Origin: Buchnera aphidicola (Rhopalosiphum padi)
GTDB lineage: Bacteria; Pseudomonadota; Gammaproteobacteria; Enterobacterales; Enterobacteriaceae
NCBI RefSeq assembly: GCF_005080845.1
Contig: NZ_CP034858.1
Coordinates: 310,001 to 374,000 of the forward strand
DNA: 64,000 nt
Direction of reading: 5' to 3'
The position numbers and the translations under genes were made by a program. This document shows positions 1-64,000 of the stretch, in pieces (the stretch's first letter is position 1; the number at the start of each line of letters is the position of its first letter). Under the pieces are notes generated by a model. The model did no database searches, was not told where the DNA came from, and saw only the letters and a program-made list of their open reading frames with translations.

Positions 1-572
1 CAGCTCAATTAGAAAGATTACGTCAAAACAAAATACGTTTAATTGTATGTATCGATAAAATTGCTGCTAGTGGTGGTTATATGATGGCTTGTGTTGCAGA
101 TTATATTATTTCAGCACCATTTGCTATAATAGGTTCAATTGGTGTGGTAGGTCAATTGCCTAATTTTAATAAATTATTAAAAAAGCATGACATTGATATT
201 GAATTACATACTGCTGGAGATTACAAACGCACATTAACGATGTTTGGTAAAAATACAGACTTAACACGCAAAAAATTTTGTGAAGAACTAAATATAACAC
301 ATGGAATTTTTAAAAAATTTATAAAGAAAATGAGACCATCTTTAGATATTGAAAATGTATCCAATGGAGAACATTGGTTTGGAACAATAGCTTTTAAAAA
401 AAAATTAGTTGATGAAATTAACACAAGTGATAGTATTTTAATGTCTAAAATGAAAGAAGAATATACTTTATTAAATATTCAATATATTTATAATAACAAA
501 AAATTAGAAAATTTTACATCTCTTATTATTGAAAATATTAAAAGTATTATGATTAAAATATTTTCTTTTTAA
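1..572 (+). CDS. sohB: Peptidase S49 family inner-membrane protease SohB, 3' part only
   Basis: The frame is open from base 3, so the gene begins before the window; the ATG at base 81 is internal. SohB is a membrane-anchored serine protease related to signal peptide peptidase SppA. The nucleophile serine lies in AASGGYMMA (codon 69-71) and the likely general-base lysine in GDYKRTLT (codon 225-227), so the catalytic pair of the S49 family is present. Further matches to E. coli SohB are RPSLDIE and LVDEINTSD. The C-terminal tail diverges and ends in a hydrophobic, lysine-containing stretch. In E. coli sohB lies near topA, with cysB between; no cysB is seen here. Confidence is high for the family and gene; the N-terminal membrane anchor is not visible. 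Confidence 0.9.
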   Translation, partial: AQLERLRQNKIRLIVCIDKIAASGGYMMACVADYIISAPFAIIGSIGVVGQLPNFNKLLKKHDIDIELHTAGDYKRTLTMFGKNTDLTRKKFCEELNITHGIFKKFIKKMRPSLDIENVSNGEHWFGTIAFKKKLVDEINTSDSILMSKMKEEYTLLNIQYIYNNKKLENFTSLIIENIKSIMIKIFSF

Positions 573-626
573 AAACTATCTTTAAACGTTAATTAACTAT
601 TTTGTTAAAAAAACATCTTCTTTAAA

Positions 627-644
627 TTACAATATATATTGTAA
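627..644. repeat. 18-base perfect palindrome between sohB and topA
   Basis: TTACAATATATATTGTAA equals its own reverse complement and sits 93 bases before the topA start. It could be a protein-binding operator or the stem of a weak hairpin. No T-tract follows it on the plus strand, so it is not a standard terminator. In this A+T-rich background a chance palindrome is possible, although the central AT alternation flanked by CAA/TTG is a common operator layout. Confidence 0.5.
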
Positions 645-736
645 AAATTAAAAGTACATGTAAATTTTTTAATCTATTTTGAATTAATCCTGGTATTGTC
701 TTAAAAAAGAAATTTTAATGTCATCGGACGAAAATT

Positions 737-3307
737 ATGTGTAAATCTTTAGTTATTGTTGAATCTCCAATTAAAGCAAAAACTATAAGTAAATATTTAG
801 GTAATAAATATATAGTAAAATCTAGTGTAGGACATGTACGAGATTTAATAAGTAATAAATCTAAAAATAAAACAAATCTTAAAAGATCTAACTTAGGATG
901 TAATGAAAAAGAAACTTTAGTACAACAAATGGGAATTAATCCATATAAAAATTGGAAAGCAGAATATCATATTTTACCTGGTAAGGAAAAAATTATTTCT
1001 GAATTAAAAGATATTGCAAATACAGTTCACTATATATATCTTGCTACGGATTTAGATAGAGAAGGTGAGGCGATAGCATGGCATTTAAAAGAAGTAATTG
1101 GAGGAAATTCTTCTAAATTTCGACGTGTTGTTTTTAATGAAATAACTAAAAAATCAATTGAAAAAGCTTTTAAGAATATTGGTAAAATTAATATGAATCG
1201 AGTGTATGCACAACAAGCTCGTCGATTCATGGACAGAATTGTAGGATATATGATTTCACCTTTATTATGGAAAAAAATATCAAGAGGGTTATCTGCAGGT
1301 CGTGTTCAATCTGTAGCTGTTAGGCTTATAGCAGAACGAGAATATGAAATTAAAAATTTTATAGAAGATGAATACTGGAAAATAAATCTTTCTCTTTTAT
1401 CTAGAGAAAATAAAAAAATAATTATGGACGTAACACATTATAAAAATAAAACATTTTTATTAAAAAATAAAAAAGAAGTAAATTCTACAATCGAAAGAAT
1501 TAAAAATCTATCTTTTTTTGTTACTGATCGAAGAGATAAAATTTTAAAAAAAAAACCACCAGCTCCATTGATTACCTCTACTTTACAACAGGCTTCTAAT
1601 CTTGATTTAGGATTTAGTGTAAAAAAAACAATGTTTTTAGCACAAAAGTTATACGAGCAAGGATATATAACTTATATAAGAACTGATTCTTGTTTTTTAA
1701 GTGATTATGCTATTAAAAAAGTTAGAATATATATAGAAAATAGATATGGAAGTGATTATTTACCTGAAAATCCAAATATATATTCAAATCAGAAATATTC
1801 TCAAGAAGCTCATGAAGCTATTCGACCATCAGATGTACAAATTACTAATATCAATAATTGTGATGTAGATGCTATAAAATTATATAAATTAATTTGGAAT
1901 TATTTTGTTGCTTCTCAGATGAAATCTGAAAAATACAAATCTATTAAAACAACAGTCATGGCTGATGCATTTAAATTGCAATCAAATACAAAAATAATTC
2001 TTTTTTCAGGTTGGACTAAAGCTTTAAAAAAATCAAAAAATATTAATTTTGAATTTCCTATATTAGATATAGGAAGTGTTTTGCTTTTAGATGAAGTTTT
2101 ACCTAATCAAATCTTTACCAAGCCCCCACCAAGGTTTAGTGAGTCATCTTTAGTACGCGAATTAGAAAAAAGAGGTATTGGAAGACCTTCTACTTACGCT
2201 GCTATAATAACAAAAATAAAAGAAAAAGGGTATTTAAAAGTTAAAAAAAATAAATTTTATGCTACAAAAATAGGGGAAATTCTTATAACTCGATTGAAAA
2301 AAAATTTTTCAGATTTAGTTGATTATCATTTTACAGCTCGTATGGAAAAAAGCCTTGATCAAATTTCTGAAAAACTAATTAATTGGAAAAATTTATTAAA
2401 TTCTTTTTTCGATAATTTTTCCCAACAGTTGGAAAGAGCAAAAAAAGATCCTGAAGAAGGCGGTATGGAACTGAATATTACTATTCCAACTGAAATTACT
2501 TGTTCTATATGTAATAAAAATATGGGTATTAAAACAGCTATCACTGGTGTTTTTTTAAGTTGTTTAGGATATAATTCCGAACCTCATGAAAAACGTTGTA
2601 AAAATACAATAAATTTAATTTCATTAAATGATTTAAGTAAAACAAAAGAAGAAGAAAAAAAAGAAAAAAGTTTAAATTCAAAAACAAGATGTAAAATATG
2701 CAATATGGTAATGGATGCTTATTTAATTAATGAAAATTTTAAAATTTATATTTGTATAAATAACCCCAGTTGTAGTGGTTATAATCTTAAGAAAGGTGAA
2801 TTTGAAAAAAACTTAAATCACTCATTCAAAAAAATAAGATGTGATAAATGTAAAAATGACATGTTATTTAAAACTGGTAGATTTGGAAAGTTTTTTATGT
2901 GTATTAATAATGAATGTAAAAATACAAGGAAAATTTTACCTAATGGTGAAATATCAGAACCAAAGTTAGAACCTATTCCATTCCCTGATATATTATGTAA
3001 ACAATCTGATACATGGTTTGTTTTACGAGAGGGAATCTCTGGTATTTTTTTTGCTGCAAATAATTTCCCTAAATCACGCGAAACAAGATCGCCTTTTGTC
3101 GAAGAACTTGCTAAATTCAAACATTTATTACCAAAAAAATTACACTATTTAGCTAGTGGACCTCAAAAAGATAACAAAGGAAATAAAACTATAGTTTGTT
3201 TTAATAAATTAGATAAAAAGCAATACATTGCTTCTAAAAAAGAAGGAAAATTTACAGGTTGGTCGGCCTTTTTTATTGATAAAAAATGGTGTGTTTTTAA
3301 TAAATAA
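737..3307 (+). CDS. topA: DNA topoisomerase I
   Basis: Type IA topoisomerase that relaxes negative supercoils. It has 856 residues (E. coli 865). The N-terminal Toprim domain starts with SLVIVESPIKAKT, carrying the catalytic Glu, and has the acidic motif TDLDREGEA near residue 110. The active-site tyrosine is Tyr313 in ITYIRTDS. The C-terminal part keeps three Cys4-type zinc ribbons (starting CSIC, CKIC and CDKC, roughly residues 590-725) and a further DNA-binding tail, so the E. coli domain plan is complete. The start MCKSLVIVE matches the family N-terminus. A ten-A run at 1546-1555 is kept in frame. The 3' end converges on suhB with only 10 bases between the stop codons. Confidence 0.97.
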   Translation: MCKSLVIVESPIKAKTISKYLGNKYIVKSSVGHVRDLISNKSKNKTNLKRSNLGCNEKETLVQQMGINPYKNWKAEYHILPGKEKIISELKDIANTVHYIYLATDLDREGEAIAWHLKEVIGGNSSKFRRVVFNEITKKSIEKAFKNIGKINMNRVYAQQARRFMDRIVGYMISPLLWKKISRGLSAGRVQSVAVRLIAEREYEIKNFIEDEYWKINLSLLSRENKKIIMDVTHYKNKTFLLKNKKEVNSTIERIKNLSFFVTDRRDKILKKKPPAPLITSTLQQASNLDLGFSVKKTMFLAQKLYEQGYITYIRTDSCFLSDYAIKKVRIYIENRYGSDYLPENPNIYSNQKYSQEAHEAIRPSDVQITNINNCDVDAIKLYKLIWNYFVASQMKSEKYKSIKTTVMADAFKLQSNTKIILFSGWTKALKKSKNINFEFPILDIGSVLLLDEVLPNQIFTKPPPRFSESSLVRELEKRGIGRPSTYAAIITKIKEKGYLKVKKNKFYATKIGEILITRLKKNFSDLVDYHFTARMEKSLDQISEKLINWKNLLNSFFDNFSQQLERAKKDPEEGGMELNITIPTEITCSICNKNMGIKTAITGVFLSCLGYNSEPHEKRCKNTINLISLNDLSKTKEEEKKEKSLNSKTRCKICNMVMDAYLINENFKIYICINNPSCSGYNLKKGEFEKNLNHSFKKIRCDKCKNDMLFKTGRFGKFFMCINNECKNTRKILPNGEISEPKLEPIPFPDILCKQSDTWFVLREGISGIFFAANNFPKSRETRSPFVEELAKFKHLLPKKLHYLASGPQKDNKGNKTIVCFNKLDKKQYIASKKEGKFTGWSAFFIDKKWCVFNK

Positions 3308-3317
3308 AATAATTTAA

Positions 3318-4115
3318 TTAATTTTTAAAGGAGTAATATTGACGTATTTTTTCAGTAATCAATCTAATAAATTTCGGACTACTAGTTAAATTTGAAGTAT
3401 GATCATTACGATCATTACTATTTTCAGTAAAATTACTAGTTAAGCAACCTGCTTCTCTTGCTTGTAATTTTCCTGCTATAAGATTAATGGGTTTTGGATT
3501 AAAATCAAATAAACAATCTATTCTACCAGAAGCTACATAAGCTAAATCTAGTACAGTAGAACCAGTACATCTAAGGGAAATTCCACATGAAAGTAATTTC
3601 TTGTATATGTCCAAATAAGATAAAGATTGTTCATAGTTTTTAAGAGGTAAATTGACGGCTACCGTAGTATAGTTTAGGCTATTAATGTTAGTACATCGAA
3701 TACGATAACCATTTAACTGTGAACCTTGACCCTTCACAGCTGTAAATAAGTCATTTCTTATAGGATCATATATCACTGATATTTCTGTGTTATTTTTTAT
3801 AACAACAGCAATAGATATACAAAAATGTGGAAAATTTTTAATAAAATTATTTTTTCCGTCTAATTCATTAATAATCCATAAGGTGTTGTTTTCATTTTTT
3901 ATAAAATCAGTATTTTTATTCAAAATAACATGATTTGGATAAGATTTATAAATTACTTCATTAATTATTCTGTATGTTTTATACATTATATTTTTAATAA
4001 ATATTTTCTTTTTATCTATATCTTCTTTAATAAATTTTTGAGTATCATAATTTTGAACAATAATGTTGCCTCCTCTTCGAATTGCACGAATAGCAATATT
4101 TAACATTGGATGCAT
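3318..4115 (-). CDS. suhB: SuhB, inositol-monophosphatase family protein with a degenerate active site
   Basis: It aligns along its whole 265 residues with E. coli SuhB (MHPMLNIAIRA, FIKNFPHF, YDPIRNDLFTA, GQGSQLNGYR, LDLAYVASGR). In E. coli SuhB is both an inositol monophosphatase and a Nus-type factor in rRNA antitermination and ribosome assembly. The metal-binding motifs are broken: E. coli TEES is NKNT here (Lys67, Asn68), DPLDGTTNF is NELDGKNNF (Asn83, Asp86), and the downstream WD is Ile210-Asn211. Asp44 of E. coli also has no counterpart. Only one motif-1 aspartate survives, so phosphatase activity is unlikely. I infer that the protein is kept for its RNA-polymerase and NusA role. The frame is intact and conserved outside the active site, so this is not an ordinary pseudogene. 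Confidence 0.9.
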   Translation of the reverse strand: MHPMLNIAIRAIRRGGNIIVQNYDTQKFIKEDIDKKKIFIKNIMYKTYRIINEVIYKSYPNHVILNKNTDFIKNENNTLWIINELDGKNNFIKNFPHFCISIAVVIKNNTEISVIYDPIRNDLFTAVKGQGSQLNGYRIRCTNINSLNYTTVAVNLPLKNYEQSLSYLDIYKKLLSCGISLRCTGSTVLDLAYVASGRIDCLFDFNPKPINLIAGKLQAREAGCLTSNFTENSNDRNDHTSNLTSSPKFIRLITEKIRQYYSFKN

Positions 4116-4261
4116 TATATTCTCCTAAATTTTAAAAAAGATAAAGTTTTATCAAAAAAATATATTGTTTTTTATATTATCATAATTTATATATTTTTAA
4201 TATTTTTAATTAAATTAATTATCTATAAAATGTTTGTGAACTAATTACTTAAGGCTATTAG

Positions 4262-5353
4262 ATGCATAAGGGTATTAATATACAAAATATTTCTGATTAT
4301 AAGATCAATTTACTGGATTTAAACCGTAAAGAAATAGAACTTTTTCTTGTCTCTCTTGGGGCAAAAAAATTTGTTACAGAGCAACTTATGAAATGGATTT
4401 ATAATTATAATTGCAGTAATTTTGATTTAATGTCAAATCTTAAAAAAGATATGAGAAAAAAATTAAGTGAAAAATCCTATATATTTGCGTCAAATTTTAT
4501 AGAAGAAAAAGTGTCTTATGACGGTACCATAAAATGGATTACATCTATTGATAAACAAAAAATAGAAACTATTTATATCCCCGAAAAAAAACGTGCCACT
4601 CTTTGTGTTTCTTCACAAATTGGTTGTTCTTTAAAATGCAAGTTTTGTGCTACTGGACAACAAGGTTTTAACAGAAATTTAAAAGTTTCTGAGATTATTT
4701 CTCAAATTTGGCAAGCAAATAAAAAGTTAAAAGAAAAAAAAAATAACAGTATAATTACTAATATAGTTTTTATGGGAATGGGAGAACCTTTATTAAATTT
4801 AAACAATGTTATTTCTGCAATAAAAATTATTTTAGATAAAAATGGATTTGGATTATCAAAACGTCGTATTACTCTTTCTACTTCAGGAATTGTTCCTGCC
4901 CTAGACAAATTAAGTAAAAAGATTGATGTTAGTTTAGCCATATCTTTACATGCACCAAATGATTTTATTAGAAATTCAATTATGCCAATAAATAAAAAAT
5001 ATAATATAAAAGCTTTTTTGTATTCTGTTTCTCAATATTTAAAAGGTTCTCACGCAAACAGAGGTGGTGTTACTGTAGAATATGTAATGCTGAGTGGTAT
5101 TAATGATTCAAATGAAAATGCTGAAGAATTAGCAAATATTTTAAAAAAAATACCTAGTAAAATAAACCTTATTCCTTGGAATTTTTTTAAAAATGCAAAT
5201 TTTGCGTGTAGCAGTAATAATAGAATTAATATTTTTGCAAATATTTTAAGAAAAAAAGGTTTTAACACAACGATTAGAAAAAATAGAGGTCAAGATATTA
5301 ACGCTGCGTGTGGTCAATTAACTGGAGAGATAATTAATCGTATTAAAAATTAA
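4262..5353 (+). CDS. rlmN: Dual-specificity RNA methyltransferase RlmN (23S rRNA A2503, tRNA A37)
   Basis: Radical-SAM enzyme that methylates carbon 2 of A2503 in 23S rRNA and A37 in some tRNAs. The [4Fe-4S] motif is CSLKCKFC near residues 125-132, followed by [23 protein letters not shown] and [13 protein letters not shown] are family signatures. The second catalytic cysteine is in NAACGQL near the C-terminus. It has 363 residues; it ends soon after GEIINRIKN and so lacks about 20 residues of the E. coli tail. The start ATG is followed by the conserved [12 protein letters not shown] run of ten A at 4734-4743 stays in frame. ispG follows 112 bases downstream on the same strand, as part of the E. 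coli rlmN-ispG-hisS order. Confidence 0.95.
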
Positions 5354-5465
5354 TTATAAATTTTTCAAGAGTATTGATATTTAAATATTTTTAATATTTT
5401 ATCTGAAATATACTAGAAATACTCTCTTAATTTATAAAAATTATATTAAATGTATATAAAAAAAT

Positions 5466-6572
5466 ATGAATAAATATAAAAATATTAAAAGAAGAAAATC
5501 TAATCGTATTTATGTTGGTGATGTTCCTATTGGGAATGGAGCACCTATTTCTGTACAGTCAATGACTAATACTCAAACTACAAATATAGAAGAAACAATA
5601 AAACAAATTATAAAATTAAAAAAAGTAGGAGTTGATATTGTTCGAATTTCTATTCCTACCTTAGAAGCTGCTGAATCATTTAAAATAATTAAAGCAAATG
5701 TAGAGGTTCCGTTAATTGCAGACATACATTTTGATTATAGATTAGCTATTAAATCAATAAAATATGGAGCTGATTGTTTAAGAATCAATCCAGGCAATAT
5801 CGGTAATAAAAGAAGAATATCAGAGATAGTTGATTGTGCAAAAGATAAAAATATACCTATTAGAATTGGTGTTAATGCAGGTTCATTAGAAAATGATATA
5901 TTAAAAAAATATAAATCACCTATTCCTGAAGCTTTAGTAGAATCAGCCATCAGGCATATTGAATATTTAGATGCTTTAAACTTTAATCAATTTAAAGTTA
6001 GTATAAAAACATCAGATGTTTTTTCAGGAGTGAAAGCAAATAAAATTTTAGCAAAAAAAATTACACAACCAATACATATTGGAATAACAGAATCAGGAGC
6101 TTTGCGCAATGGAATAGTTAAATCTTCTATTGGAATTGCTTCTATGTTATTAGCTGGTATTGGTGATACTTTAAGAATTTCACTTGCTGCAGATCCAGTG
6201 GAAGAAGTAAAAGTAGGATATGATATTCTCAAAACGTTAGGAATTAGATTTAGAGGTGTTAATTTTATTGCATGCCCAACTTGTTCTAGACAAGAATTTG
6301 ATGTAATTAATGTAGTCAATCAATTAGAAAAAAATTTAGAAGATCTTTCCACTCCTATGGATGTTTCTATTATTGGTTGTATTGTTAATGGAATCGGAGA
6401 AGCTAAAGTATCTACATTAGGAATTGTTGGAGGATCTAAAAAAAGTGCGTTATATAAAGACGGTATACGTCAAAAAAATAAATTAAAAAACGAAGAAATT
6501 GTTAAAGAACTTGAGATTCAAATTCGTAAAAAAGCAAAATTTTTAGACAAATTAAAAAAAAATAACATTTAA
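5466..6572 (+). CDS. ispG: 4-hydroxy-3-methylbut-2-en-1-yl diphosphate synthase (flavodoxin)
   Basis: IspG (GcpE) is the sixth step of the non-mevalonate (MEP) isoprenoid pathway, turning MEcPP into HMBPP with a [4Fe-4S] cluster and electrons from flavodoxin. The cluster cysteines are at the E. coli positions: Cys270 and Cys273 in ACPTCSRQE and Cys305 in IGCIVNG. The TIM-barrel part matches strongly ([38 protein letters not shown]). It has 368 residues (E. coli 372). One oddity is NGIGE where E. coli has NGPGE; the glutamate is kept. The likely electron donor, flavodoxin (fldA), is also in this window at 22.7-23.2 kb. hisS follows 44 bases after the stop. Confidence 0.97.
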
Positions 6573-6616
6573 CTATTATCAAAAAATATACTTAAGAAAC
6601 ATAATAAGAGAAAATA

Positions 6617-7894
6617 GTGAACAAAAAAATTAATTCAGTAAGAGGAATGCATGATTATCTTCCTGAAGAACTAAAAATTTGGAAAAAAGTAGAAAATATT
6701 ATAAAACAAATATTAACTAGTTATTGTTATGAAGAAATTAGATTACCTATATTAGAAAAAACTAAAATTTTTCAAAGAGCTATTGGCAATGTAACTGATG
6801 TAGTTGAAAAAGAAATGTATTCTTTTAAAGATAGAAAGGGAAATAGTTTAACTTTACGTCCTGAAGGAACAGTAGGTTGTGTACGTGCTATGATAGAAAA
6901 TAATTTATTTTTTAAAAAGAAACAAAGATTTTGGTATTTAGGTCCTATGTTTAGATATGAAAGACCACAAAAAGGTCGATATCGGCAATTTTATCAGTTA
7001 GGAGTTGAAGTTTTTGGGTTGAATACAGCCGATATTGACTTAGAAATTATTTTATTAATAAGTCGTTTATGGAAATGTTTAGGTGTTGATCCTTATGTAA
7101 AATTAGAAATTAATTCCATTGGTTCAAAATTAGATCGTATTAAATATCAGAAAGAATTAGTTTTTTTTCTTGAAAAACACAAAAATTTTTTAGATGAAGA
7201 TTCTAAAAAACGCTTATATACCAATCCGTTCAGAATTTTAGATTCTAAAAATACTGTTTTACAGAAAATTTTAAAAAAAGCTCCACTATTAAAAAATTAT
7301 ATTAATTCTTCTTCAATTAATCACTTTAATATTTTATGTAATATGATGAATTCACACGAAATAAAATATATACATAACCATAATTTAGTACGAGGATTAG
7401 ATTATTATAATAGTACTGTATTTGAATGGAAAACAGATCAAATAGGATCACAAAATACTATTTGTGCCGGAGGAAGATATGATTCTTTAGTTCAAGAATT
7501 AGGTGGAAATAAAACATCTGCAATAGGATTTGCAATAGGTATTGAACGTTTAGTTTTGTTAATACGATCTTTAAACATTCTTTCTTGTAAAGAAGAAGAA
7601 ATTAATATTTATATTATATTTATAGGAGAATCAAATAAAGTTTATGCAATAAGGTTATCAGAAGAAATCAGAAATATATATCCTAAATTAAAAATATTTG
7701 TAGATTTTTTAACTTGTAGTCTTTCAAAAAAAATAAAAAACGCTGTAGCTTCTTCAGCTCATATAGCAATTTTAATAGGTACAAATGAAATAAAGAAAAA
7801 TTGTTTTTTATTGAAAGATTTAAAAAAAGGAAAAGAATATTTTTTTTCAAAAAGTGAACTAATACTAAAAATTAAAAAATTTTTTAATAAATAA
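6617..7894 (+). CDS. hisS: Histidyl-tRNA synthetase
   Basis: Class II aminoacyl-tRNA synthetase of 425 residues (E. coli 424). It starts at a GTG (6617), chosen because the protein begins [15 protein letters not shown] just as the family does; the upstream AAGAGA can serve as ribosome-binding site. Motif 2 is seen in [15 protein letters not shown], and the histidine-specific motifs are [12 protein letters not shown] and [15 protein letters not shown]. Motif 3 is near GFAIGIERL. The C-terminal anticodon-binding domain is present but diverged. It lies directly after ispG on the same strand, as in E. coli, and may be cotranscribed with it. Confidence 0.97.
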
Positions 7895-7973
7895 AATACT
7901 TAAAAAAATTATCTATATAAAATTTAATTATATATGTTTAATTTTCATCTTATTTTAAAAATATAGGAAAAAA

Positions 7974-9227
7974 ATGTTTAATAAAAAAATAGAATTTTCA
8001 AAATATGATCCAGAATTATGGAAAGCTATTAATCAAGAAAGAAAAAGACAAGAAAATCATATAGAATTAATTGCATCAGAAAACTATACTAGTAATTATG
8101 TCATGTATGCACAAGGTTCACAATTAACGAACAAATATGCAGAAGGTTATCCTGAAAAACGTTACTATGGTGGTTGTGAATACGTAGATATTGTAGAAAA
8201 ATTAGCAATTAATCGAGCAAAAAAGCTTTTCAACGCTGATTATGCTAATGTGCAACCGCATTCAGGATCTCAAGCTAATTTTGCTGTTTATACCGCATTG
8301 CTAAATCCTGGTGATACAATATTAGGAATGAAATTATCTCATGGAGGTCATTTAACACATGGTTCTTCTGTAAATTTTTCAGGGAAAATATATAATGTCA
8401 TTGGATATGGCGTAGATAAAAATGGAGAAATTGACTATCAAGAAATGTTGAAATTAGCAAAAAAATATAAACCTAAGATGATTATTGGTGGTTTTTCAGC
8501 ATATTCCGGAGTTTGTAATTGGTCAAAAATGCGCAATATTGCTGATGAAATTAATGCTTATTTTGTTGTTGATATTGCTCATATTGCTGGATTAATAGCT
8601 GCAAATCTTTATCCTAATCCTATAGATTATGCGCACGTGGTAACAAGTACAACACATAAAACATTAGCAGGTCCTCGAGGTGGTTTGATTCTGGCTAAAA
8701 ATGGAACTGATGAATTCTATAAAAAAATAAATTTATCTGTTTTTCCAGGTGCACAAGGTGGACCACTTATGCATGTTATTGCCGCGAAAGCTATTGCTTT
8801 TAAAGAAGCTTTAGAACCTAGTTTTAAAATATATCAAAAACAGGTAATTAAAAATGCCAAAATTATGGTTCAATCTTTTTTAAAAAAAGATTATCAGATT
8901 GTATCTGGAAATACATCTAATCATTTATTTTTAGTAGATTTAACAAATAAAGAAATAACAGGACAAGAAGCTGATATTGCTTTAGGAAAATGCAACATCA
9001 CTGTTAATAAAAACACTGTTCCGAATGATTTAAGAAGTCCTTTTATTACTTCTGGAATTCGTATTGGAACACCTGCTGTCACAAAAAGAGGTTTTAAAGA
9101 AAACGAAATATTACAAGTATCAGATTGGATAATTCATATTTTAAATAATATTAAAAACAAAAATAGCTTTATTAATATAAAAAATGAAGTACTAGAACTT
9201 TGTTCAAAGTATCCTGTTTATATTTAA
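7974..9227 (+). CDS. glyA: Serine hydroxymethyltransferase
   Basis: PLP enzyme that interconverts serine plus tetrahydrofolate and glycine plus 5,10-methylene-THF. It is the main source of one-carbon units and of glycine. It has 417 residues, identical to the E. coli length. The PLP lysine is Lys229 in [14 protein letters not shown]; other signatures are [33 protein letters not shown] and [10 protein letters not shown]. The start follows an AGGA ribosome-binding site at 7966-7969. The 3' end faces bioD, with 88 bases between the stops that hold only a weak 6-bp stem at 9251-9265. Together with serC it gives a short serine-to-glycine route. Confidence 0.97.
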
Positions 9228-9315
9228 ATCAAAATATACTTAGTGTATCCATCTTTGTTAAAGATAATATTAATTATTATAATAATAAATTTTTGAAAAG
9301 ATTTATTTTTATATT

Positions 9316-10020
9316 TTATTCAGGAACTAGAATTTTTATTTTTTTTATATTAATTGTATGTTTATTTTTTAAATAAGGAATTGTTCCTAGTAATGGTGAT
9401 TTAATATAACTTAACAAAGTTTGGATATAATACGAAGTATATTTATTTTTTGGAGCTATATTATTAGCAATCCATCCTAAACATGTTAAGTTTTCTGAAA
9501 GAATTGCTTTTTCAGTTAAAATAGCATGATTAATACATCCTAATTTTATTCCTACAACAAAAATAATTTCTAATTTTTCCTCCTTAACCCAATCCGAAAA
9601 AGTATTTTTTTCAGATAAAGGTGTATACCACCCACCAGCCCCCTCTATTAAAATCCAATTAGATTTTTGAGAAATATGCTGTAAACCTAAAGATAAATCT
9701 TTTTTTCTTATAACTTTTTTTTGAATTAAACTAAGTATATGAGGCGGTATGTTTCCAGAAAAGGAAATTGGATTTACTTCTTTATAATCTAATAAAACAG
9801 AACTATTTTCTTTTAAAATTATAGCATCTTGATTTATAAATTTATGTCTGTTTTTGTTTATTCTAGAAGATATAATCTTACGTTTTTTTGTTCCAGAAGA
9901 TATAGGTTTATATCCTGCAGTTTTATATCCTAATTCGTTTGCTTTTTTTAATAAAATACTGCTTACAGTTGTTTTTCCTATACCTGTATCGGTACCAGTA
10001 ATAAATATTTTTTTTATCAT
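9316..10020 (-). CDS. bioD: Dethiobiotin synthetase
   Basis: Converts 7,8-diaminononanoate, CO2 and ATP to dethiobiotin, the step before biotin synthase. It has 234 residues (E. coli about 225). The P-loop is GTDTGIGKTT at residues 8-17; GYKPISSG and EGAGGWYTPL are family signatures. It lies downstream of bioB on the same strand after a 232-base spacer, where E. coli has bioF and bioC. No trace of those two genes is recognised, so the spacer is probably what remains of them. The start ATG at 10020 directly precedes the P-loop strand IKKIFITGTDTG. Confidence 0.93.
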   Translation of the reverse strand: MIKKIFITGTDTGIGKTTVSSILLKKANELGYKTAGYKPISSGTKKRKIISSRINKNRHKFINQDAIILKENSSVLLDYKEVNPISFSGNIPPHILSLIQKKVIRKKDLSLGLQHISQKSNWILIEGAGGWYTPLSEKNTFSDWVKEEKLEIIFVVGIKLGCINHAILTEKAILSENLTCLGWIANNIAPKNKYTSYYIQTLLSYIKSPLLGTIPYLKNKHTINIKKIKILVPE

Positions 10021-10104
10021 AATTTTTTTTCTTTCATAATTAAGAATTATATGTAATTTTTATTATTTAATAAAAATAAGTTTTTTAAATTTATAAAATT
10101 TCAA

Positions 10105-10183
10105 GTTGGGTAACTCAACACAGTTTATTCTATGTATTTAACTAATTTATTAATACAAAAGAATATAATGGTTGGTTACTCAA
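10105..10183. repeat. Two copies of a 13-14-base motif in the bioB-bioD spacer
   Basis: Read on the minus strand (the strand of the bio genes), TTGAGTTACCCAAC (10118 to 10105) and TTGAGTAACCAAC (10183 to 10171) are near-identical direct copies about 65 bases apart. The plus-strand copy at 10105-10119 can also fold as GTTGGG-TAA-CTCAAC. The copies are more G+C-rich than the surrounding A+T sequence. Their role is unknown: remnant coding repeat, operator pair, or processing signal in the bioB-bioD transcript. Confidence 0.4.
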
Positions 10184-10252
10184 ATTAAAAAAAAATTATT
10201 TTTTTAAAATAAATACAAATATTTCTTAAAAAATATTTTTATATTTATTTTA

Positions 10253-11281
10253 CTATATTGCTGCATTATAGTATTTTTCTTTACTTAAATTAGATATTTT
10301 TAAATTTTCATAATTTTTATTTTCTTCAGTAATACTTTTTGTTTTATAATCAGGAAAAAGATTTAATTTTTGAAAAAGTTTTTGATCTTTTTCTTCTTTT
10401 GGATTGCTTGAAGTTAATAATTTACATCCATAAAAAATAGAATTTGCTCCTGCCATAAAACACATAGCTTGAGTCTGATCATTCATATTTTCACGACCTG
10501 CAGATAATCGAATATAAGATTTTGGCATCATAATTCTTGTGGCAGCAACTACTCTAATAAACTCAAATGGATCTACATTTTCGTTTTTTTCCATGGGTGT
10601 TCCTGGTATTTTTACTAACATATTTATTGGCACACTTTCTGGTTGAATAGATAAGTTAGATAATTCCATTAGAAGTTCCATACGATCTTGTTTTTTTTCT
10701 CCAAGACCAATAATTCCTCCAGAACAAATTTTCATACCTGAATTTCGAACTTTTTTTAAGGTATTTAAACGTTCTTCATATGTACGAGTTGTTATAATAC
10801 TGCTATAAAAGTTAGAAGATGTATCTAAATTATGATTATAGAAATCTAAACCTGCACTAGCTAATTTTTTTGCTTGAGAATTATTTAATGTTCCTAAAGT
10901 CATACAGGTTTCCATTCCCATTTTTTTTACTTCTTTGATAATTTTTTCTAAATATGGCATGTCTTTTTCTTTAGGATTTTTCCATGCAGCGCCCATGCAA
11001 AATCGAGTTGAACCTGAAGATTTAGCTTTTTTTGCAGCTTTTAAAATTTGTTCTATTTCTAATAATGGTTCTTTTTTTAAACCAGTTTTATATCTCGAAC
11101 TTTGTGGACAATACTTGCAATCTTCTGGACATGCACCGGTTTTGATTGATAGTAATGTGCTAATTTGTATTTTATTAGGATCAAAATGTTCACGGTGTTT
11201 TTTTTGAGCTTCGAATATAAGATCAAAAAAAGGTTTTTCAAAAATTTTTTTTGTATCTTCTAGATTCCATTTTCGATTCAT
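10253..11281 (-). CDS. bioB: Biotin synthase
   Basis: Radical-SAM enzyme that inserts sulfur into dethiobiotin. It has 342 residues (E. coli 346). The SAM-cluster cysteines are Cys51, Cys55 and Cys58 in [13 protein letters not shown]. The [2Fe-2S] ligands are found in [19 protein letters not shown] and [12 protein letters not shown], with the arginine in RLSAGRENM. All catalytic cysteines are therefore present. The start is preceded by GGAGATTAT, a good ribosome-binding site. bioA is transcribed divergently, with 79 bases between the starts, as in E. coli. Confidence 0.97.
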
Positions 11282-11360
11282 ATAATCTCCAAAAAAAATA
11301 TGATTTTATTTAAGTAAGGGTTTATAATAACTTATTTAACATTTTTATATATAAATCATA

Positions 11361-12659
11361 ATGAGTCAATCTGATATATTTTTTGATCATAAACATATTT
11401 GGCATCCATATTCTTCTATAGTAAACCCTCTTCCATGTTATTCTGTAATATCAGCAAAAGGTGTTTATTTAAAATTAAAAAATGGAAAAAATATAATTGA
11501 TGGTATGTCTTCATGGTGGTCTACCATACACGGTTACAATCATCCTACATTAAATAGATCTTTAAAAAAACAAATTAGAAAAATGTCTCATGTAATGTTC
11601 GGAGGTATTACTCATCCTTCTGCAATTCTACTTTGTAGAAAACTAATCAAATTAACTCCAAAAAAATTAGATTGTGTTTTTCTTTCTGATTCTGGATCGA
11701 TAGCTATTGAAGTCGCGATAAAAATGTTAATACAATATTGGGAAGCTTTAGGCCAAGAAAGAACACAAATTCTAACAATTAGAAATGGATATCATGGCGA
11801 TACTTTTGCAGCTATGTCTATTTCTGATCCCGATAATTCTATGCATAGAATATATAATAAATTTTTACCAAGAAATTTATTTGCAGAAAAACCTACTTCT
11901 TCTTTCCATAAAGAATGGAATTCTATTGATATTCAATCTTTTAAAAAAATAGTAGAAAAAAAATCAAAAAAAATAGCTGGTGTGCTATTAGAACCTATTG
12001 TACAAGGTGTAGGAGGAATGAATTTTTATCATCCTACATATCTAAAGGAAATAAAAAAAATATGTAAAAATTATTCTATTCCATTAGTTTTTGATGAAAT
12101 TGCAACGGGGTTTGGCCGTACTGGAAAATTTTTTGCTTTTCAACATGCCAATGTTATACCAGATATACTATGTTTAGGTAAAGCCATGACGGGTGGTACA
12201 ATAACATTGGCTGCCACTTTAACTTCACGAAATATTGCAGATACAATTAGTACAAGCAAGGTACGTTGTTTTATGCATGGCCCTACTTATATGGGTAATC
12301 CATTAGCATGTGCTGCAGCTAATGCTAATATAAAAATATTAGAAGAGAATACATGGAAAAAACAAGTCATTAATATTGAAAAAGAACTTTGTCAAAATTT
12401 ATTACCATTAATTCATCATCCAAGAGTGGTAGATGTTCGTGTATTAGGCGCTATTGGGGTAGTTGAATGTTTACATTTTGTCAATATGGCCCTTATACAA
12501 AAATTTTTTGTAAAAAATGGTGTTTGGATTCGACCTTTTAAAAAAACAATTTATATTGTACCACCTTATATCATAAGTGTAGAATGTTTAAAAAAACTTA
12601 TTAATGTTATTAAAAAGTCTTTAGATGATGATACTTTATTTGATATAAAAAATATTTAA
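11361..12659 (+). CDS. bioA: Adenosylmethionine-8-amino-7-oxononanoate aminotransferase
   Basis: PLP-dependent class III aminotransferase making 7,8-diaminononanoate from KAPA with S-adenosylmethionine as amino donor. It has 432 residues (E. coli 429). It starts with FFDHKHIWHPYSS, like E. coli BioA. Family motifs are MSSWWSTIHGYNHP, NGYHGDTFAAMS, FDEIATGFGRTGK and the PLP lysine in CLGKAMTGG. No strong Shine-Dalgarno is seen before the ATG. bioA, bioB and bioD together cover only the last three steps, so the precursor KAPA must come from elsewhere (no bioF, bioC or bioH here). Confidence 0.96.
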   Translation: MSQSDIFFDHKHIWHPYSSIVNPLPCYSVISAKGVYLKLKNGKNIIDGMSSWWSTIHGYNHPTLNRSLKKQIRKMSHVMFGGITHPSAILLCRKLIKLTPKKLDCVFLSDSGSIAIEVAIKMLIQYWEALGQERTQILTIRNGYHGDTFAAMSISDPDNSMHRIYNKFLPRNLFAEKPTSSFHKEWNSIDIQSFKKIVEKKSKKIAGVLLEPIVQGVGGMNFYHPTYLKEIKKICKNYSIPLVFDEIATGFGRTGKFFAFQHANVIPDILCLGKAMTGGTITLAATLTSRNIADTISTSKVRCFMHGPTYMGNPLACAAANANIKILEENTWKKQVINIEKELCQNLLPLIHHPRVVDVRVLGAIGVVECLHFVNMALIQKFFVKNGVWIRPFKKTIYIVPPYIISVECLKKLINVIKKSLDDDTLFDIKNI

Positions 12660-12692
12660 TTTATATATTTAAAATGTATTTTATTTAGTAAT

Positions 12693-13694
12693 TTAAATTA
12701 CAAGCGAAGTTATCCATAAAGGACCTTCACCTGTTTTATATTGATTTACTTTGTTTAATTCACCTGTTTTTTGACAAATTCTATATAAACTTAACTTATT
12801 AGATTTTTGACCAACAACGATTAAATAACTATTGTTACTATCAATACAAAATGAACGAGGTTGTTCCTCTGTATCGTATTTTTTAAAAAAAACAACAGTA
12901 TTATCATTTTTATTAATATGAAATAATGAAATACTATTAAGAAATCTATCAGATACATACAAAAAATTACCGCACATAGTTATGTGAATATCAGAAGACC
13001 AATATTTTTTTTCCATTAAATTATTTGATAATTTTGTATTTTGTATGTTTTTCACCTTTAATATATTGTTTTCTTTGTATATTTTCCATACATCAACAGT
13101 ACCGTTCAATTCATTAATAGTATAAGAAAAATTTTGGTTTGGATGAAATACAATATGACGTGGTCCTGATTTTGTTTGAGAATAAACTAATTTTTGCTCT
13201 GTGCTTTTTAGTATACCAAAATCTGTTAAATAATATAAATAAATACAATCATTTTTTAATGAAGTAACAAATAAAGCATTATATTTATTATTGAACTTAG
13301 AAGCATGACAACCTTCAATATTATGAACAATTTGTATTGGATTTTTAGGAACTCCATTTTTATCTAATGGACTTACGCTTATACAATTAGCATGATATGA
13401 GCTGCAGAATAAAAATTTTTTACTGCCATCAAAAGAAATATAGTTAGGAGTACCAGGAATAATACCTTCTCCTTTTTTTTCAAGTAAACCATTTTTATCT
13501 ATACAATAAGTAATAATACGATTGTTAGGACGAACTCCAGCATATAATAATTTTTTATTTTTTATAATTGAAATTGGTTGTACTTGACCATTAGTTTGAA
13601 CTTTTTGTATTAATTCCATATCTCCATTATTATATAAATTCCATACTTCTATATTTTCACTTATTGCATTAGCAATATAAATAATTTGTTTCAT
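12693..13694 (-). CDS. pgl: 6-phosphogluconolactonase (YbhE-type beta-propeller)
   Basis: Hydrolyses 6-phosphogluconolactone, the second step of the oxidative pentose-phosphate pathway, following zwf (which is at 49-51 kb here). It has 333 residues, close to the E. coli 331. Repeated propeller blades are visible, with signatures GTPNYISFDGSKKFLF, GPRHIVFHPNQ, YTINELNGTVDVW and GEGPLWITSL. In E. coli pgl lies near the bio operon, so its place beside bioA is ancestral. The stop is 33 bases from the convergent bioA stop. An AGGAAAA site precedes the start. Confidence 0.95.
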   Translation of the reverse strand: MKQIIYIANAISENIEVWNLYNNGDMELIQKVQTNGQVQPISIIKNKKLLYAGVRPNNRIITYCIDKNGLLEKKGEGIIPGTPNYISFDGSKKFLFCSSYHANCISVSPLDKNGVPKNPIQIVHNIEGCHASKFNNKYNALFVTSLKNDCIYLYYLTDFGILKSTEQKLVYSQTKSGPRHIVFHPNQNFSYTINELNGTVDVWKIYKENNILKVKNIQNTKLSNNLMEKKYWSSDIHITMCGNFLYVSDRFLNSISLFHINKNDNTVVFFKKYDTEEQPRSFCIDSNNSYLIVVGQKSNKLSLYRICQKTGELNKVNQYKTGEGPLWITSLVI

Positions 13695-13756
13695 ATATTT
13701 TCCTCAATATTTTTTATACAGTGATTTATAAAAAAAATTTTAAGAACAATTTTAAT

Positions 13757-16700
13757 TCATTTGAATTTTATAATTTTTTTATTTAAATTTTTCAAAAAAT
13801 TTTTAATCCATTTAAGACGTTTATAATTATCTTTAAAATCATGAAAAAAGTTTAATTTTGTTGAATTTTCCATTTTCCAAAGATCAGGTTCTTTTTTAAA
13901 TAATTTTAATAAATATTCTGTATTAATAAAATTATGTTTATCAAATTCTATAATTCCTATTTTGTTATTAGATTTAATTCGTAAAATACCGATTTCTTCT
14001 GTTAAGAATCTAATTTTAGAAATTAAAATTAAATTTTTTGCAGGAATAGGTAATTTTCCAAATTGATCTACTAACTCAAATTTAATTTTTTCTATATCGT
14101 TTTTATTTTTAGAATTTGCAATTTTTTTATAATAAAATAATCGTTTATTCACATCAAAAATATAATTTGAGGGGAATAAAGAAGGTGCATAAAGTTCAAT
14201 ATCTGATTTTTTTACTAATTCTTCTAATGAAGATCTTTCTCCACCATTTTTCAAAATCTTTATTGCCTTCTTTAACAATTTTAGATATAAAGAAAAACCA
14301 ATGTTCTGTATATGACCACTTTGTTCCTTACCTAACAATTCACCTATTCCTCTAATTTCTAAATCTTCATTGGATAAAGTAAATCCACCTCCAAAATTAT
14401 TTACTGATGAAATAGCATCTAATCTTTTTTTTGCCTCTGATGTAATTTTTTTTAAATTGTTAACAAGAAAAAAAGCATATGCTTGATCATTTGATCTTCC
14501 GATTCTCCCTCTAAGTTGATGAAGTTGAGATAATCCAAAACAATCTGAATTTTCTATAATAATTGTATTGGCTTTTGGTATATCAATACCACTTTCAATA
14601 ATAGTTGTACAAACTAAAACATTAAAACGATGATGATAAAATCCGTTCATTATATTTTTTAATTCGGTATTTTTCATTTTACCATGACCTATTTTAATGT
14701 TTGCTTCAGGAATTAAATTTGATAATTTTCTAGCTATATTATTGATATTTTTAACTTTATTATAAATATAATATACTTGTCCACCTCGCGATATTTCACG
14801 TAAAATTGCTTCTTTTACTAAAATAGGATTATATTCTTCTATAAAAGTTTTTATTTCTAATCTTTCTTTAGGTGGTTGTGATATAATAGATAGATCTTTT
14901 ATACCTGTCATAGCCATATTTAAGGTACGAGGTATAGGTGTAGCTGTTAAAGTTAATATATCAATATTAGAATATTTTTTTTTTATAATTTCTTTGTGAT
15001 ATACACCAAATCGGTGTTCTTCATCAATAACAAGTAAACCAAGATTATACCAATTTATATTTTTTAATAAAATTTTGTGTGTTCCTATTAATATTTTAAT
15101 ATCTCCATTTTTAATTTTTTTTAAAATATTTTCTTGTTCTTTTTCATTTCTAAATCGAGTTAAAATATCAACTTTGACAGACCAATTGTAAAAACGTTTT
15201 TTAAAATTATCAAAATGTTGTTGTGCTAACAAAGTAGTTGGTACTAACACAACAACCTGTTTATTATTTAATACAGATATGAAAGCAGCTCTTATTGCTA
15301 CTTCAGTTTTACCAAACCCCACGTCTCCACAAATTAATCTATCCATTGGAATAGACTTTTTCATATCATTCAATACACATTTTATCGCTTCATCTTGATC
15401 TAATGTAGTTTTAAATGGAAATTCTTTGCAAAAAAGTTCGTATTTCTTGGTATCTATTTGAAATGAAAATCCATCTTGAGATGATCTCTGTGCATAGATG
15501 TCTAATAAAAATGCTGCATGATCGTAAATATTTTTATTGATTTTCTTTTTTTCTTTATTCCAACTATCACCACCTAATTTATGAAGTGGTACATTTTCTT
15601 CTAGAATTCCAACATAGGGAGAAATGAGATATAAATGAGAAATAGGAATATACAATTTATCTTCTTCTGCATATAAAATAATTAAATATTCAGATTCAAT
15701 ACTAGCTGTTTTTATCTTAGTTAATCCCTGATATCGTCCAATACCATGTTCAATATGTATGATTGGATCATTTAATTTTAATTGATTTAAATGATTCTTT
15801 TTTTTTTGAAAAATATTTTTTTTAATTAATGTTAGAGGTTTTTTTTGATTAAATTTTGGAAATATTTTATTGATAGGAACAAACAAAAAATTATTTTTTA
15901 CATTTATAAATCCATTGTATAAATTCCCTATTATATAAAAATAATTAAATTTTTGCTTAAAATCAGTGATATTTTTTACATATTTCGGATAAATGTTTTT
16001 AGATGCTAAAATTTTTAAAAATGTTTTGATACATTCCTCTTGTGTTAAAGAAAAAATTATTTTTCCTGAGAAATGTTTTAAAAAAGAAAATATTTCATCA
16101 GTGTTATTGTTTAGAAAAAATTCAGGTAATTTTTTATAATTATTTTTAATAAAACCCTTAGTATCTCTATTTTTACTAAGTAAAATTCGGACAGAAGAAT
16201 ATTTTTTTAAAAAAAACGACAATTCTTTAGTGGTGATCCACATTTTTTCTGGTTTGATTATTAAATCAAAACATTTTTTTTGTAAAATATTGTATCTTTC
16301 CGTGATTTTTTTCCAAAATTCATTAGATTTTTTTTGATATTGATCTTGATAAATAATTAAGGTGTTTTTAGATAAATAATCAAATAATGTTGACAATGGA
16401 TCTACAAAAAATAATGGTTGTAAATACTCCATACTAAAAAAATTTTTTTTATCAAAAACATTTTTATAGAAATTATTAAATTCCATGATTTTAGAAAAAA
16501 TTTGGTTATAATTTTTTCTAAAAATATCAATTCCATCTTGATGTATTGGAAATTCATTTTTTGGCATAATGACAATTGATTTTTTTTCTTTAAAAGTTAG
16601 CTGATTATTTATATTAAAAAGTTTTAAATTAAAAACTTTATTTTCTGTAAAATAAATTCTATATGGTGAAATTGTACCAACAGGGTAAATATCAACTAAC

Positions 16701-17176
16701 GATTTTTTTATACTAAAATCACCAATCTCTTTTACTTCATTTTTTTTATGATATCCAATGTTTTCTAACTTAGAAATTAAATTTTTAAATTCAAAAAAAT
16801 TATCTTTTTTAATTAAGAAAGATTCTCTATAAATATATTTATAAGGGCATATTTTTTGTAAAAGAGTTTGAATTGCAACAATTAATAAACCTTTTTTTAT
16901 TTTGGATAAATGATATAAAATAGAAATACGAGAAGAAATAATCTTTTTGTCAGGAGAAATGTGATCATATGGCAATATTTGCCAATCTGGAAAAACCATT
17001 ACTTGTCTATCTGTAAATTGTTTTGTTAATTTTTCCAATTGCAAGGTATCTTTTATATTAGATGTAATTAATACAACTAAGTCTGGATGATTTTCAATAA
17101 TAGAAGCACATTCAAATGGAATTATTGATGAAATCAATTCATCTGATATATATATTTTTTTATTTTTTTTTATCAT
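13757..17176 (-). CDS. mfd: Transcription-repair coupling factor Mfd, full length
   Basis: ATP-driven DNA translocase that removes stalled RNA polymerase and recruits UvrA. It has 1139 residues (E. coli 1148), so all domains appear present: a diverged UvrB-like N-terminal region, the RNA-polymerase interaction domain at about 465-490 (HIEHGIGRYQGL), the RecG-like motor with Walker A GDVGFGKTE at about 615, the DEEHRFG box at about 717, and helicase motifs such as TATPIPRTLNMA and QLRGRIGRS. The C-terminal TRCF domain follows. The N-terminal third is the least conserved. Buchnera is generally reported to lack uvrABC, so here Mfd may act only on stalled polymerase. lolC is divergent, with 259 bases between the starts. 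Confidence 0.96.
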   Translation of the reverse strand: MIKKNKKIYISDELISSIIPFECASIIENHPDLVVLITSNIKDTLQLEKLTKQFTDRQVMVFPDWQILPYDHISPDKKIISSRISILYHLSKIKKGLLIVAIQTLLQKICPYKYIYRESFLIKKDNFFEFKNLISKLENIGYHKKNEVKEIGDFSIKKSLVDIYPVGTISPYRIYFTENKVFNLKLFNINNQLTFKEKKSIVIMPKNEFPIHQDGIDIFRKNYNQIFSKIMEFNNFYKNVFDKKNFFSMEYLQPLFFVDPLSTLFDYLSKNTLIIYQDQYQKKSNEFWKKITERYNILQKKCFDLIIKPEKMWITTKELSFFLKKYSSVRILLSKNRDTKGFIKNNYKKLPEFFLNNNTDEIFSFLKHFSGKIIFSLTQEECIKTFLKILASKNIYPKYVKNITDFKQKFNYFYIIGNLYNGFINVKNNFLFVPINKIFPKFNQKKPLTLIKKNIFQKKKNHLNQLKLNDPIIHIEHGIGRYQGLTKIKTASIESEYLIILYAEEDKLYIPISHLYLISPYVGILEENVPLHKLGGDSWNKEKKKINKNIYDHAAFLLDIYAQRSSQDGFSFQIDTKKYELFCKEFPFKTTLDQDEAIKCVLNDMKKSIPMDRLICGDVGFGKTEVAIRAAFISVLNNKQVVVLVPTTLLAQQHFDNFKKRFYNWSVKVDILTRFRNEKEQENILKKIKNGDIKILIGTHKILLKNINWYNLGLLVIDEEHRFGVYHKEIIKKKYSNIDILTLTATPIPRTLNMAMTGIKDLSIISQPPKERLEIKTFIEEYNPILVKEAILREISRGGQVYYIYNKVKNINNIARKLSNLIPEANIKIGHGKMKNTELKNIMNGFYHHRFNVLVCTTIIESGIDIPKANTIIIENSDCFGLSQLHQLRGRIGRSNDQAYAFFLVNNLKKITSEAKKRLDAISSVNNFGGGFTLSNEDLEIRGIGELLGKEQSGHIQNIGFSLYLKLLKKAIKILKNGGERSSLEELVKKSDIELYAPSLFPSNYIFDVNKRLFYYKKIANSKNKNDIEKIKFELVDQFGKLPIPAKNLILISKIRFLTEEIGILRIKSNNKIGIIEFDKHNFINTEYLLKLFKKEPDLWKMENSTKLNFFHDFKDNYKRLKWIKNFLKNLNKKIIKFK

Positions 17177-17435
17177 ATATTATTTATCTAACTAGATATT
17201 TTATAAAATTTTTAAAAATAGATTAAACATATTATCAAAAAAAATATCTTTTTCTTAATAACATAGAAATAAATAATAATTTATTTATAAATATGTTTAT
17301 ATATATTTTTTAAAATTTTTTATTAAATATGTTAATATATAATTAAAAACACTAATTATGAAGTTAACATAAAAAAAACTATTTTTTTAATTAAATTTAT
17401 TAAAAAAAAATTATTAACTATTAAAGATATTATAA

Positions 17436-18635
17436 ATGTATAAGCCTATATATATATTTATTGGTTTACGTTATCTATGGAATCCTCATTTACCAAATTT
17501 TAAAAAAATTATTACTATTTTATCAATTTTAGGAATAAGCATTGGTATATCTTCAACTATTGTTACCATATCTATAATTAATGGATTTCAAAATAAATTT
17601 AAAAATGAAATTTTATCTTTTATTCCTCATATAATTATTACTAATAAAAATCGTAATGTTAATAAATTAGATTTTCCTAAAGAAATTCTAAAGTTAAAAA
17701 ATGTTAAAAAAATTACTAATTTTATTAGTAAAAAAGTAATTATTGAAGATAAAAAAGAAATAAATATAGGAGAGATAATTGGTATTAAAACAAAGAATAA
17801 AAAAATTTTGGAGAATTATAATATAAAAAATGTTTTATATACTCTTAATTCAAGAGAATACCATGCAATTATAGGAAAAGAACTAGCTAAAAAACTACAT
17901 GTTAATATCAATGATAAAATTAAATTAATTGTTTTACCTACTAGTAAAAAAAAATTTTTGAAAAATCGTCTTAATATACAATTATTTAAAATAACTGGTG
18001 TATTCTCAACTAACAATGAAATTGATGAATATCAAATATTAATTAATGAAAAAAATGCTTTAAATTTTTTAAATTATGACCAAAGTAGTGTCACTGGTTG
18101 GAGAATATGGTTGAAAGATCCATTTACTCTGGATATTCAAAAAATAAAAAAATTAAATAAAAATTTCATTGTATTAGATTGGAAAATGAAAAAAGGTGAA
18201 TTATTTAAAGCAATGCAAATTGAAAATTACATCATGTTATTTTTTTTTATTTTAATTTTATTGGTAGCGGGTTTTAACATAGTTATATCGTTAACTATTC
18301 ATGTACTAGATAAAAAAAATAATATTTCAGTTTTTCAATCTCAAGGCTTACCTCGTTATAAAATAATGTTAATATTCATTGTCTTAGGATCAAGTATTTC
18401 TATAATCGGAAACTTGTTTGGTACCATAATTAGTATTATATTAATTTTTCAAAAAGATTTTTTAAATTTTTTAATTAATATTTTTTTTATCGATATTAAA
18501 ATTCCTATAAAGATTATCCCTATTCAAATTTTTATAATAAATATTACATCTATATTTCTTACAATTTTATCAACGCTATATCCAATTTGGTATGCTATTA
18601 AATCCATGCCATCTAGAATCTTATCTGATGAATAA
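17436..18635 (+). CDS. lolC: Lipoprotein-releasing ABC transporter permease LolC
   Basis: Inner-membrane subunit of LolCDE, which extracts outer-membrane lipoproteins and hands them to LolA. It has 399 residues, the E. coli length. The layout is one N-terminal membrane span (about 25-47), a large periplasmic domain, then three C-terminal spans (about 265-290, 315-345 and 360-385). The start YIFIGLRYLW and the cytosolic NGFQNKF match LolC/E. It overlaps lolD by 8 bases (ATGAATAA at 18628-18635), which implies translational coupling. LolC and LolE resemble each other; the assignment rests on the E. coli order C-D-E. Confidence 0.92.
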   Translation: MYKPIYIFIGLRYLWNPHLPNFKKIITILSILGISIGISSTIVTISIINGFQNKFKNEILSFIPHIIITNKNRNVNKLDFPKEILKLKNVKKITNFISKKVIIEDKKEINIGEIIGIKTKNKKILENYNIKNVLYTLNSREYHAIIGKELAKKLHVNINDKIKLIVLPTSKKKFLKNRLNIQLFKITGVFSTNNEIDEYQILINEKNALNFLNYDQSSVTGWRIWLKDPFTLDIQKIKKLNKNFIVLDWKMKKGELFKAMQIENYIMLFFFILILLVAGFNIVISLTIHVLDKKNNISVFQSQGLPRYKIMLIFIVLGSSISIIGNLFGTIISIILIFQKDFLNFLINIFFIDIKIPIKIIPIQIFIINITSIFLTILSTLYPIWYAIKSMPSRILSDE

Positions 18636-19317
18636 AAATATAGTTTTACAATGTATTAATTTAACAAAATCTTTTTACAAAAAAAAAGAAGAAATAAAAA
18701 TTTTAAATAAAATATCATTAAAAATTCACAAAGGCGATATAGTATTTATAACTGGAAAATCTGGTTCTGGAAAAAGTACTCTTTTACACTTATTAAGTGG
18801 ATTAGATACACCTACTTCTGGAAGTATATTATTCGAAGGCATTTTGTTAAATTCTATGTCATCTAACGAAATAGCTAAGTTAAGAAATTTAAAATTAGGA
18901 TTTATTTTTCAGTTTCATCATTTACTTTTAGATTTTAATGTTCTTGAAAATGTTGCCATGCCATCATTAATCAGCAGAAAAAGTATCAAAGAATCAAAAG
19001 AAAAATCATATGAAATATTAAAAAAAGTCAATTTAGAAAAAAAAATAAATAAATATCCTTCTGAATTATCTGGTGGTGAAAGACAACGTGTAGCCATCGC
19101 TCGAGCTTTAATAAATCAACCTTCTTTAATAATAGCAGACGAACCAACAAGTAATTTAGATGAAAATAATGCAAAAATCGTTTTTGATTTAATATTTAAG
19201 TTAAATAGAAGTTTAGATACTTCTTTTGTCATTGTAAGTCATGATTTTCGTTTTATAAAAAAAGAATTTATTTTATTTGAAATGAAAAATGGTCAATTAT
19301 TTAACAATAAAAATTAA
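18628..19317 (+). CDS. lolD: Lipoprotein-releasing ABC transporter ATPase LolD
   Basis: ATPase of LolCDE, 229 residues. The open frame extends upstream to 18592, but the ATG at 18628 gives MNKNIVLQC, matching E. coli MNKILLQC, and overlaps the lolC stop, so it is taken as the start. Walker A is GKSGSGKST, the Q-loop is FIFQFHHLLLDF, the signature is LSGGERQRVAIARAL, Walker B is LIIADEPTSNLD and the switch histidine is in VSHD. All motifs of an active ABC ATPase are intact. lolE starts 18 bases after the stop. Confidence 0.95.
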   Translation: MNKNIVLQCINLTKSFYKKKEEIKILNKISLKIHKGDIVFITGKSGSGKSTLLHLLSGLDTPTSGSILFEGILLNSMSSNEIAKLRNLKLGFIFQFHHLLLDFNVLENVAMPSLISRKSIKESKEKSYEILKKVNLEKKINKYPSELSGGERQRVAIARALINQPSLIIADEPTSNLDENNAKIVFDLIFKLNRSLDTSFVIVSHDFRFIKKEFILFEMKNGQLFNNKN

Positions 19318-19335
19318 CATGAAAAGATATATTAA

Positions 19336-21661
<2,326 letters not shown>

Positions 21662-21764
21662 AATATAATTATTTCTATAAAAAGCATATTTTTTTATATA
21701 TGAAGTGTTTTAAATAAATAAGATGATTTTATATATTAAGATGTATCTTATTTTTTTTGATATG

Positions 21765-21799
21765 GCAGTATTAAGTATAATCTTAATACTGCTTTTTTT
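21765..21799 (+). terminator. Intrinsic terminator of gapA
   Basis: A perfect 11-bp stem, GCAGTATTAAG / CTTAATACTGC, with a TATAAT loop is followed at once by seven T (21793-21799). A second possible stem, ATAAGAT / ATCTTAT, followed by eight T lies just upstream (about 21719-21758), so transcription may be stopped twice. It separates gapA from the convergent queF, whose stop is at 21820. Confidence 0.9.
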
Positions 21800-21819
21800 A
21801 AAATTTTTTTTTTAACTTT

Positions 21820-22608
21820 TTATTGTCTAGCTAATCTAATAAGAGAAGGTGAAAAAATATCATTGCTACGCCATGGATTGATATCAATTCCACCTCTTCG
21901 AGTATATCTTGCATATAAACTTAATTTTTTAGGTTTACAAATATTATTAATATCATTAAAAATTCTTTCAATACATTCTTCATGAAATTCGTTATGAGAA
22001 CGAAAAGAAATCAAATAACGTAATAGTGAATCGTGCTTAATTGACAATCCAGTATATTTAATATATATTGATGCCCAATCAGGTTGTCGGGTAGCAGGAC
22101 AATTAGATTTAAATAAATGAGTATATAAATCTTCTTTGATTATTTTTCTTTCAGAATTAATCATAAGTAATGATGGTTCATATTTATATGATTCTATTTT
22201 AATGTTTTGATTATCTATACAAATACCATGAAAATCTATGATTTTTTGATTTTTAATTTCATCTAAACTGAAAAGTTTAACAGAAATTTTTCCGCATACA
22301 CATCTAGTAAGATCATCAATTAAAATTTTAATAAAATCAGCATCACTATTAAATTTTATTTGATTAAAACTATTTATATAAATTTTAAAACTTTTAGATT
22401 CGACAATGTTAGTGCTATTTATATCAACTTCTATTTTAGCTATGGCAATTTTCGGCAAACCATTTTTATTTAACCAAGATAGTTCGTATAAAGTCCAAAT
22501 ATCTTTGCCTACAAAAGGAAGATTAATATAATTTAGTTTAATTTTTTTTCGATGTTGTTTTCTAGGTATAGATTTTAGAAAATTAAAATTATTTATTTTA
22601 AAACTCAT
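21820..22608 (-). CDS. queF: NADPH-dependent 7-cyano-7-deazaguanine reductase (long form)
   Basis: Reduces preQ0 to preQ1 in queuosine biosynthesis. It has 262 residues (E. coli 282) with a shortened N-terminus. The catalytic cysteine is Cys170 in KSNCPATRQPDWASI, followed by the aspartate of QPDW. Other long-form motifs are IWTLYELSWLN, ESKSFKIYINSFNQIKF, FRSHNEFHEECIERIFNDI and YTRRGGIDINPWRS, the last being the C-terminal signature. In E. coli queF is not between gapA and fldA, so this position is specific to this lineage. Queuosine needs further genes (tgt, queA) that are outside the window. Confidence 0.95.
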   Translation of the reverse strand: MSFKINNFNFLKSIPRKQHRKKIKLNYINLPFVGKDIWTLYELSWLNKNGLPKIAIAKIEVDINSTNIVESKSFKIYINSFNQIKFNSDADFIKILIDDLTRCVCGKISVKLFSLDEIKNQKIIDFHGICIDNQNIKIESYKYEPSLLMINSERKIIKEDLYTHLFKSNCPATRQPDWASIYIKYTGLSIKHDSLLRYLISFRSHNEFHEECIERIFNDINNICKPKKLSLYARYTRRGGIDINPWRSNDIFSPSLIRLARQ

Positions 22609-22701
22609 ATTTTTTCTTTAATTTATAGTTATATATAATCATATTGCATATAAAATTTATTTTTTAAATTAATATATTTTTTTATGACAATATCATATTT
22701 T

Positions 22702-23214
22702 TTATACGTGAAAATTAGGAAGAATGTTTTTTATCCATGTTTTTATTCTTTCTTCTGTTTTTTCTGGTTGCCGATCTTCGTCTAAAGCTAATCCTACAAA
22801 ATAATCTTTATTTAAAAGAGCTTTAGAAGATTCAAAATTATATTCAATTGTAGGCCATTTCCCAACTATTTTAGCATTATTTTTTTTTAAAACTTTATGT
22901 ATTAAACCTAATGCATCACAAAAATATTCCGCATAATCTTCCTGATCACCACATCCAAATAATGCTATAGTTTTATTCAAAAAATTTATTTTTTTTAAAG
23001 TAGGTAAAAAATCATCCCAATCGCATTGTATTTCGCCATAATACCAAGTAGGAACCCCTAATATTAGATAATCAAAAATTTCAATATCTTTTTTAGAAGC
23101 ATTGCTGATATCATGTAATATAGAAATATTACTACCGATTTCTTTATGAATTAATTTTGCTGATTTTTCTGTATTTCCAGTATCACTTCCAAAAAAAATA
23201 CCTATTTTTTTCAT
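22702..23214 (-). CDS. fldA: Flavodoxin 1
   Basis: FMN-containing electron carrier of 170 residues (E. coli 176). The phosphate loop is [12 protein letters not shown]. The FMN-stacking segments are [15 protein letters not shown] and [17 protein letters not shown], as in long-chain flavodoxins. It can supply electrons to the radical-SAM enzyme BioB and to IspG, both in this window. The gene stands alone, after queF on the same strand (93-base gap) and divergent from phrB across a 355-base spacer. Confidence 0.96.
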
Positions 23215-23569
23215 ATTTTACGCCTATGCATCGAAATATATTTCTTTTTTATAAGTAAGAAAATATTTGAAGATTTTTTTATTTAAAAATATTTTTTTAA
23301 AAAAATACATGAAAAATATAAATCTAAAAAATTTATAATTATTTTTGTTATCTTAGTAGAATAAATGTATTCTAATAGCTGATTTATAAGTTATATCTAT
23401 TAATAGATTAATTCATAACAAAATTTTTTAATAGTTTTTTTGTTAAAACTATAAAAATAAAAATATTTTTTTTTAATTTAATTTTTAAAAAAAATTTAAT
23501 TTAAAAAAAAACAAACAAAAAGTGTAACATATATTTTTTAAAAAAATACAAATATATTAAAAAAAAATC
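23215..23569. other. Gene-free spacer between divergent fldA and phrB
   Basis: 355 bases, extremely A+T-rich, with stop codons in all frames and no protein remnant recognised. One perfect stem, ATAGTTTT / AAAACTAT with a six-base loop, lies at 23431-23452. It must hold the promoters of both genes. Because TATAAT-like words are so frequent here I do not place them. Confidence 0.5.
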
Positions 23570-25012
23570 ATGAAAAAAAATTTAATTTGGTTTCGAAACG
23601 ATCTTCGTCTATATGATAATACTGCATTACATAACGCTTGTATGTTTGATATGGATAAAGTTATTGGTTTATTTATTTCTACTCCACAACAATGGAAAGA
23701 TCATTTTTTTTCTTCTAAAAAAATATCATTTATCTACCAAAATTTAATTAGTTTACAAAAAGAATTATTTAAATTAAATATTATTCTACATCATCATGAA
23801 TGTCCTAATTTTTTAACTTCAATAGATTATTTAATTCATTTCTGTAAAAAAAATAAAATAAATAGTTTGTTTTATAATTATCAATATGAAATAAATGAAC
23901 GAAATCGTGATTATCTAGTAAAAAAAAAATTATCTCGAAAAGGTATTGTTGTAAAAGGATTTCACGATAGTCTCTTGATTTCTATTGATAGAATAAAAAA
24001 TACAAACAATAAAACATATAAAATTTTTTCTTTTTTCAAAAAAAAAGTAATATATAATTTATCAAAAAAAATCCCTGAATGTTTTCCTATTCCAATAAAA
24101 AGAAGATTTTATCCTAATTTTTCATTACTAAAATTATTTTCAGATAACTTGGTTGTTAATTTTGATCAAAAAGTTTTTCCTATTGGAGAAAAACAAGCCA
24201 TTAATAGACTAAAAAATTTTTGTGTCGATAAAATAGAAGGATATTCTTTAAAAAAAAATTTTCCATTTTTAAACGCTACTAGTATGCTATCTCCCTATTT
24301 ATCCTTAGGAATAATATCACCACGATATTGTTTAAAAATAATTTTAAAAAAATATAAAACAATACCATTAAATATTATTTTAAGTTCAGATTGGTTAAAT
24401 GAAATAATATGGCGTGAATTTTATTATCATTTGTTAATTGGTTTTCCAATACTCAGCAAATCTAAATCATTAGTTATATGGGAAGAAAAAATTAATTGGA
24501 CAAATAACATAAATTATTTTAACGCTTGGAAAAATGGAAATACAGGTTTTCCTATAGTAGACGCAGGGATGAGACAATTAAATCAAACAGGTTGGATGCA
24601 TAATAGATTAAGAATGATTACGTCTAGTTTTCTAGTAAAAAATCTTTTAATTAATTGGAGAAAGGGTGAAAAATACTTTATGTCTAATCTAATTGACGGA
24701 GATTTTGCATTAAACAATGGCGGATGGCAATGGTCAGCTTCTACAGGGAGTGATTCTGTTCCGTATATACGTATTTTTAATCCTTTAAATCAATCAAAAA
24801 AATTTGATAAATCAGGTTTTTTTATACGTAAATATATTCCAGAATTAAATTGTGTACCAGACAATTATATCCATAACCCGTACGAGTGGTCAGTAAAAAA
24901 TAACTGTAAAATAAACTATCCAGAACCAATTATAGACTATAAAAACAGTAAAAAAAAAGCATTATTAGTATACAATAAAGCTCAATTAGATTTTAAAAAA
25001 GAAAAGGTTTAA
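23570..25012 (+). CDS. phrB: Deoxyribodipyrimidine photolyase
   Basis: Light-dependent repair of cyclobutane pyrimidine dimers using FADH- and an antenna cofactor. It has 480 residues (E. coli 472). The start KKNLIWFRNDLRLYDN is typical of the antenna domain. FAD-domain motifs include WLNEIIWREFYYHLL, GFPIVDAGMRQLNQTGWMHN, RMITSSFLVKNL and LNNGGWQWSASTGSD, so the tryptophan electron chain and FAD site look intact. A ten-A run at 23920-23929 stays in frame. ybgI starts 5 bases after the stop, using an AAGG site inside the phrB 3' end; the two are cotranscribed, as in E. coli. Confidence 0.96.
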   Translation: MKKNLIWFRNDLRLYDNTALHNACMFDMDKVIGLFISTPQQWKDHFFSSKKISFIYQNLISLQKELFKLNIILHHHECPNFLTSIDYLIHFCKKNKINSLFYNYQYEINERNRDYLVKKKLSRKGIVVKGFHDSLLISIDRIKNTNNKTYKIFSFFKKKVIYNLSKKIPECFPIPIKRRFYPNFSLLKLFSDNLVVNFDQKVFPIGEKQAINRLKNFCVDKIEGYSLKKNFPFLNATSMLSPYLSLGIISPRYCLKIILKKYKTIPLNIILSSDWLNEIIWREFYYHLLIGFPILSKSKSLVIWEEKINWTNNINYFNAWKNGNTGFPIVDAGMRQLNQTGWMHNRLRMITSSFLVKNLLINWRKGEKYFMSNLIDGDFALNNGGWQWSASTGSDSVPYIRIFNPLNQSKKFDKSGFFIRKYIPELNCVPDNYIHNPYEWSVKNNCKINYPEPIIDYKNSKKKALLVYNKAQLDFKKEKV

Positions 25013-25016
25013 CAAT

Positions 25017-25760
25017 ATGGACAATTTTTTATTAGAAAAAATCATTAATAAAAAATTATCAAGTGATGAATACAATGATGTTGTACCTAATGGGTTACAA
25101 ATAGAAGGCGAAAAAACAATTAAAAAAATTATTACAGGTGTTACTGCTTGCCAAGACTTATTAGATAAAGCATTATCTTACCATTCTAATACTATAATAG
25201 TTCATCATGGCTATTTTTGGAAAAGAGAATCTCAGTATATTCATAACATGAAGAGAAAAAGATTAAAAACTATACTTTCTAATAATATTAATTTATACAG
25301 TTGGCACCTACCCTTAGATATTCATCCTACACTAGGCAATAATGCGCAAATAGCTAAAAAATTAAACATTTGTATTAAAGGTCATATTTTACCTTATTTA
25401 TTATGGGGAATTTTAGAAGACAATATAAATGCTTTTGATTTTGCTAAAAAAATTGAAAAAAAATATAAAAAAAAGCCTATACATATATATGAAAATGCTC
25501 CATTGTATATTTCTCGTATAGCTTGGTGTAGTGGAAAAGGACAAAACTTTATAAAAAAAGCGTATAATTTTGGAATAGATGCTTTTTTAACAGGTGAAAT
25601 TTCAGAAGAAACCATGCATATTGCTAAAGAACTAGGTGTTCATTTTTTTTCCATAGGACATCATGCCACAGAAAAAGATGGAATTAAATCTTTAGGTAAA
25701 TGGTTAAATAATAAGTATGGTTTAGATGTAAAGTTTATTGATATTTATAATCCCGCATAA
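25017..25760 (+). CDS. ybgI: Nif3-family dinuclear metal protein YbgI
   Basis: 247 residues, the E. coli length. Members of this family form toroidal hexamers with two metals per subunit and are annotated as GTP cyclohydrolase 1 type 2 homologues; the true function is unsettled. The metal ligands are seen in IVHHGYFW, SWHLPLDIHP and IGHHATEKDG, so the dinuclear site is complete. N-terminal NGLQIEG and GVTACQDLLD are family signatures. It is cotranscribed with phrB, which is also its E. coli neighbour. Confidence 0.9.
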   Translation: MDNFLLEKIINKKLSSDEYNDVVPNGLQIEGEKTIKKIITGVTACQDLLDKALSYHSNTIIVHHGYFWKRESQYIHNMKRKRLKTILSNNINLYSWHLPLDIHPTLGNNAQIAKKLNICIKGHILPYLLWGILEDNINAFDFAKKIEKKYKKKPIHIYENAPLYISRIAWCSGKGQNFIKKAYNFGIDAFLTGEISEETMHIAKELGVHFFSIGHHATEKDGIKSLGKWLNNKYGLDVKFIDIYNPA

Positions 25761-25843
25761 TTTAAAAAAATTAAATTATAAAAATTTTACCTATTTTTAG
25801 ATTTTCTATCTAAATAATTTAATAAAAAATTTAAATAAAAAAT

Positions 25844-28612
25844 ATGAAAAAAAATACACTAGAAAAATGGTTTAATTCTTCCTGGTTATCTAGTAGTAAT
25901 CAGAGTTATATTCAAAAAATATATGAAAATTATTTAATAAATCCAAAATCTGTTGATGTTACATGGCACAATAAATTTTCAAATTTATCTAAAAAAGAAA
26001 AAGATATTTTAAGGGAGAAAAAATGTTTTTATAAAAATAATCATTTTAAAGAAATCAAAGTTGATAAACAAGATATCTTAGAAAAGAAAATAAATTATAT
26101 TATTAATACTTTTCGAAAAAAAGGTTATAAAAAAGCTTTAATCGATCCTATTCAATTAAATGAACAAAAAAAATATAAATATTTAGAACCTTCTTTTTAT
26201 GACTTTAATAAAGACGAATTAGAAACAACCGTTAAAGTGGATTTTAAAAATTCTTCTCAATATGAAATAAAAATTATAGATTTATATAAAGAATTAAATA
26301 ATAAATATTGCGGTTCTATTGGATTTGAATATATGTACATCGAAAATTCATTTGAAAAAAAATGGATTACAAAAAATATAGAACTGTTTTTTAAAGAAAA
26401 TTTATTTTTACAAAAAGAAAAAATAAGATTTTTAAAAGAAATTATTTATGGAGAAACTTTTGAAAAATACTTGGGGAAAAAATTTTCTGGTACAAAACGA
26501 TTTTCTTTAGAAGGAGCAGAGGCATTAATTACTATTCTGCACGAAATAATTCGATATTCAAAAAAAAATAATATATCTGAAATTATCTTAGGTATGGCAC
26601 ATAGAGGTAGATTGAATGTATTAGTAAATGTATTAAACAAAAATCCAAAAATCTTATTTGATGAATTTTCTGGTATCAACATACCAAAAAAATATAGTGG
26701 CGATGTAAAATATCATATAGGTGGAATTACACAAATAAAAAATGAAAAAGAAAAAATAAATTTAAAATTAGCATATAATCCATCTCATTTAGAAATAGTC
26801 AATCCAGTTGTTTTAGGTATAGCACGAGCATCTATAGATCAATTAAAAATTTCTGAAAATAAAATTTTATCTATTAATATACATGGCGATGCTTCTATTA
26901 TCGGACAAGGTGTAATTCAAGAAACATTAAATATGTCTCAAACAGAAGCTTATAAAGTAGGTGGCACTGTTCATATAGTAATTAATAATCAAATTGGATT
27001 TACTACATCTAATCCTAAAAATCTTCGTTCTAGCAGGTATTGTACTGATGTTGCTAAAATAATTCAATCACCTGTATTTCATGTCAATGCTGATGATATA
27101 GAAGCTTCTATTTTTGCAATTCAATTGGCCTTAAAATTCAAAAAGAAATTTAAAAAAGATGTTTTTGTAGATTTAGTTTGTTATAGAAGACATGGACATA
27201 ATGAAGTAGATGATCCTTCTGTAACACAACCTCTTATGTATAAAAAAATCCGAAATCATCCTACTATAAGTGAAATATATTCTAACTTATTAATTTTTGA
27301 AAAATTAATTACATCTCATGATGTTGAAAAAATAGTAGAAAAATATACTAATAAACTAGTACAAGGAAAAGATATTTTCTCAAAAAATAACGATATAAAA
27401 TTTCAATATGAAAATGAAAAGTTTTTTATAAAAAAACAAAAAGAAAACAAAAAATTAGATTTTTTTAATGTTAAAGATTTATTACATTCTATTAATACTA
27501 TTCCTAATTCAATTGAAGTACATGATCGAGTTAAAAAAATTTATCAAGAAAGAATGGAGATGTCTGAAGGACGAAAATTTTTTGATTGGGGTACGGCTGA
27601 ATTATTAGCTTACGCAACAATACTAAAGGAAGGAATTTCATGTCGTCTTTCAGGAGAAGATATAAGTAGAGGAACCTTTTTTCACCGTCATGCTTCTATT
27701 CATGATCAAAAAAACGATTCTATTTACATCCCTTTACAAAATATAGAAAAAAATCAAGGAAAATTTGAAATCTGGGATTCTGTTCTATCAGAAGAAGCAG
27801 TTTTAGCTTTTGAATATGGATATTCATTATTTCCATCAAATAATTTAACAATTTGGGAAGCACAATTTGGGGATTTTGCTAACGGTGCTCAAGTCGTTAT
27901 AGATCAATTTATTAGTTCAAGTGAACAAAAGTGGAATATTAAATCTAATTTAGTTCTTTTTTTACCTCATGGATATGAAGGACAAGGACCTGAACATTCT
28001 TCTGCTAGACTTGAAAGATTTCTTCAACTATGTGCAGAAAACAATATGCAGGTATGTATACCTACTGTATCTTCACAAATATTCCATTTATTAAGACGTC
28101 AAATATTTAGTAATATTTATAAACCATTAATTATTTTAACTCCTAAATCACTTTTAAGAAATACTATGGCAGGATCTTCTTTAGAAGTTTTAATAAATGG
28201 AAACTTTAAAAATGTAATACATGAAACAAATAAAAATCAAAAAGAAGTAAGACGTCTAATTTTTTGTTCTGGTAAGATATATTATGATCTTTTAGAATAT
28301 CGTAATAAATATAATATTAATAATATTGAATTAATTCGAATTGAGCAATTATATCCATTTCCTAAATATGAAATATTGAAAATATTAAAAATTTATTCTT
28401 ATGTTCAAGATTTTATTTGGTGTCAAGAAGAACCACATAATCAGGGTGCGTGGTTCTATATTAAAGATTCTTTATGTACTCTTTTACCGCATAATACTCA
28501 TTTAAATTATATTGGTCGTCCATCTGCCGCTTCACCTGCAGCCGGTCATATTTTAACACATAGGAAAGAACAAGAAAAAATAATATATAATGCATTTAAT
28601 TTCTTAAAATAG
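25844..28612 (+). CDS. sucA: 2-oxoglutarate dehydrogenase E1 component
   Basis: Thiamine-diphosphate E1 of the 2-oxoglutarate dehydrogenase complex, decarboxylating 2-oxoglutarate and passing succinyl to SucB. It has 922 residues (E. coli 933). The N-terminus ([15 protein letters not shown]-like) is the E2-binding part. ThDP motifs are [25 protein letters not shown] and [11 protein letters not shown]. Later signatures are [32 protein letters not shown] and [11 protein letters not shown]. sucB starts 16 bases after the stop behind AAAGGA, so they form an operon. No sucCD follows, unlike E. coli. Confidence 0.97.
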
Positions 28613-28628
28613 TATAAAAGGATAAAAA

Positions 28629-29819
28629 ATGAATAGAATAAACATTCTTGTTCCAGATCTACCTGAATCTGTTAATGATGCAGTTGTCGTAAAATGGCAT
28701 AAAAAAATCGGAGAAAAAATTTCTTCTGAAGATAATATAGTTGATATTGAAACAGATAAAGTGATGCTAGAAGTTTCATCTCCATGTAATGGAGTATTAG
28801 ATGTTGTTTTAGAAAAAGAAGGGGCGATTGTTAAATCAAATCAAATATTAGGAAAGATTATTGAATCTAAAAATATTGAAAATAAAACAAGACTGCAATC
28901 AGTAGAAAATAAAAAAAATTTTACAAAAAATAAGAATTTTAATATTCCTTTTAAAGAAAAAATATATAATTTCACACCTTCTATAAGACGTTTAGTAAGA
29001 ATTAATAAAAATAACGAAATATTTAATGAATTAAGTTATATAAAAAATCAAAAAAATATTGAAAATAATATTGAAAAAAAATTAAAGAAACATTCTTTTT
29101 TTAATGCAAACGAAAACAAAATTTTTGAAAATAGAATAAAAATGACGCGACTACGTCAAAAAATTGCTGAAAGATTATTAGAAACTAAAAATAATACAGC
29201 AATGCTTACTACTTTTAATGAAGTAAACATGCAACCAATAATATCATTACGTAAAAAATATGGCGAATCTTTTGAAAAAGAACACGGTGTCCGTATCGGA
29301 TTTATGTCTTTTTTTGTAAAAGCAGTAGTAGAAGCTTTAAGAAAATTTCCAGAAATAAATGCTTCTATCGATAAAACTGACATTGTTTATTATAAAAACT
29401 TTGACATTAGTATTGCTGTTTCTACTCCAAGAGGAGTAATAACACCAGTTTTAAGAAATGCAGATAATATGAGCATCGCTGATATAGAGAAAAAAATAAA
29501 AGACTTTTCCATTAAAAGTAGCGAAAATAAAATAAAATTAGAAGAATTAATCGGAGGAAATTTTACCATAACTAATGGTGGTGTTTTTGGTTCTTTAATG
29601 TCTACACCTATTATTAATCCTCCTCAAACTGCGATATTGGGAATGCATGTTATCAAAGAACGTCCTATGGCTATAAATGGAATAGTAAAAATTCTTCCTA
29701 TGATGTATTTAGCATTATCTTATGATCATCGTTTAATAGATGGAAAAGAGTCTGTTGGTTTTTTAATAACTATAAAAAACATATTAGAAGATTTAAATCG
29801 CATTTTAATTAATATATAA
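28629..29819 (+). CDS. sucB: Dihydrolipoyllysine succinyltransferase (E2 of 2-oxoglutarate dehydrogenase)
   Basis: Core E2 of the complex, 396 residues (E. coli 405). Domains in order: a lipoyl domain with the lipoylated lysine Lys44 in ETDKVMLEV, a linker of asparagine and lysine residues, a peripheral-subunit-binding domain ([12 protein letters not shown], about 117-150), and the catalytic domain from about 170 with [18 protein letters not shown] and the active-site SYDHRLIDG near residue 365. The E3 subunit (lpd) is outside the window. The product succinyl-CoA is needed for lysine and diaminopimelate synthesis even where the TCA cycle is incomplete. Confidence 0.97.
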
Positions 29820-29864
29820 ATTTATTTTTATATGTTAAAAAAAATTTATTTTTTAATATACTTC

Positions 29865-29907
29865 AAAAGTACAGTAATTCTTAGTTATGAACTGTGCTTT
29901 TATTTTT
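29865..29907 (+). terminator. Intrinsic terminator of sucAB
   Basis: An 11-bp stem, AAAAGTACAGT (29865-29875) with ACTGTGCTTTT (29891-29901), contains one G-T pair and a 15-base loop. It runs into a T-rich tract. It lies 45 bases after the sucB stop and separates the operon from gpmA. Confidence 0.8.
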
Positions 29908-29992
29908 ATAACAATTAATTATTTTTATTTTATTAATATTAATTTTTTAATAAAATAATTATATATATATTTAAAAAAATAGAAGATAAAAC

Positions 29993-30697
29993 ATGAAAAC
30001 TAATAAATTAGTATTAATTAGACACGGTCAAAGCAAATGGAACAACTTAAATAAATTTACTGGATGGCACGATATAGAACTAAGTCAAAATGGAAAAAAT
30101 GAAGCTCAAAAAGCAGGCTTGTTATTAAAAAAAGAAAATTTTTTTTTCGATTATGCACATACTTCTATGTTAAAAAGAGCGATACATACCTTAAGATATA
30201 TTTTAGATACGTTAGATCAATCTTGGTTACCTGTTCAAAAATCTTGGCGTTTAAATGAAAGACATTATGGTGCACTGGAAGGATTGAATAAAGATGAAAT
30301 GACTAAAAAATATGGTGAAGAACAAATAAATTTATGGAGAAGAAGTTTCGATATTATCCCTCCTCAAATTAAATCAAAAGATAAAAGATTTCCAGGAAAT
30401 GACATACGTTATGCAAATATAGAAACTGATAAACTTCCATTAGGTGAGAGTTTACAATTGACTGCAAAAAGAGTAATTCCTTACTGGAATGAATTTATTT
30501 TACCACAAATACAAAAAAGAAAAAAAGTTCTTATTGTAGCACACGGAAATTCTTTACGTGCATTAATTCAATTTTTAAATAAAATAGACAATAAAAAAAT
30601 TTTGGAATTAAATATTCCAACTGCCATTCCCATTGTTTTAGAATTCAACGAAGAATGTATTCCTATTAAATGGTATTATTTAAAATCAATTGTTTAA
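29993..30697 (+). CDS. gpmA: 2,3-bisphosphoglycerate-dependent phosphoglycerate mutase
   Basis: Glycolytic interconversion of 3- and 2-phosphoglycerate through a phosphohistidine. It has 234 residues (E. coli 250); the C-terminal tail is shorter. The phosphorylated histidine is His11 in [10 protein letters not shown]. The other catalytic motifs are ERHYGALEG and [10 protein letters not shown]. An AGAAGAT site lies before the ATG. It stands as a single gene between two hairpins (29865 and 30741). Confidence 0.97.
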
Positions 30698-30998
30698 TAT
30701 AAAACATTTTTTCATCAAAAATTGCTATATAAAAAAAATTATCTCTAATTTGATTAGAGATTAAATCTTATTTTAATAAAAAAACTAAAATAAATTTTTT
30801 AAAAAAAGTTTTTAACACTTTCAATGTTTAATAACTTTAAAATCAAGTGCATATAATTATATATAAAAATATATTTATACATTATATAAATACGTTTTTT
30901 ATTAAATTGAATTTGAAAATTTTTTAAATAAAATTTTGTTAAAAATTAATAATAGGAAAAAAAAGAAACTTTTATAGTAGTGAAAAAACGGGATTTTT
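30698..30998. other. Gene-free spacer gpmA-pfkA with a hairpin
   Basis: About 300 bases with no open frame of note. It contains the hairpin described separately at 30741-30761 and otherwise A/T runs. The pfkA promoter must lie in the right part, but no match to -35/-10 consensus stands out from the background. Confidence 0.5.
30730..30761 (-). terminator. Hairpin with a T8 tract on the minus strand between gpmA and pfkA
   Basis: The stem ATCTCTAAT / ATTAGAGAT (30741-30749 with 30753-30761) is 9 bp, perfect, with a three-base loop. On the minus strand it is followed after two bases by eight T, a textbook intrinsic terminator. On the plus strand, where gpmA is read, only a broken T-rich tract follows. 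It may act for gpmA in a weak form, or stop antisense or small-RNA transcription from the gpmA-pfkA spacer. Confidence 0.65.
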
Positions 30999-31961
30999 AT
31001 GATTAAAAAAATTGGAGTATTAACTAGCGGTGGAGATGCTCCTGGAATGAATGCTGCAATTAGGGGTGTAGTAAGAACAGCATTAAGTGAAAAATTAGAA
31101 GTATTTGGTATTTATGATGGATATTTAGGTTTATACGAAAACCGTATGATACAACTAGATAGATATAGTGTTTCTGATATGATTAATAGAGGCGGAACAT
31201 TTTTAGGATCTGCTAGATTTCCGGATTTTTATAAAAATGAAATACGTACTATTGCAATGAATAATTTGAATAAAAGAAATATAGATGCCCTTGTTGTAAT
31301 CGGAGGTGACGGATCCTATATAGGAGCTCAAAAATTAACAAAAATGGGTGTTCCATGTATTAGTATTCCAGGAACTATAGATAATGATGTAGCAGGTACT
31401 GATTATACAATAGGTTATTTTACAGCTTTAGAAACAGTTGTAGAAGCAATTGATAGATTAAGAGATACTTCTTCTTCTCATCAAAGAATTTCTATTGTAG
31501 AAGTTATGGGAAGATATTGTGGTGACTTAACATTAGCTGCTGCAATTGCTGGTGGTTGCGAATTTATTGTTCTTCCAGAAATCAATTATACAAAAGAAGA
31601 ATTAGTTTCTGAAATCCAAGCAGGAATCGAAAAAGGTAAAAAACATGCAATAGTAGCGATAACAGAATACATTTGTGATGTAGAAAAATTAGCCAAGTAT
31701 ATTCAGAGAAAAACAAATAGAGAAACAAGAGCTACAATTTTAGGGCATATCCAAAGAGGAGGAGCTCCAGTAGTATACGATCGAATACTTGCTTCAAGAA
31801 TGGGAGCGTATGCAGTAGAATTACTGATAGAAGGTTACAAAGGAAAATGTGTTGGAGTACAAAATGAAAAAATGGTATTTAACGATATAACAGATGCATT
31901 AAAAAATATGAAACGTGTTTTTAAAAAAGATTGGTTAATTACAGCTAAAAAGCTATACTAA
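30999..31961 (+). CDS. pfkA: ATP-dependent 6-phosphofructokinase
   Basis: Commits fructose-6-phosphate to glycolysis. It has 320 residues, the E. coli length. The ATP loop is [13 protein letters not shown] at residues 9-21. The catalytic aspartate is Asp128 in [12 protein letters not shown]. Other signatures are [18 protein letters not shown], and the substrate and effector residues in the ILGHIQRGG region. Nothing is missing. A G+C-rich hairpin follows 11 bases after the stop, and the broken glpF starts at 32047. Confidence 0.97.
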
Positions 31962-31971
31962 TAAAAAAATT

Positions 31972-31992
31972 AGTGCCGGTTTTTCCGGCGCT
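31972..31992 (+). terminator. G+C-rich hairpin after pfkA
   Basis: AGTGCCGG / CCGGCGCT with loop TTTTT is an 8-bp stem with one G-T pair, containing seven or more G-C pairs in a region that is otherwise nearly all A/T. It is followed by CTAAAATTG, so the usual T-tract is poor. It lies 11 bases after the pfkA stop and 55 bases before the glpF ATG. It could be the pfkA terminator, an mRNA 3'-end stabiliser, or a glpF leader element. Confidence 0.65.
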
Positions 31993-32046
31993 CTAAAATT
32001 GTTAATTTTATTTTTAAAGAAATAAAATTATAAAGGTATTAAAACA

Positions 32047-32833
32047 ATGAATCTTTTTAAAAAAAAAAATTTTAAAACAGTGTTTTATTGAGTTTTTAGG
32101 AACAGGTTTAATTATATTTTTAGGAATTACTTCTTTTGCCATATCTAAATTAACAAATTTTCATTTTAATAACTATGAAATTAGTTTTTTTTGGGGATTA
32201 GGAGTATTTATATCAGTGTATTTTAGTTTTTCAATATCTGGAGCACATTTAAATCCAGCTATTACTATTTTTCTTTGGTTGTCTTATCGATTTAATCAAA
32301 AAAAAGTAATACCTTATATTATATCTCAAATAGCTGGGGCGTTCTTCTTTACCGTTTTAATGTATCTTATTTGTTATAATTTGTTCAATTCATTTAAGTC
32401 TCAATATAATATTGTCCCGGGGACACAAAAAAGTCTTGAATTAGCTTCAGTTTTTTGTGCTTTTCCTAAAGAAAATTGCAATTTAATTCATGATTTTACA
32501 TTAGAAATGTCTGTTGGAATGATTTTTATAATTATACTTATGAAAATAAATGAAAAAAATAATTTGTTTCCATCTTGTAGTTTTATAAATCCTTTTTTAA
32601 TAGGAATGTTAATTACAATAATTAACCTATTGTTAGGTTCATATAATAATATTACTTTAAATCCAGCTCGAGATTTAGGTCCTAGAATATTTTTAAGTTT
32701 AATTGGATGGGGTAAATTAGCATTTACAGGTAGTGATAATATGATTTTTCCATATTTTTTAATACCTACAATTGCCCCTATTCTAGGTATAAATCTAGGA
32801 GGATGGATATACACAATTTATATAAAAAAATAA
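32047..32833 (+). pseudogene. glpF: Glycerol facilitator (aquaporin family), frame broken at an 11-A run
   Basis: The ATG at 32047 gives MNLFKKKNFK and then runs into a TGA at 32089. Reading one base less in the A11 run (32059-32069) gives MNLFKKKILKQCFIEFLGTG and joins the long open frame to 32833, a protein of 261 residues (E. coli GlpF 281). That frame carries both pore motifs, GAHLNPAIT and TLNPARD, and six likely membrane spans, with no other damage. The gene is therefore a recent one-base insertion, or is still expressed by polymerase slippage on the A-run. A GTG at 32216 would give a protein without the first span and is unlikely to work. An assembly error in the homopolymer is the main alternative. 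Confidence 0.85.
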
Positions 32834-32841
32834 TTATTTTC

Positions 32842-33606
32842 TTATAAAATATTGTCTGATATTTTTATAATTTTTAAAAACTCTTCATGTTTTAAAGATG
32901 CACTGCCAATTAATAATCCATTAACATCAGGTTGCTTAAGGAAATTTTCTGTATTTAATGAATTAACAGAACCACCATATTGTACAATCAAATTTTCTGC
33001 ACTAACAGAATCATATTTTTTTATATAATTTTTTATAAATTGATGTATTAATTGCACGTTTTTAGGATCTGCTGAAATACCCGTACCAATAGACCAAACA
33101 GGTTCGTATGCAATGACTGTATTTCTAAATGCTTTTTCTCCACAAACATTTAATATAGACTTTAATTGTATTTTTAAACTTTTTTCAGTCTTATTAGATT
33201 TTTTTTCTATTTCAGTTTCACCTATACATAAAATAGGAATTAAGTTTAATTTTTTTACTAAACTAAATTTTTTTGCAATTATTTCGTTATTTTCGTTGTG
33301 GAACAAACGTCTTTCAGAATGACCGAGGATAATATATTTAACACCAACATCTTTCATCATTAAAGCAGAATTTTCACCAGTAAATGCACCTGTCAAATTT
33401 ACATCTACATTTTGTGCACCAAGACAAATATTTGTATTATTTATATCTTTGTATACTCTTTCTAAGAATACAGTAGGGGGTGCAATTACAATAATATTTT
33501 TTTTTGAAAAAGATGAAGATCTTAATTTTAAATAAGTTAAATAGCAAGAAATAGTTTTTATATCACCGTTTAATTTCCAATTAGCTACAATAATGTTTTT
33601 TTTCAT
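32842..33606 (-). CDS. tpiA: Triosephosphate isomerase
   Basis: Interconverts dihydroxyacetone phosphate and glyceraldehyde-3-phosphate. It has 254 residues (E. coli 255). The catalytic residues are present: Lys11 in ANWKLNG, His96 in GHSERR and Glu169 in VIAYEPVWSIGTG; the phosphate loop is in VQYGGSVN. It is convergent with glpF, only 8 bases between the stops, with no terminator visible in between. In E. coli tpiA lies close to pfkA and glpF, so the pfkA-glpF-tpiA grouping is ancestral. Confidence 0.97.
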   Translation of the reverse strand: MKKNIIVANWKLNGDIKTISCYLTYLKLRSSSFSKKNIIVIAPPTVFLERVYKDINNTNICLGAQNVDVNLTGAFTGENSALMMKDVGVKYIILGHSERRLFHNENNEIIAKKFSLVKKLNLIPILCIGETEIEKKSNKTEKSLKIQLKSILNVCGEKAFRNTVIAYEPVWSIGTGISADPKNVQLIHQFIKNYIKKYDSVSAENLIVQYGGSVNSLNTENFLKQPDVNGLLIGSASLKHEEFLKIIKISDNIL

Positions 33607-33705
33607 ATTAATACACTCAAATTTTGTTTAATATTATAGAAACTAAGCTTTTTATAAGAAAATTATATATGAACTTAGTTTCTATTGCAGAAGTATTAAA
33701 ATATA

Positions 33706-33990
33706 CTATTTATATAAATTAACTCGATCTCGCAGTTTTTTTCCTGGTTTAAAATAAGGTACATATTTTTCATTTAATTTAATTTTTTTACCAGTTTTGG
33801 GATTTCGACCTATACGAGAAGATCTATAATGCAAAGAAAAACTACCAAATCCTCGAATTTCAATTCGTTTTCCCTTAGACAGCGAAATTGACATATATTC
33901 GAGCATTTCTTTTACAGCATATTCTATTATTTTATTTGAAATATAAGATTTTCGTTCAGCAATTCTTTCGAATAATTCTGACTTTGTCAT
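33706..33990 (-). CDS. ihfB: Integration host factor subunit beta
   Basis: DNA-bending protein of the HU/IHF family, 94 residues, the E. coli length. It starts [11 protein letters not shown], has the core [11 protein letters not shown], and has the beta-arm with RNPKTGKK (the proline that intercalates DNA). It is the beta subunit; the partner IhfA is not in the window. It lies downstream of rpsA on the same strand, as in E. coli rpsA-ihfB, with 79 bases between the genes. Confidence 0.95.
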
Positions 33991-34069
33991 AAATCCTCTA
34001 TAATTAATATATTTTTATAAAAATGTTTTTTAAAAACTTACAAAAAATATATTTTTGTTTTTCAAATAA

Positions 34070-35749
34070 TTATTCAGTATTTTGAGCTGCTTTAAAAGCT
34101 TCCGTCATTACATTAGAAAATGATTCATCATTTGATTTTATATTTATTTTATTTTTTAAATCTTTTTTATTATCTTTTTCATCTATAACATGAAAAGCAA
34201 GATTAATAATTCTATTTTTTCGATCAAAATTAGATAGTTTTACTAAAATAGTATCATCAACTTTTATTTTTTTTATTATTTCTTCACTATTAATACGAGA
34301 AGAGTCAGAAAATTTTATGGTACCTTCTACGCCTTCTGCTAATTTTACTATAGCAGTTTTCTTATCGAAGGATTTTATCGTTCCAGTAATTATAGCTCCT
34401 TTTTTATGATTTGAAACATATGCATTAAAAGGATCTTCTTCTAATTGTTTAATTCCTAATGAAATACGCTCTCTTTCAGCATCTACTTGTAAAACCACAG
34501 CAGATATTTCATCACCTTTTTTATAATTTTTAACGGCGTCTTCACCTGATATTTTCCAAGAAATATCTGATAAATGTACTAATCCATCAATACCACCCTT
34601 TAAACCAATGAAAATACCAAAATCTGTAATAGATTTTATTTTTCCGGCAACATGAACTCCTTTTTTATGAGTTTCAGAAAATTCTTGCCAAGGATTTACC
34701 TTGCATTGTTTTAAACCAAGGGAAATACGACGACGTTCTTCATCAATGTCTAAAACTATGACATCTACTATATTATTCACAGCAACTACTTTAGAAGGAT
34801 GGATATTTTTATTAGTCCAATCCATTTCAGATACATGAACAAGACCTTCTACGCCTTCTTCAATTTCTACAAAACAACCGTAATCTGTTAAATTTGTTAC
34901 ACGACCACTTAATTTAATTCCTTCTGGATAACGATGAGAAATGGCTATCCATGGATCTTCACCCAATTGTTTTAATCCTAGAGAAACACGTGTTCTTTCT
35001 CTATCAAATTTTAAAATTTTAACATTTATTTCATCTCCGACATTAACTATTTCACTTGGATGTTTAACCCTTTTCCATGCCATGTCAGTAATATGTAACA
35101 ATCCATCTACACCACCTAAATCAACAAAAGCTCCATAATCTGTTAAATTTTTAACAATTCCTTTAATTTCTATGCCTTCTTGTAAATTTTCTAATAATTG
35201 ATCTCTTTCAGCACTATTTTCAGATTCAATTACAGCACGTCTCGAAACAACAACATTGTTGCGTTTTTGATCCAGTTTTATTACTTTAAATTCTAATTCC
35301 TTACCTTCAAGATGAATAGTATCTCTAACAGGACGAATATCAACTAAAGAACCTGGTAAAAAAGCACGTATATCATTTAGTTCTACAGTAAATCCACCTT
35401 TAACCTTTCCATTAATAATGCCAATAACAGTTTCTGATTTCTCATGAGCTTGTTCTAATATTAACCATGCTTCATGTCGTTTTGCTTTTTCTCGAGATAA
35501 AAGTGTTTCTCCAAATCCGTCTTCAATAGCATCTAAAGCAACATCAATCTCATCTCCAACTTTTACATCTAAAAATCCTTGAGCATTTTTAAATTGTTCA
35601 GCTGGAATTGCTGATTCAGATTTAAGACCTGCATCAACGAGTACTGTTTCTTTTTCTATAGAAACAACAATACCTCGAATAATTGATCCTGGACGAGTTT
35701 TAATCTCTTTTAGTGATTCTTCAAATAGTTGAGCAAAAGATTCATTCAT
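34070..35749 (-). CDS. rpsA: 30S ribosomal protein S1
   Basis: Binds mRNA and brings it to the 30S subunit. It has 559 residues (E. coli 557) and shows six S1 RNA-binding repeats: two diverged N-terminal ones that bind the ribosome, then four with the repeated pattern [53 protein letters not shown] and a sixth less regular one. Base composition is less A+T-biased than in its neighbours, as expected for a highly expressed gene. ihfB follows. Upstream there is a 597-base spacer where E. coli has cmk. Confidence 0.97.
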
Positions 35750-36346
35750 ATTAATAATATTTAAAAAACTTTTGTTAAATGTTCATTTTAACTTCATGTT
35801 AAAATAAGCTTGTTTTATATATCTTTTAATAATCCATATCAAAGAGTGCAATTTTTTGCGAATAAAGATTTATATTTATTTTTAAAACATATATTTTTTT
35901 AATAAAATACTTTATAAAAGTTTTAATTATTTCTTCAAAATTCATATTTATTAAATTTAATATTATAGCATTTTCTGATAGGTATAAAGGAGAAATTGAT
36001 TGATTTTAATCAAGTTCATCATGAATTTTTATTTGTTTTAACAATTCTTTGAAATTAACATGATGTTAATTTTTTTTAGTTATAATATTTTTCTATAAAT
36101 GCAATATTATATATTGTATCTAAAAAATTTTTATTATATTTTTAGGAAAAAAATTCTATCTAGATCGTCTTCTTCTATTAATCTAGGAGATTAAAAAAAA
36201 TAGCTTTTTTAATAAAGTAAAATTTTTCTAACTTCAAAAAAAGTTGTTCATTTAGATCAAATTTTACTAAATTTTTAAAAAATTTGTTTTTTTTGAAAGA
36301 AAAAAATTTAAATTAAAATAGATAACATCATCTATAATGTTAAAAA
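35750..36346. other. Gene-free spacer between rpsA and aroA, site of cmk in E. coli
   Basis: 597 bases without a credible open frame. In E. coli this interval carries cmk (cytidylate kinase), read in the same direction as rpsA, and the rpsA promoters partly lie within cmk. The spacer may thus be eroded cmk plus the rpsA promoter region. A possible remnant is listed at 36152-36210. Small symmetric elements (for example TTGATT / AATCAA just after 35996) are present, but none is convincing as a terminator. Confidence 0.6.
36152..36210 (-). pseudogene. Possible remnant of cytidylate kinase (cmk)
   Basis: On the minus strand two short frames meet with a one-base shift: KKAIFFNL (36210 to 36187) and then RLIEEDDLDRI (about 36184 to 36152). 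The order resembles the segment near the end of E. coli Cmk, [19 protein letters not shown] followed by DRDRNR, and the position and strand are those of cmk. The match is short, would also need a small deletion, and stop codons surround it. It is offered as a weak candidate only; chance is a real alternative. Confidence 0.2.
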
Positions 36347-37633
36347 TTAATTAAATTTGCTAATTTTTAAAAAATCTTCAAAATAAGATGGAAAAGTTTT
36401 AGAAATACAATTTGGATTACGTATACCAACACTCATGCCTGATAAACATATAAGAGAAAAACACATTGCCATACGATGATCGTTATATGTATCAATTTCT
36501 GCAAATTTAAATAAAACAGGAGGAGTAATAGATAAAAAATCTTTTCCTTCTTTAACTACTGCACCAATTTTTTTTAATTCTGTACTCATTGCAAATAATC
36601 GATCAGTTTCTTTAACACGCCAGTTGTATATATTTTTAATAATTGAAGTGCCTTGAGCAAAAAGCGATACTATTGCAATAGTCATTGCTGCATCGGGAAT
36701 ATGATTCATATCTAAATTAATTTTTTCTAATTTATTACGTGTACAAACAATAAAAGAGTCTCCCCAATCAATAATAGCTCCCATTTTTTTAAGTACATCA
36801 GCAAATTTTATATCACCTTGAATACTTTTTTTTCCAACACCCACAACCTTTACTGAACCACCTTTAATCGCAGCAGCTGCTAAAAAATATGATGCTGAAG
36901 ATGCGTCTCCTTCAATCAGATAATTTCCTGGTGATTTATATTGTTGGTTTCCCTTTATATAAAAGGATTTATAAGAATTATTTGTAATATTAACTCCAAA
37001 ACATTTCATTAGATTTAATGTAATATCAATATAAGGTTTAGAAACTAAATTTCCATGAATAAATATACTAGTATTTTTTAATGCTAATGGAGCAATCATT
37101 AATAATGATGTTAAAAATTGACTAGAAATACTTCCGTTTAATATAATAGAGCCACCTACAAAGCCACCTTTAGTCAAAATAGGAGGATATCCTATATTTT
37201 TTTTGTATTCAAGAATTGCCCCACCTTGTTTTAAAGCGTCAACAAGATGTTCAATTGGTCTTTCATGCATTCTATCATCTCCACTTAAGATAACATGATT
37301 TTGATTTAAAGATAGAGCAGCAAGAAGTGGTCTCATAGCTGTCCCTGCATTTCCTAAAAATAATGAAATAGGATCAGATAAATAAAACGCTTTCCCAATA
37401 CCGTGAACATGACAAGTTGTATTATTATTTGATAAAAAAAATTTAATTCCAATTTTTTTTAAAGCAGCTAACATATATTGAGTATCTTGACTATCTAGTA
37501 AGTTTGTTAAACAAGTAATACCATTAGCCATAGAAGATAATAATAATACTCTGTTTGATATGCTTTTTGAGCCAGGTAAATAAATAGTTCCATTAACGTA
37601 AGAAACTGGTTTTAACTTCAAAAGTTTTTGCAT
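36347..37633 (-). CDS. aroA: 3-phosphoshikimate 1-carboxyvinyltransferase (EPSP synthase)
   Basis: Sixth step of the shikimate pathway, needed for the phenylalanine, tyrosine and tryptophan supplied to the host. It has 428 residues (E. coli 427). Substrate-binding motifs are [47 protein letters not shown], and the catalytic aspartate in [20 protein letters not shown] and [11 protein letters not shown] complete the site. It follows serC on the same strand (63-base gap), conserving the E. coli serC-aroA operon. Confidence 0.97.
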
Positions 37634-37696
37634 AATAAAAATACGCTCTAATTAAAATAAAATTTTTAATTTATTCCTTAAGAAAATAAAAATATT

Positions 37697-38782
37697 TTAT
37701 CCATATTTTTTTTCAAAATATAACATAAATTCTGCTAAAGATTGAACGCCTTCTAATGGCATGGCATTATAGATAGATGCACGCATACCTCCAACTACAT
37801 AATGTCCTTTCAAAGCATTTAAACCTACATCTTTTGCTTCTTTTAAAAAGAAATCATTTAATTTAGAATCATATAAATGAAATACGACATTCATTTGAGA
37901 TCGATTTCTCTTATCTATATTGTTGATATAAAAATCGCTATTATCTATTATTTGATATAATAAATTTGATTTTTTTTGATTTAATACTTCAATTTTTTTT
38001 ATTCCACCTTGTTTTTTTAACCATTTAAACACTAATCCTGATAAATACCAAGAAAATGTAGGAGGTGTGTTAAACATAGAATTATATTTTGACATTGTGT
38101 GATAATTAAAAATAGAAGGAGATATTTTAGAAGCATATCCTATTAAATCTTTTCTAATAAGAATAATTGTAATACCCGAAGGGCCAATGTTTTTTTGAGC
38201 ACCTGCATAAATCAAACCATAATTTTTAATATTAATTTTACGAGATAAAATAAACGATGAAAAATCTCCAACTATTATTTTATTTTTAAAATTTGGTTCT
38301 TCATAAATTGACATTCCATCTATGGTTTCATTAGGACAATAATGAATATATGCCGAATTATTACTGATATTCCATTCAGAAGGTTTTAAAAGAAAATGCT
38401 TACCATTTTCTGTTTTTCTAACTAATATATTTTTAGGAATACAATATTTCTTAGCTTCTATTAATGCACAATTTGACCAATATCCACTATTAATGTAATC
38501 TGTTTCTTTAAAATTACCTAATAAATTCATTGGAACAGCAGCAAACTGACCTCTAGCCCCGCCTTGACAAAATAATATTTTATAAGAATCGGATATATTT
38601 AATAAATCTCTTAAATCTTTTTCTGCTTCTAAAGCTACTTGAATAAATTCTTTACTGCGATGGCTTATTTCCATAACAGAACAGCCCATGTGATTCCAAT
38701 TTTGTAATTCTTTTTTTGCTTGATAAAGAACATCTTTTGGAATCATGGCTGGTCCAGCACTAAAATTATATATCAAGTTCAT
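37697..38782 (-). CDS. serC: Phosphoserine aminotransferase
   Basis: PLP enzyme of serine (and pyridoxal phosphate) synthesis, 361 residues (E. coli 362). The frame opens at 38800, but the ATG at 38782 gives MNLIYNFSAGPAM, the family N-terminus, and GGTGAAAA just upstream is a ribosome-binding site, so the shorter start is chosen. The PLP lysine lies in YAGAQKNIGPSG near residue 198. HISHRSKEF-type and PPTFSWYLSGLVF motifs match. It is the first gene of serC-aroA, with serS 36 bases upstream on the same strand. Confidence 0.95.
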   Translation of the reverse strand: MNLIYNFSAGPAMIPKDVLYQAKKELQNWNHMGCSVMEISHRSKEFIQVALEAEKDLRDLLNISDSYKILFCQGGARGQFAAVPMNLLGNFKETDYINSGYWSNCALIEAKKYCIPKNILVRKTENGKHFLLKPSEWNISNNSAYIHYCPNETIDGMSIYEEPNFKNKIIVGDFSSFILSRKINIKNYGLIYAGAQKNIGPSGITIILIRKDLIGYASKISPSIFNYHTMSKYNSMFNTPPTFSWYLSGLVFKWLKKQGGIKKIEVLNQKKSNLLYQIIDNSDFYINNIDKRNRSQMNVVFHLYDSKLNDFFLKEAKDVGLNALKGHYVVGGMRASIYNAMPLEGVQSLAEFMLYFEKKYG

Positions 38783-38818
38783 TTTTTCACCAATAATCAT
38801 TTTTTTGATGTATCTAAA

Positions 38819-40398
<1,580 letters not shown>

Positions 40399-41358
40399 AT
40401 GGAATTAATTAATCATAAAAAAGTAATAATTTTAGGTTCAGGACCAGCAGGATACACTGCTGCCATATATAGCTCTAGAGCTAATTTAGATCCTTTATTA
40501 ATTACTGGAATTAACAAAGGTGGTCAATTAATGAATACCAATGAAATCGAAAATTGGCCAGGCGATTTCAAAAAGATTACTGGTCCTGAACTAATGGATC
40601 GAATGCATAAACATGCAGTAAAATTAAATACAGAAATTATATATGACAATATTGTTTCAGTAGAATTTAAAAAAAAACCATTTTTTTTATTAGGAGAACG
40701 TAATAAATATACATGTGATACGGTTATTATCGCTACAGGTGCAAACCCACGTTACTTAGGACTAAATTCAGAGAATAAATTTAAAGGAAAAGGTGTTTCT
40801 ACTTGTGCTGTATGTGATGGTTTTTTTTACAAAAATCAAGAAGTTGCAGTAGTAGGAGGTGGAAACACAGCTCTAGAAGAAACATTATATTTATCAAATT
40901 TTGTAGAAAAAGTGCATTTAATTCATCGTAGAACTAATTTCAAAGCTGAAAAAATTCTAATTGATCGATTATTAAAAATGGTAAAAAATAAAAAAGTCAT
41001 CTTGTATTTAAATTCTAATGTAAAAGAAATTTTAGGTAATAATCAAGGTGTTACTCATTTATTAATTCAAAATAAAGATTTAAAAGAAAATAAAGAAAGG
41101 AAAATTATAATTTCTGGATTATTTATTGCAATTGGGTATACACCAAATACAGATCTATTTACTAATCAATTAGAAATGGAAAATGGATACATTAAAGTAA
41201 ACAAAGGAATACATGGAAACTATACACAAACAAGCATACCGGGTATATTTGCAGCAGGTGACGTAATTGATCACGTATATAGACAAGCTATTACGTCATC
41301 TGCTAGTGGTTGTATGGCTGCATTAGATAGCGAACGTTATCTTAATTCATTATCCTAG
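40399..41358 (+). CDS. trxB: Thioredoxin reductase
   Basis: FAD enzyme passing electrons from NADPH to thioredoxin, 319 residues (E. coli 321). The FAD motif is [12 protein letters not shown]. The redox pair is Cys136 and Cys139 in [11 protein letters not shown] (E. coli has CATC). The NADPH motif is GGGNTALEE with HRR downstream, and the C-terminal FAD contact is in [30 protein letters not shown] upstream of the ATG is a good ribosome-binding site. infA follows on the same strand, with a hairpin between. Confidence 0.97.
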
Positions 41359-41375
41359 CCTCTTAATCTTAATCC

Positions 41376-41414
41376 AGAGAACAATAAAAACATACTAGTC
41401 AAAATGACTAGTAT
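41376..41414 (-). terminator. 10-bp hairpin between trxB and infA
   Basis: ATACTAGTCA / TGACTAGTAT (41392-41401 with 41405-41414) is a perfect 10-bp stem with loop AAA. On the plus strand, the direction of trxB, the sequence after it is CAGATATAAT, without a T-tract. On the minus strand five T follow within two bases. It may serve as a weak trxB terminator or 3'-end structure, or stop transcripts coming back from infA. Confidence 0.6.
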
Positions 41415-41482
41415 CAGATATAATAAAAGAAATATTAAATATTTTAATAATTTTTTAAAAATAAACGTAACTAGAGAAAAAA

Positions 41483-41701
41483 ATGGCTAAAGAAGATAAC
41501 ATTGAAATGCAAGGAATTGTTATTGATACATTACCAAACACAATGTTTCGTGTTGAATTAGAAAATAAACATGTCATTACAGCACATATTTCAGGAAAAA
41601 TGAGAAAAAATTACATTAGAATATTAACAGGAGATAAAGTTACTATTGAGCTAACACCCTACGACTTAACAAAGGGAAGAATTATTTTTAGAAGCCGTTA
41701 A
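41483..41701 (+). CDS. infA: Translation initiation factor IF-1
   Basis: Single OB-fold protein of 72 residues, identical in length to E. coli IF-1. It starts [13 protein letters not shown] and continues with [27 protein letters not shown] and [15 protein letters not shown], all near-identical to the family. It binds the 30S A site with IF-2 and IF-3. In E. coli infA lies near trxB too, though on the other strand relative to it. Confidence 0.97.
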
Positions 41702-41933
41702 ATATTTTTATTTCTTTTTTAAATTCAATTAAAAATTAAATATTAATTAATATAAAAAAAACACTTAAAAATAAAATTTAACAATCTACTTTATTTCTTA
41801 AATAACTCCCAAAAAAAATATTTCAAGACAATTTTTTTATTTTAAAAATTTTTAATTATATTTTAAAATAAAAAACTCTATTTATAGATAAAAGAGAAAT
41901 TTTTGAAAATTAAGAAAATCTTGAAGAGAATTT

Positions 41934-43688
41934 ATGCGTACTAAATATTGTGGAAATATTAGAATAGTTGATTTACATAAATCAATAATTTTATGTGGTT
42001 GGGTAAATAAAATAAGAAATTTAAATCAATTTATTTTTATTGATATGAGAGATTGGACGGGTATTATTCAACTTGTTTTTGAACGAAAAAACAATATAGT
42101 TTTTAAACAAGCTATAAATTTAAAGAACGAATCTTGTATTCGAATTATAGGAATTGTTCAAAAAAGAAATACTAAAAATAAAAATTTAGATACTGGAGAA
42201 ATAGAAATATTAGTAAATAAAATAAAAATCTTTAATATTTCAAAAACACTGCCATTAGATTATTCAAATAATAGTAACGATGATATACGATTAAAATATC
42301 GTTACTTAGACCTCCGTCGTTCTCAGTTATTAGAAAATCTTAAAATAAGAAATAAAATTACTTATTTAACAAGACTTTTTATGACAAAGAAAAACTTTTT
42401 AGATATTGAGACACCTTTTCTGACAAAATCTACACCAGAAGGTGCTCGAGATTATTTAGTACCTAGTAGAAATTATCCAGGAAAATTTTATGCATTACCT
42501 CAATCACCGCAATTGTTTAAACAATTATTGATGATTTCTGGTATTGATAAATATTATCAAATAGTTAAATGTTTTCGTGATGAAGATTTACGTTCAGATC
42601 GACAACCAGAATTTACACAAATTGATATTGAAGCTTCTTTCATAAGTTCTACTAAAATTAGAAACTTCGTAGAAAAATTAATAAAAAAAATTTGGGTTAA
42701 AATCATTAATTGCCATTTAGACAAATTTCCTAAAATTTCTTTTTACGATGCTATGCAACGTTATGGATCAGACAAACCTGATTTAAGAAATCCAATGGAA
42801 ATCATTGATGTTTCCGATCTTCTTATTAAAGAAAAAGTTTTATCATTTTTTAAAATCAATTTAGAGAAAAAACATAGAATAGCTTTATTATGTTTTTGTC
42901 AAGGTGACAAGATAAGTCGAAAAAAAATTGATGAATATTCTAATTATGTAAAAAAATTTGGTTCAAAAAAATTATTTTATATAAAAATAAATAAAATTGA
43001 AAATGGCTTGCAAGATATTCAAAGTTCAATAAAAAATATTTTAGATAAAACTATACTAAAAAATATTTTAAAAAAAACGAATGCAAAAAATGGAGATATC
43101 TTGTTTTTAATTGCCGATGAAGAAAGAATTGTCAACAGATCTCTTGGAATGCTACGTATAAAATTAGGTGATGATTTTATATTTTTTAAAAAAAATATTT
43201 GGAAGCCTGTTTGGATCGTAGACTTTCCTATGTTTAAACAAGATTCTAATGGAAAATTTTCTTCTAATCACCATCCATTTACGGCCTTAAAAAAAAATAA
43301 TCAAAAGAAACTTGAAAAAAATCCGCATCTTGCTATTTCTGATAGTTATGATTTAGTAATTAATGGTTATGAAATCGGTGGTGGTTCAGTACGTATCCAT
43401 GATGCTAAAATACAAAAAAAAATATTTGACATTATTGGAATAGAAAAAAAAATTCAAAAAGAAAAATTTGGATTCTTGATGGAAGCACTAAAATATGGTG
43501 CACCTCCTCATGCAGGAATAGCTTTAGGATTAGATAGAATAGTCATGCTTTTAACAAAAACTAATAACATTAAAGATGTCATCGCTTTTCCAAAAACGAC
43601 TTCAGCCAGTTGTCTAATGACTAATTCTCCTAGTAAATCAAAAAAATCTACTTTAAATGAATTAGGTATAAATATCATTGAAAAATAA
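41934..43688 (+). CDS. aspS: Aspartyl-tRNA synthetase
   Basis: Class II synthetase of the bacterial type, 584 residues (E. coli 590). The N-terminal OB-fold anticodon-binding domain is seen in VDLHKSIILCGWV. Motif 2 is CFRDEDLRSDRQPEFTQ. The bacterial GAD insertion is about residues 285-410 (LIADEERIVNRSLG), and motif 3 is GIALGLDRIVMLL. It is convergent with znuB, 7 bases between the stop codons, with no terminator in the gap. A 232-base A+T-rich spacer without recognised features precedes it. Confidence 0.96.
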   Translation: MRTKYCGNIRIVDLHKSIILCGWVNKIRNLNQFIFIDMRDWTGIIQLVFERKNNIVFKQAINLKNESCIRIIGIVQKRNTKNKNLDTGEIEILVNKIKIFNISKTLPLDYSNNSNDDIRLKYRYLDLRRSQLLENLKIRNKITYLTRLFMTKKNFLDIETPFLTKSTPEGARDYLVPSRNYPGKFYALPQSPQLFKQLLMISGIDKYYQIVKCFRDEDLRSDRQPEFTQIDIEASFISSTKIRNFVEKLIKKIWVKIINCHLDKFPKISFYDAMQRYGSDKPDLRNPMEIIDVSDLLIKEKVLSFFKINLEKKHRIALLCFCQGDKISRKKIDEYSNYVKKFGSKKLFYIKINKIENGLQDIQSSIKNILDKTILKNILKKTNAKNGDILFLIADEERIVNRSLGMLRIKLGDDFIFFKKNIWKPVWIVDFPMFKQDSNGKFSSNHHPFTALKKNNQKKLEKNPHLAISDSYDLVINGYEIGGGSVRIHDAKIQKKIFDIIGIEKKIQKEKFGFLMEALKYGAPPHAGIALGLDRIVMLLTKTNNIKDVIAFPKTTSASCLMTNSPSKSKKSTLNELGINIIEK

Positions 43689-43695
43689 AACAATT

Positions 43696-44481
43696 TTATA
43701 TAATTTTTTTTATATTACTTAATAAATAAATACAAGAAGAAAAAAAAACAATGGATGGACTAGTTGGGGTATTATAAAAAAAAGATAAAAACATTCCACC
43801 TGTAACCGAAATAATACTTATTACTATTGAAAAAACAACCATTTTTTCTGGAGAGTTAGAAAAAAGTTGTGCAGTTGCAGGGGGGATAATCAATAATGAA
43901 GTTATTAACAGCACTCCGACAAATTTAATAGCAATAGAAATAGATAAAGCAGTAGTTAACATTAAAGTTAAACGTGCATAAAAAATATTAACACCATCTA
44001 TTTGGGCTAATTCTTCATTGATTGTCAATAACAAAATAGAATTCCAACGGAAAAATAAAACAGTTAAAACAGTCAAACTTCCTAAAGCAATAATAAATAA
44101 GTCAAATACCGTTACAATTAATAAATCACCAAATAAGTAGTTACCGAGATCTATATGACGAGAAGTAGACATCAAACTTATAAAAATCATTCCTAAAGAC
44201 AATGAACTATGCGATATTATACTTAATATTGTTTCTAATGAAACTGATAATAATTTTTCAATCCACGCTAATACAATTGCAAGAAAAATCATAAAGAATA
44301 ATACTGTATAGAAAGAATCAATTTCAAATAGTGTAGATATCGCCAAGCCAAGTATAGAAGAATGAGAAAGTGTATCACCAAAAGATGATATACGACGCCA
44401 AATAATAAATGATCCTAGAGGTCCTGTTGAAAAAGATAATAAAATACCAGCTAACAATCCTGGATAAATTAATTCAAACAT
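43696..44481 (-). CDS. znuB: High-affinity zinc ABC transporter permease ZnuB
   Basis: Membrane subunit of ZnuABC, 261 residues, the E. coli length. It has about seven to eight hydrophobic spans and family motifs SFSTGPLGSFIIWRRIS, SFGDTLSHSSILGLA and LLITSLLIIPPATAQ. It is downstream of znuC on the same strand (21-base gap), so znuCB form an operon that diverges from znuA, as in E. coli. Confidence 0.94.
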   Translation of the reverse strand: MFELIYPGLLAGILLSFSTGPLGSFIIWRRISSFGDTLSHSSILGLAISTLFEIDSFYTVLFFMIFLAIVLAWIEKLLSVSLETILSIISHSSLSLGMIFISLMSTSRHIDLGNYLFGDLLIVTVFDLFIIALGSLTVLTVLFFRWNSILLLTINEELAQIDGVNIFYARLTLMLTTALSISIAIKFVGVLLITSLLIIPPATAQLFSNSPEKMVVFSIVISIISVTGGMFLSFFYNTPTSPSIVFFSSCIYLLSNIKKII

Positions 44482-44502
44482 AATAAAAAATACTCTATAA
44501 TT

Positions 44503-45219
44503 TTAATATTGATGTACATGATCATGATTATGTTGATAAATTGCTAATTCTTTTATACGTTTTAAACCAAATATAGAAATAAATTCTAAATTTTTAGAAA
44601 CTGTTTTCGGAGTACCAGAACAGCAAATATGTTTATTTAAACAAATTACATAATCTGTTTTAGCCATAACAAAATTTAAATCATGAGAAACTATTAAAAT
44701 AGAGCATTGAATTTCAGATCGAATTTGATTAATTAATTCATATAAATCGAGTTGACCCATTACATCAACTCCCTGTATAGGCTCATCTAAAACAAGTAAA
44801 TTCGGATTATTTAATAATGCCCTAGCTAAAAGAATACGTTGCATTTCTCCACCAGATAATTTTTGTAATGGAGAATACTGAAGTGATTCTGCTTTTACAC
44901 GTTTTAGTATTTTTAATATATTTACGTTTTTTTTCCTTTTTGATAATCTCATAAATCTTTCTACTGTAATAGGTAATAAGTTATTAAGATGTAATTTCTG
45001 GGGTACATATCCAATAGATATGTTAGGAGATCGAATAACATTTCCTAAATCAGGTTGTATTAATCCTAATACAACACGTATTAAAGTAGATTTTCCGGCT
45101 CCATTAGGTCCTATTAAAGTGACAATACGATTAGGAATTAAAGAAAATGATATATTAGACAGAATAGAACGATTAGAGAAACTCACATGAATATTTTTTA
45201 AAATAATTAATTCTAACAT
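44503..45219 (-). CDS. znuC: Zinc ABC transporter ATPase ZnuC
   Basis: ATPase subunit of ZnuABC, 238 residues (E. coli 251). Walker A is GPNGAGKST, the signature is [15 protein letters not shown], Walker B is [12 protein letters not shown] and the switch is VSHD. The C-terminal tail keeps a histidine-rich piece (HNHDHVHQY), typical of ZnuC. It is divergent from znuA with 62 bases between the starts; I could not find a clear Zur palindrome there. Confidence 0.95.
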
Positions 45220-45281
45220 GTTAAATAAATTCTATTTTAGAATATATAGCAGATTAATCATTATAAAATATTTTTTTTAAG

Positions 45282-46235
45282 ATGAACATAAATATTATGT
45301 TAAAAAATAAAAAGAAAATTTTTTTTTCTATATTAGGAATATTATTCATATTAACACCAAGTAATTCTTATGCTTCTATATTAACTATATTTAAACCGTT
45401 AGGTTTTATTGCAGCAGCAATTGCACACAACGTCACTAAGGTAGAAGTAATTTTACCAGATGGAGCAACAGTACAAAATTACTATTTGCGACCATTAGAT
45501 CTAGTTAAAATAAAACATTCTGATGTTATAATTTTAATAGGAGATCAGATAGAACCTTTTTTTTTAAAAAAAGCAATAAATTACTTTAAAAAAAAAACTA
45601 TTGTATTAAGCGAAGTAAAAAGTATCAAGTTTCTTTTAACACATGATTTCAATTTTGAAAAAAGTAAAAAAAAACAAAAAAATACTTTACAAAATGAAAA
45701 AGAAATTAATAATATATCATATGATATGCATATATGGTTATCACCTCAAATTGCATTAGAATCAGCAATAGTTATACACGATATGTTATTAAAGTTAATT
45801 CCTCAAAAAAAAAATATTATAGAAAAAAATTTAAAGCATTTTAAATCATGTTTATCAAAAACTAATAAAGACATAAAAAAAAATATATCATCTATTAAAG
45901 AAAGAAAATATTTTACTTTTCATAACGCTTATAAATATTTTGAAAAATTTTATGGACTACATCCATTAGGAAGATTTACAAGATATCCTGGAATACAAAC
46001 AGGAGCTAAATATTTATATGAAATTAAAAAACAACTATTAAAAAAAAAAGCAAGATGTATTTTTACAGAACCACATCTTAATTCAAACATTATTGATGTT
46101 ATAACACGGGGAATAAATATTGAAAAAGGGAATCTTGATCTTTTTGGTATAGCTATTCCATTAGTACAAAATAGCTATGTAAATTTTCTTGTGAAATTGT
46201 CTAATCAATACATTAGCTGCTTAAAACATATTTAA
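45282..46235 (+). CDS. znuA: Zinc-binding periplasmic protein ZnuA, one metal ligand missing
   Basis: Periplasmic solute-binding protein of the cluster A-I (metal) type, 317 residues (E. coli 310). A signal peptide ends near NSYA/S at residue 31. Ligands His150 (YDMHIWLSP), His214 (FTFHNAY) and Asp286 (NLDLFG) match E. coli His143, His207 and Asp279. E. coli DGASEHDY, with ligand His60, is DGATVQNY here, so that His is Gln65 (codon CAA at 45474-45476). The histidine- and aspartate-rich loop before YDMH is replaced by a lysine-rich one. The fold is otherwise conserved. Zinc binding may be weakened or changed. Two ten-A runs (45588-45597 and 45805-45814) are in frame. mepM starts 10 bases later. 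Confidence 0.92.
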
Positions 46236-46245
46236 GGAAAAAAAA

Positions 46246-47493
46246 GTGCAGCAATTCTATAAAATAATTTTTCCATTTTTTCATGAAGATTTTTTTTATA
46301 AAATAATTAAAATTTTAATAAACATTATCCTTATAATAACTTTCATATCACTATCAAGTTGTAGTCTTTTAATAGATAAAAAAACATCTTTTTTAAATCA
46401 AAAAATTTTAAAGCAAAAAAAGGAATTCGGAAGATTAAAAAAAAATAAAGAATGTTTAAAAAATTATACGATATATAAAAATGTTATCTCTTATGGAGAT
46501 AGTATTAGTTTTTTATTAAAAAAATCAGGAGTAAAAATAAATGATATACTAAAATTAATAAAAATAGATAAAAATTTAAATAATATAAAAATTGGACAAA
46601 AAATTGATTGGAAAGTAAATAAATTTGGCAACTTAGTCAAATTAAAATGGTGTATTTCTGATTTTCAAAAAAAAATATACAAAAAATATAAAAATGAATT
46701 TAAATATATCAGATATGTATCTGATTCTATTTTAGAAAAAAAAAGTGTTTATATTAAAAAAAATTCTAATTTTTTTAAAAGTGCTTATCAATCAGGATTA
46801 AATCAATTTGAAATAAATAATGTTATCAAAGCAATAGAATGGCAAATTAATTTTCATAAATTAAATATTGGTAGTAAGTTTAATTTAATTTTTTTAAATA
46901 AAAAAACAAAGAATAAAAAAATATTATTAGGTGTAAAGTTAAATAACTTAGATAAAGAATATTTTGCAATAAAAGCATTTAATGGAAAATTCTATGACGT
47001 TAATGGTTTTAATGAATCAGAAAAACTTATAAATTTTTCATTTTTAAAAAAATATCGCATATCTTCTTCATTCAATTTACATCGTCTTAATCCAGTTACA
47101 CATCGTATTAGTCGTCATTTAGGGATAGATTTAGCCATGCCTCAAGGAACTCCTGTAATTGCTACTAGTAGTGGTAAAATCATAAAAGCACAATTTAATA
47201 AAATTGCAGGTTTTTACATTTCTTTAAAAAACAAGAATTATTATACAACTAGATATATGCATCTTAAAAAAATTCTAGTTAAAGTGGGTCAAAAAGTTAA
47301 AAAAGGTCAAAAAATAGCTTTGTCAGGTAATACTGGTCGTACTACTGGCCCACATTTACATTATGAAATTTGGATTAACAATCGTGCGATAAATCCTATA
47401 AAAGCAAAATGTATTTTTTCAAAACCTCTAACAAAAAGCGAGAGAATAAAGTATTTAAAAGAATCTAAAAAAATATTATTAAAATTAAAATAA
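46246..47493 (+). CDS. mepM: Murein DD-endopeptidase MepM (LytM/M23 family)
   Basis: Cleaves peptide cross-links so that new peptidoglycan can be inserted. It has 415 residues (E. coli 440). The start is a GTG at 46246, 8 bases after an AAGGAA ribosome-binding site placed directly on the znuA stop, so the two are coupled. It has one N-terminal hydrophobic segment (about 20-37), a LysM-like region ([15 protein letters not shown], about 80-115) and a C-terminal M23 domain with zinc ligands in [13 protein letters not shown] and HLHYEIW. The hydrophobic segment ends in LSSC (Cys39), a lipobox-like sequence not expected in MepM. The znuA-mepM order is as in E. coli. Confidence 0.93.
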
Positions 47494-47523
47494 TTTATTT
47501 TTTTTATCCAAAAAAAAATATTT

Positions 47524-48969
47524 TTAATATATAACTCTTAAAATTCTACTAGTATTTGTTTTACCTATTTTTCCCATTATATCACCTTGAGTGACAATAA
47601 CTAAATCATTATTAAATAAATAATTCTTTTTACATAAAAGAATTATAGCTTCATTAGCAGCTTTAACGCCATCGTTTTTACTATCAAAATAAATAGGGAT
47701 AACGCCTCTATAAAGAGCAGTTAGATTTAAAGTTTTTTTATGTTTTGATAAAGCAAAAATAGGTAGTCCGGAAGTAATTCTAGATGTCATTAATGCTGTT
47801 TTTCCAGATTCAGTCATAGTAATAATTGCTGTAATTCCCTTTAAATGATTAGCAGCATACATTGACGACATAGCAATTGCTTCTTCAATATTTTGAAACT
47901 CTACATCAAGACGGTGTCTAGAAACATTAATACTAGGAACTTTTTCTGCTCCTTCACATACCTTAGCCATACTTATAATAGTTTCAGATGGATATTTACC
48001 AGATGCAGTTTCTGCAGAAAGCATGACTGCATCGCTACCATCTAATACAGCGTTTGCTACATCCATAACTTCCGCCCGAGTAGGTGATGGATTTAAAATC
48101 ATTGATTCCATCATTTGCGTTGCTGTAATTGCCACTTTATTTAATTTTCTAGCAGTTCTAATTAGTTTTTTTTGCATACCTACTAATTCAGCATCACCAA
48201 TTTCAACACCTAAATCTCCTCTAGCAATCATAATTGCATCTGAAGATAATATTATACTTTCTATGGAATTTTGATCAAATACTGCTTCAGCTCTTTCTAT
48301 TTTAGCTATAATTTTAGCATCACTACCAGATTTTTTTAATAACTCTCTAGCCTTTATTAAATCATTAGCACACCGAGGAAAAGATACAGCTAAATAATCT
48401 ACATCAATTTCAGCAGCAAGAATTATATCTTTTTTATCTTTTTCTGTTAGTGCATCTGCTGATAAACCACCACCTAATTTATTAATACCTTTATTGTTTG
48501 AAAGAACACCACCTATAATAACTTTTGTAAATATTTCAAATTTATTAATTTTTGTTACTTTCAATTGTATTTTTCCGTCATCTAACAACAAGATATCATT
48601 TACATTTAAATCATTTGGTAGTTTTTTATAATCAATTCCGACTCTTTCATTATTTCCATTTTGTTCGTTTAAATTTGCATCTAATATAAAAGTATTATTA
48701 ATTTTCAAAAAAATGTTATTTTTTTTAAATTTAGAAATTCTAATCTTTGGTCCTTGTAAATCACCTAATAAAGCAATATGACAGTTTAATTTAAACATTA
48801 TTTCTTTTGCTTTTTGTGCTCTTTGTTTATGTTCATCAGATGAACCATGAGAAAAATTTAAACGAAGAACATTTGCTCCAGATAGAATAATCTTTTCAAG
48901 ATTATTTGCTTGATCTGTAGACGGTCCTAAAGTTGCTACAATTTTCGTTCTTCTAACACGATTTAACAT
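47524..48969 (-). CDS. pykA: Pyruvate kinase (PykA type)
   Basis: Last step of glycolysis, making pyruvate and ATP. It has 481 residues, near the 480 of E. coli PykA (the PykF form is shorter), and its place between zwf and mepM is that of pykA. Motifs: [23 protein letters not shown], the catalytic lysine in [29 protein letters not shown] and the C-terminal effector domain. An AAGAGG site precedes the ATG. It is convergent with mepM (30-base gap). Confidence 0.96.
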
Positions 48970-49244
48970 AAAAAAACCTCTTTATTTTTATTAATTATAT
49001 ATAGTTTTAACTTTTAAAAAGTTAATGGAAATATAAAAGAAGAAGAAATTTAATAATATATTTTTAATAAAATTATAAAAACCCAAATAAGTATGTGAAA
49101 TATTCATTTATATTTTTTTGTTTATTTAGTAAAATTAATAAAAATAGTTTTGTTAAAAAATATTTTAACACTAAAAATGTTATTTTAAATAATATATATT
49201 TTAACATATAAATATTTTTAAAATTAAAATTTGAAGAGAAAATT

Positions 49245-50714
49245 ATGATTATAGAAACCAATCAAGCTTGCGATCTAGTTATTTTTGGAACAAAAGGAGA
49301 TTTAGCAAGAAGAAAATTATTACCAGCTTTATACAAATTAGAAAAATCTCAAAAAATACATCCAGATACACGTATAATTGGTGCAGGTCGTGCTGATTGG
49401 AATACAGAAGACTATATAAAAGTAGTAAAAAAAGCAATAACAGATTTTTTAAATGAAAAAATTGATCAAAATATTTGGAAAAAATTAAGTTCACGTTTAA
49501 ATTTTTTTAACATTGATGTATTTAAAGATCTTTATTTCTTAGAATTAAAAAAAATATTAAATGCAAAAAAAAATATTTTTATATATTACTGTGCGGTTCC
49601 TCCAAATACATTTAACGCTATTTTTAAAGGATTAGGGAAAGTAAATTTAAATTCTTTGCCATCAAGAATAATAATAGAAAAACCATTAGGAGTATCTTTA
49701 GAAACCTCGAAAAAAATTAACAAACAAATTTCTAAATATTTTTTAGAATCACAAATCTTTCGAATTGATCACTATCTTGGAAAAGAATCGATATTAAATC
49801 TTCTCGCATTACGTTTCTCAAATTCATTTTTTTTTCATAGTTGGGACAACAAAATTATTGATCATATTCAAATCACTGTATCTGAAGAAGTTGGTATTGA
49901 AAATAGATGGAATTATTTTGATCAAATGGGACAAACACGAGATATGGTGCAAAATCATCTTCTACAAATTCTTACAATTATTTCTATGGATCAACCAAAA
50001 AATATTACACCTGAAGATATAAGAAATGAAAAATTAAAAATACTTCGTTCTCTTAAAAAAATTGATTTAAATGAAATAAATATTAAAACCGCACGAGGTC
50101 AGTATACATCTGGTATTATAAATGGTAAAAAAGTACCTTCTTATGTAGAAGAGAATGGAGCAAACAAAGGTAGTAAAACAGAAACATTCGTTTCAATTAA
50201 AGTTGATATCGATAACGATCGATGGTTTGGAGTTCCCTTTTATTTAAGAACAGGTAAACGTTTAGCATCTAAATACTCTGAAATAGTCATTGTCTTTAAA
50301 AAAATGTCTAAGAACTTATTTCAAGAATTTAATGAAAATTTATCACCTAACAAATTAATTATACGTCTAGAACCTAATGAAGGTATTAAAATAGAATTTT
50401 TAAATAAAGTACCAGGACTTAATAGAGAATATGAATTAAAAAGTGACAAAATGGAATGTAACTATACAAATAACACTGAAAATTTTGTTGATGCCTATGA
50501 AAGACTGTTATTTGAAAGTATGAGAGGAATACAATCATTATTTGTATCTCGAGATGAAGTAGAAGAAGCATGGAAATGGATTGATCCCATAATAAATGCT
50601 TGGAAAAAAACAAACACAAGTACTGTACAGTTATACAAATCTGGCACATGGGGGCCAAAAAATTCGGACTCACTTATTATGCGAGATGGTCGATTTTGGG
50701 AAACATTTAATTAA
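49245..50714 (+). CDS. zwf: Glucose-6-phosphate 1-dehydrogenase
   Basis: First step of the oxidative pentose-phosphate pathway, producing NADPH. It has 489 residues (E. coli 491). The start IIETNQACDLVIFGTKGDLA aligns with the family. The NADP motif is FGTKGDLARRK, EKPLG follows, and the catalytic site is RIDHYLGKE. DAYERLLFESMRG and FYLRTGKRL are further signatures. It works with pgl at 12.7 kb. It is divergent from pykA across 275 bases that hold a TTAACTTTT / AAAAGTTAA symmetric element (49007-49025) and no gene. Confidence 0.97.
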   Translation: MIIETNQACDLVIFGTKGDLARRKLLPALYKLEKSQKIHPDTRIIGAGRADWNTEDYIKVVKKAITDFLNEKIDQNIWKKLSSRLNFFNIDVFKDLYFLELKKILNAKKNIFIYYCAVPPNTFNAIFKGLGKVNLNSLPSRIIIEKPLGVSLETSKKINKQISKYFLESQIFRIDHYLGKESILNLLALRFSNSFFFHSWDNKIIDHIQITVSEEVGIENRWNYFDQMGQTRDMVQNHLLQILTIISMDQPKNITPEDIRNEKLKILRSLKKIDLNEINIKTARGQYTSGIINGKKVPSYVEENGANKGSKTETFVSIKVDIDNDRWFGVPFYLRTGKRLASKYSEIVIVFKKMSKNLFQEFNENLSPNKLIIRLEPNEGIKIEFLNKVPGLNREYELKSDKMECNYTNNTENFVDAYERLLFESMRGIQSLFVSRDEVEEAWKWIDPIINAWKKTNTSTVQLYKSGTWGPKNSDSLIMRDGRFWETFN

Positions 50715-50854
50715 AAATCAATTCTAAATAATTTATCTATCTTGACTTAATTAAGAAAATTATGTTAGCTTAAAAAAAATATTTTTACATTTTCTTTAAT
50801 TAAATTCTTTTTTAATTAAAACTATTTTATCTAAATTGAGGAAGATAATATCTT

Positions 50855-51733
50855 ATGATACGTATTATTCTTTTCTTATTAACTAATTTAGCAGTTATGT
50901 CAACATTCAGTCTAATTCTTGCTTTAACAGGAATTCAGTCTGAAAGTATTTATGGTTTGTTGATTATGTCAAGTCTATTTGGTTTTAGTGGATCTATCTT
51001 ATCACTTATGATGTCTAAATGGATTGCATTACGTTCTGTAAATGGTAAAATCATCAATCATCCCAGTAATGAAACAGAACATTGGTTAATCGATACAATT
51101 CGTCAACAATCTATAAAAAAAAATATCATTATGCCACAAATAGCAATATATGAAGCTGCCGATATTAATGCATTTGCTACAGGTGCTCGTCGTAATTCAG
51201 CGTTAATTGCCATTTCAACAGGATTGTTAGAAAATATGACACGTAACGAGGCAGAAGCAGTAATTGCTCATGAAATTAGTCATATTTCAAATGGTGATAT
51301 GATTACGATGACTTTAGTACAAGGTGTTGTTAATACTTTCGTAATTTTTATATCTCGTATTCTTTCTCAAGCATTAAGCAACTTGTTATCAAGTAATCGA
51401 AATGAAGATAATGAAGATGGGAAAGATTCGTTTTTATTTTTTTTAATTTCTACGTTTTTAGAAATAATTTTTGGTGTACTTGCAAGTATTATTACTATGT
51501 GGTTTTCTAGAAATCGAGAATTTTATGCTGATGCAAGTTCGGCAAAATTAGTTGGTCGAGAAAAAATGATTTCTGCTTTAAATCGTTTAAAATCAAGTCA
51601 TGAACCTCAAGAATCAGATAGTATAATCGCGTTTTGCATTAATGGAAAATCTAACTCATTTATAGAATTATTCGCCTCTCATCCTTCTTTAGAAAAAAGA
51701 ATACAGGCTCTAAATAATAAAAAATATATGTAG
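50855..51733 (+). CDS. htpX: Membrane protease HtpX
   Basis: Zinc metalloprotease of the inner membrane that degrades misfolded membrane proteins, with FtsH. It has 292 residues (E. coli 293). The zinc motif is His139 and His143 in AHEISH, with the third ligand in [13 protein letters not shown]. Two N-terminal spans (about 1-55) and two after the zinc motif (about 155-180 and 195-215) are seen. GAGGAAG upstream is a good ribosome-binding site. In E. coli it is heat-shock and Cpx controlled; no sigma-32 promoter could be picked out here. Confidence 0.96.
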
Positions 51734-52470
51734 TAGTATATATCAAAAACCTAAAAATATTATCTCTCTTAGTAGAACACTTTTCTATTAAGAGATAAAA
51801 TTTCTAAAATCTACGGTTTCAAGTAATCATTTAAACTTGTTTTTTAATATAAAAATGTTTATAATAAAAATATTAGCAAAACTTTTCTTAAATTTCTTAA
51901 ATTCATATCTTATAAAAATCATTAACTTCTATTTTCTATAATAGACAAAAAATTAATAAATTTTATTAAGAAAATAAATCAAACTAAATTTTAAAATTTA
52001 TAAAAATTAAAAAAAATAGCAGTTAAAAATAAGTTTCTTCGTATTATGTTTGAGTTTGAGAAAAAATATTAAAAAAAACAATTAAAAAAATAAAAAAAAA
52101 TAACAATTAAATAAAAAAAATTAGCAGAAAACAATATAATTTGTGTACAAAAAAATATTTTTTACTAAAAATTTATCCATATTTAAAAAAATACTTTTTT
52201 TGAAATAAAAAAAGTTATTAATAAATATTTATCAAATTTAAAATAAAATCTTTACTTCTCTATAACTTAACTAAACATAATAACTTCTAACTTCACAAAA
52301 ATTAAGTCTCGCAGAATCTATTTAATCAGACATGGTCCATATTTTGTCTCAACTATTTTTTAATTTTCTTGATATAATAAAATATTATATAATCTCAAAT
52401 TATATTATATCTTAGATGTTTAGATATATTAAATATTGGGCTGTCCTATTTTTTTTACGGAGTTTTTCTG
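51734..52470. other. 737-base gene-free spacer between htpX and yoaE
   Basis: The longest non-coding stretch in the window. After the htpX hairpin it is A/T-rich with long A runs around 52060-52125 and no frame or protein remnant that I recognise on either strand. In E. coli the interval between htpX and yoaE carries, among others, cspC; I looked for the cold-shock motif and saw none. The right end (52260-52470) is a little less monotonous, has a small AGACA / TGTCT symmetric element (about 52328-52349), and must hold the yoaE promoter and leader. Confidence 0.55.
51765..51795 (+). terminator. Hairpin after htpX, probable terminator
   Basis: TCTCTTAGTAG (51765-51775) pairs with CTATTAAGAGA (51785-51795) through 11 bp with one G-T pair and a nine-base loop. 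It lies 31 bases after the htpX stop. The tract after it (TAAAATTTCT) is only moderately T-rich, so termination may be incomplete. Confidence 0.65.
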
Positions 52471-54045
52471 ATGGAGTTTTTTTTAGACCCGTCAATCTGG
52501 GCCGGCTTGTTAACGTTAGTTATTTTGGAAGTGGTATTAGGGATTGATAATTTAATATTTGTAGCAATTTTATCAGAAAAATTACCTCCTAATCAAAGAG
52601 ATAAAGCACGTTTAATTGGTTTAGGACTAGCTTTAATTATGCGATTAGCATTATTATCATTGATATCTTGGGTGGTAACACTTACTTCTCCTATTGTTAG
52701 TAATAATTTTTTTTCTTTATCAATACGTGATTTAATATTACTTATTGGCGGCTTATTTCTTTTATTTAAAGCTACAATTGAATTACATGAAAGACTAGAA
52801 AATAAAGAACACGAAAGCGCAGAAAACAAAAATTATGCTAGTTTTTGGGCCGTAGTAATTCAAATAGTTGTATTAGATGCTGTTTTTTCCTTAGATGCGA
52901 TAATTACAGCAGTTGGAATGGTAAATCAATTATTAATTATGATGATAGCAGTTATACTAGCTACAATATTAATGTTATTAGCGTCAAAAGCATTGACAAA
53001 CTTTATTAATATTCATCAAACTGTAGTGGTACTATGTCTTAGTTTTTTATTAATGATTGGTTTTAGTTTAGTTGCAGAGGCGCTAAAATTTTATATTCCA
53101 AAGGGCTATTTATATGCAGCAATAGGTTTTTCTATTTTAATCGAAATTTTTAATCAAATTGCTCGTCATAATTTTATGAAAAATCAATCTAGAAAACCCA
53201 TGAGACAAAGAGCAGCTGAAGCAATTTTACGTCTAATGATAAGAGAAAAAAACAAAAGTAAAAAAAGAATAAAAATTGATAACAAAGAAGAAATAGCACT
53301 ATCATCTTCCTTAGAAGCTGAATCTTTTAAAGATGAAGAAAAATATATGATTAATGGAGTTCTTACTTTAGCTGGTCGATCTATTAAAAGTATTATGACT
53401 CCACGAAGTAATATATCTTGGGTAAATACAGAAAAAAAAATTAATGAAATTCGATTACAATTATTAGATACACCTCATAGCTTATTTCCTGTTTGCAAAG
53501 GTGAATTAGATGAAATTATAGGTATTGTACGAGCTAAAGAACTATTAGTTGCCATTGAAAAAAATATAGACGTTTACAAATTTGCTTCTCAAATACCACC
53601 TATTATAATACCAGATACTCTTGATCCTATAAATTTACTTGGAGTACTGCGTAGAGCTCAAGGTAGTTTTGTAATTGTAAGTAATGAATTCGGTGTCGTT
53701 CAAGGATTAATTACACCTTTAGATGTTTTAGAGGCTATAGCAGGCGAATTTCCAGACGCAGATGAAACTCCAGATATTATAAAAGAACAAAATAGTTGGC
53801 TAGTTAAAGGAGAAACAGATTTGCATTCTTTACAACAATTACTTAATACTAAAGAACTAATTAAAGAAGACGACTGTGCTTCTTTAGGCGGATTATTAAT
53901 TTCTCAAAAAGGTCAATTACCGCTTCCAGGAGAAACAATTTATATTAATTCTTTTTCTTTTCATATTGTTAAAGCTACAGAATATCGTATTGATTTAGTT
54001 AGGATAACTAGAAATCAAGATATAAATAAAGAGTTTTCTCAGTAA
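52471..54045 (+). CDS. yoaE: TerC-family membrane protein with CBS and CorC/HlyC domains (YoaE)
   Basis: 524 residues (E. coli YoaE 518). The N-terminal TerC domain (about 1-240) has about seven membrane spans with conserved acidic motifs [16 protein letters not shown] and [17 protein letters not shown]. Two CBS domains follow at about 300-420 ([27 protein letters not shown]), then a CorC/HlyC-type domain to the end. TerC proteins are linked to metal-ion (often manganese) export, sometimes to metal-loading of secreted enzymes; the substrate of YoaE is not known. ACGGAG is the ribosome-binding site. It is well conserved here, which argues for an important role. Confidence 0.92.
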
Positions 54046-54092
54046 TTTTTTATTTAAACAAAATTTTTTATTCAATTTATTTTGAGCAAGGT

Positions 54093-54758
54093 ATGTCTGA
54101 TATAATTTTAGCCATTGATACTTCTATTGATTGTTGTTCAGTTGCTATATACAAAAAAAAAACCATTTATTCGTTATCAGAAAACTGTAAAAAAGAACAC
54201 ACTATAAAAATATTACCAATGATTCAAAAGGTATTAATAAATGCAAAAATTACACTGAAAGATTTAAATTATGTAGCTTTTGCAAAAGGACCAGGAAAAT
54301 TTACTGGAATACGTATTTCAATAGGAGTTGCACAAAGTTTATCCCTAAGTTTAAAAATACCTATATTTGGTATTTCAACTTTATCTATTTTAGCCGAAAA
54401 AGCATGGCGAAAATATAAAAAAAAGAAGATATTAGTAGCGATGAATGCAAAAATAGGCCAAGTGTACTGGGGTGCATATATTAGAAATAGTGTTTTATTA
54501 TGGACAGGAGAAGAAACAGAATCTTTAATTAAAATAAATGAAATAGAAGATAAAATCAAAAAATTTCAAAAAAATTGGATATTAATTGGTAACGGATGGG
54601 AAAAAATCAAATGGAAAAAGTCTTTAAAATTAGAAAAAAAAGAAGTTTTATATCCTAATGCAAAAGATATTATTCCGTTTTGTTTGTTGAAAATTAAAAA
54701 CCAAGAGTTTTTACATTTTACTAAAATAAGTAATAATTATTTAGATAATTTATTTTAA
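54093..54758 (+). CDS. tsaB: tRNA threonylcarbamoyladenosine synthesis protein TsaB
   Basis: Non-catalytic partner of TsaD in making t6A37 of ANN-decoding tRNAs; an ASKHA-fold protein. It has 221 residues (E. coli 231). The start ILAIDTSIDCCSVAI and the motif GPGKFTGIRISIGVAQ are typical. A ten-A run at 54153-54162 stays in frame. An AAGGT site lies next to the ATG. It is convergent with minE, separated by a strong hairpin. Confidence 0.93.
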   Translation: MSDIILAIDTSIDCCSVAIYKKKTIYSLSENCKKEHTIKILPMIQKVLINAKITLKDLNYVAFAKGPGKFTGIRISIGVAQSLSLSLKIPIFGISTLSILAEKAWRKYKKKKILVAMNAKIGQVYWGAYIRNSVLLWTGEETESLIKINEIEDKIKKFQKNWILIGNGWEKIKWKKSLKLEKKEVLYPNAKDIIPFCLLKIKNQEFLHFTKISNNYLDNLF

Positions 54759-54771
54759 AATTATTTGAAAA

Positions 54772-54817
54772 TTAAAAAAATCAATACTGAAGTATTAAAT
54801 ATAATTCAGTATTGATT
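54772..54817 (-). terminator. Terminator of minCDE
   Basis: AATCAATACTGAA / TTCAGTATTGATT (54779-54791 with 54805-54817) is a perfect 13-bp stem with a 13-base loop. On the minus strand it continues directly into a T-rich tract (seven T counting the stem end), so it is a proper terminator for minCDE. It lies 66 bases after the minE stop. It may also stop tsaB transcription coming the other way. Confidence 0.88.
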
Positions 54818-54883
54818 ATATATTTAATTTGATAAAATGTTTATATAAATTTAATAAAATTTTTTATTAATTATTTTAAAAAC

Positions 54884-55135
54884 TTAATCAGGTAAAACAA
54901 TATTTAATTCTAATACAGAAATATCTTCATTTTTTTGTTCTAACTGTATTGTAACCATATGAGGATCTATATTTACATATTTACAAATTACAGAAAGTAT
55001 TTCACGTTTTAACTGTGGCAAGTAATCTGGTTCACTTTTAAATTTTCTTTGTTCTGCAACAATTATTTGTAATCTTTCTTTTGCAACATGAGCTGTGTTT
55101 TTGTTCCGGGATAAAAAAAAGTCTAATAAAGCCAT
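54884..55135 (-). CDS. minE: Cell division topological specificity factor MinE
   Basis: 83 residues (E. coli 88). The N-terminal membrane and MinD-binding part is [22 protein letters not shown], split as [10 protein letters not shown] and [10 protein letters not shown]; the C-terminal dimerisation domain has [12 protein letters not shown]. It stimulates MinD ATPase and drives the pole-to-pole oscillation that keeps the division site central. It starts 2 bases after the minD stop, so the two are coupled. Last gene of minCDE. Confidence 0.95.
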
Positions 55136-55137
55136 AC

Positions 55138-55950
55138 CTATCTCCCGAATAAACGTCGTAAAAAACTTTTTTTTTCTTCTTCAATAAAACGGAATTTATG
55201 ATTTTCTCCTAATAATCTATTAACTGTGTCAAAATAAGCATTTCCTGCATTAGAAGTTTGATCTAAAATAATAGATTCACCTTGATTAGATGCTCGTAAA
55301 ACAGAAGCATCTTCTGGAATTACACCAATAATTGGTATACGCAGTATTTCTAAAACATCTTTCATGCTTAACATTTCTCCTTTTTTAACACGTGTCGGAT
55401 TATAACGTGTTAATAAAAGATATTCCTTTATAGGAGTTATATTTTGTTCAGATCTTCTTGATTTAGATGATATAATACCCAAGATTCTATCAGAATCTCG
55501 AACTGAAGACACCTCTGGATTAGTAGTCACAATAGCTTCATCTGCAAAATATATCGCTAAAATAGCACCAGTTTCAATTCCTGCAGGTGAATCACAAATG
55601 ATAAAATCAAATTCCATTTTTATAAGTTGATTTAAAACTTTTTCTACTCCTGAATACGTTAATGATTCCTTATCTCTAGTTTGTGATGCTGGTAAAATAA
55701 ATAAATTATTTGTTTTTTTATCTTTAATCAAAGCTTGCTGAATTTTAGCATCACCTTGAATAACATTAACAAAATCATATACTACTCTACGCTCACATCC
55801 CATTATTAAATCTAAATTTCTTAATCCTATATCAAAATCTATAACAACTGTTTTTTTCCCTTTTTGTGCTAAACCGGTTGCAATAGCAGCACTTGAAGTG
55901 GTTTTACCTACACCTCCTTTCCCTGAAGTAACTACAATAATCCGTGTCAT
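55138..55950 (-). CDS. minD: Septum site-determining ATPase MinD
   Basis: 270 residues, the E. coli length. The deviant Walker A is GKGGVGKTT (residues 10-18), switch I/II regions are [10 protein letters not shown] and CDSPAGIE, and the C-terminal membrane-targeting amphipathic helix is [13 protein letters not shown]. It recruits MinC to the membrane and is displaced by MinE. Middle gene of minC-minD-minE, 25 bases after minC. Confidence 0.97.
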
Positions 55951-55975
55951 ATAAAAATTTCCTAAAAAAACAGAC

Positions 55976-56704
55976 TTAACTGAGAGAATTAATAGTTAAA
56001 AATTTATTTTTTAAGTAAATTTGAGCTGATTTTCCAACAAAATGTGATGGTATTTGATCTGATAACCAATATTGACCTGATACTGATATCAATTCAGCAA
56101 ATAATGTAGTACAAAATATTTTACTTGTTATATCTCCATTGGCACCAGCAAGTACCCTGCCTCGAACTGAACCGTAAATATGAATATTACCATCAGCAAC
56201 TAATTCTGCCCCAGCACTTACATTGTTTATCACTACTAAATCAGAGTATTGAGCATAGATTTTTTGTCCTGAACGAACAGGTGTATTGATAACGTGAGTT
56301 TTTTCTATTTTTTTAATTCGTTCTCGCTGTTCATTTTTTGTTTTCTTTAAATTACAAGTATTATAAAAAGAATTTAAATCTTGATTCATATTATTTTTTT
56401 TGGCTTCTAATAAAACAGGCAATCCTGATTCAATAATAACTTTTTTAAAATAATTATCTTTACATCCACTTACGCCTACAATATAAAAACCATGTGCAAT
56501 AATAACTTCCTGTATTTTTTTCCAATTTACTTGATTTAGTAAATTTGATACATTAACAATAATAGGGGCATTTTTAAAGAATTGAGGATATTCTTGAATT
56601 TTTTTATATAGCGATTTACTGATTAAATCTATATTATTAGTGTTTAAATATAGTACTAATAATGTAAAATTGCTACCTTTCAGTTCAATAGGAATTTTTT
56701 GCAT
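55976..56704 (-). CDS. minC: Septum site-determining protein MinC
   Basis: Inhibitor of FtsZ assembly away from midcell, 242 residues (E. coli 231). The N-terminal FtsZ-interacting domain is diverged. The C-terminal beta-helix domain (about 125-235) is well conserved: RSGQKIYAQ, DLVVINNVSAGAELVADGN, HIYGSVRGRVLAGANGD, FCTTLFAELISVSGQYWL. First gene of minCDE; divergent from rsmC across 267 bases without a recognised element. Confidence 0.94.
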   Translation of the reverse strand: MQKIPIELKGSNFTLLVLYLNTNNIDLISKSLYKKIQEYPQFFKNAPIIVNVSNLLNQVNWKKIQEVIIAHGFYIVGVSGCKDNYFKKVIIESGLPVLLEAKKNNMNQDLNSFYNTCNLKKTKNEQRERIKKIEKTHVINTPVRSGQKIYAQYSDLVVINNVSAGAELVADGNIHIYGSVRGRVLAGANGDITSKIFCTTLFAELISVSGQYWLSDQIPSHFVGKSAQIYLKNKFLTINSLS

Positions 56705-56971
56705 ATATATTGCTCAATAATATTTAATTATATGCACATGAAATATAAATTATATTTTTATATTAAAAAATTGAAAAATAATAAGTTTGATTAAATTATA
56801 ATATAAATGTTATATGATAACAATTTCTATTTTTTATTAAAATTATTGAAAGTAAAAAATACTTTGACTAAAACAAAATTAAATCAGTTTATAACTTTAC
56901 AAAAGAACGCTATAGTTTAAATTTATTTAGTTTGAATTTATTAAAATTTTACAATTTAAAGAGAAAAAATA

Positions 56972-57988
56972 TTGATATTTTCTAAAAACAGTAAACTTGT
57001 ACTGCGTCATCAAAAAATTTTTAAAAATAAAAAAGTTTTTTTTTCAGGGAATATAGAAGATCAACTACCTATACATTTATTAACTATAAAAACTAAAATA
57101 CATCTTCAAAAAAGTCAAAATTTAAAAAAAACAAATGATAATAAAAATATCACTTTTTATCGTCAATTATTAGTCTCACAAGATACCGTTAAAGACTATA
57201 ATACATTAATTTATTTTTGGCCTAAAAACAAATCTGAAGCAACATTTCAATTATTTAATATACTATCCTATTTTCCTATTGAAAGTGAAATTTTTATTGT
57301 AGGAGGAAATTCAAGTGGAGTAAAAAGTGCAAAGTTAATATTAAAAGAATGGATTAAATTGAATAAAGTAGATAATGCAAATCATTCTATTTTAATGTCA
57401 GGCATTCTGGTTAACAAAAAAAAATTTATACTAGAAAACTTTTTTAAAACACATGTTTGGAAAAACTTAATTATAAAATCTCTACCAGGTGTTTTTGGTC
57501 ATAAAAAAATAGACGAAGGTAGCAAACTTCTTGCATCTACTTTTTCTAAAAAAATTAATGGAAAAATATTAGATGTTGGATGTGGATCAGGTTTTTTATC
57601 AGTATCTTTATTAAGAAAATCGCCTAAGTGTCTTTTAACGATGATAGATAGAAAAATGTCTGCATTAATATCAAGTCAAGCTACGCTTGATGCAAATTTT
57701 TTTAAGGGAGAAGTTTTATCAAGTGATATTTATTCAAATGTTTTTAATAAATTTAACATGATTATTTCTAATCCACCTTTTCATAATGATCTAAAAACAA
57801 ATTTTAATACAACAAAAAAAATAATATTTAATTCTATAAAGCACTTAAAGAAAAATGGAGAATTAAGATTTGTTACAAATCAATGTTTTAGCTATGATTT
57901 TTATTTAAAAAAAGTTTTTTCTGATTTTTTTATAATCAAAAAAAATGAAAGATATAAAGTATATCAAGCTTTTTTAAAAAAAATTTAA
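56972..57988 (+). CDS. rsmC: 16S rRNA (guanine-1207-N2)-methyltransferase RsmC
   Basis: 338 residues (E. coli 343). The start is a TTG at 56972, behind AAAGAGAAAAA; no ATG gives the conserved N-terminus with VLRHQKIFKNKKVFFSGN, which aligns with E. coli LLRHSDDF and LFAGDLQD. The N-terminal half is the non-catalytic methyltransferase-like domain. The C-terminal half has the SAM motif ILDVGCGSGFLSVSLL and the catalytic SNPPFHND. The stop lies 5 bases from the 3' end of the convergent tRNA-Leu. Confidence 0.93.
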   Translation: MIFSKNSKLVLRHQKIFKNKKVFFSGNIEDQLPIHLLTIKTKIHLQKSQNLKKTNDNKNITFYRQLLVSQDTVKDYNTLIYFWPKNKSEATFQLFNILSYFPIESEIFIVGGNSSGVKSAKLILKEWIKLNKVDNANHSILMSGILVNKKKFILENFFKTHVWKNLIIKSLPGVFGHKKIDEGSKLLASTFSKKINGKILDVGCGSGFLSVSLLRKSPKCLLTMIDRKMSALISSQATLDANFFKGEVLSSDIYSNVFNKFNMIISNPPFHNDLKTNFNTTKKIIFNSIKHLKKNGELRFVTNQCFSYDFYLKKVFSDFFIIKKNERYKVYQAFLKKI

Positions 57989-57993
57989 TTTTT

Positions 57994-58081
57994 TGGTACC
58001 CGGAGCGGGACTTGAACCCGCAAAGCTTTAAAAGCCGAGGGATTTTAAGTCCCTTGTGTCTACCAATTTCACCATCCGGGC
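57994..58081 (-). tRNA. leuZ: tRNA-Leu (anticodon TAA)
   Basis: 88-base type II tRNA with a long variable arm. The acceptor GCCCGGA pairs with TCCGGGT, the anticodon loop is CTTAAAA with TAA, and the T arm is GCGGG-TTCAAGT-CCCGC. The 3' CCA is encoded. It reads UUA, the leading leucine codon in this A+T-rich genome. Sequence and position next to tRNA-Cys match E. coli leuZ in the glyW-cysT-leuZ operon. Confidence 0.96.
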
Positions 58082-58101
58082 TTTATTTGAAAATTATTTA
58101 T

Positions 58102-58172
58102 AGGCGTATCCCGGAATCGAACCGGGTTATACGGATTTGCAATCCGCTACATAGCCAATCTGTCAACACGCC
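58102..58172 (-). tRNA. cysT: tRNA-Cys (anticodon GCA)
   Basis: 71 bases without encoded CCA. The acceptor GGCGTGT pairs with ATACGCC (one G-T pair), the anticodon arm is GCGGA-TTGCAAA-TCCGT with GCA, and the T arm is CCCGG-TTCGATT-CCGGG. It is 20 bases upstream of tRNA-Leu on the same strand and is surely cotranscribed with it. E. coli also has glyW in front; it is not here. Confidence 0.96.
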
Positions 58173-58185
58173 TTTATTTAAATAC

Positions 58186-58214
58186 ATTATAGAAAAAAAA
58201 AAACAAAATTACAA
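58186..58214 (-). promoter_or_regulatory. Sigma-70 type promoter of cysT-leuZ
   Basis: On the minus strand TTGTAA (58214 to 58209) is followed by 17 bases and then a perfect TATAAT (58191 to 58186). The -10 box ends 13 bases before the first base of tRNA-Cys, the right spacing for a short leader. The spacer contains eleven T in a row. This is the only promoter in the window where position, spacing and consensus all agree. Confidence 0.6.
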
Positions 58215-58284
58215 ATAAAATTTTATTAATAAAATATTTAAATTGTAAAAATAAAAAAATATCTTTACATTAAGTCATGTAATG

Positions 58285-58298
58285 TTCTAATATTAGAA
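58285..58298. repeat. 14-base perfect palindrome upstream of tRNA-Ser
   Basis: TTCTAATATTAGAA is its own reverse complement. It lies in the 162-base space between the divergent tRNA-Cys and tRNA-Ser genes, 36 bases before tRNA-Ser. A chance origin in A+T-rich sequence is possible; no function is assigned. Confidence 0.4.
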
Positions 58299-58334
58299 AG
58301 TATTTTATGTATTTTTTTAATTCACTTTTTATCT

Positions 58335-58419
58335 GGAGAGGTGGCCGAGTGGTTTAAGGCAGCGGTCTTGAAAACCGCCGATGAGAAATCATCCGAGAGT
58401 TCGAATCTCTCTCTCTCCG
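58335..58419 (+). tRNA. serT: tRNA-Ser (anticodon TGA)
   Basis: 85-base type II tRNA. The acceptor GGAGAGG pairs with TCTCTCC, followed by discriminator G; the anticodon arm is GCGGT-CTTGAAA-ACCGC with TGA; the T arm is GAGAG-TTCGAAT-CTCTC. The long variable arm (GATGAGAAATCATC) is present. CCA is not encoded. It closely resembles E. coli serT. It stands alone, read towards ompA. Confidence 0.96.
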
Positions 58420-58490
58420 AAAAAAATAAAAATACAAACTAAAATTAAACAACATCTCCCTAAAAAATATTTTTATATTTAAACATTTTA

Positions 58491-59522
58491 CTAATCAGAC
58501 AAAACTTCAATTTCTACACGACGATCAGGTGCTAAACAACTAATTAATAAAGGTCTACTAGATATATCTTTACATATCTGATTAGTTAAAGGAAATTCAT
58601 TTCCCATCCCTTGAATAGTTATTTTATCTTGAGAAATACCATGTGAAGTAAAATAATTTTTAATACTATATGCACGATCTTCAGATAATTTTTGATTATA
58701 TTCTTTATTTCCTATTCTATCAGCATGGCCAGATAACATAATAAAAACATTTTTTGATTTAATATTTTTTATTTCATTGTTTAATTGTTGTAATTTATCA
58801 TGAGATATAGGTTTTAGTTCTGTACTATTAAAGGGAAAATTAATATTCTCATTAAGTGCAACATATTGTTTGTTTGATGATTCAGGAATGTATGAATAAA
58901 ATATATCATTTATATGAGATTTTCCAAATTTCCATCCAAAAGAAAGAATAAAGTCTCCTAAAGTAGGTTTCATAGATAAATTCATTATTTTTTCAACATT
59001 ACTTTTCCAAGTATAATCTAATCTAGTAATAAATTTTTTATTAAAAATATATTCAGCCCCTAAAGACACATTAGGAAATAATGTACTTTTTTTAGTAAAG
59101 ATATTTCTTAAATCTTCTTTAGAAGATAAATTATCCCAAAACATCATTCCACCTAATCGAGTGTAAATATTAAAATCATCTGTTATGGGATATGAGAATT
59201 TTGTAGCAAGTTGAATACTGTTGGGTTGTGTATGTTCTGCATTTTTTTGAAGAATTAAATGAGGAGAAAATCCTGTTGTATCATTTTCTATTTCGAAAGA
59301 AAAATATGGATTAAATTCATAACCTAAAAACAATCCAAAAACAGGTGCACCTAATTTATCTTTTTTATCATTCTCTGTAGCATCTTTACTTTTATATTCG
59401 AGAATATTAAAATTAGACCATCCCATTTTGGTACCTAAATACCAACCATCATTTTCTTTTGCTTGAATACCAGTAACTAAGCTTACTAATAAAAAAATAA
59501 TAGTAAGAGCTTTTTTTTTCAT
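58491..59522 (-). CDS. ompA: Outer membrane protein OmpA
   Basis: 343 residues (E. coli 346). It has a signal peptide [18 protein letters not shown] ending in IQA, then an eight-stranded barrel starting [12 protein letters not shown]. The C-terminal OmpA-like peptidoglycan-binding domain (about 225-343) has [20 protein letters not shown], with the Asp and Arg that bind diaminopimelate, and [10 protein letters not shown]. The two cysteines of this domain are kept. The Ala/Pro hinge of enteric OmpA is absent; the linker is [20 protein letters not shown] is the ribosome-binding site. Confidence 0.95.
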
Positions 59523-59678
59523 TTGAAACTCCGTTTTTTAATTATATTAATTACAAATAATAAAAAATATATATAATTTTTTACGTATTTGATAGAAAAA
59601 GATTTATAATCTCGAATTTTATTATAAATAATATATTATTATAAATAACATATTTAAATTAATTTTATTAGTATAAAA

Positions 59679-61223
59679 TTAATTTTTTTGAAATAACTTA
59701 TGGGAATAATGTAACAAACGTATTCCTAAAAAATATAAAGTAATTAAATATACTATTCCAGAAATTAATAAAATAGTAAATAAACGCATTATTTTATCAA
59801 AAAATGAACCAACCTTCCAAGAAGGAATAAAATATAGCATAAAAATTAAAAAAAATGTCATAACTAATATTGCAACTAATAAACGACAAATAAAAATAAA
59901 ATCATTTAATTTAAAATCAACTATTTTTTTTTGGTATAATTTTCGATAAAGCAAAAAAAAGTTGATCCAACTAGCTATACTACAAGATAAAGCAAGACCT
60001 GAATGTTGAAAGTAAAAAATTAAACATGGATTCATTAATTGTGTTAAAAACAATGTTAAAATTGAAATTCGCATTGGAACACTTACTTCTTGATAAGCAT
60101 AAAAAGATGAAACTAAAATCTTAACTAAGATAAAAGATACTAAACCAAAAGAATATAATTCCAGTGCTTTCTGCGTCATTAAAACATCGAAATCTGTAAA
60201 TTTTCCGTATTGAAATAAAATAATAACTAATGGTTTTGAAAATATAAATAATATAACAGAAATGGGTAAAGACAAAATCAAACCTAAACGAATTCCCCAA
60301 TTAAGCAATTTTTTGTATTCTGATTTATTATTATTTGAATAACTACTAGAAAAATATGTAAATAAAATTGTACTTAAAGACACCCCTATAATACCTATTG
60401 GAAACTCAATTAGTCTATCAGCATAATACAGCCAAGATATTGAACCAGAATTCAACAAAGAACTAAAAATAGTATTCAAGATTAAAGAAATTTGATTAGC
60501 ACAAGAACCTAAAAAAGCAGGTCCCATTTTCCTTAAAACTTTTAAAAGACCAATATTTTTAAAACTAATGTTAGGAAAAACCAACATGTTTATTTTATAT
60601 AAATATGGAAATTGATAAAATAGCTGAAAAATTCCACCTATAACAACAGACCATGCCAAAGCAATGATAGAAGGTTCAAAATAAGTATTAAAAAAAAATG
60701 AAAATAATATAATACTAATGTTTAAAAGACTAGGAGAAAAAGAGGGAATAAAAAAACAATTATAACTATTCAAAACAGACGAACATAATGATGATAAAGA
60801 AATAAATAAAATATAAGGGAACATAATCCTTAATAATGTACAAGACAATTGTAATTTTTCAGGTGATTCGGAAAATCCTGGGGCACTAATTATAATAAGA
60901 TAATCAGAAAAAATTATTCCTAAAATTACAATAACAGTTAAAATTAATATAATTAAACCGCATGTAGACTTAACAAATTCTTGTATATACTGTTCATCTT
61001 TTTTTAATTTATACTTTATTAAAGTAGGAACAAAAGATTGAGAAAATGCTCCTTCAGCAAAAATTCGACGTAATAGATTAGGAATTTTAAAAGCTATAAA
61101 AAAAGCATCAGTAAATATAGAAGCTCCAAACATATGAGCAATTAAAAGATCACGAAAAAAACCTAATGCACGTGATATTAATGTCATTACACTTACTGAT
61201 ATTAAAGACTTTAGAATATTCAT
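59679..61223 (-). CDS. murJ: Lipid II flippase MurJ
   Basis: Flips the peptidoglycan precursor lipid II across the inner membrane. It has 514 residues (E. coli 511) with about 14 hydrophobic spans. Conserved MurJ motifs: SRALGFFRDLLIAHMFG near the N-terminus, AFKIPNLLRRIFAEGAFSQ at about 45-63, with essential arginines, and SWLYYADRLIEFPIGIIGV in the middle. In E. coli murJ (mviN) is next to flgN; here pyrC has come between. The leader has a small hairpin overlapping the ribosome-binding site (61236-61250). Confidence 0.95.
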   Translation of the reverse strand: MNILKSLISVSVMTLISRALGFFRDLLIAHMFGASIFTDAFFIAFKIPNLLRRIFAEGAFSQSFVPTLIKYKLKKDEQYIQEFVKSTCGLIILILTVIVILGIIFSDYLIIISAPGFSESPEKLQLSCTLLRIMFPYILFISLSSLCSSVLNSYNCFFIPSFSPSLLNISIILFSFFFNTYFEPSIIALAWSVVIGGIFQLFYQFPYLYKINMLVFPNISFKNIGLLKVLRKMGPAFLGSCANQISLILNTIFSSLLNSGSISWLYYADRLIEFPIGIIGVSLSTILFTYFSSSYSNNNKSEYKKLLNWGIRLGLILSLPISVILFIFSKPLVIILFQYGKFTDFDVLMTQKALELYSFGLVSFILVKILVSSFYAYQEVSVPMRISILTLFLTQLMNPCLIFYFQHSGLALSCSIASWINFFLLYRKLYQKKIVDFKLNDFIFICRLLVAILVMTFFLIFMLYFIPSWKVGSFFDKIMRLFTILLISGIVYLITLYFLGIRLLHYSHKLFQKN

Positions 61224-61235
61224 TTGAAATTAACC

Positions 61236-61250
61236 TAACCTATGAGGTTA
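61236..61250 (-). other. Small hairpin in the murJ leader
   Basis: TAACCT / AGGTTA with a three-base loop is a perfect 6-bp stem 13 bases before the murJ ATG. A second TAACCT at 61231-61236 gives an alternative pairing with the same partner. On the mRNA the AGGTTA arm and the following GGTTA contain the only Shine-Dalgarno-like bases, so folding could reduce translation. The stem is short and the effect is a guess. Confidence 0.3.
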
Positions 61251-61369
61251 AAATATTATAATTATGATTTAGAATTAATTGTTAAAAAATAAATATCTTT
61301 TTACTTATAAAGTATTTTCAACAAAAAAATGTTAATATTAAATTATTTTTTATATTAATTAAACGCAAA

Positions 61370-62419
61370 ATGTCTAAACTTTTAAAAAAAATCACAATTA
61401 TAAAACCTGATGATTGGCATGTTCACTTAAGAGATAATGAGATTTTAAAAAAAGTTTCTCAATATACTGGAAAATTTTATAAACGTGCAATAATTATGCC
61501 TAATCTCGATCAACCTATTACAAATTGTTTTAGATCAATTTCCTACCGTCGTAGAATTTTAAATTCCATGAAATCAAATACTCAATTTCAACCATTAATG
61601 ATCTGTTATTTAACAGAAAAAACTTCTCCTAAAGAATTAAAACAGGGTTTTTCTGAAAAAATATTTGTAGGAGCAAAATTATATCCCAACTATTCTACAA
61701 CTAATTCAAAATACGGTGTAAAAAATATTAAGGATATCTATCATCTTTTAAAGATTATGGAAAAAATAAAAATGCCATTGCTTATTCATGGAGAAGAAAT
61801 AGATCCAAATATTGATATATATGATAGAGAGGCAAAATTTATTGAAAATACGTTAAAACCCTTACGTAAGAAATTTCCAGAATTAAAAATAATACTAGAA
61901 CATGTTACCACAGAAGAAGCAGTATCTTATATTGAAGAATCTGATTCTATATATTTAGCTGGTACTATTACACCACATCATTTAATGCTAAATCGAAATA
62001 ATATGTTTATTAATGGAATTCAACCATATCTTTATTGTTTACCTATTTTAAAAAGAAAAAAACACCAGATAGCTTTAAGAACTGTAATATCAAGTGGTAG
62101 TAAACATTTTTTTTTAGGAAGTGATACAGCTCCACACTTTCATAAAAATAAAATTGATGTTTTTGGTTGTGCAGGTATATTTAATGCTCCATCTTCTTTA
62201 TTATGTTACGTTAGCGTTTTTGAAAAAATGAATTCGTTAAAACATTTACAATCTTTTTGTTCTGAAAATGGACCTAATTTTTATAATATGCCAATTAATA
62301 AAGAAACTATTACACTTGTGAAAAAACCTCATAAGATTTTAAAAAAAATTGATATTGGAAATAATGTTATTGTTCCTTTTTTGGCTGGAGAAAAATTAGA
62401 TTGGTCTATTGAAACATAA
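61370..62419 (+). CDS. pyrC: Dihydroorotase
   Basis: Third step of pyrimidine synthesis, closing carbamoyl-aspartate to dihydroorotate. It has 349 residues (E. coli 348). The zinc and catalytic residues are kept: histidines in DDWHVHLRDN, the carbamylated lysine in GAKLYPNYSTTN, histidines in LLIHGE and LEHVTT, and aspartate in GSDTAPH. FNAPSSLLCYVSVFE and VPFLAGE are family signatures. It is convergent with flgN, 10 bases between the stops, with no terminator between them. Confidence 0.96.
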   Translation: MSKLLKKITIIKPDDWHVHLRDNEILKKVSQYTGKFYKRAIIMPNLDQPITNCFRSISYRRRILNSMKSNTQFQPLMICYLTEKTSPKELKQGFSEKIFVGAKLYPNYSTTNSKYGVKNIKDIYHLLKIMEKIKMPLLIHGEEIDPNIDIYDREAKFIENTLKPLRKKFPELKIILEHVTTEEAVSYIEESDSIYLAGTITPHHLMLNRNNMFINGIQPYLYCLPILKRKKHQIALRTVISSGSKHFFLGSDTAPHFHKNKIDVFGCAGIFNAPSSLLCYVSVFEKMNSLKHLQSFCSENGPNFYNMPINKETITLVKKPHKILKKIDIGNNVIVPFLAGEKLDWSIET

Positions 62420-62429
62420 AAATAAATTT

Positions 62430-62846
62430 TTAATTTTCTAAATTACCATCAATATCATATGTAGTATTATTTTTATTTGATCTATATGTTTGAAAAATAT
62501 TTAAAAAACGTTGATTTAGATAAAATTTTTGATTTAAAATCATTTTATTTTTTATATTTTTTTTCTTCAGTAAACAACATTTAGAAAAAAATTCATTCCA
62601 ACATTGATTTAATTCATTAAATTGAAAATAGGGTGGAAAAATACTGTATTTCTTTTCAAGGAATAACTTTTTTTCTTTTAAAGATGCGATTTTCCTTAAA
62701 AAAAACTCTTTTTTTTCTATAATTAACTCTATTTTTTCTATATTAGTTTTAGATTTTGACAAAAGATTATATTCTTGGTTCATTAAATTTTCTAGAGAAA
62801 TAAGATTTTCTTGCATCTCTTTAACTAAATTAATTAATTCTTTCAT
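62430..62846 (-). CDS. flgN: Flagellar export chaperone FlgN, diverged
   Basis: 138 residues, the same length as E. coli FlgN, mainly predicted alpha-helical with heptad-like leucines. Sequence similarity is weak; the call rests on length, helical pattern and position next to flgA in the order seen in E. coli (flgA-flgM-flgN). FlgN chaperones the hook-filament junction proteins FlgK and FlgL. Buchnera keeps hook-basal-body genes but is reported to lack the filament, so its role here may be changed. Other small helical proteins cannot be excluded. Confidence 0.7.
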   Translation of the reverse strand: MKELINLVKEMQENLISLENLMNQEYNLLSKSKTNIEKIELIIEKKEFFLRKIASLKEKKLFLEKKYSIFPPYFQFNELNQCWNEFFSKCCLLKKKNIKNKMILNQKFYLNQRFLNIFQTYRSNKNNTTYDIDGNLEN

Positions 62847-62904
62847 TTTTTTACAACACTTATCGTTGAGTTATATTCTATATATATAATTTTTTATTTA
62901 ATTT

Positions 62905-63573
62905 TTATAAAAAAACTATGACTTCACCATTTTCATCAATCATACCAGTTAAAACTTTACCGTTTTTTATTTGTACACGTATCTTCTGTTTTTTCACCCC
63001 GTTACTTAAAGCTTTTCCTAAAAAAACAACTTCAAAATCAATTCCTTTCATCTTTACAGTAACTTGTTGATTGATTTTAACTAACCAATAGGGGCGAGTC
63101 ATAAAAGAGGTAATAGGTTGAAAGGGAAAAATATCACGTAAATTAACTCTATTAATAACATCTTTTTTATTAAGATATGTATTACGAGGCAACGTATCTA
63201 AACGTCCTACCATTTTTTTTAAATCTCTTTCTCTTATTCTTGTACCTCTAGGTATTTTTTTTTTAGCTATAATATATTCTCCTTCTACTTGTAATTCAAC
63301 TTGTAAATATTGATGTTGAGCTCCACAAATTAAAATAACATCAACTATTCCAAAATCGTGATTATTATTTACCAATGAAAAAATAGGTTTTTTACAAAAT
63401 ATTTTTTTTTTTAGTGGAGTATGTATTATTGTTTTTATATTTTTTGTTTTAAGAGTATATTCTTTTTTAAAAAAATCGTTTAATTGATCACTTAAATTAT
63501 ACGCGTTAGCTTTAAAAGACTGAAAAAATAAAAAAAATATAAACAAACAAAAAAATATTTTCATTAGTTTCAT
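62905..63573 (-). CDS. flgA: Flagellar P-ring assembly chaperone FlgA
   Basis: 222 residues (E. coli 219). The signal peptide is KIFFCLFIFFLFFQSF ending KANA near residue 25. The C-terminal SAF domain carries AKKKIPRGTRIRERDL, NKKDVINRV and the closing GKVLTGMIDENGEVIV-type strands typical of FlgA. It helps FlgI form the P ring in the periplasm. It is followed by flgN after 58 bases, with no flgM in between. It is divergent from flgB across 278 bases. A ten-T run at 63255-63264 stays in frame. Confidence 0.9.
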   Translation of the reverse strand: MKLMKIFFCLFIFFLFFQSFKANAYNLSDQLNDFFKKEYTLKTKNIKTIIHTPLKKKIFCKKPIFSLVNNNHDFGIVDVILICGAQHQYLQVELQVEGEYIIAKKKIPRGTRIRERDLKKMVGRLDTLPRNTYLNKKDVINRVNLRDIFPFQPITSFMTRPYWLVKINQQVTVKMKGIDFEVVFLGKALSNGVKKQKIRVQIKNGKVLTGMIDENGEVIVFL

Positions 63574-63851
63574 TTATTTCCTTAATTATCGAGTAATATA
63601 AATTAATATTAAACTTATCAAGATTGTTTAATAACTATATTATATTTTTTAAGGTTCTTTTCTTGATACAAAATATCTAATAAATGTATAATATAAATTT
63701 ATTTAATAAGGTAACGTTTTTAAAATCTATAATATAATTACATTATAATTGTCTAAAAATTTTATTTCATACTACATAATTCAACATTTGGAAAATATTT
63801 CTTTAAAAATAAATAACATTATATCTTTCATAAAAATATTAGGAATAGAAA

Positions 63852-64000
63852 ATGTTTAATAAAATAAATAAAATGCTTGATTTTAATCAAAATTTATTAA
63901 ATTTTTATGCTAAAAGAGAAGAAATTTTATCATCAAATATAGCAAATGCAGATACACCAAACTATAAAGCAATAGATATCAGTTTCAAAGATGAAATTAA
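63852..64000 (+). CDS. flgB: Flagellar basal-body rod protein FlgB, 5' part only
   Basis: The gene runs off the right edge. The visible 49 residues start [20 protein letters not shown] and contain [19 protein letters not shown], the N-terminal signature of rod, hook and filament axial proteins, closest to FlgB (E. coli [17 protein letters not shown]). It starts the hook-basal-body gene series, divergent from flgA as in E. coli. An AGGAATAG site lies before the ATG. Confidence 0.93.

Follow-up and report, generated by a model that had tools for sequence, protein, structure and literature searches.

An out-of-frame glpF gene at a poly(A) tract of Buchnera aphidicola from Rhopalosiphum padi and its possible partial correction in expression

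Introduction

Can a gene that is out of frame by one base at a poly(A) tract still provide its protein? This question is raised by glpF, a channel gene of Buchnera aphidicola from Rhopalosiphum padi. The gene lies in the window, by which we mean the whole analysed stretch of 64,000 nucleotides (positions 310001-374000 of a 643,941-base contig; the genome has 653,824 bases in three contigs). An earlier note on this DNA read glpF as frameshifted at an A11 run and proposed that it is either expressed from a mixed mRNA pool, through slippage of RNA polymerase, or newly dead.

The precedent cited there, slippage rescue in Buchnera and Blochmannia, is real (PMC5009743, PMC3017870). According to the accessible text of PMC5009743, corrected transcripts amount to 12-50% in frameshifted Buchnera cell-wall genes and a Blochmannia histidine gene. 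The available part of PMC3017870 describes frameshifts that species share and that have not decayed, and it cites full-length transcripts at about 30%. Slippage at A10 in Buchnera mur genes is mentioned in the excerpt of PMC6260861, in which deletions predominate when E. coli RNA polymerase transcribes an A11 tract in vitro. In the E. coli reporters of the same excerpt, the poly(A) runs studied were all short and showed no deletion slippage.

Structure of the glpF break

The locus contains the following features.

32047..32833, plus strand: glpF, MIP-family glycerol/water channel gene whose frame is lost close to the 5' end (sequence, Pfam, TIGR00861)
32033..32036, plus strand: AAGG ribosome-binding-like motif ahead of the glpF ATG (sequence)
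32047..32091, plus strand: ATG frame, 14 codons and then TGA (sequence)
32059..32069, plus strand: A11 homopolymer, site of the frame change (sequence; genome scan for A-runs of at least 11)
32051..32833, plus strand: open downstream frame with the channel domain (52-80% identity to the 32 other glpF copies of the genus that were matched in one piece)
32252..32260, plus strand: first NPA motif (sequence read in the open frame)
32660..32668, plus strand: second NPA motif (sequence read in the open frame)

The claimed loss of frame was confirmed. The frame from the ATG at 32047 runs through A11 at 32059-32069 and ends at the TGA at 32089-32091 after 14 sense codons. From 32051 onward, the other frame has no interruption before its stop at 32831-32833 and encodes 260 residues, and the 261 codons claimed for the restored gene agree with the measured lengths. 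An intact aquaporin without another lesion had also been claimed, and this description held; the downstream frame contains 0 stops. It matched the Pfam MIP profile PF00230 at 4.2e-42, above the cut-off, and the TIGR00861 MIP profile at 3.8e-50 (170.7 bits, just under the cut-off of 171.25). Membership of the MIP family is indicated by the profile match across the entire fold and by the two NPA motifs, which are invariant across 14 aligned Buchnera glpF copies. The A11 run is the longest homopolymer of the gene and its sole lesion. glpF thus has the form expected of a slippage-type gene, namely one frameshift in a long homopolymer with the remainder intact.

The gene is flanked by an ORF at 30999-31961 and a convergent ORF at 32842-33606, which we take to be pfkA and tpiA, respectively. 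A promoter of its own was not supported for glpF, as the 1-kb region held 6 promoter-like sites against 7.7 in shuffles.

glpF across the genus

Thirty-six genomes of the genus (0.6-0.7 Mb), including that of the window (G000), were compared. glpF was present in 35, always between pfkA and tpiA. It was lost in G018, where a spacer of about 0.46 kb is left between the two neighbours (locus L117, about 1037-1500). In the accessible text of PMC3246468, Buchnera glpF is treated in terms of presence and absence only, and the symbionts of Baizongia and Cinara are reported to lack it.

To judge the N-terminal frame, the distance between the ATG and a conserved TGY codon was taken in the 35 copies. 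The spacing is in frame in 31 of them, at 36 nt except for 33 nt in G022 (G013 was counted from its second ATG). The remaining four are out of frame at the same N-terminal A-run. The comparison with relatives that the earlier note had suggested added three species with an out-of-frame A10-A11 at this tract, G034 (A11, 35 nt), G035 and G027 (both A10, 35 nt), to G000 (A11, 34 nt). A tree built from PfkA and TpiA, the proteins of the two flanking genes, forces four separate N-terminal changes and thereby rules out a single ancestral frameshift. Two further copies, N-terminally in frame, break mid-gene at A10 (G031) and T10 (G028). In total, six of the 35 copies are out of frame, each by one homopolymer lesion at a run of at least 10, and no second lesion was found in any of the six.

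The breaks are tied to run length. Counted from 38 bases before to 770 after the TGY anchor, a span that overruns the stop in some genomes, 6/39 runs of at least 10 are broken, compared with 0/95 runs of 8-9 (Fisher p = 0.0005). Among the runs of at least 10, the N-terminal tract is broken in 4/7 and the rest of glpF in 2/32 when A and T runs are pooled (p = 0.0055); for A-runs alone the figures are 4/7 and 1/5 (p = 0.29).

An excess of N-terminal breaks is what bypass of the start site predicts. It therefore bears on a translational correction, in which ribosomes slide on AAA codons or a near-cognate AUU in the downstream frame starts or restarts translation. The break is only four codons in, and AUU codons stand in the right frame at 32069-32071 and at 32087-32089, the latter overlapping the UGA. 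However, the excess is not significant for A-runs alone, and a new start could not serve the mid-gene breaks. In addition, all four N-terminally out-of-frame species retain the ATG with an AGG motif ahead of it, and AUU starts are rare and weak. We consider a translational correction very unlikely. Translational bypass and a weak AUU start share with slippage the prediction of a working channel.

In the close relatives G001, G008, and G023, glpF is in frame, with 36 nt from ATG to anchor against 34 nt in G000. Among these, the out-of-frame state is thus private to G000, as would be expected if most cells were in frame and A11 were a miscall, a minority allele, or a recently drifted one. Homopolymers of such length are easily miscalled and mutated. 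However, part of the stretch ahead of the A-run is also missing from the G000 segment compared with these three relatives. The spacing of 34 instead of 36 nt together with this lost stretch indicates more than one change, which argues against an assembly error or a DNA length polymorphism.

Selection on glpF

If glpF died recently in its own lineage, the A11 indel would be too young for further lesions to have gathered. Such a death is conceivable, as the absences described above mark the gene as dispensable in the genus. The selection on glpF was estimated with a codon model, run in our own script and not in a published program. For 33 of the 35 copies (249 codons; G031 and G028 were left out), the overall omega was 0.094. 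On the G000 branch it was 0.179, with an approximate 95% range of 0.09-0.38 from the likelihood profile, and omega = 1 was rejected (lnL -12230.5 vs -12238.3). Against a background of about 0.09, this branch is marginally looser (2 delta lnL 3.6, p about 0.057). The flanking pfkA and tpiA show no rise on the same branch (0.064 vs 0.066). Therefore, the slight rise, if real, is specific to glpF, and a raised omega with flat flanks is the pattern that early decay of glpF would give. The value for G000 is only the third highest among the 33 terminal branches, and the two higher ones belong to in-frame species, which speaks against reading it as a sign of death. The other N-terminally out-of-frame species (G034, G035, and G027 together) gave 0.103 vs 0.093, and a clear relaxation was not found there. 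The downstream dN/dS, which the earlier note had named as a check, thus proved purifying (omega 0.18) but marginally above the background on its own branch.

The absence of stops gives a time limit. If the whole G000 branch were neutral, 18 nonsense changes would be expected, and 0 were seen. Had neutrality covered more than about 17% of the terminal branch, at least one stop would be expected with 95% probability. Any neutral period therefore probably took up less than about 17% of the branch, and a long-dead glpF is ruled out. Neither further lesions nor a neutral rate, the marks of a pseudogene, were found, and a death within about the last sixth of the branch is compatible with these results. 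Moreover, six copies with a single lesion each, and none with several, would require six recent deaths. We regard recent death as rather unlikely. The downstream frame is under purifying selection, and most of the branch may predate the break. The selection tests themselves fit a recently broken gene and a broken but working gene alike.

Other poly(A) runs in the window and the genome

glpF had been described as the only broken gene, with the longest coding A-run. Within the window the first statement stood for homopolymers of at least 10 beside open frames of at least 50 codons, but it failed genome-wide, as shown below. The second is a tie, since the window holds another coding A11.

63402..63412, minus strand: coding A11, in frame in a 222-residue ORF at 62905-63573 (open frame)

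The G000 genome has 27 distinct A-runs of at least 11, by our own count from 35 matches. On the basis of open frames, eighteen were classed as coding, of which 13 are in frame and 5 are not; relatives were consulted for the out-of-frame ones only, so that the 13 in-frame runs are classed by open frames alone. The five genes, named by NCBIfam, are glpF, glmM, miaA, orn, and apparently ftsW. As 13/18 exceeds the one third expected (p = 0.0015), the out-of-frame state is the exception. Chance in a homopolymer-rich background is ruled out as a full account by the same count. Any frame correction must also be imperfect, because most of the classed coding runs are in frame. The 13 in-frame runs of the same assembly speak against an assembly error as well, and gross homopolymer error is made unlikely by breaks of glmM and miaA that are common to other assemblies. 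Altogether, a miscalled or polymorphic A11 in glpF appears rather improbable.

In the genome G001, two further genes look out of frame at A-runs. One is ung (A12, 200671), whose run in G000 is in frame with A11, and the other (A13, 318766) is a presumably bioD-like gene, named by a motif.

Older breaks in glmM, miaA, orn, and ftsW

Of the 29 species readable for glmM, 13 have this gene out of frame at its poly(A) run (C1:424582-424592 in G000). These 29 come from 33 matching genomes; anchors were missing in G027, a locus was lacking for three matches, and glmM went unmatched in three genomes. The out-of-frame species form two supported clades, one of four (G000, G008, G001, and G023) and one of nine around G017, with three spacings (113, 115, and 116 nt) and runs from A9 to A11. 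On the 24 out-of-frame branches (summed dS 7.4), the omega of glmM was 0.089 against 0.087 elsewhere, and neutrality on them was worse by 588 lnL units. The omega of pfkA and tpiA in these clades was 0.052 vs 0.076 elsewhere. As the flanking omega is lower there while that of glmM is not, glmM is somewhat looser by this yardstick. It is nevertheless very far from neutral.

All four members of the clade of the window have miaA out of frame, at runs of A10-A12 (C1:605622-605633 in G000), and the gene is in frame in the two other species read (6 loci in all). The out-of-frame states of glmM (13 species) and miaA (four species) have outlived speciation. Breaks that are common to several assemblies can hardly be private assembly errors.

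For orn, an A13-A15 tract near the 3' end was read in three species, at three of six loci; it is in frame in G033 and out of frame in G000 and G017.

C1:613420-613433: poly(A) tract of orn in G000

The orn matches are split in G025 and G007. Neither miaA nor orn was matched in G029, though both were found in the other 35 genomes; a masked stretch is perhaps the reason. For ftsW, an anchor was obtained at 6 of 30 loci. Judged from the ATG next to the run, the gene looks out of frame in three species (G000, G008, and G001) but in frame in G023. G014 and G029 likewise have no in-frame ATG at this run. Therefore, the ftsW starts are uncertain and the claim that this gene is out of frame is weak. 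In G005 (C1:229038-230155), the ftsW match falls into two parts and contains stops. Three of these genes, glmM, ftsW, and orn, are essential in E. coli.

Possible correction of glpF by transcriptional slippage

With about even confidence, we hold that the glpF frameshift is real and would be partly corrected in expression, most likely by slippage of RNA polymerase, giving less GlpF. The A11 frameshift would be real and fairly young. RNA polymerase would slip on the 11-A template and produce glpF transcripts of varied run length. Transcripts with a frame-restoring run would give full-length GlpF from the normal ATG, and the remaining ones a 14-residue peptide, so that the cell would make reduced amounts of the intact channel. 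We infer that frame correction occurs, that it is transcriptional, and that it lowers the channel level. A rescued glpF is favoured by the single lesion, the purifying selection, the recurrence at the same tract, and the older, constrained poly(A) breaks in the genome. Between the two options offered at the outset, the comparison thus favours rescue, and the lack of stops probably limits any death of the gene to very recent times. Against rescue, constraint on the own branch is slightly relaxed for glpF but not for the flanking genes, and in the accessible text of PMC5574713, Traverse and Ochman did not see a frame-restoring transcription indel in Buchnera.

The direction of slippage matters as well. 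Restoring the frame takes a net change of minus one or plus two bases in the glpF of G000, and of plus one base in those of G034, G035, and G027. In Buchnera transcriptomes, insertions prevail in A/T runs (PMC5574713, available part). Therefore, slippage is less favourable for G000 than for the other three species.

It is also conceivable, but in our opinion quite unlikely, that the A-run in the N-terminal lysine codons is a recurrently reached and tolerated slippage leader, which would set a low and noisy channel output. Once the run has at least ten A's, its length would drift free of frame, in line with the 4/7 such runs out of frame in four lineages. If this is true, a genome with few regulators would tune membrane permeability by homopolymer length.

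Comparison with known systems

The kind of break found in glpF is already known, and glpF is one of several such genes in a lineage that keeps out-of-frame poly(A) genes through speciation. In the slippage-rescued Buchnera cell-wall and Blochmannia his genes of Tamas et al. 2008 (PNAS), as described in PMC5009743 and PMC3017870, a poly(A) frameshift lies in an otherwise intact gene, as in glpF, and the Buchnera examples are from the same genus. In contrast, glpF encodes a membrane channel, has its tract four codons after the start, and is known at the DNA level. Its state is also private to one species, though four lineages reached it separately. In Blochmannia vafer, eight genes with frameshifts at homopolymers (PMC3017870, available part) are likewise intact but for a poly(A) or poly(T) indel, and rate acceleration was not found in the four genes tested in that part. 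The genus and genes are different here, and one gene is compared across 35 species. A third case is the 5' poly(A) tract of Listeria inlA (PMC2831843, in excerpt, where the 5' bias of homopolymers is treated as well). Like the glpF tract, it lies near the start, leaves a very short peptide, and arose more than once. However, the inlA case was interpreted as a reversible inactivation at the DNA level in a free-living bacterium, whereas glpF belongs to a clonal mutualist.

What is new is that glpF has broken separately in four lineages at a single N-terminal tract, a recurrence that was not found in print in the open-licence literature. Genes counted as broken in symbiont annotation may be working genes. 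Some pipelines drop such genes; for instance, frameshifted coding sequences were removed according to the accessible text of PMC9116674. A testable set is provided by glpF, in which the same tract was struck independently in four lineages, together with glmM and miaA, and their comparison opens the question of how much of a protein a cell needs. A useful internal control for slippage is offered by the T10 run in glpF of the relatives, about 260 bases past the TGY anchor. Among the 25 copies having T10, only that of G028 is broken there, and the other 24 are in frame.
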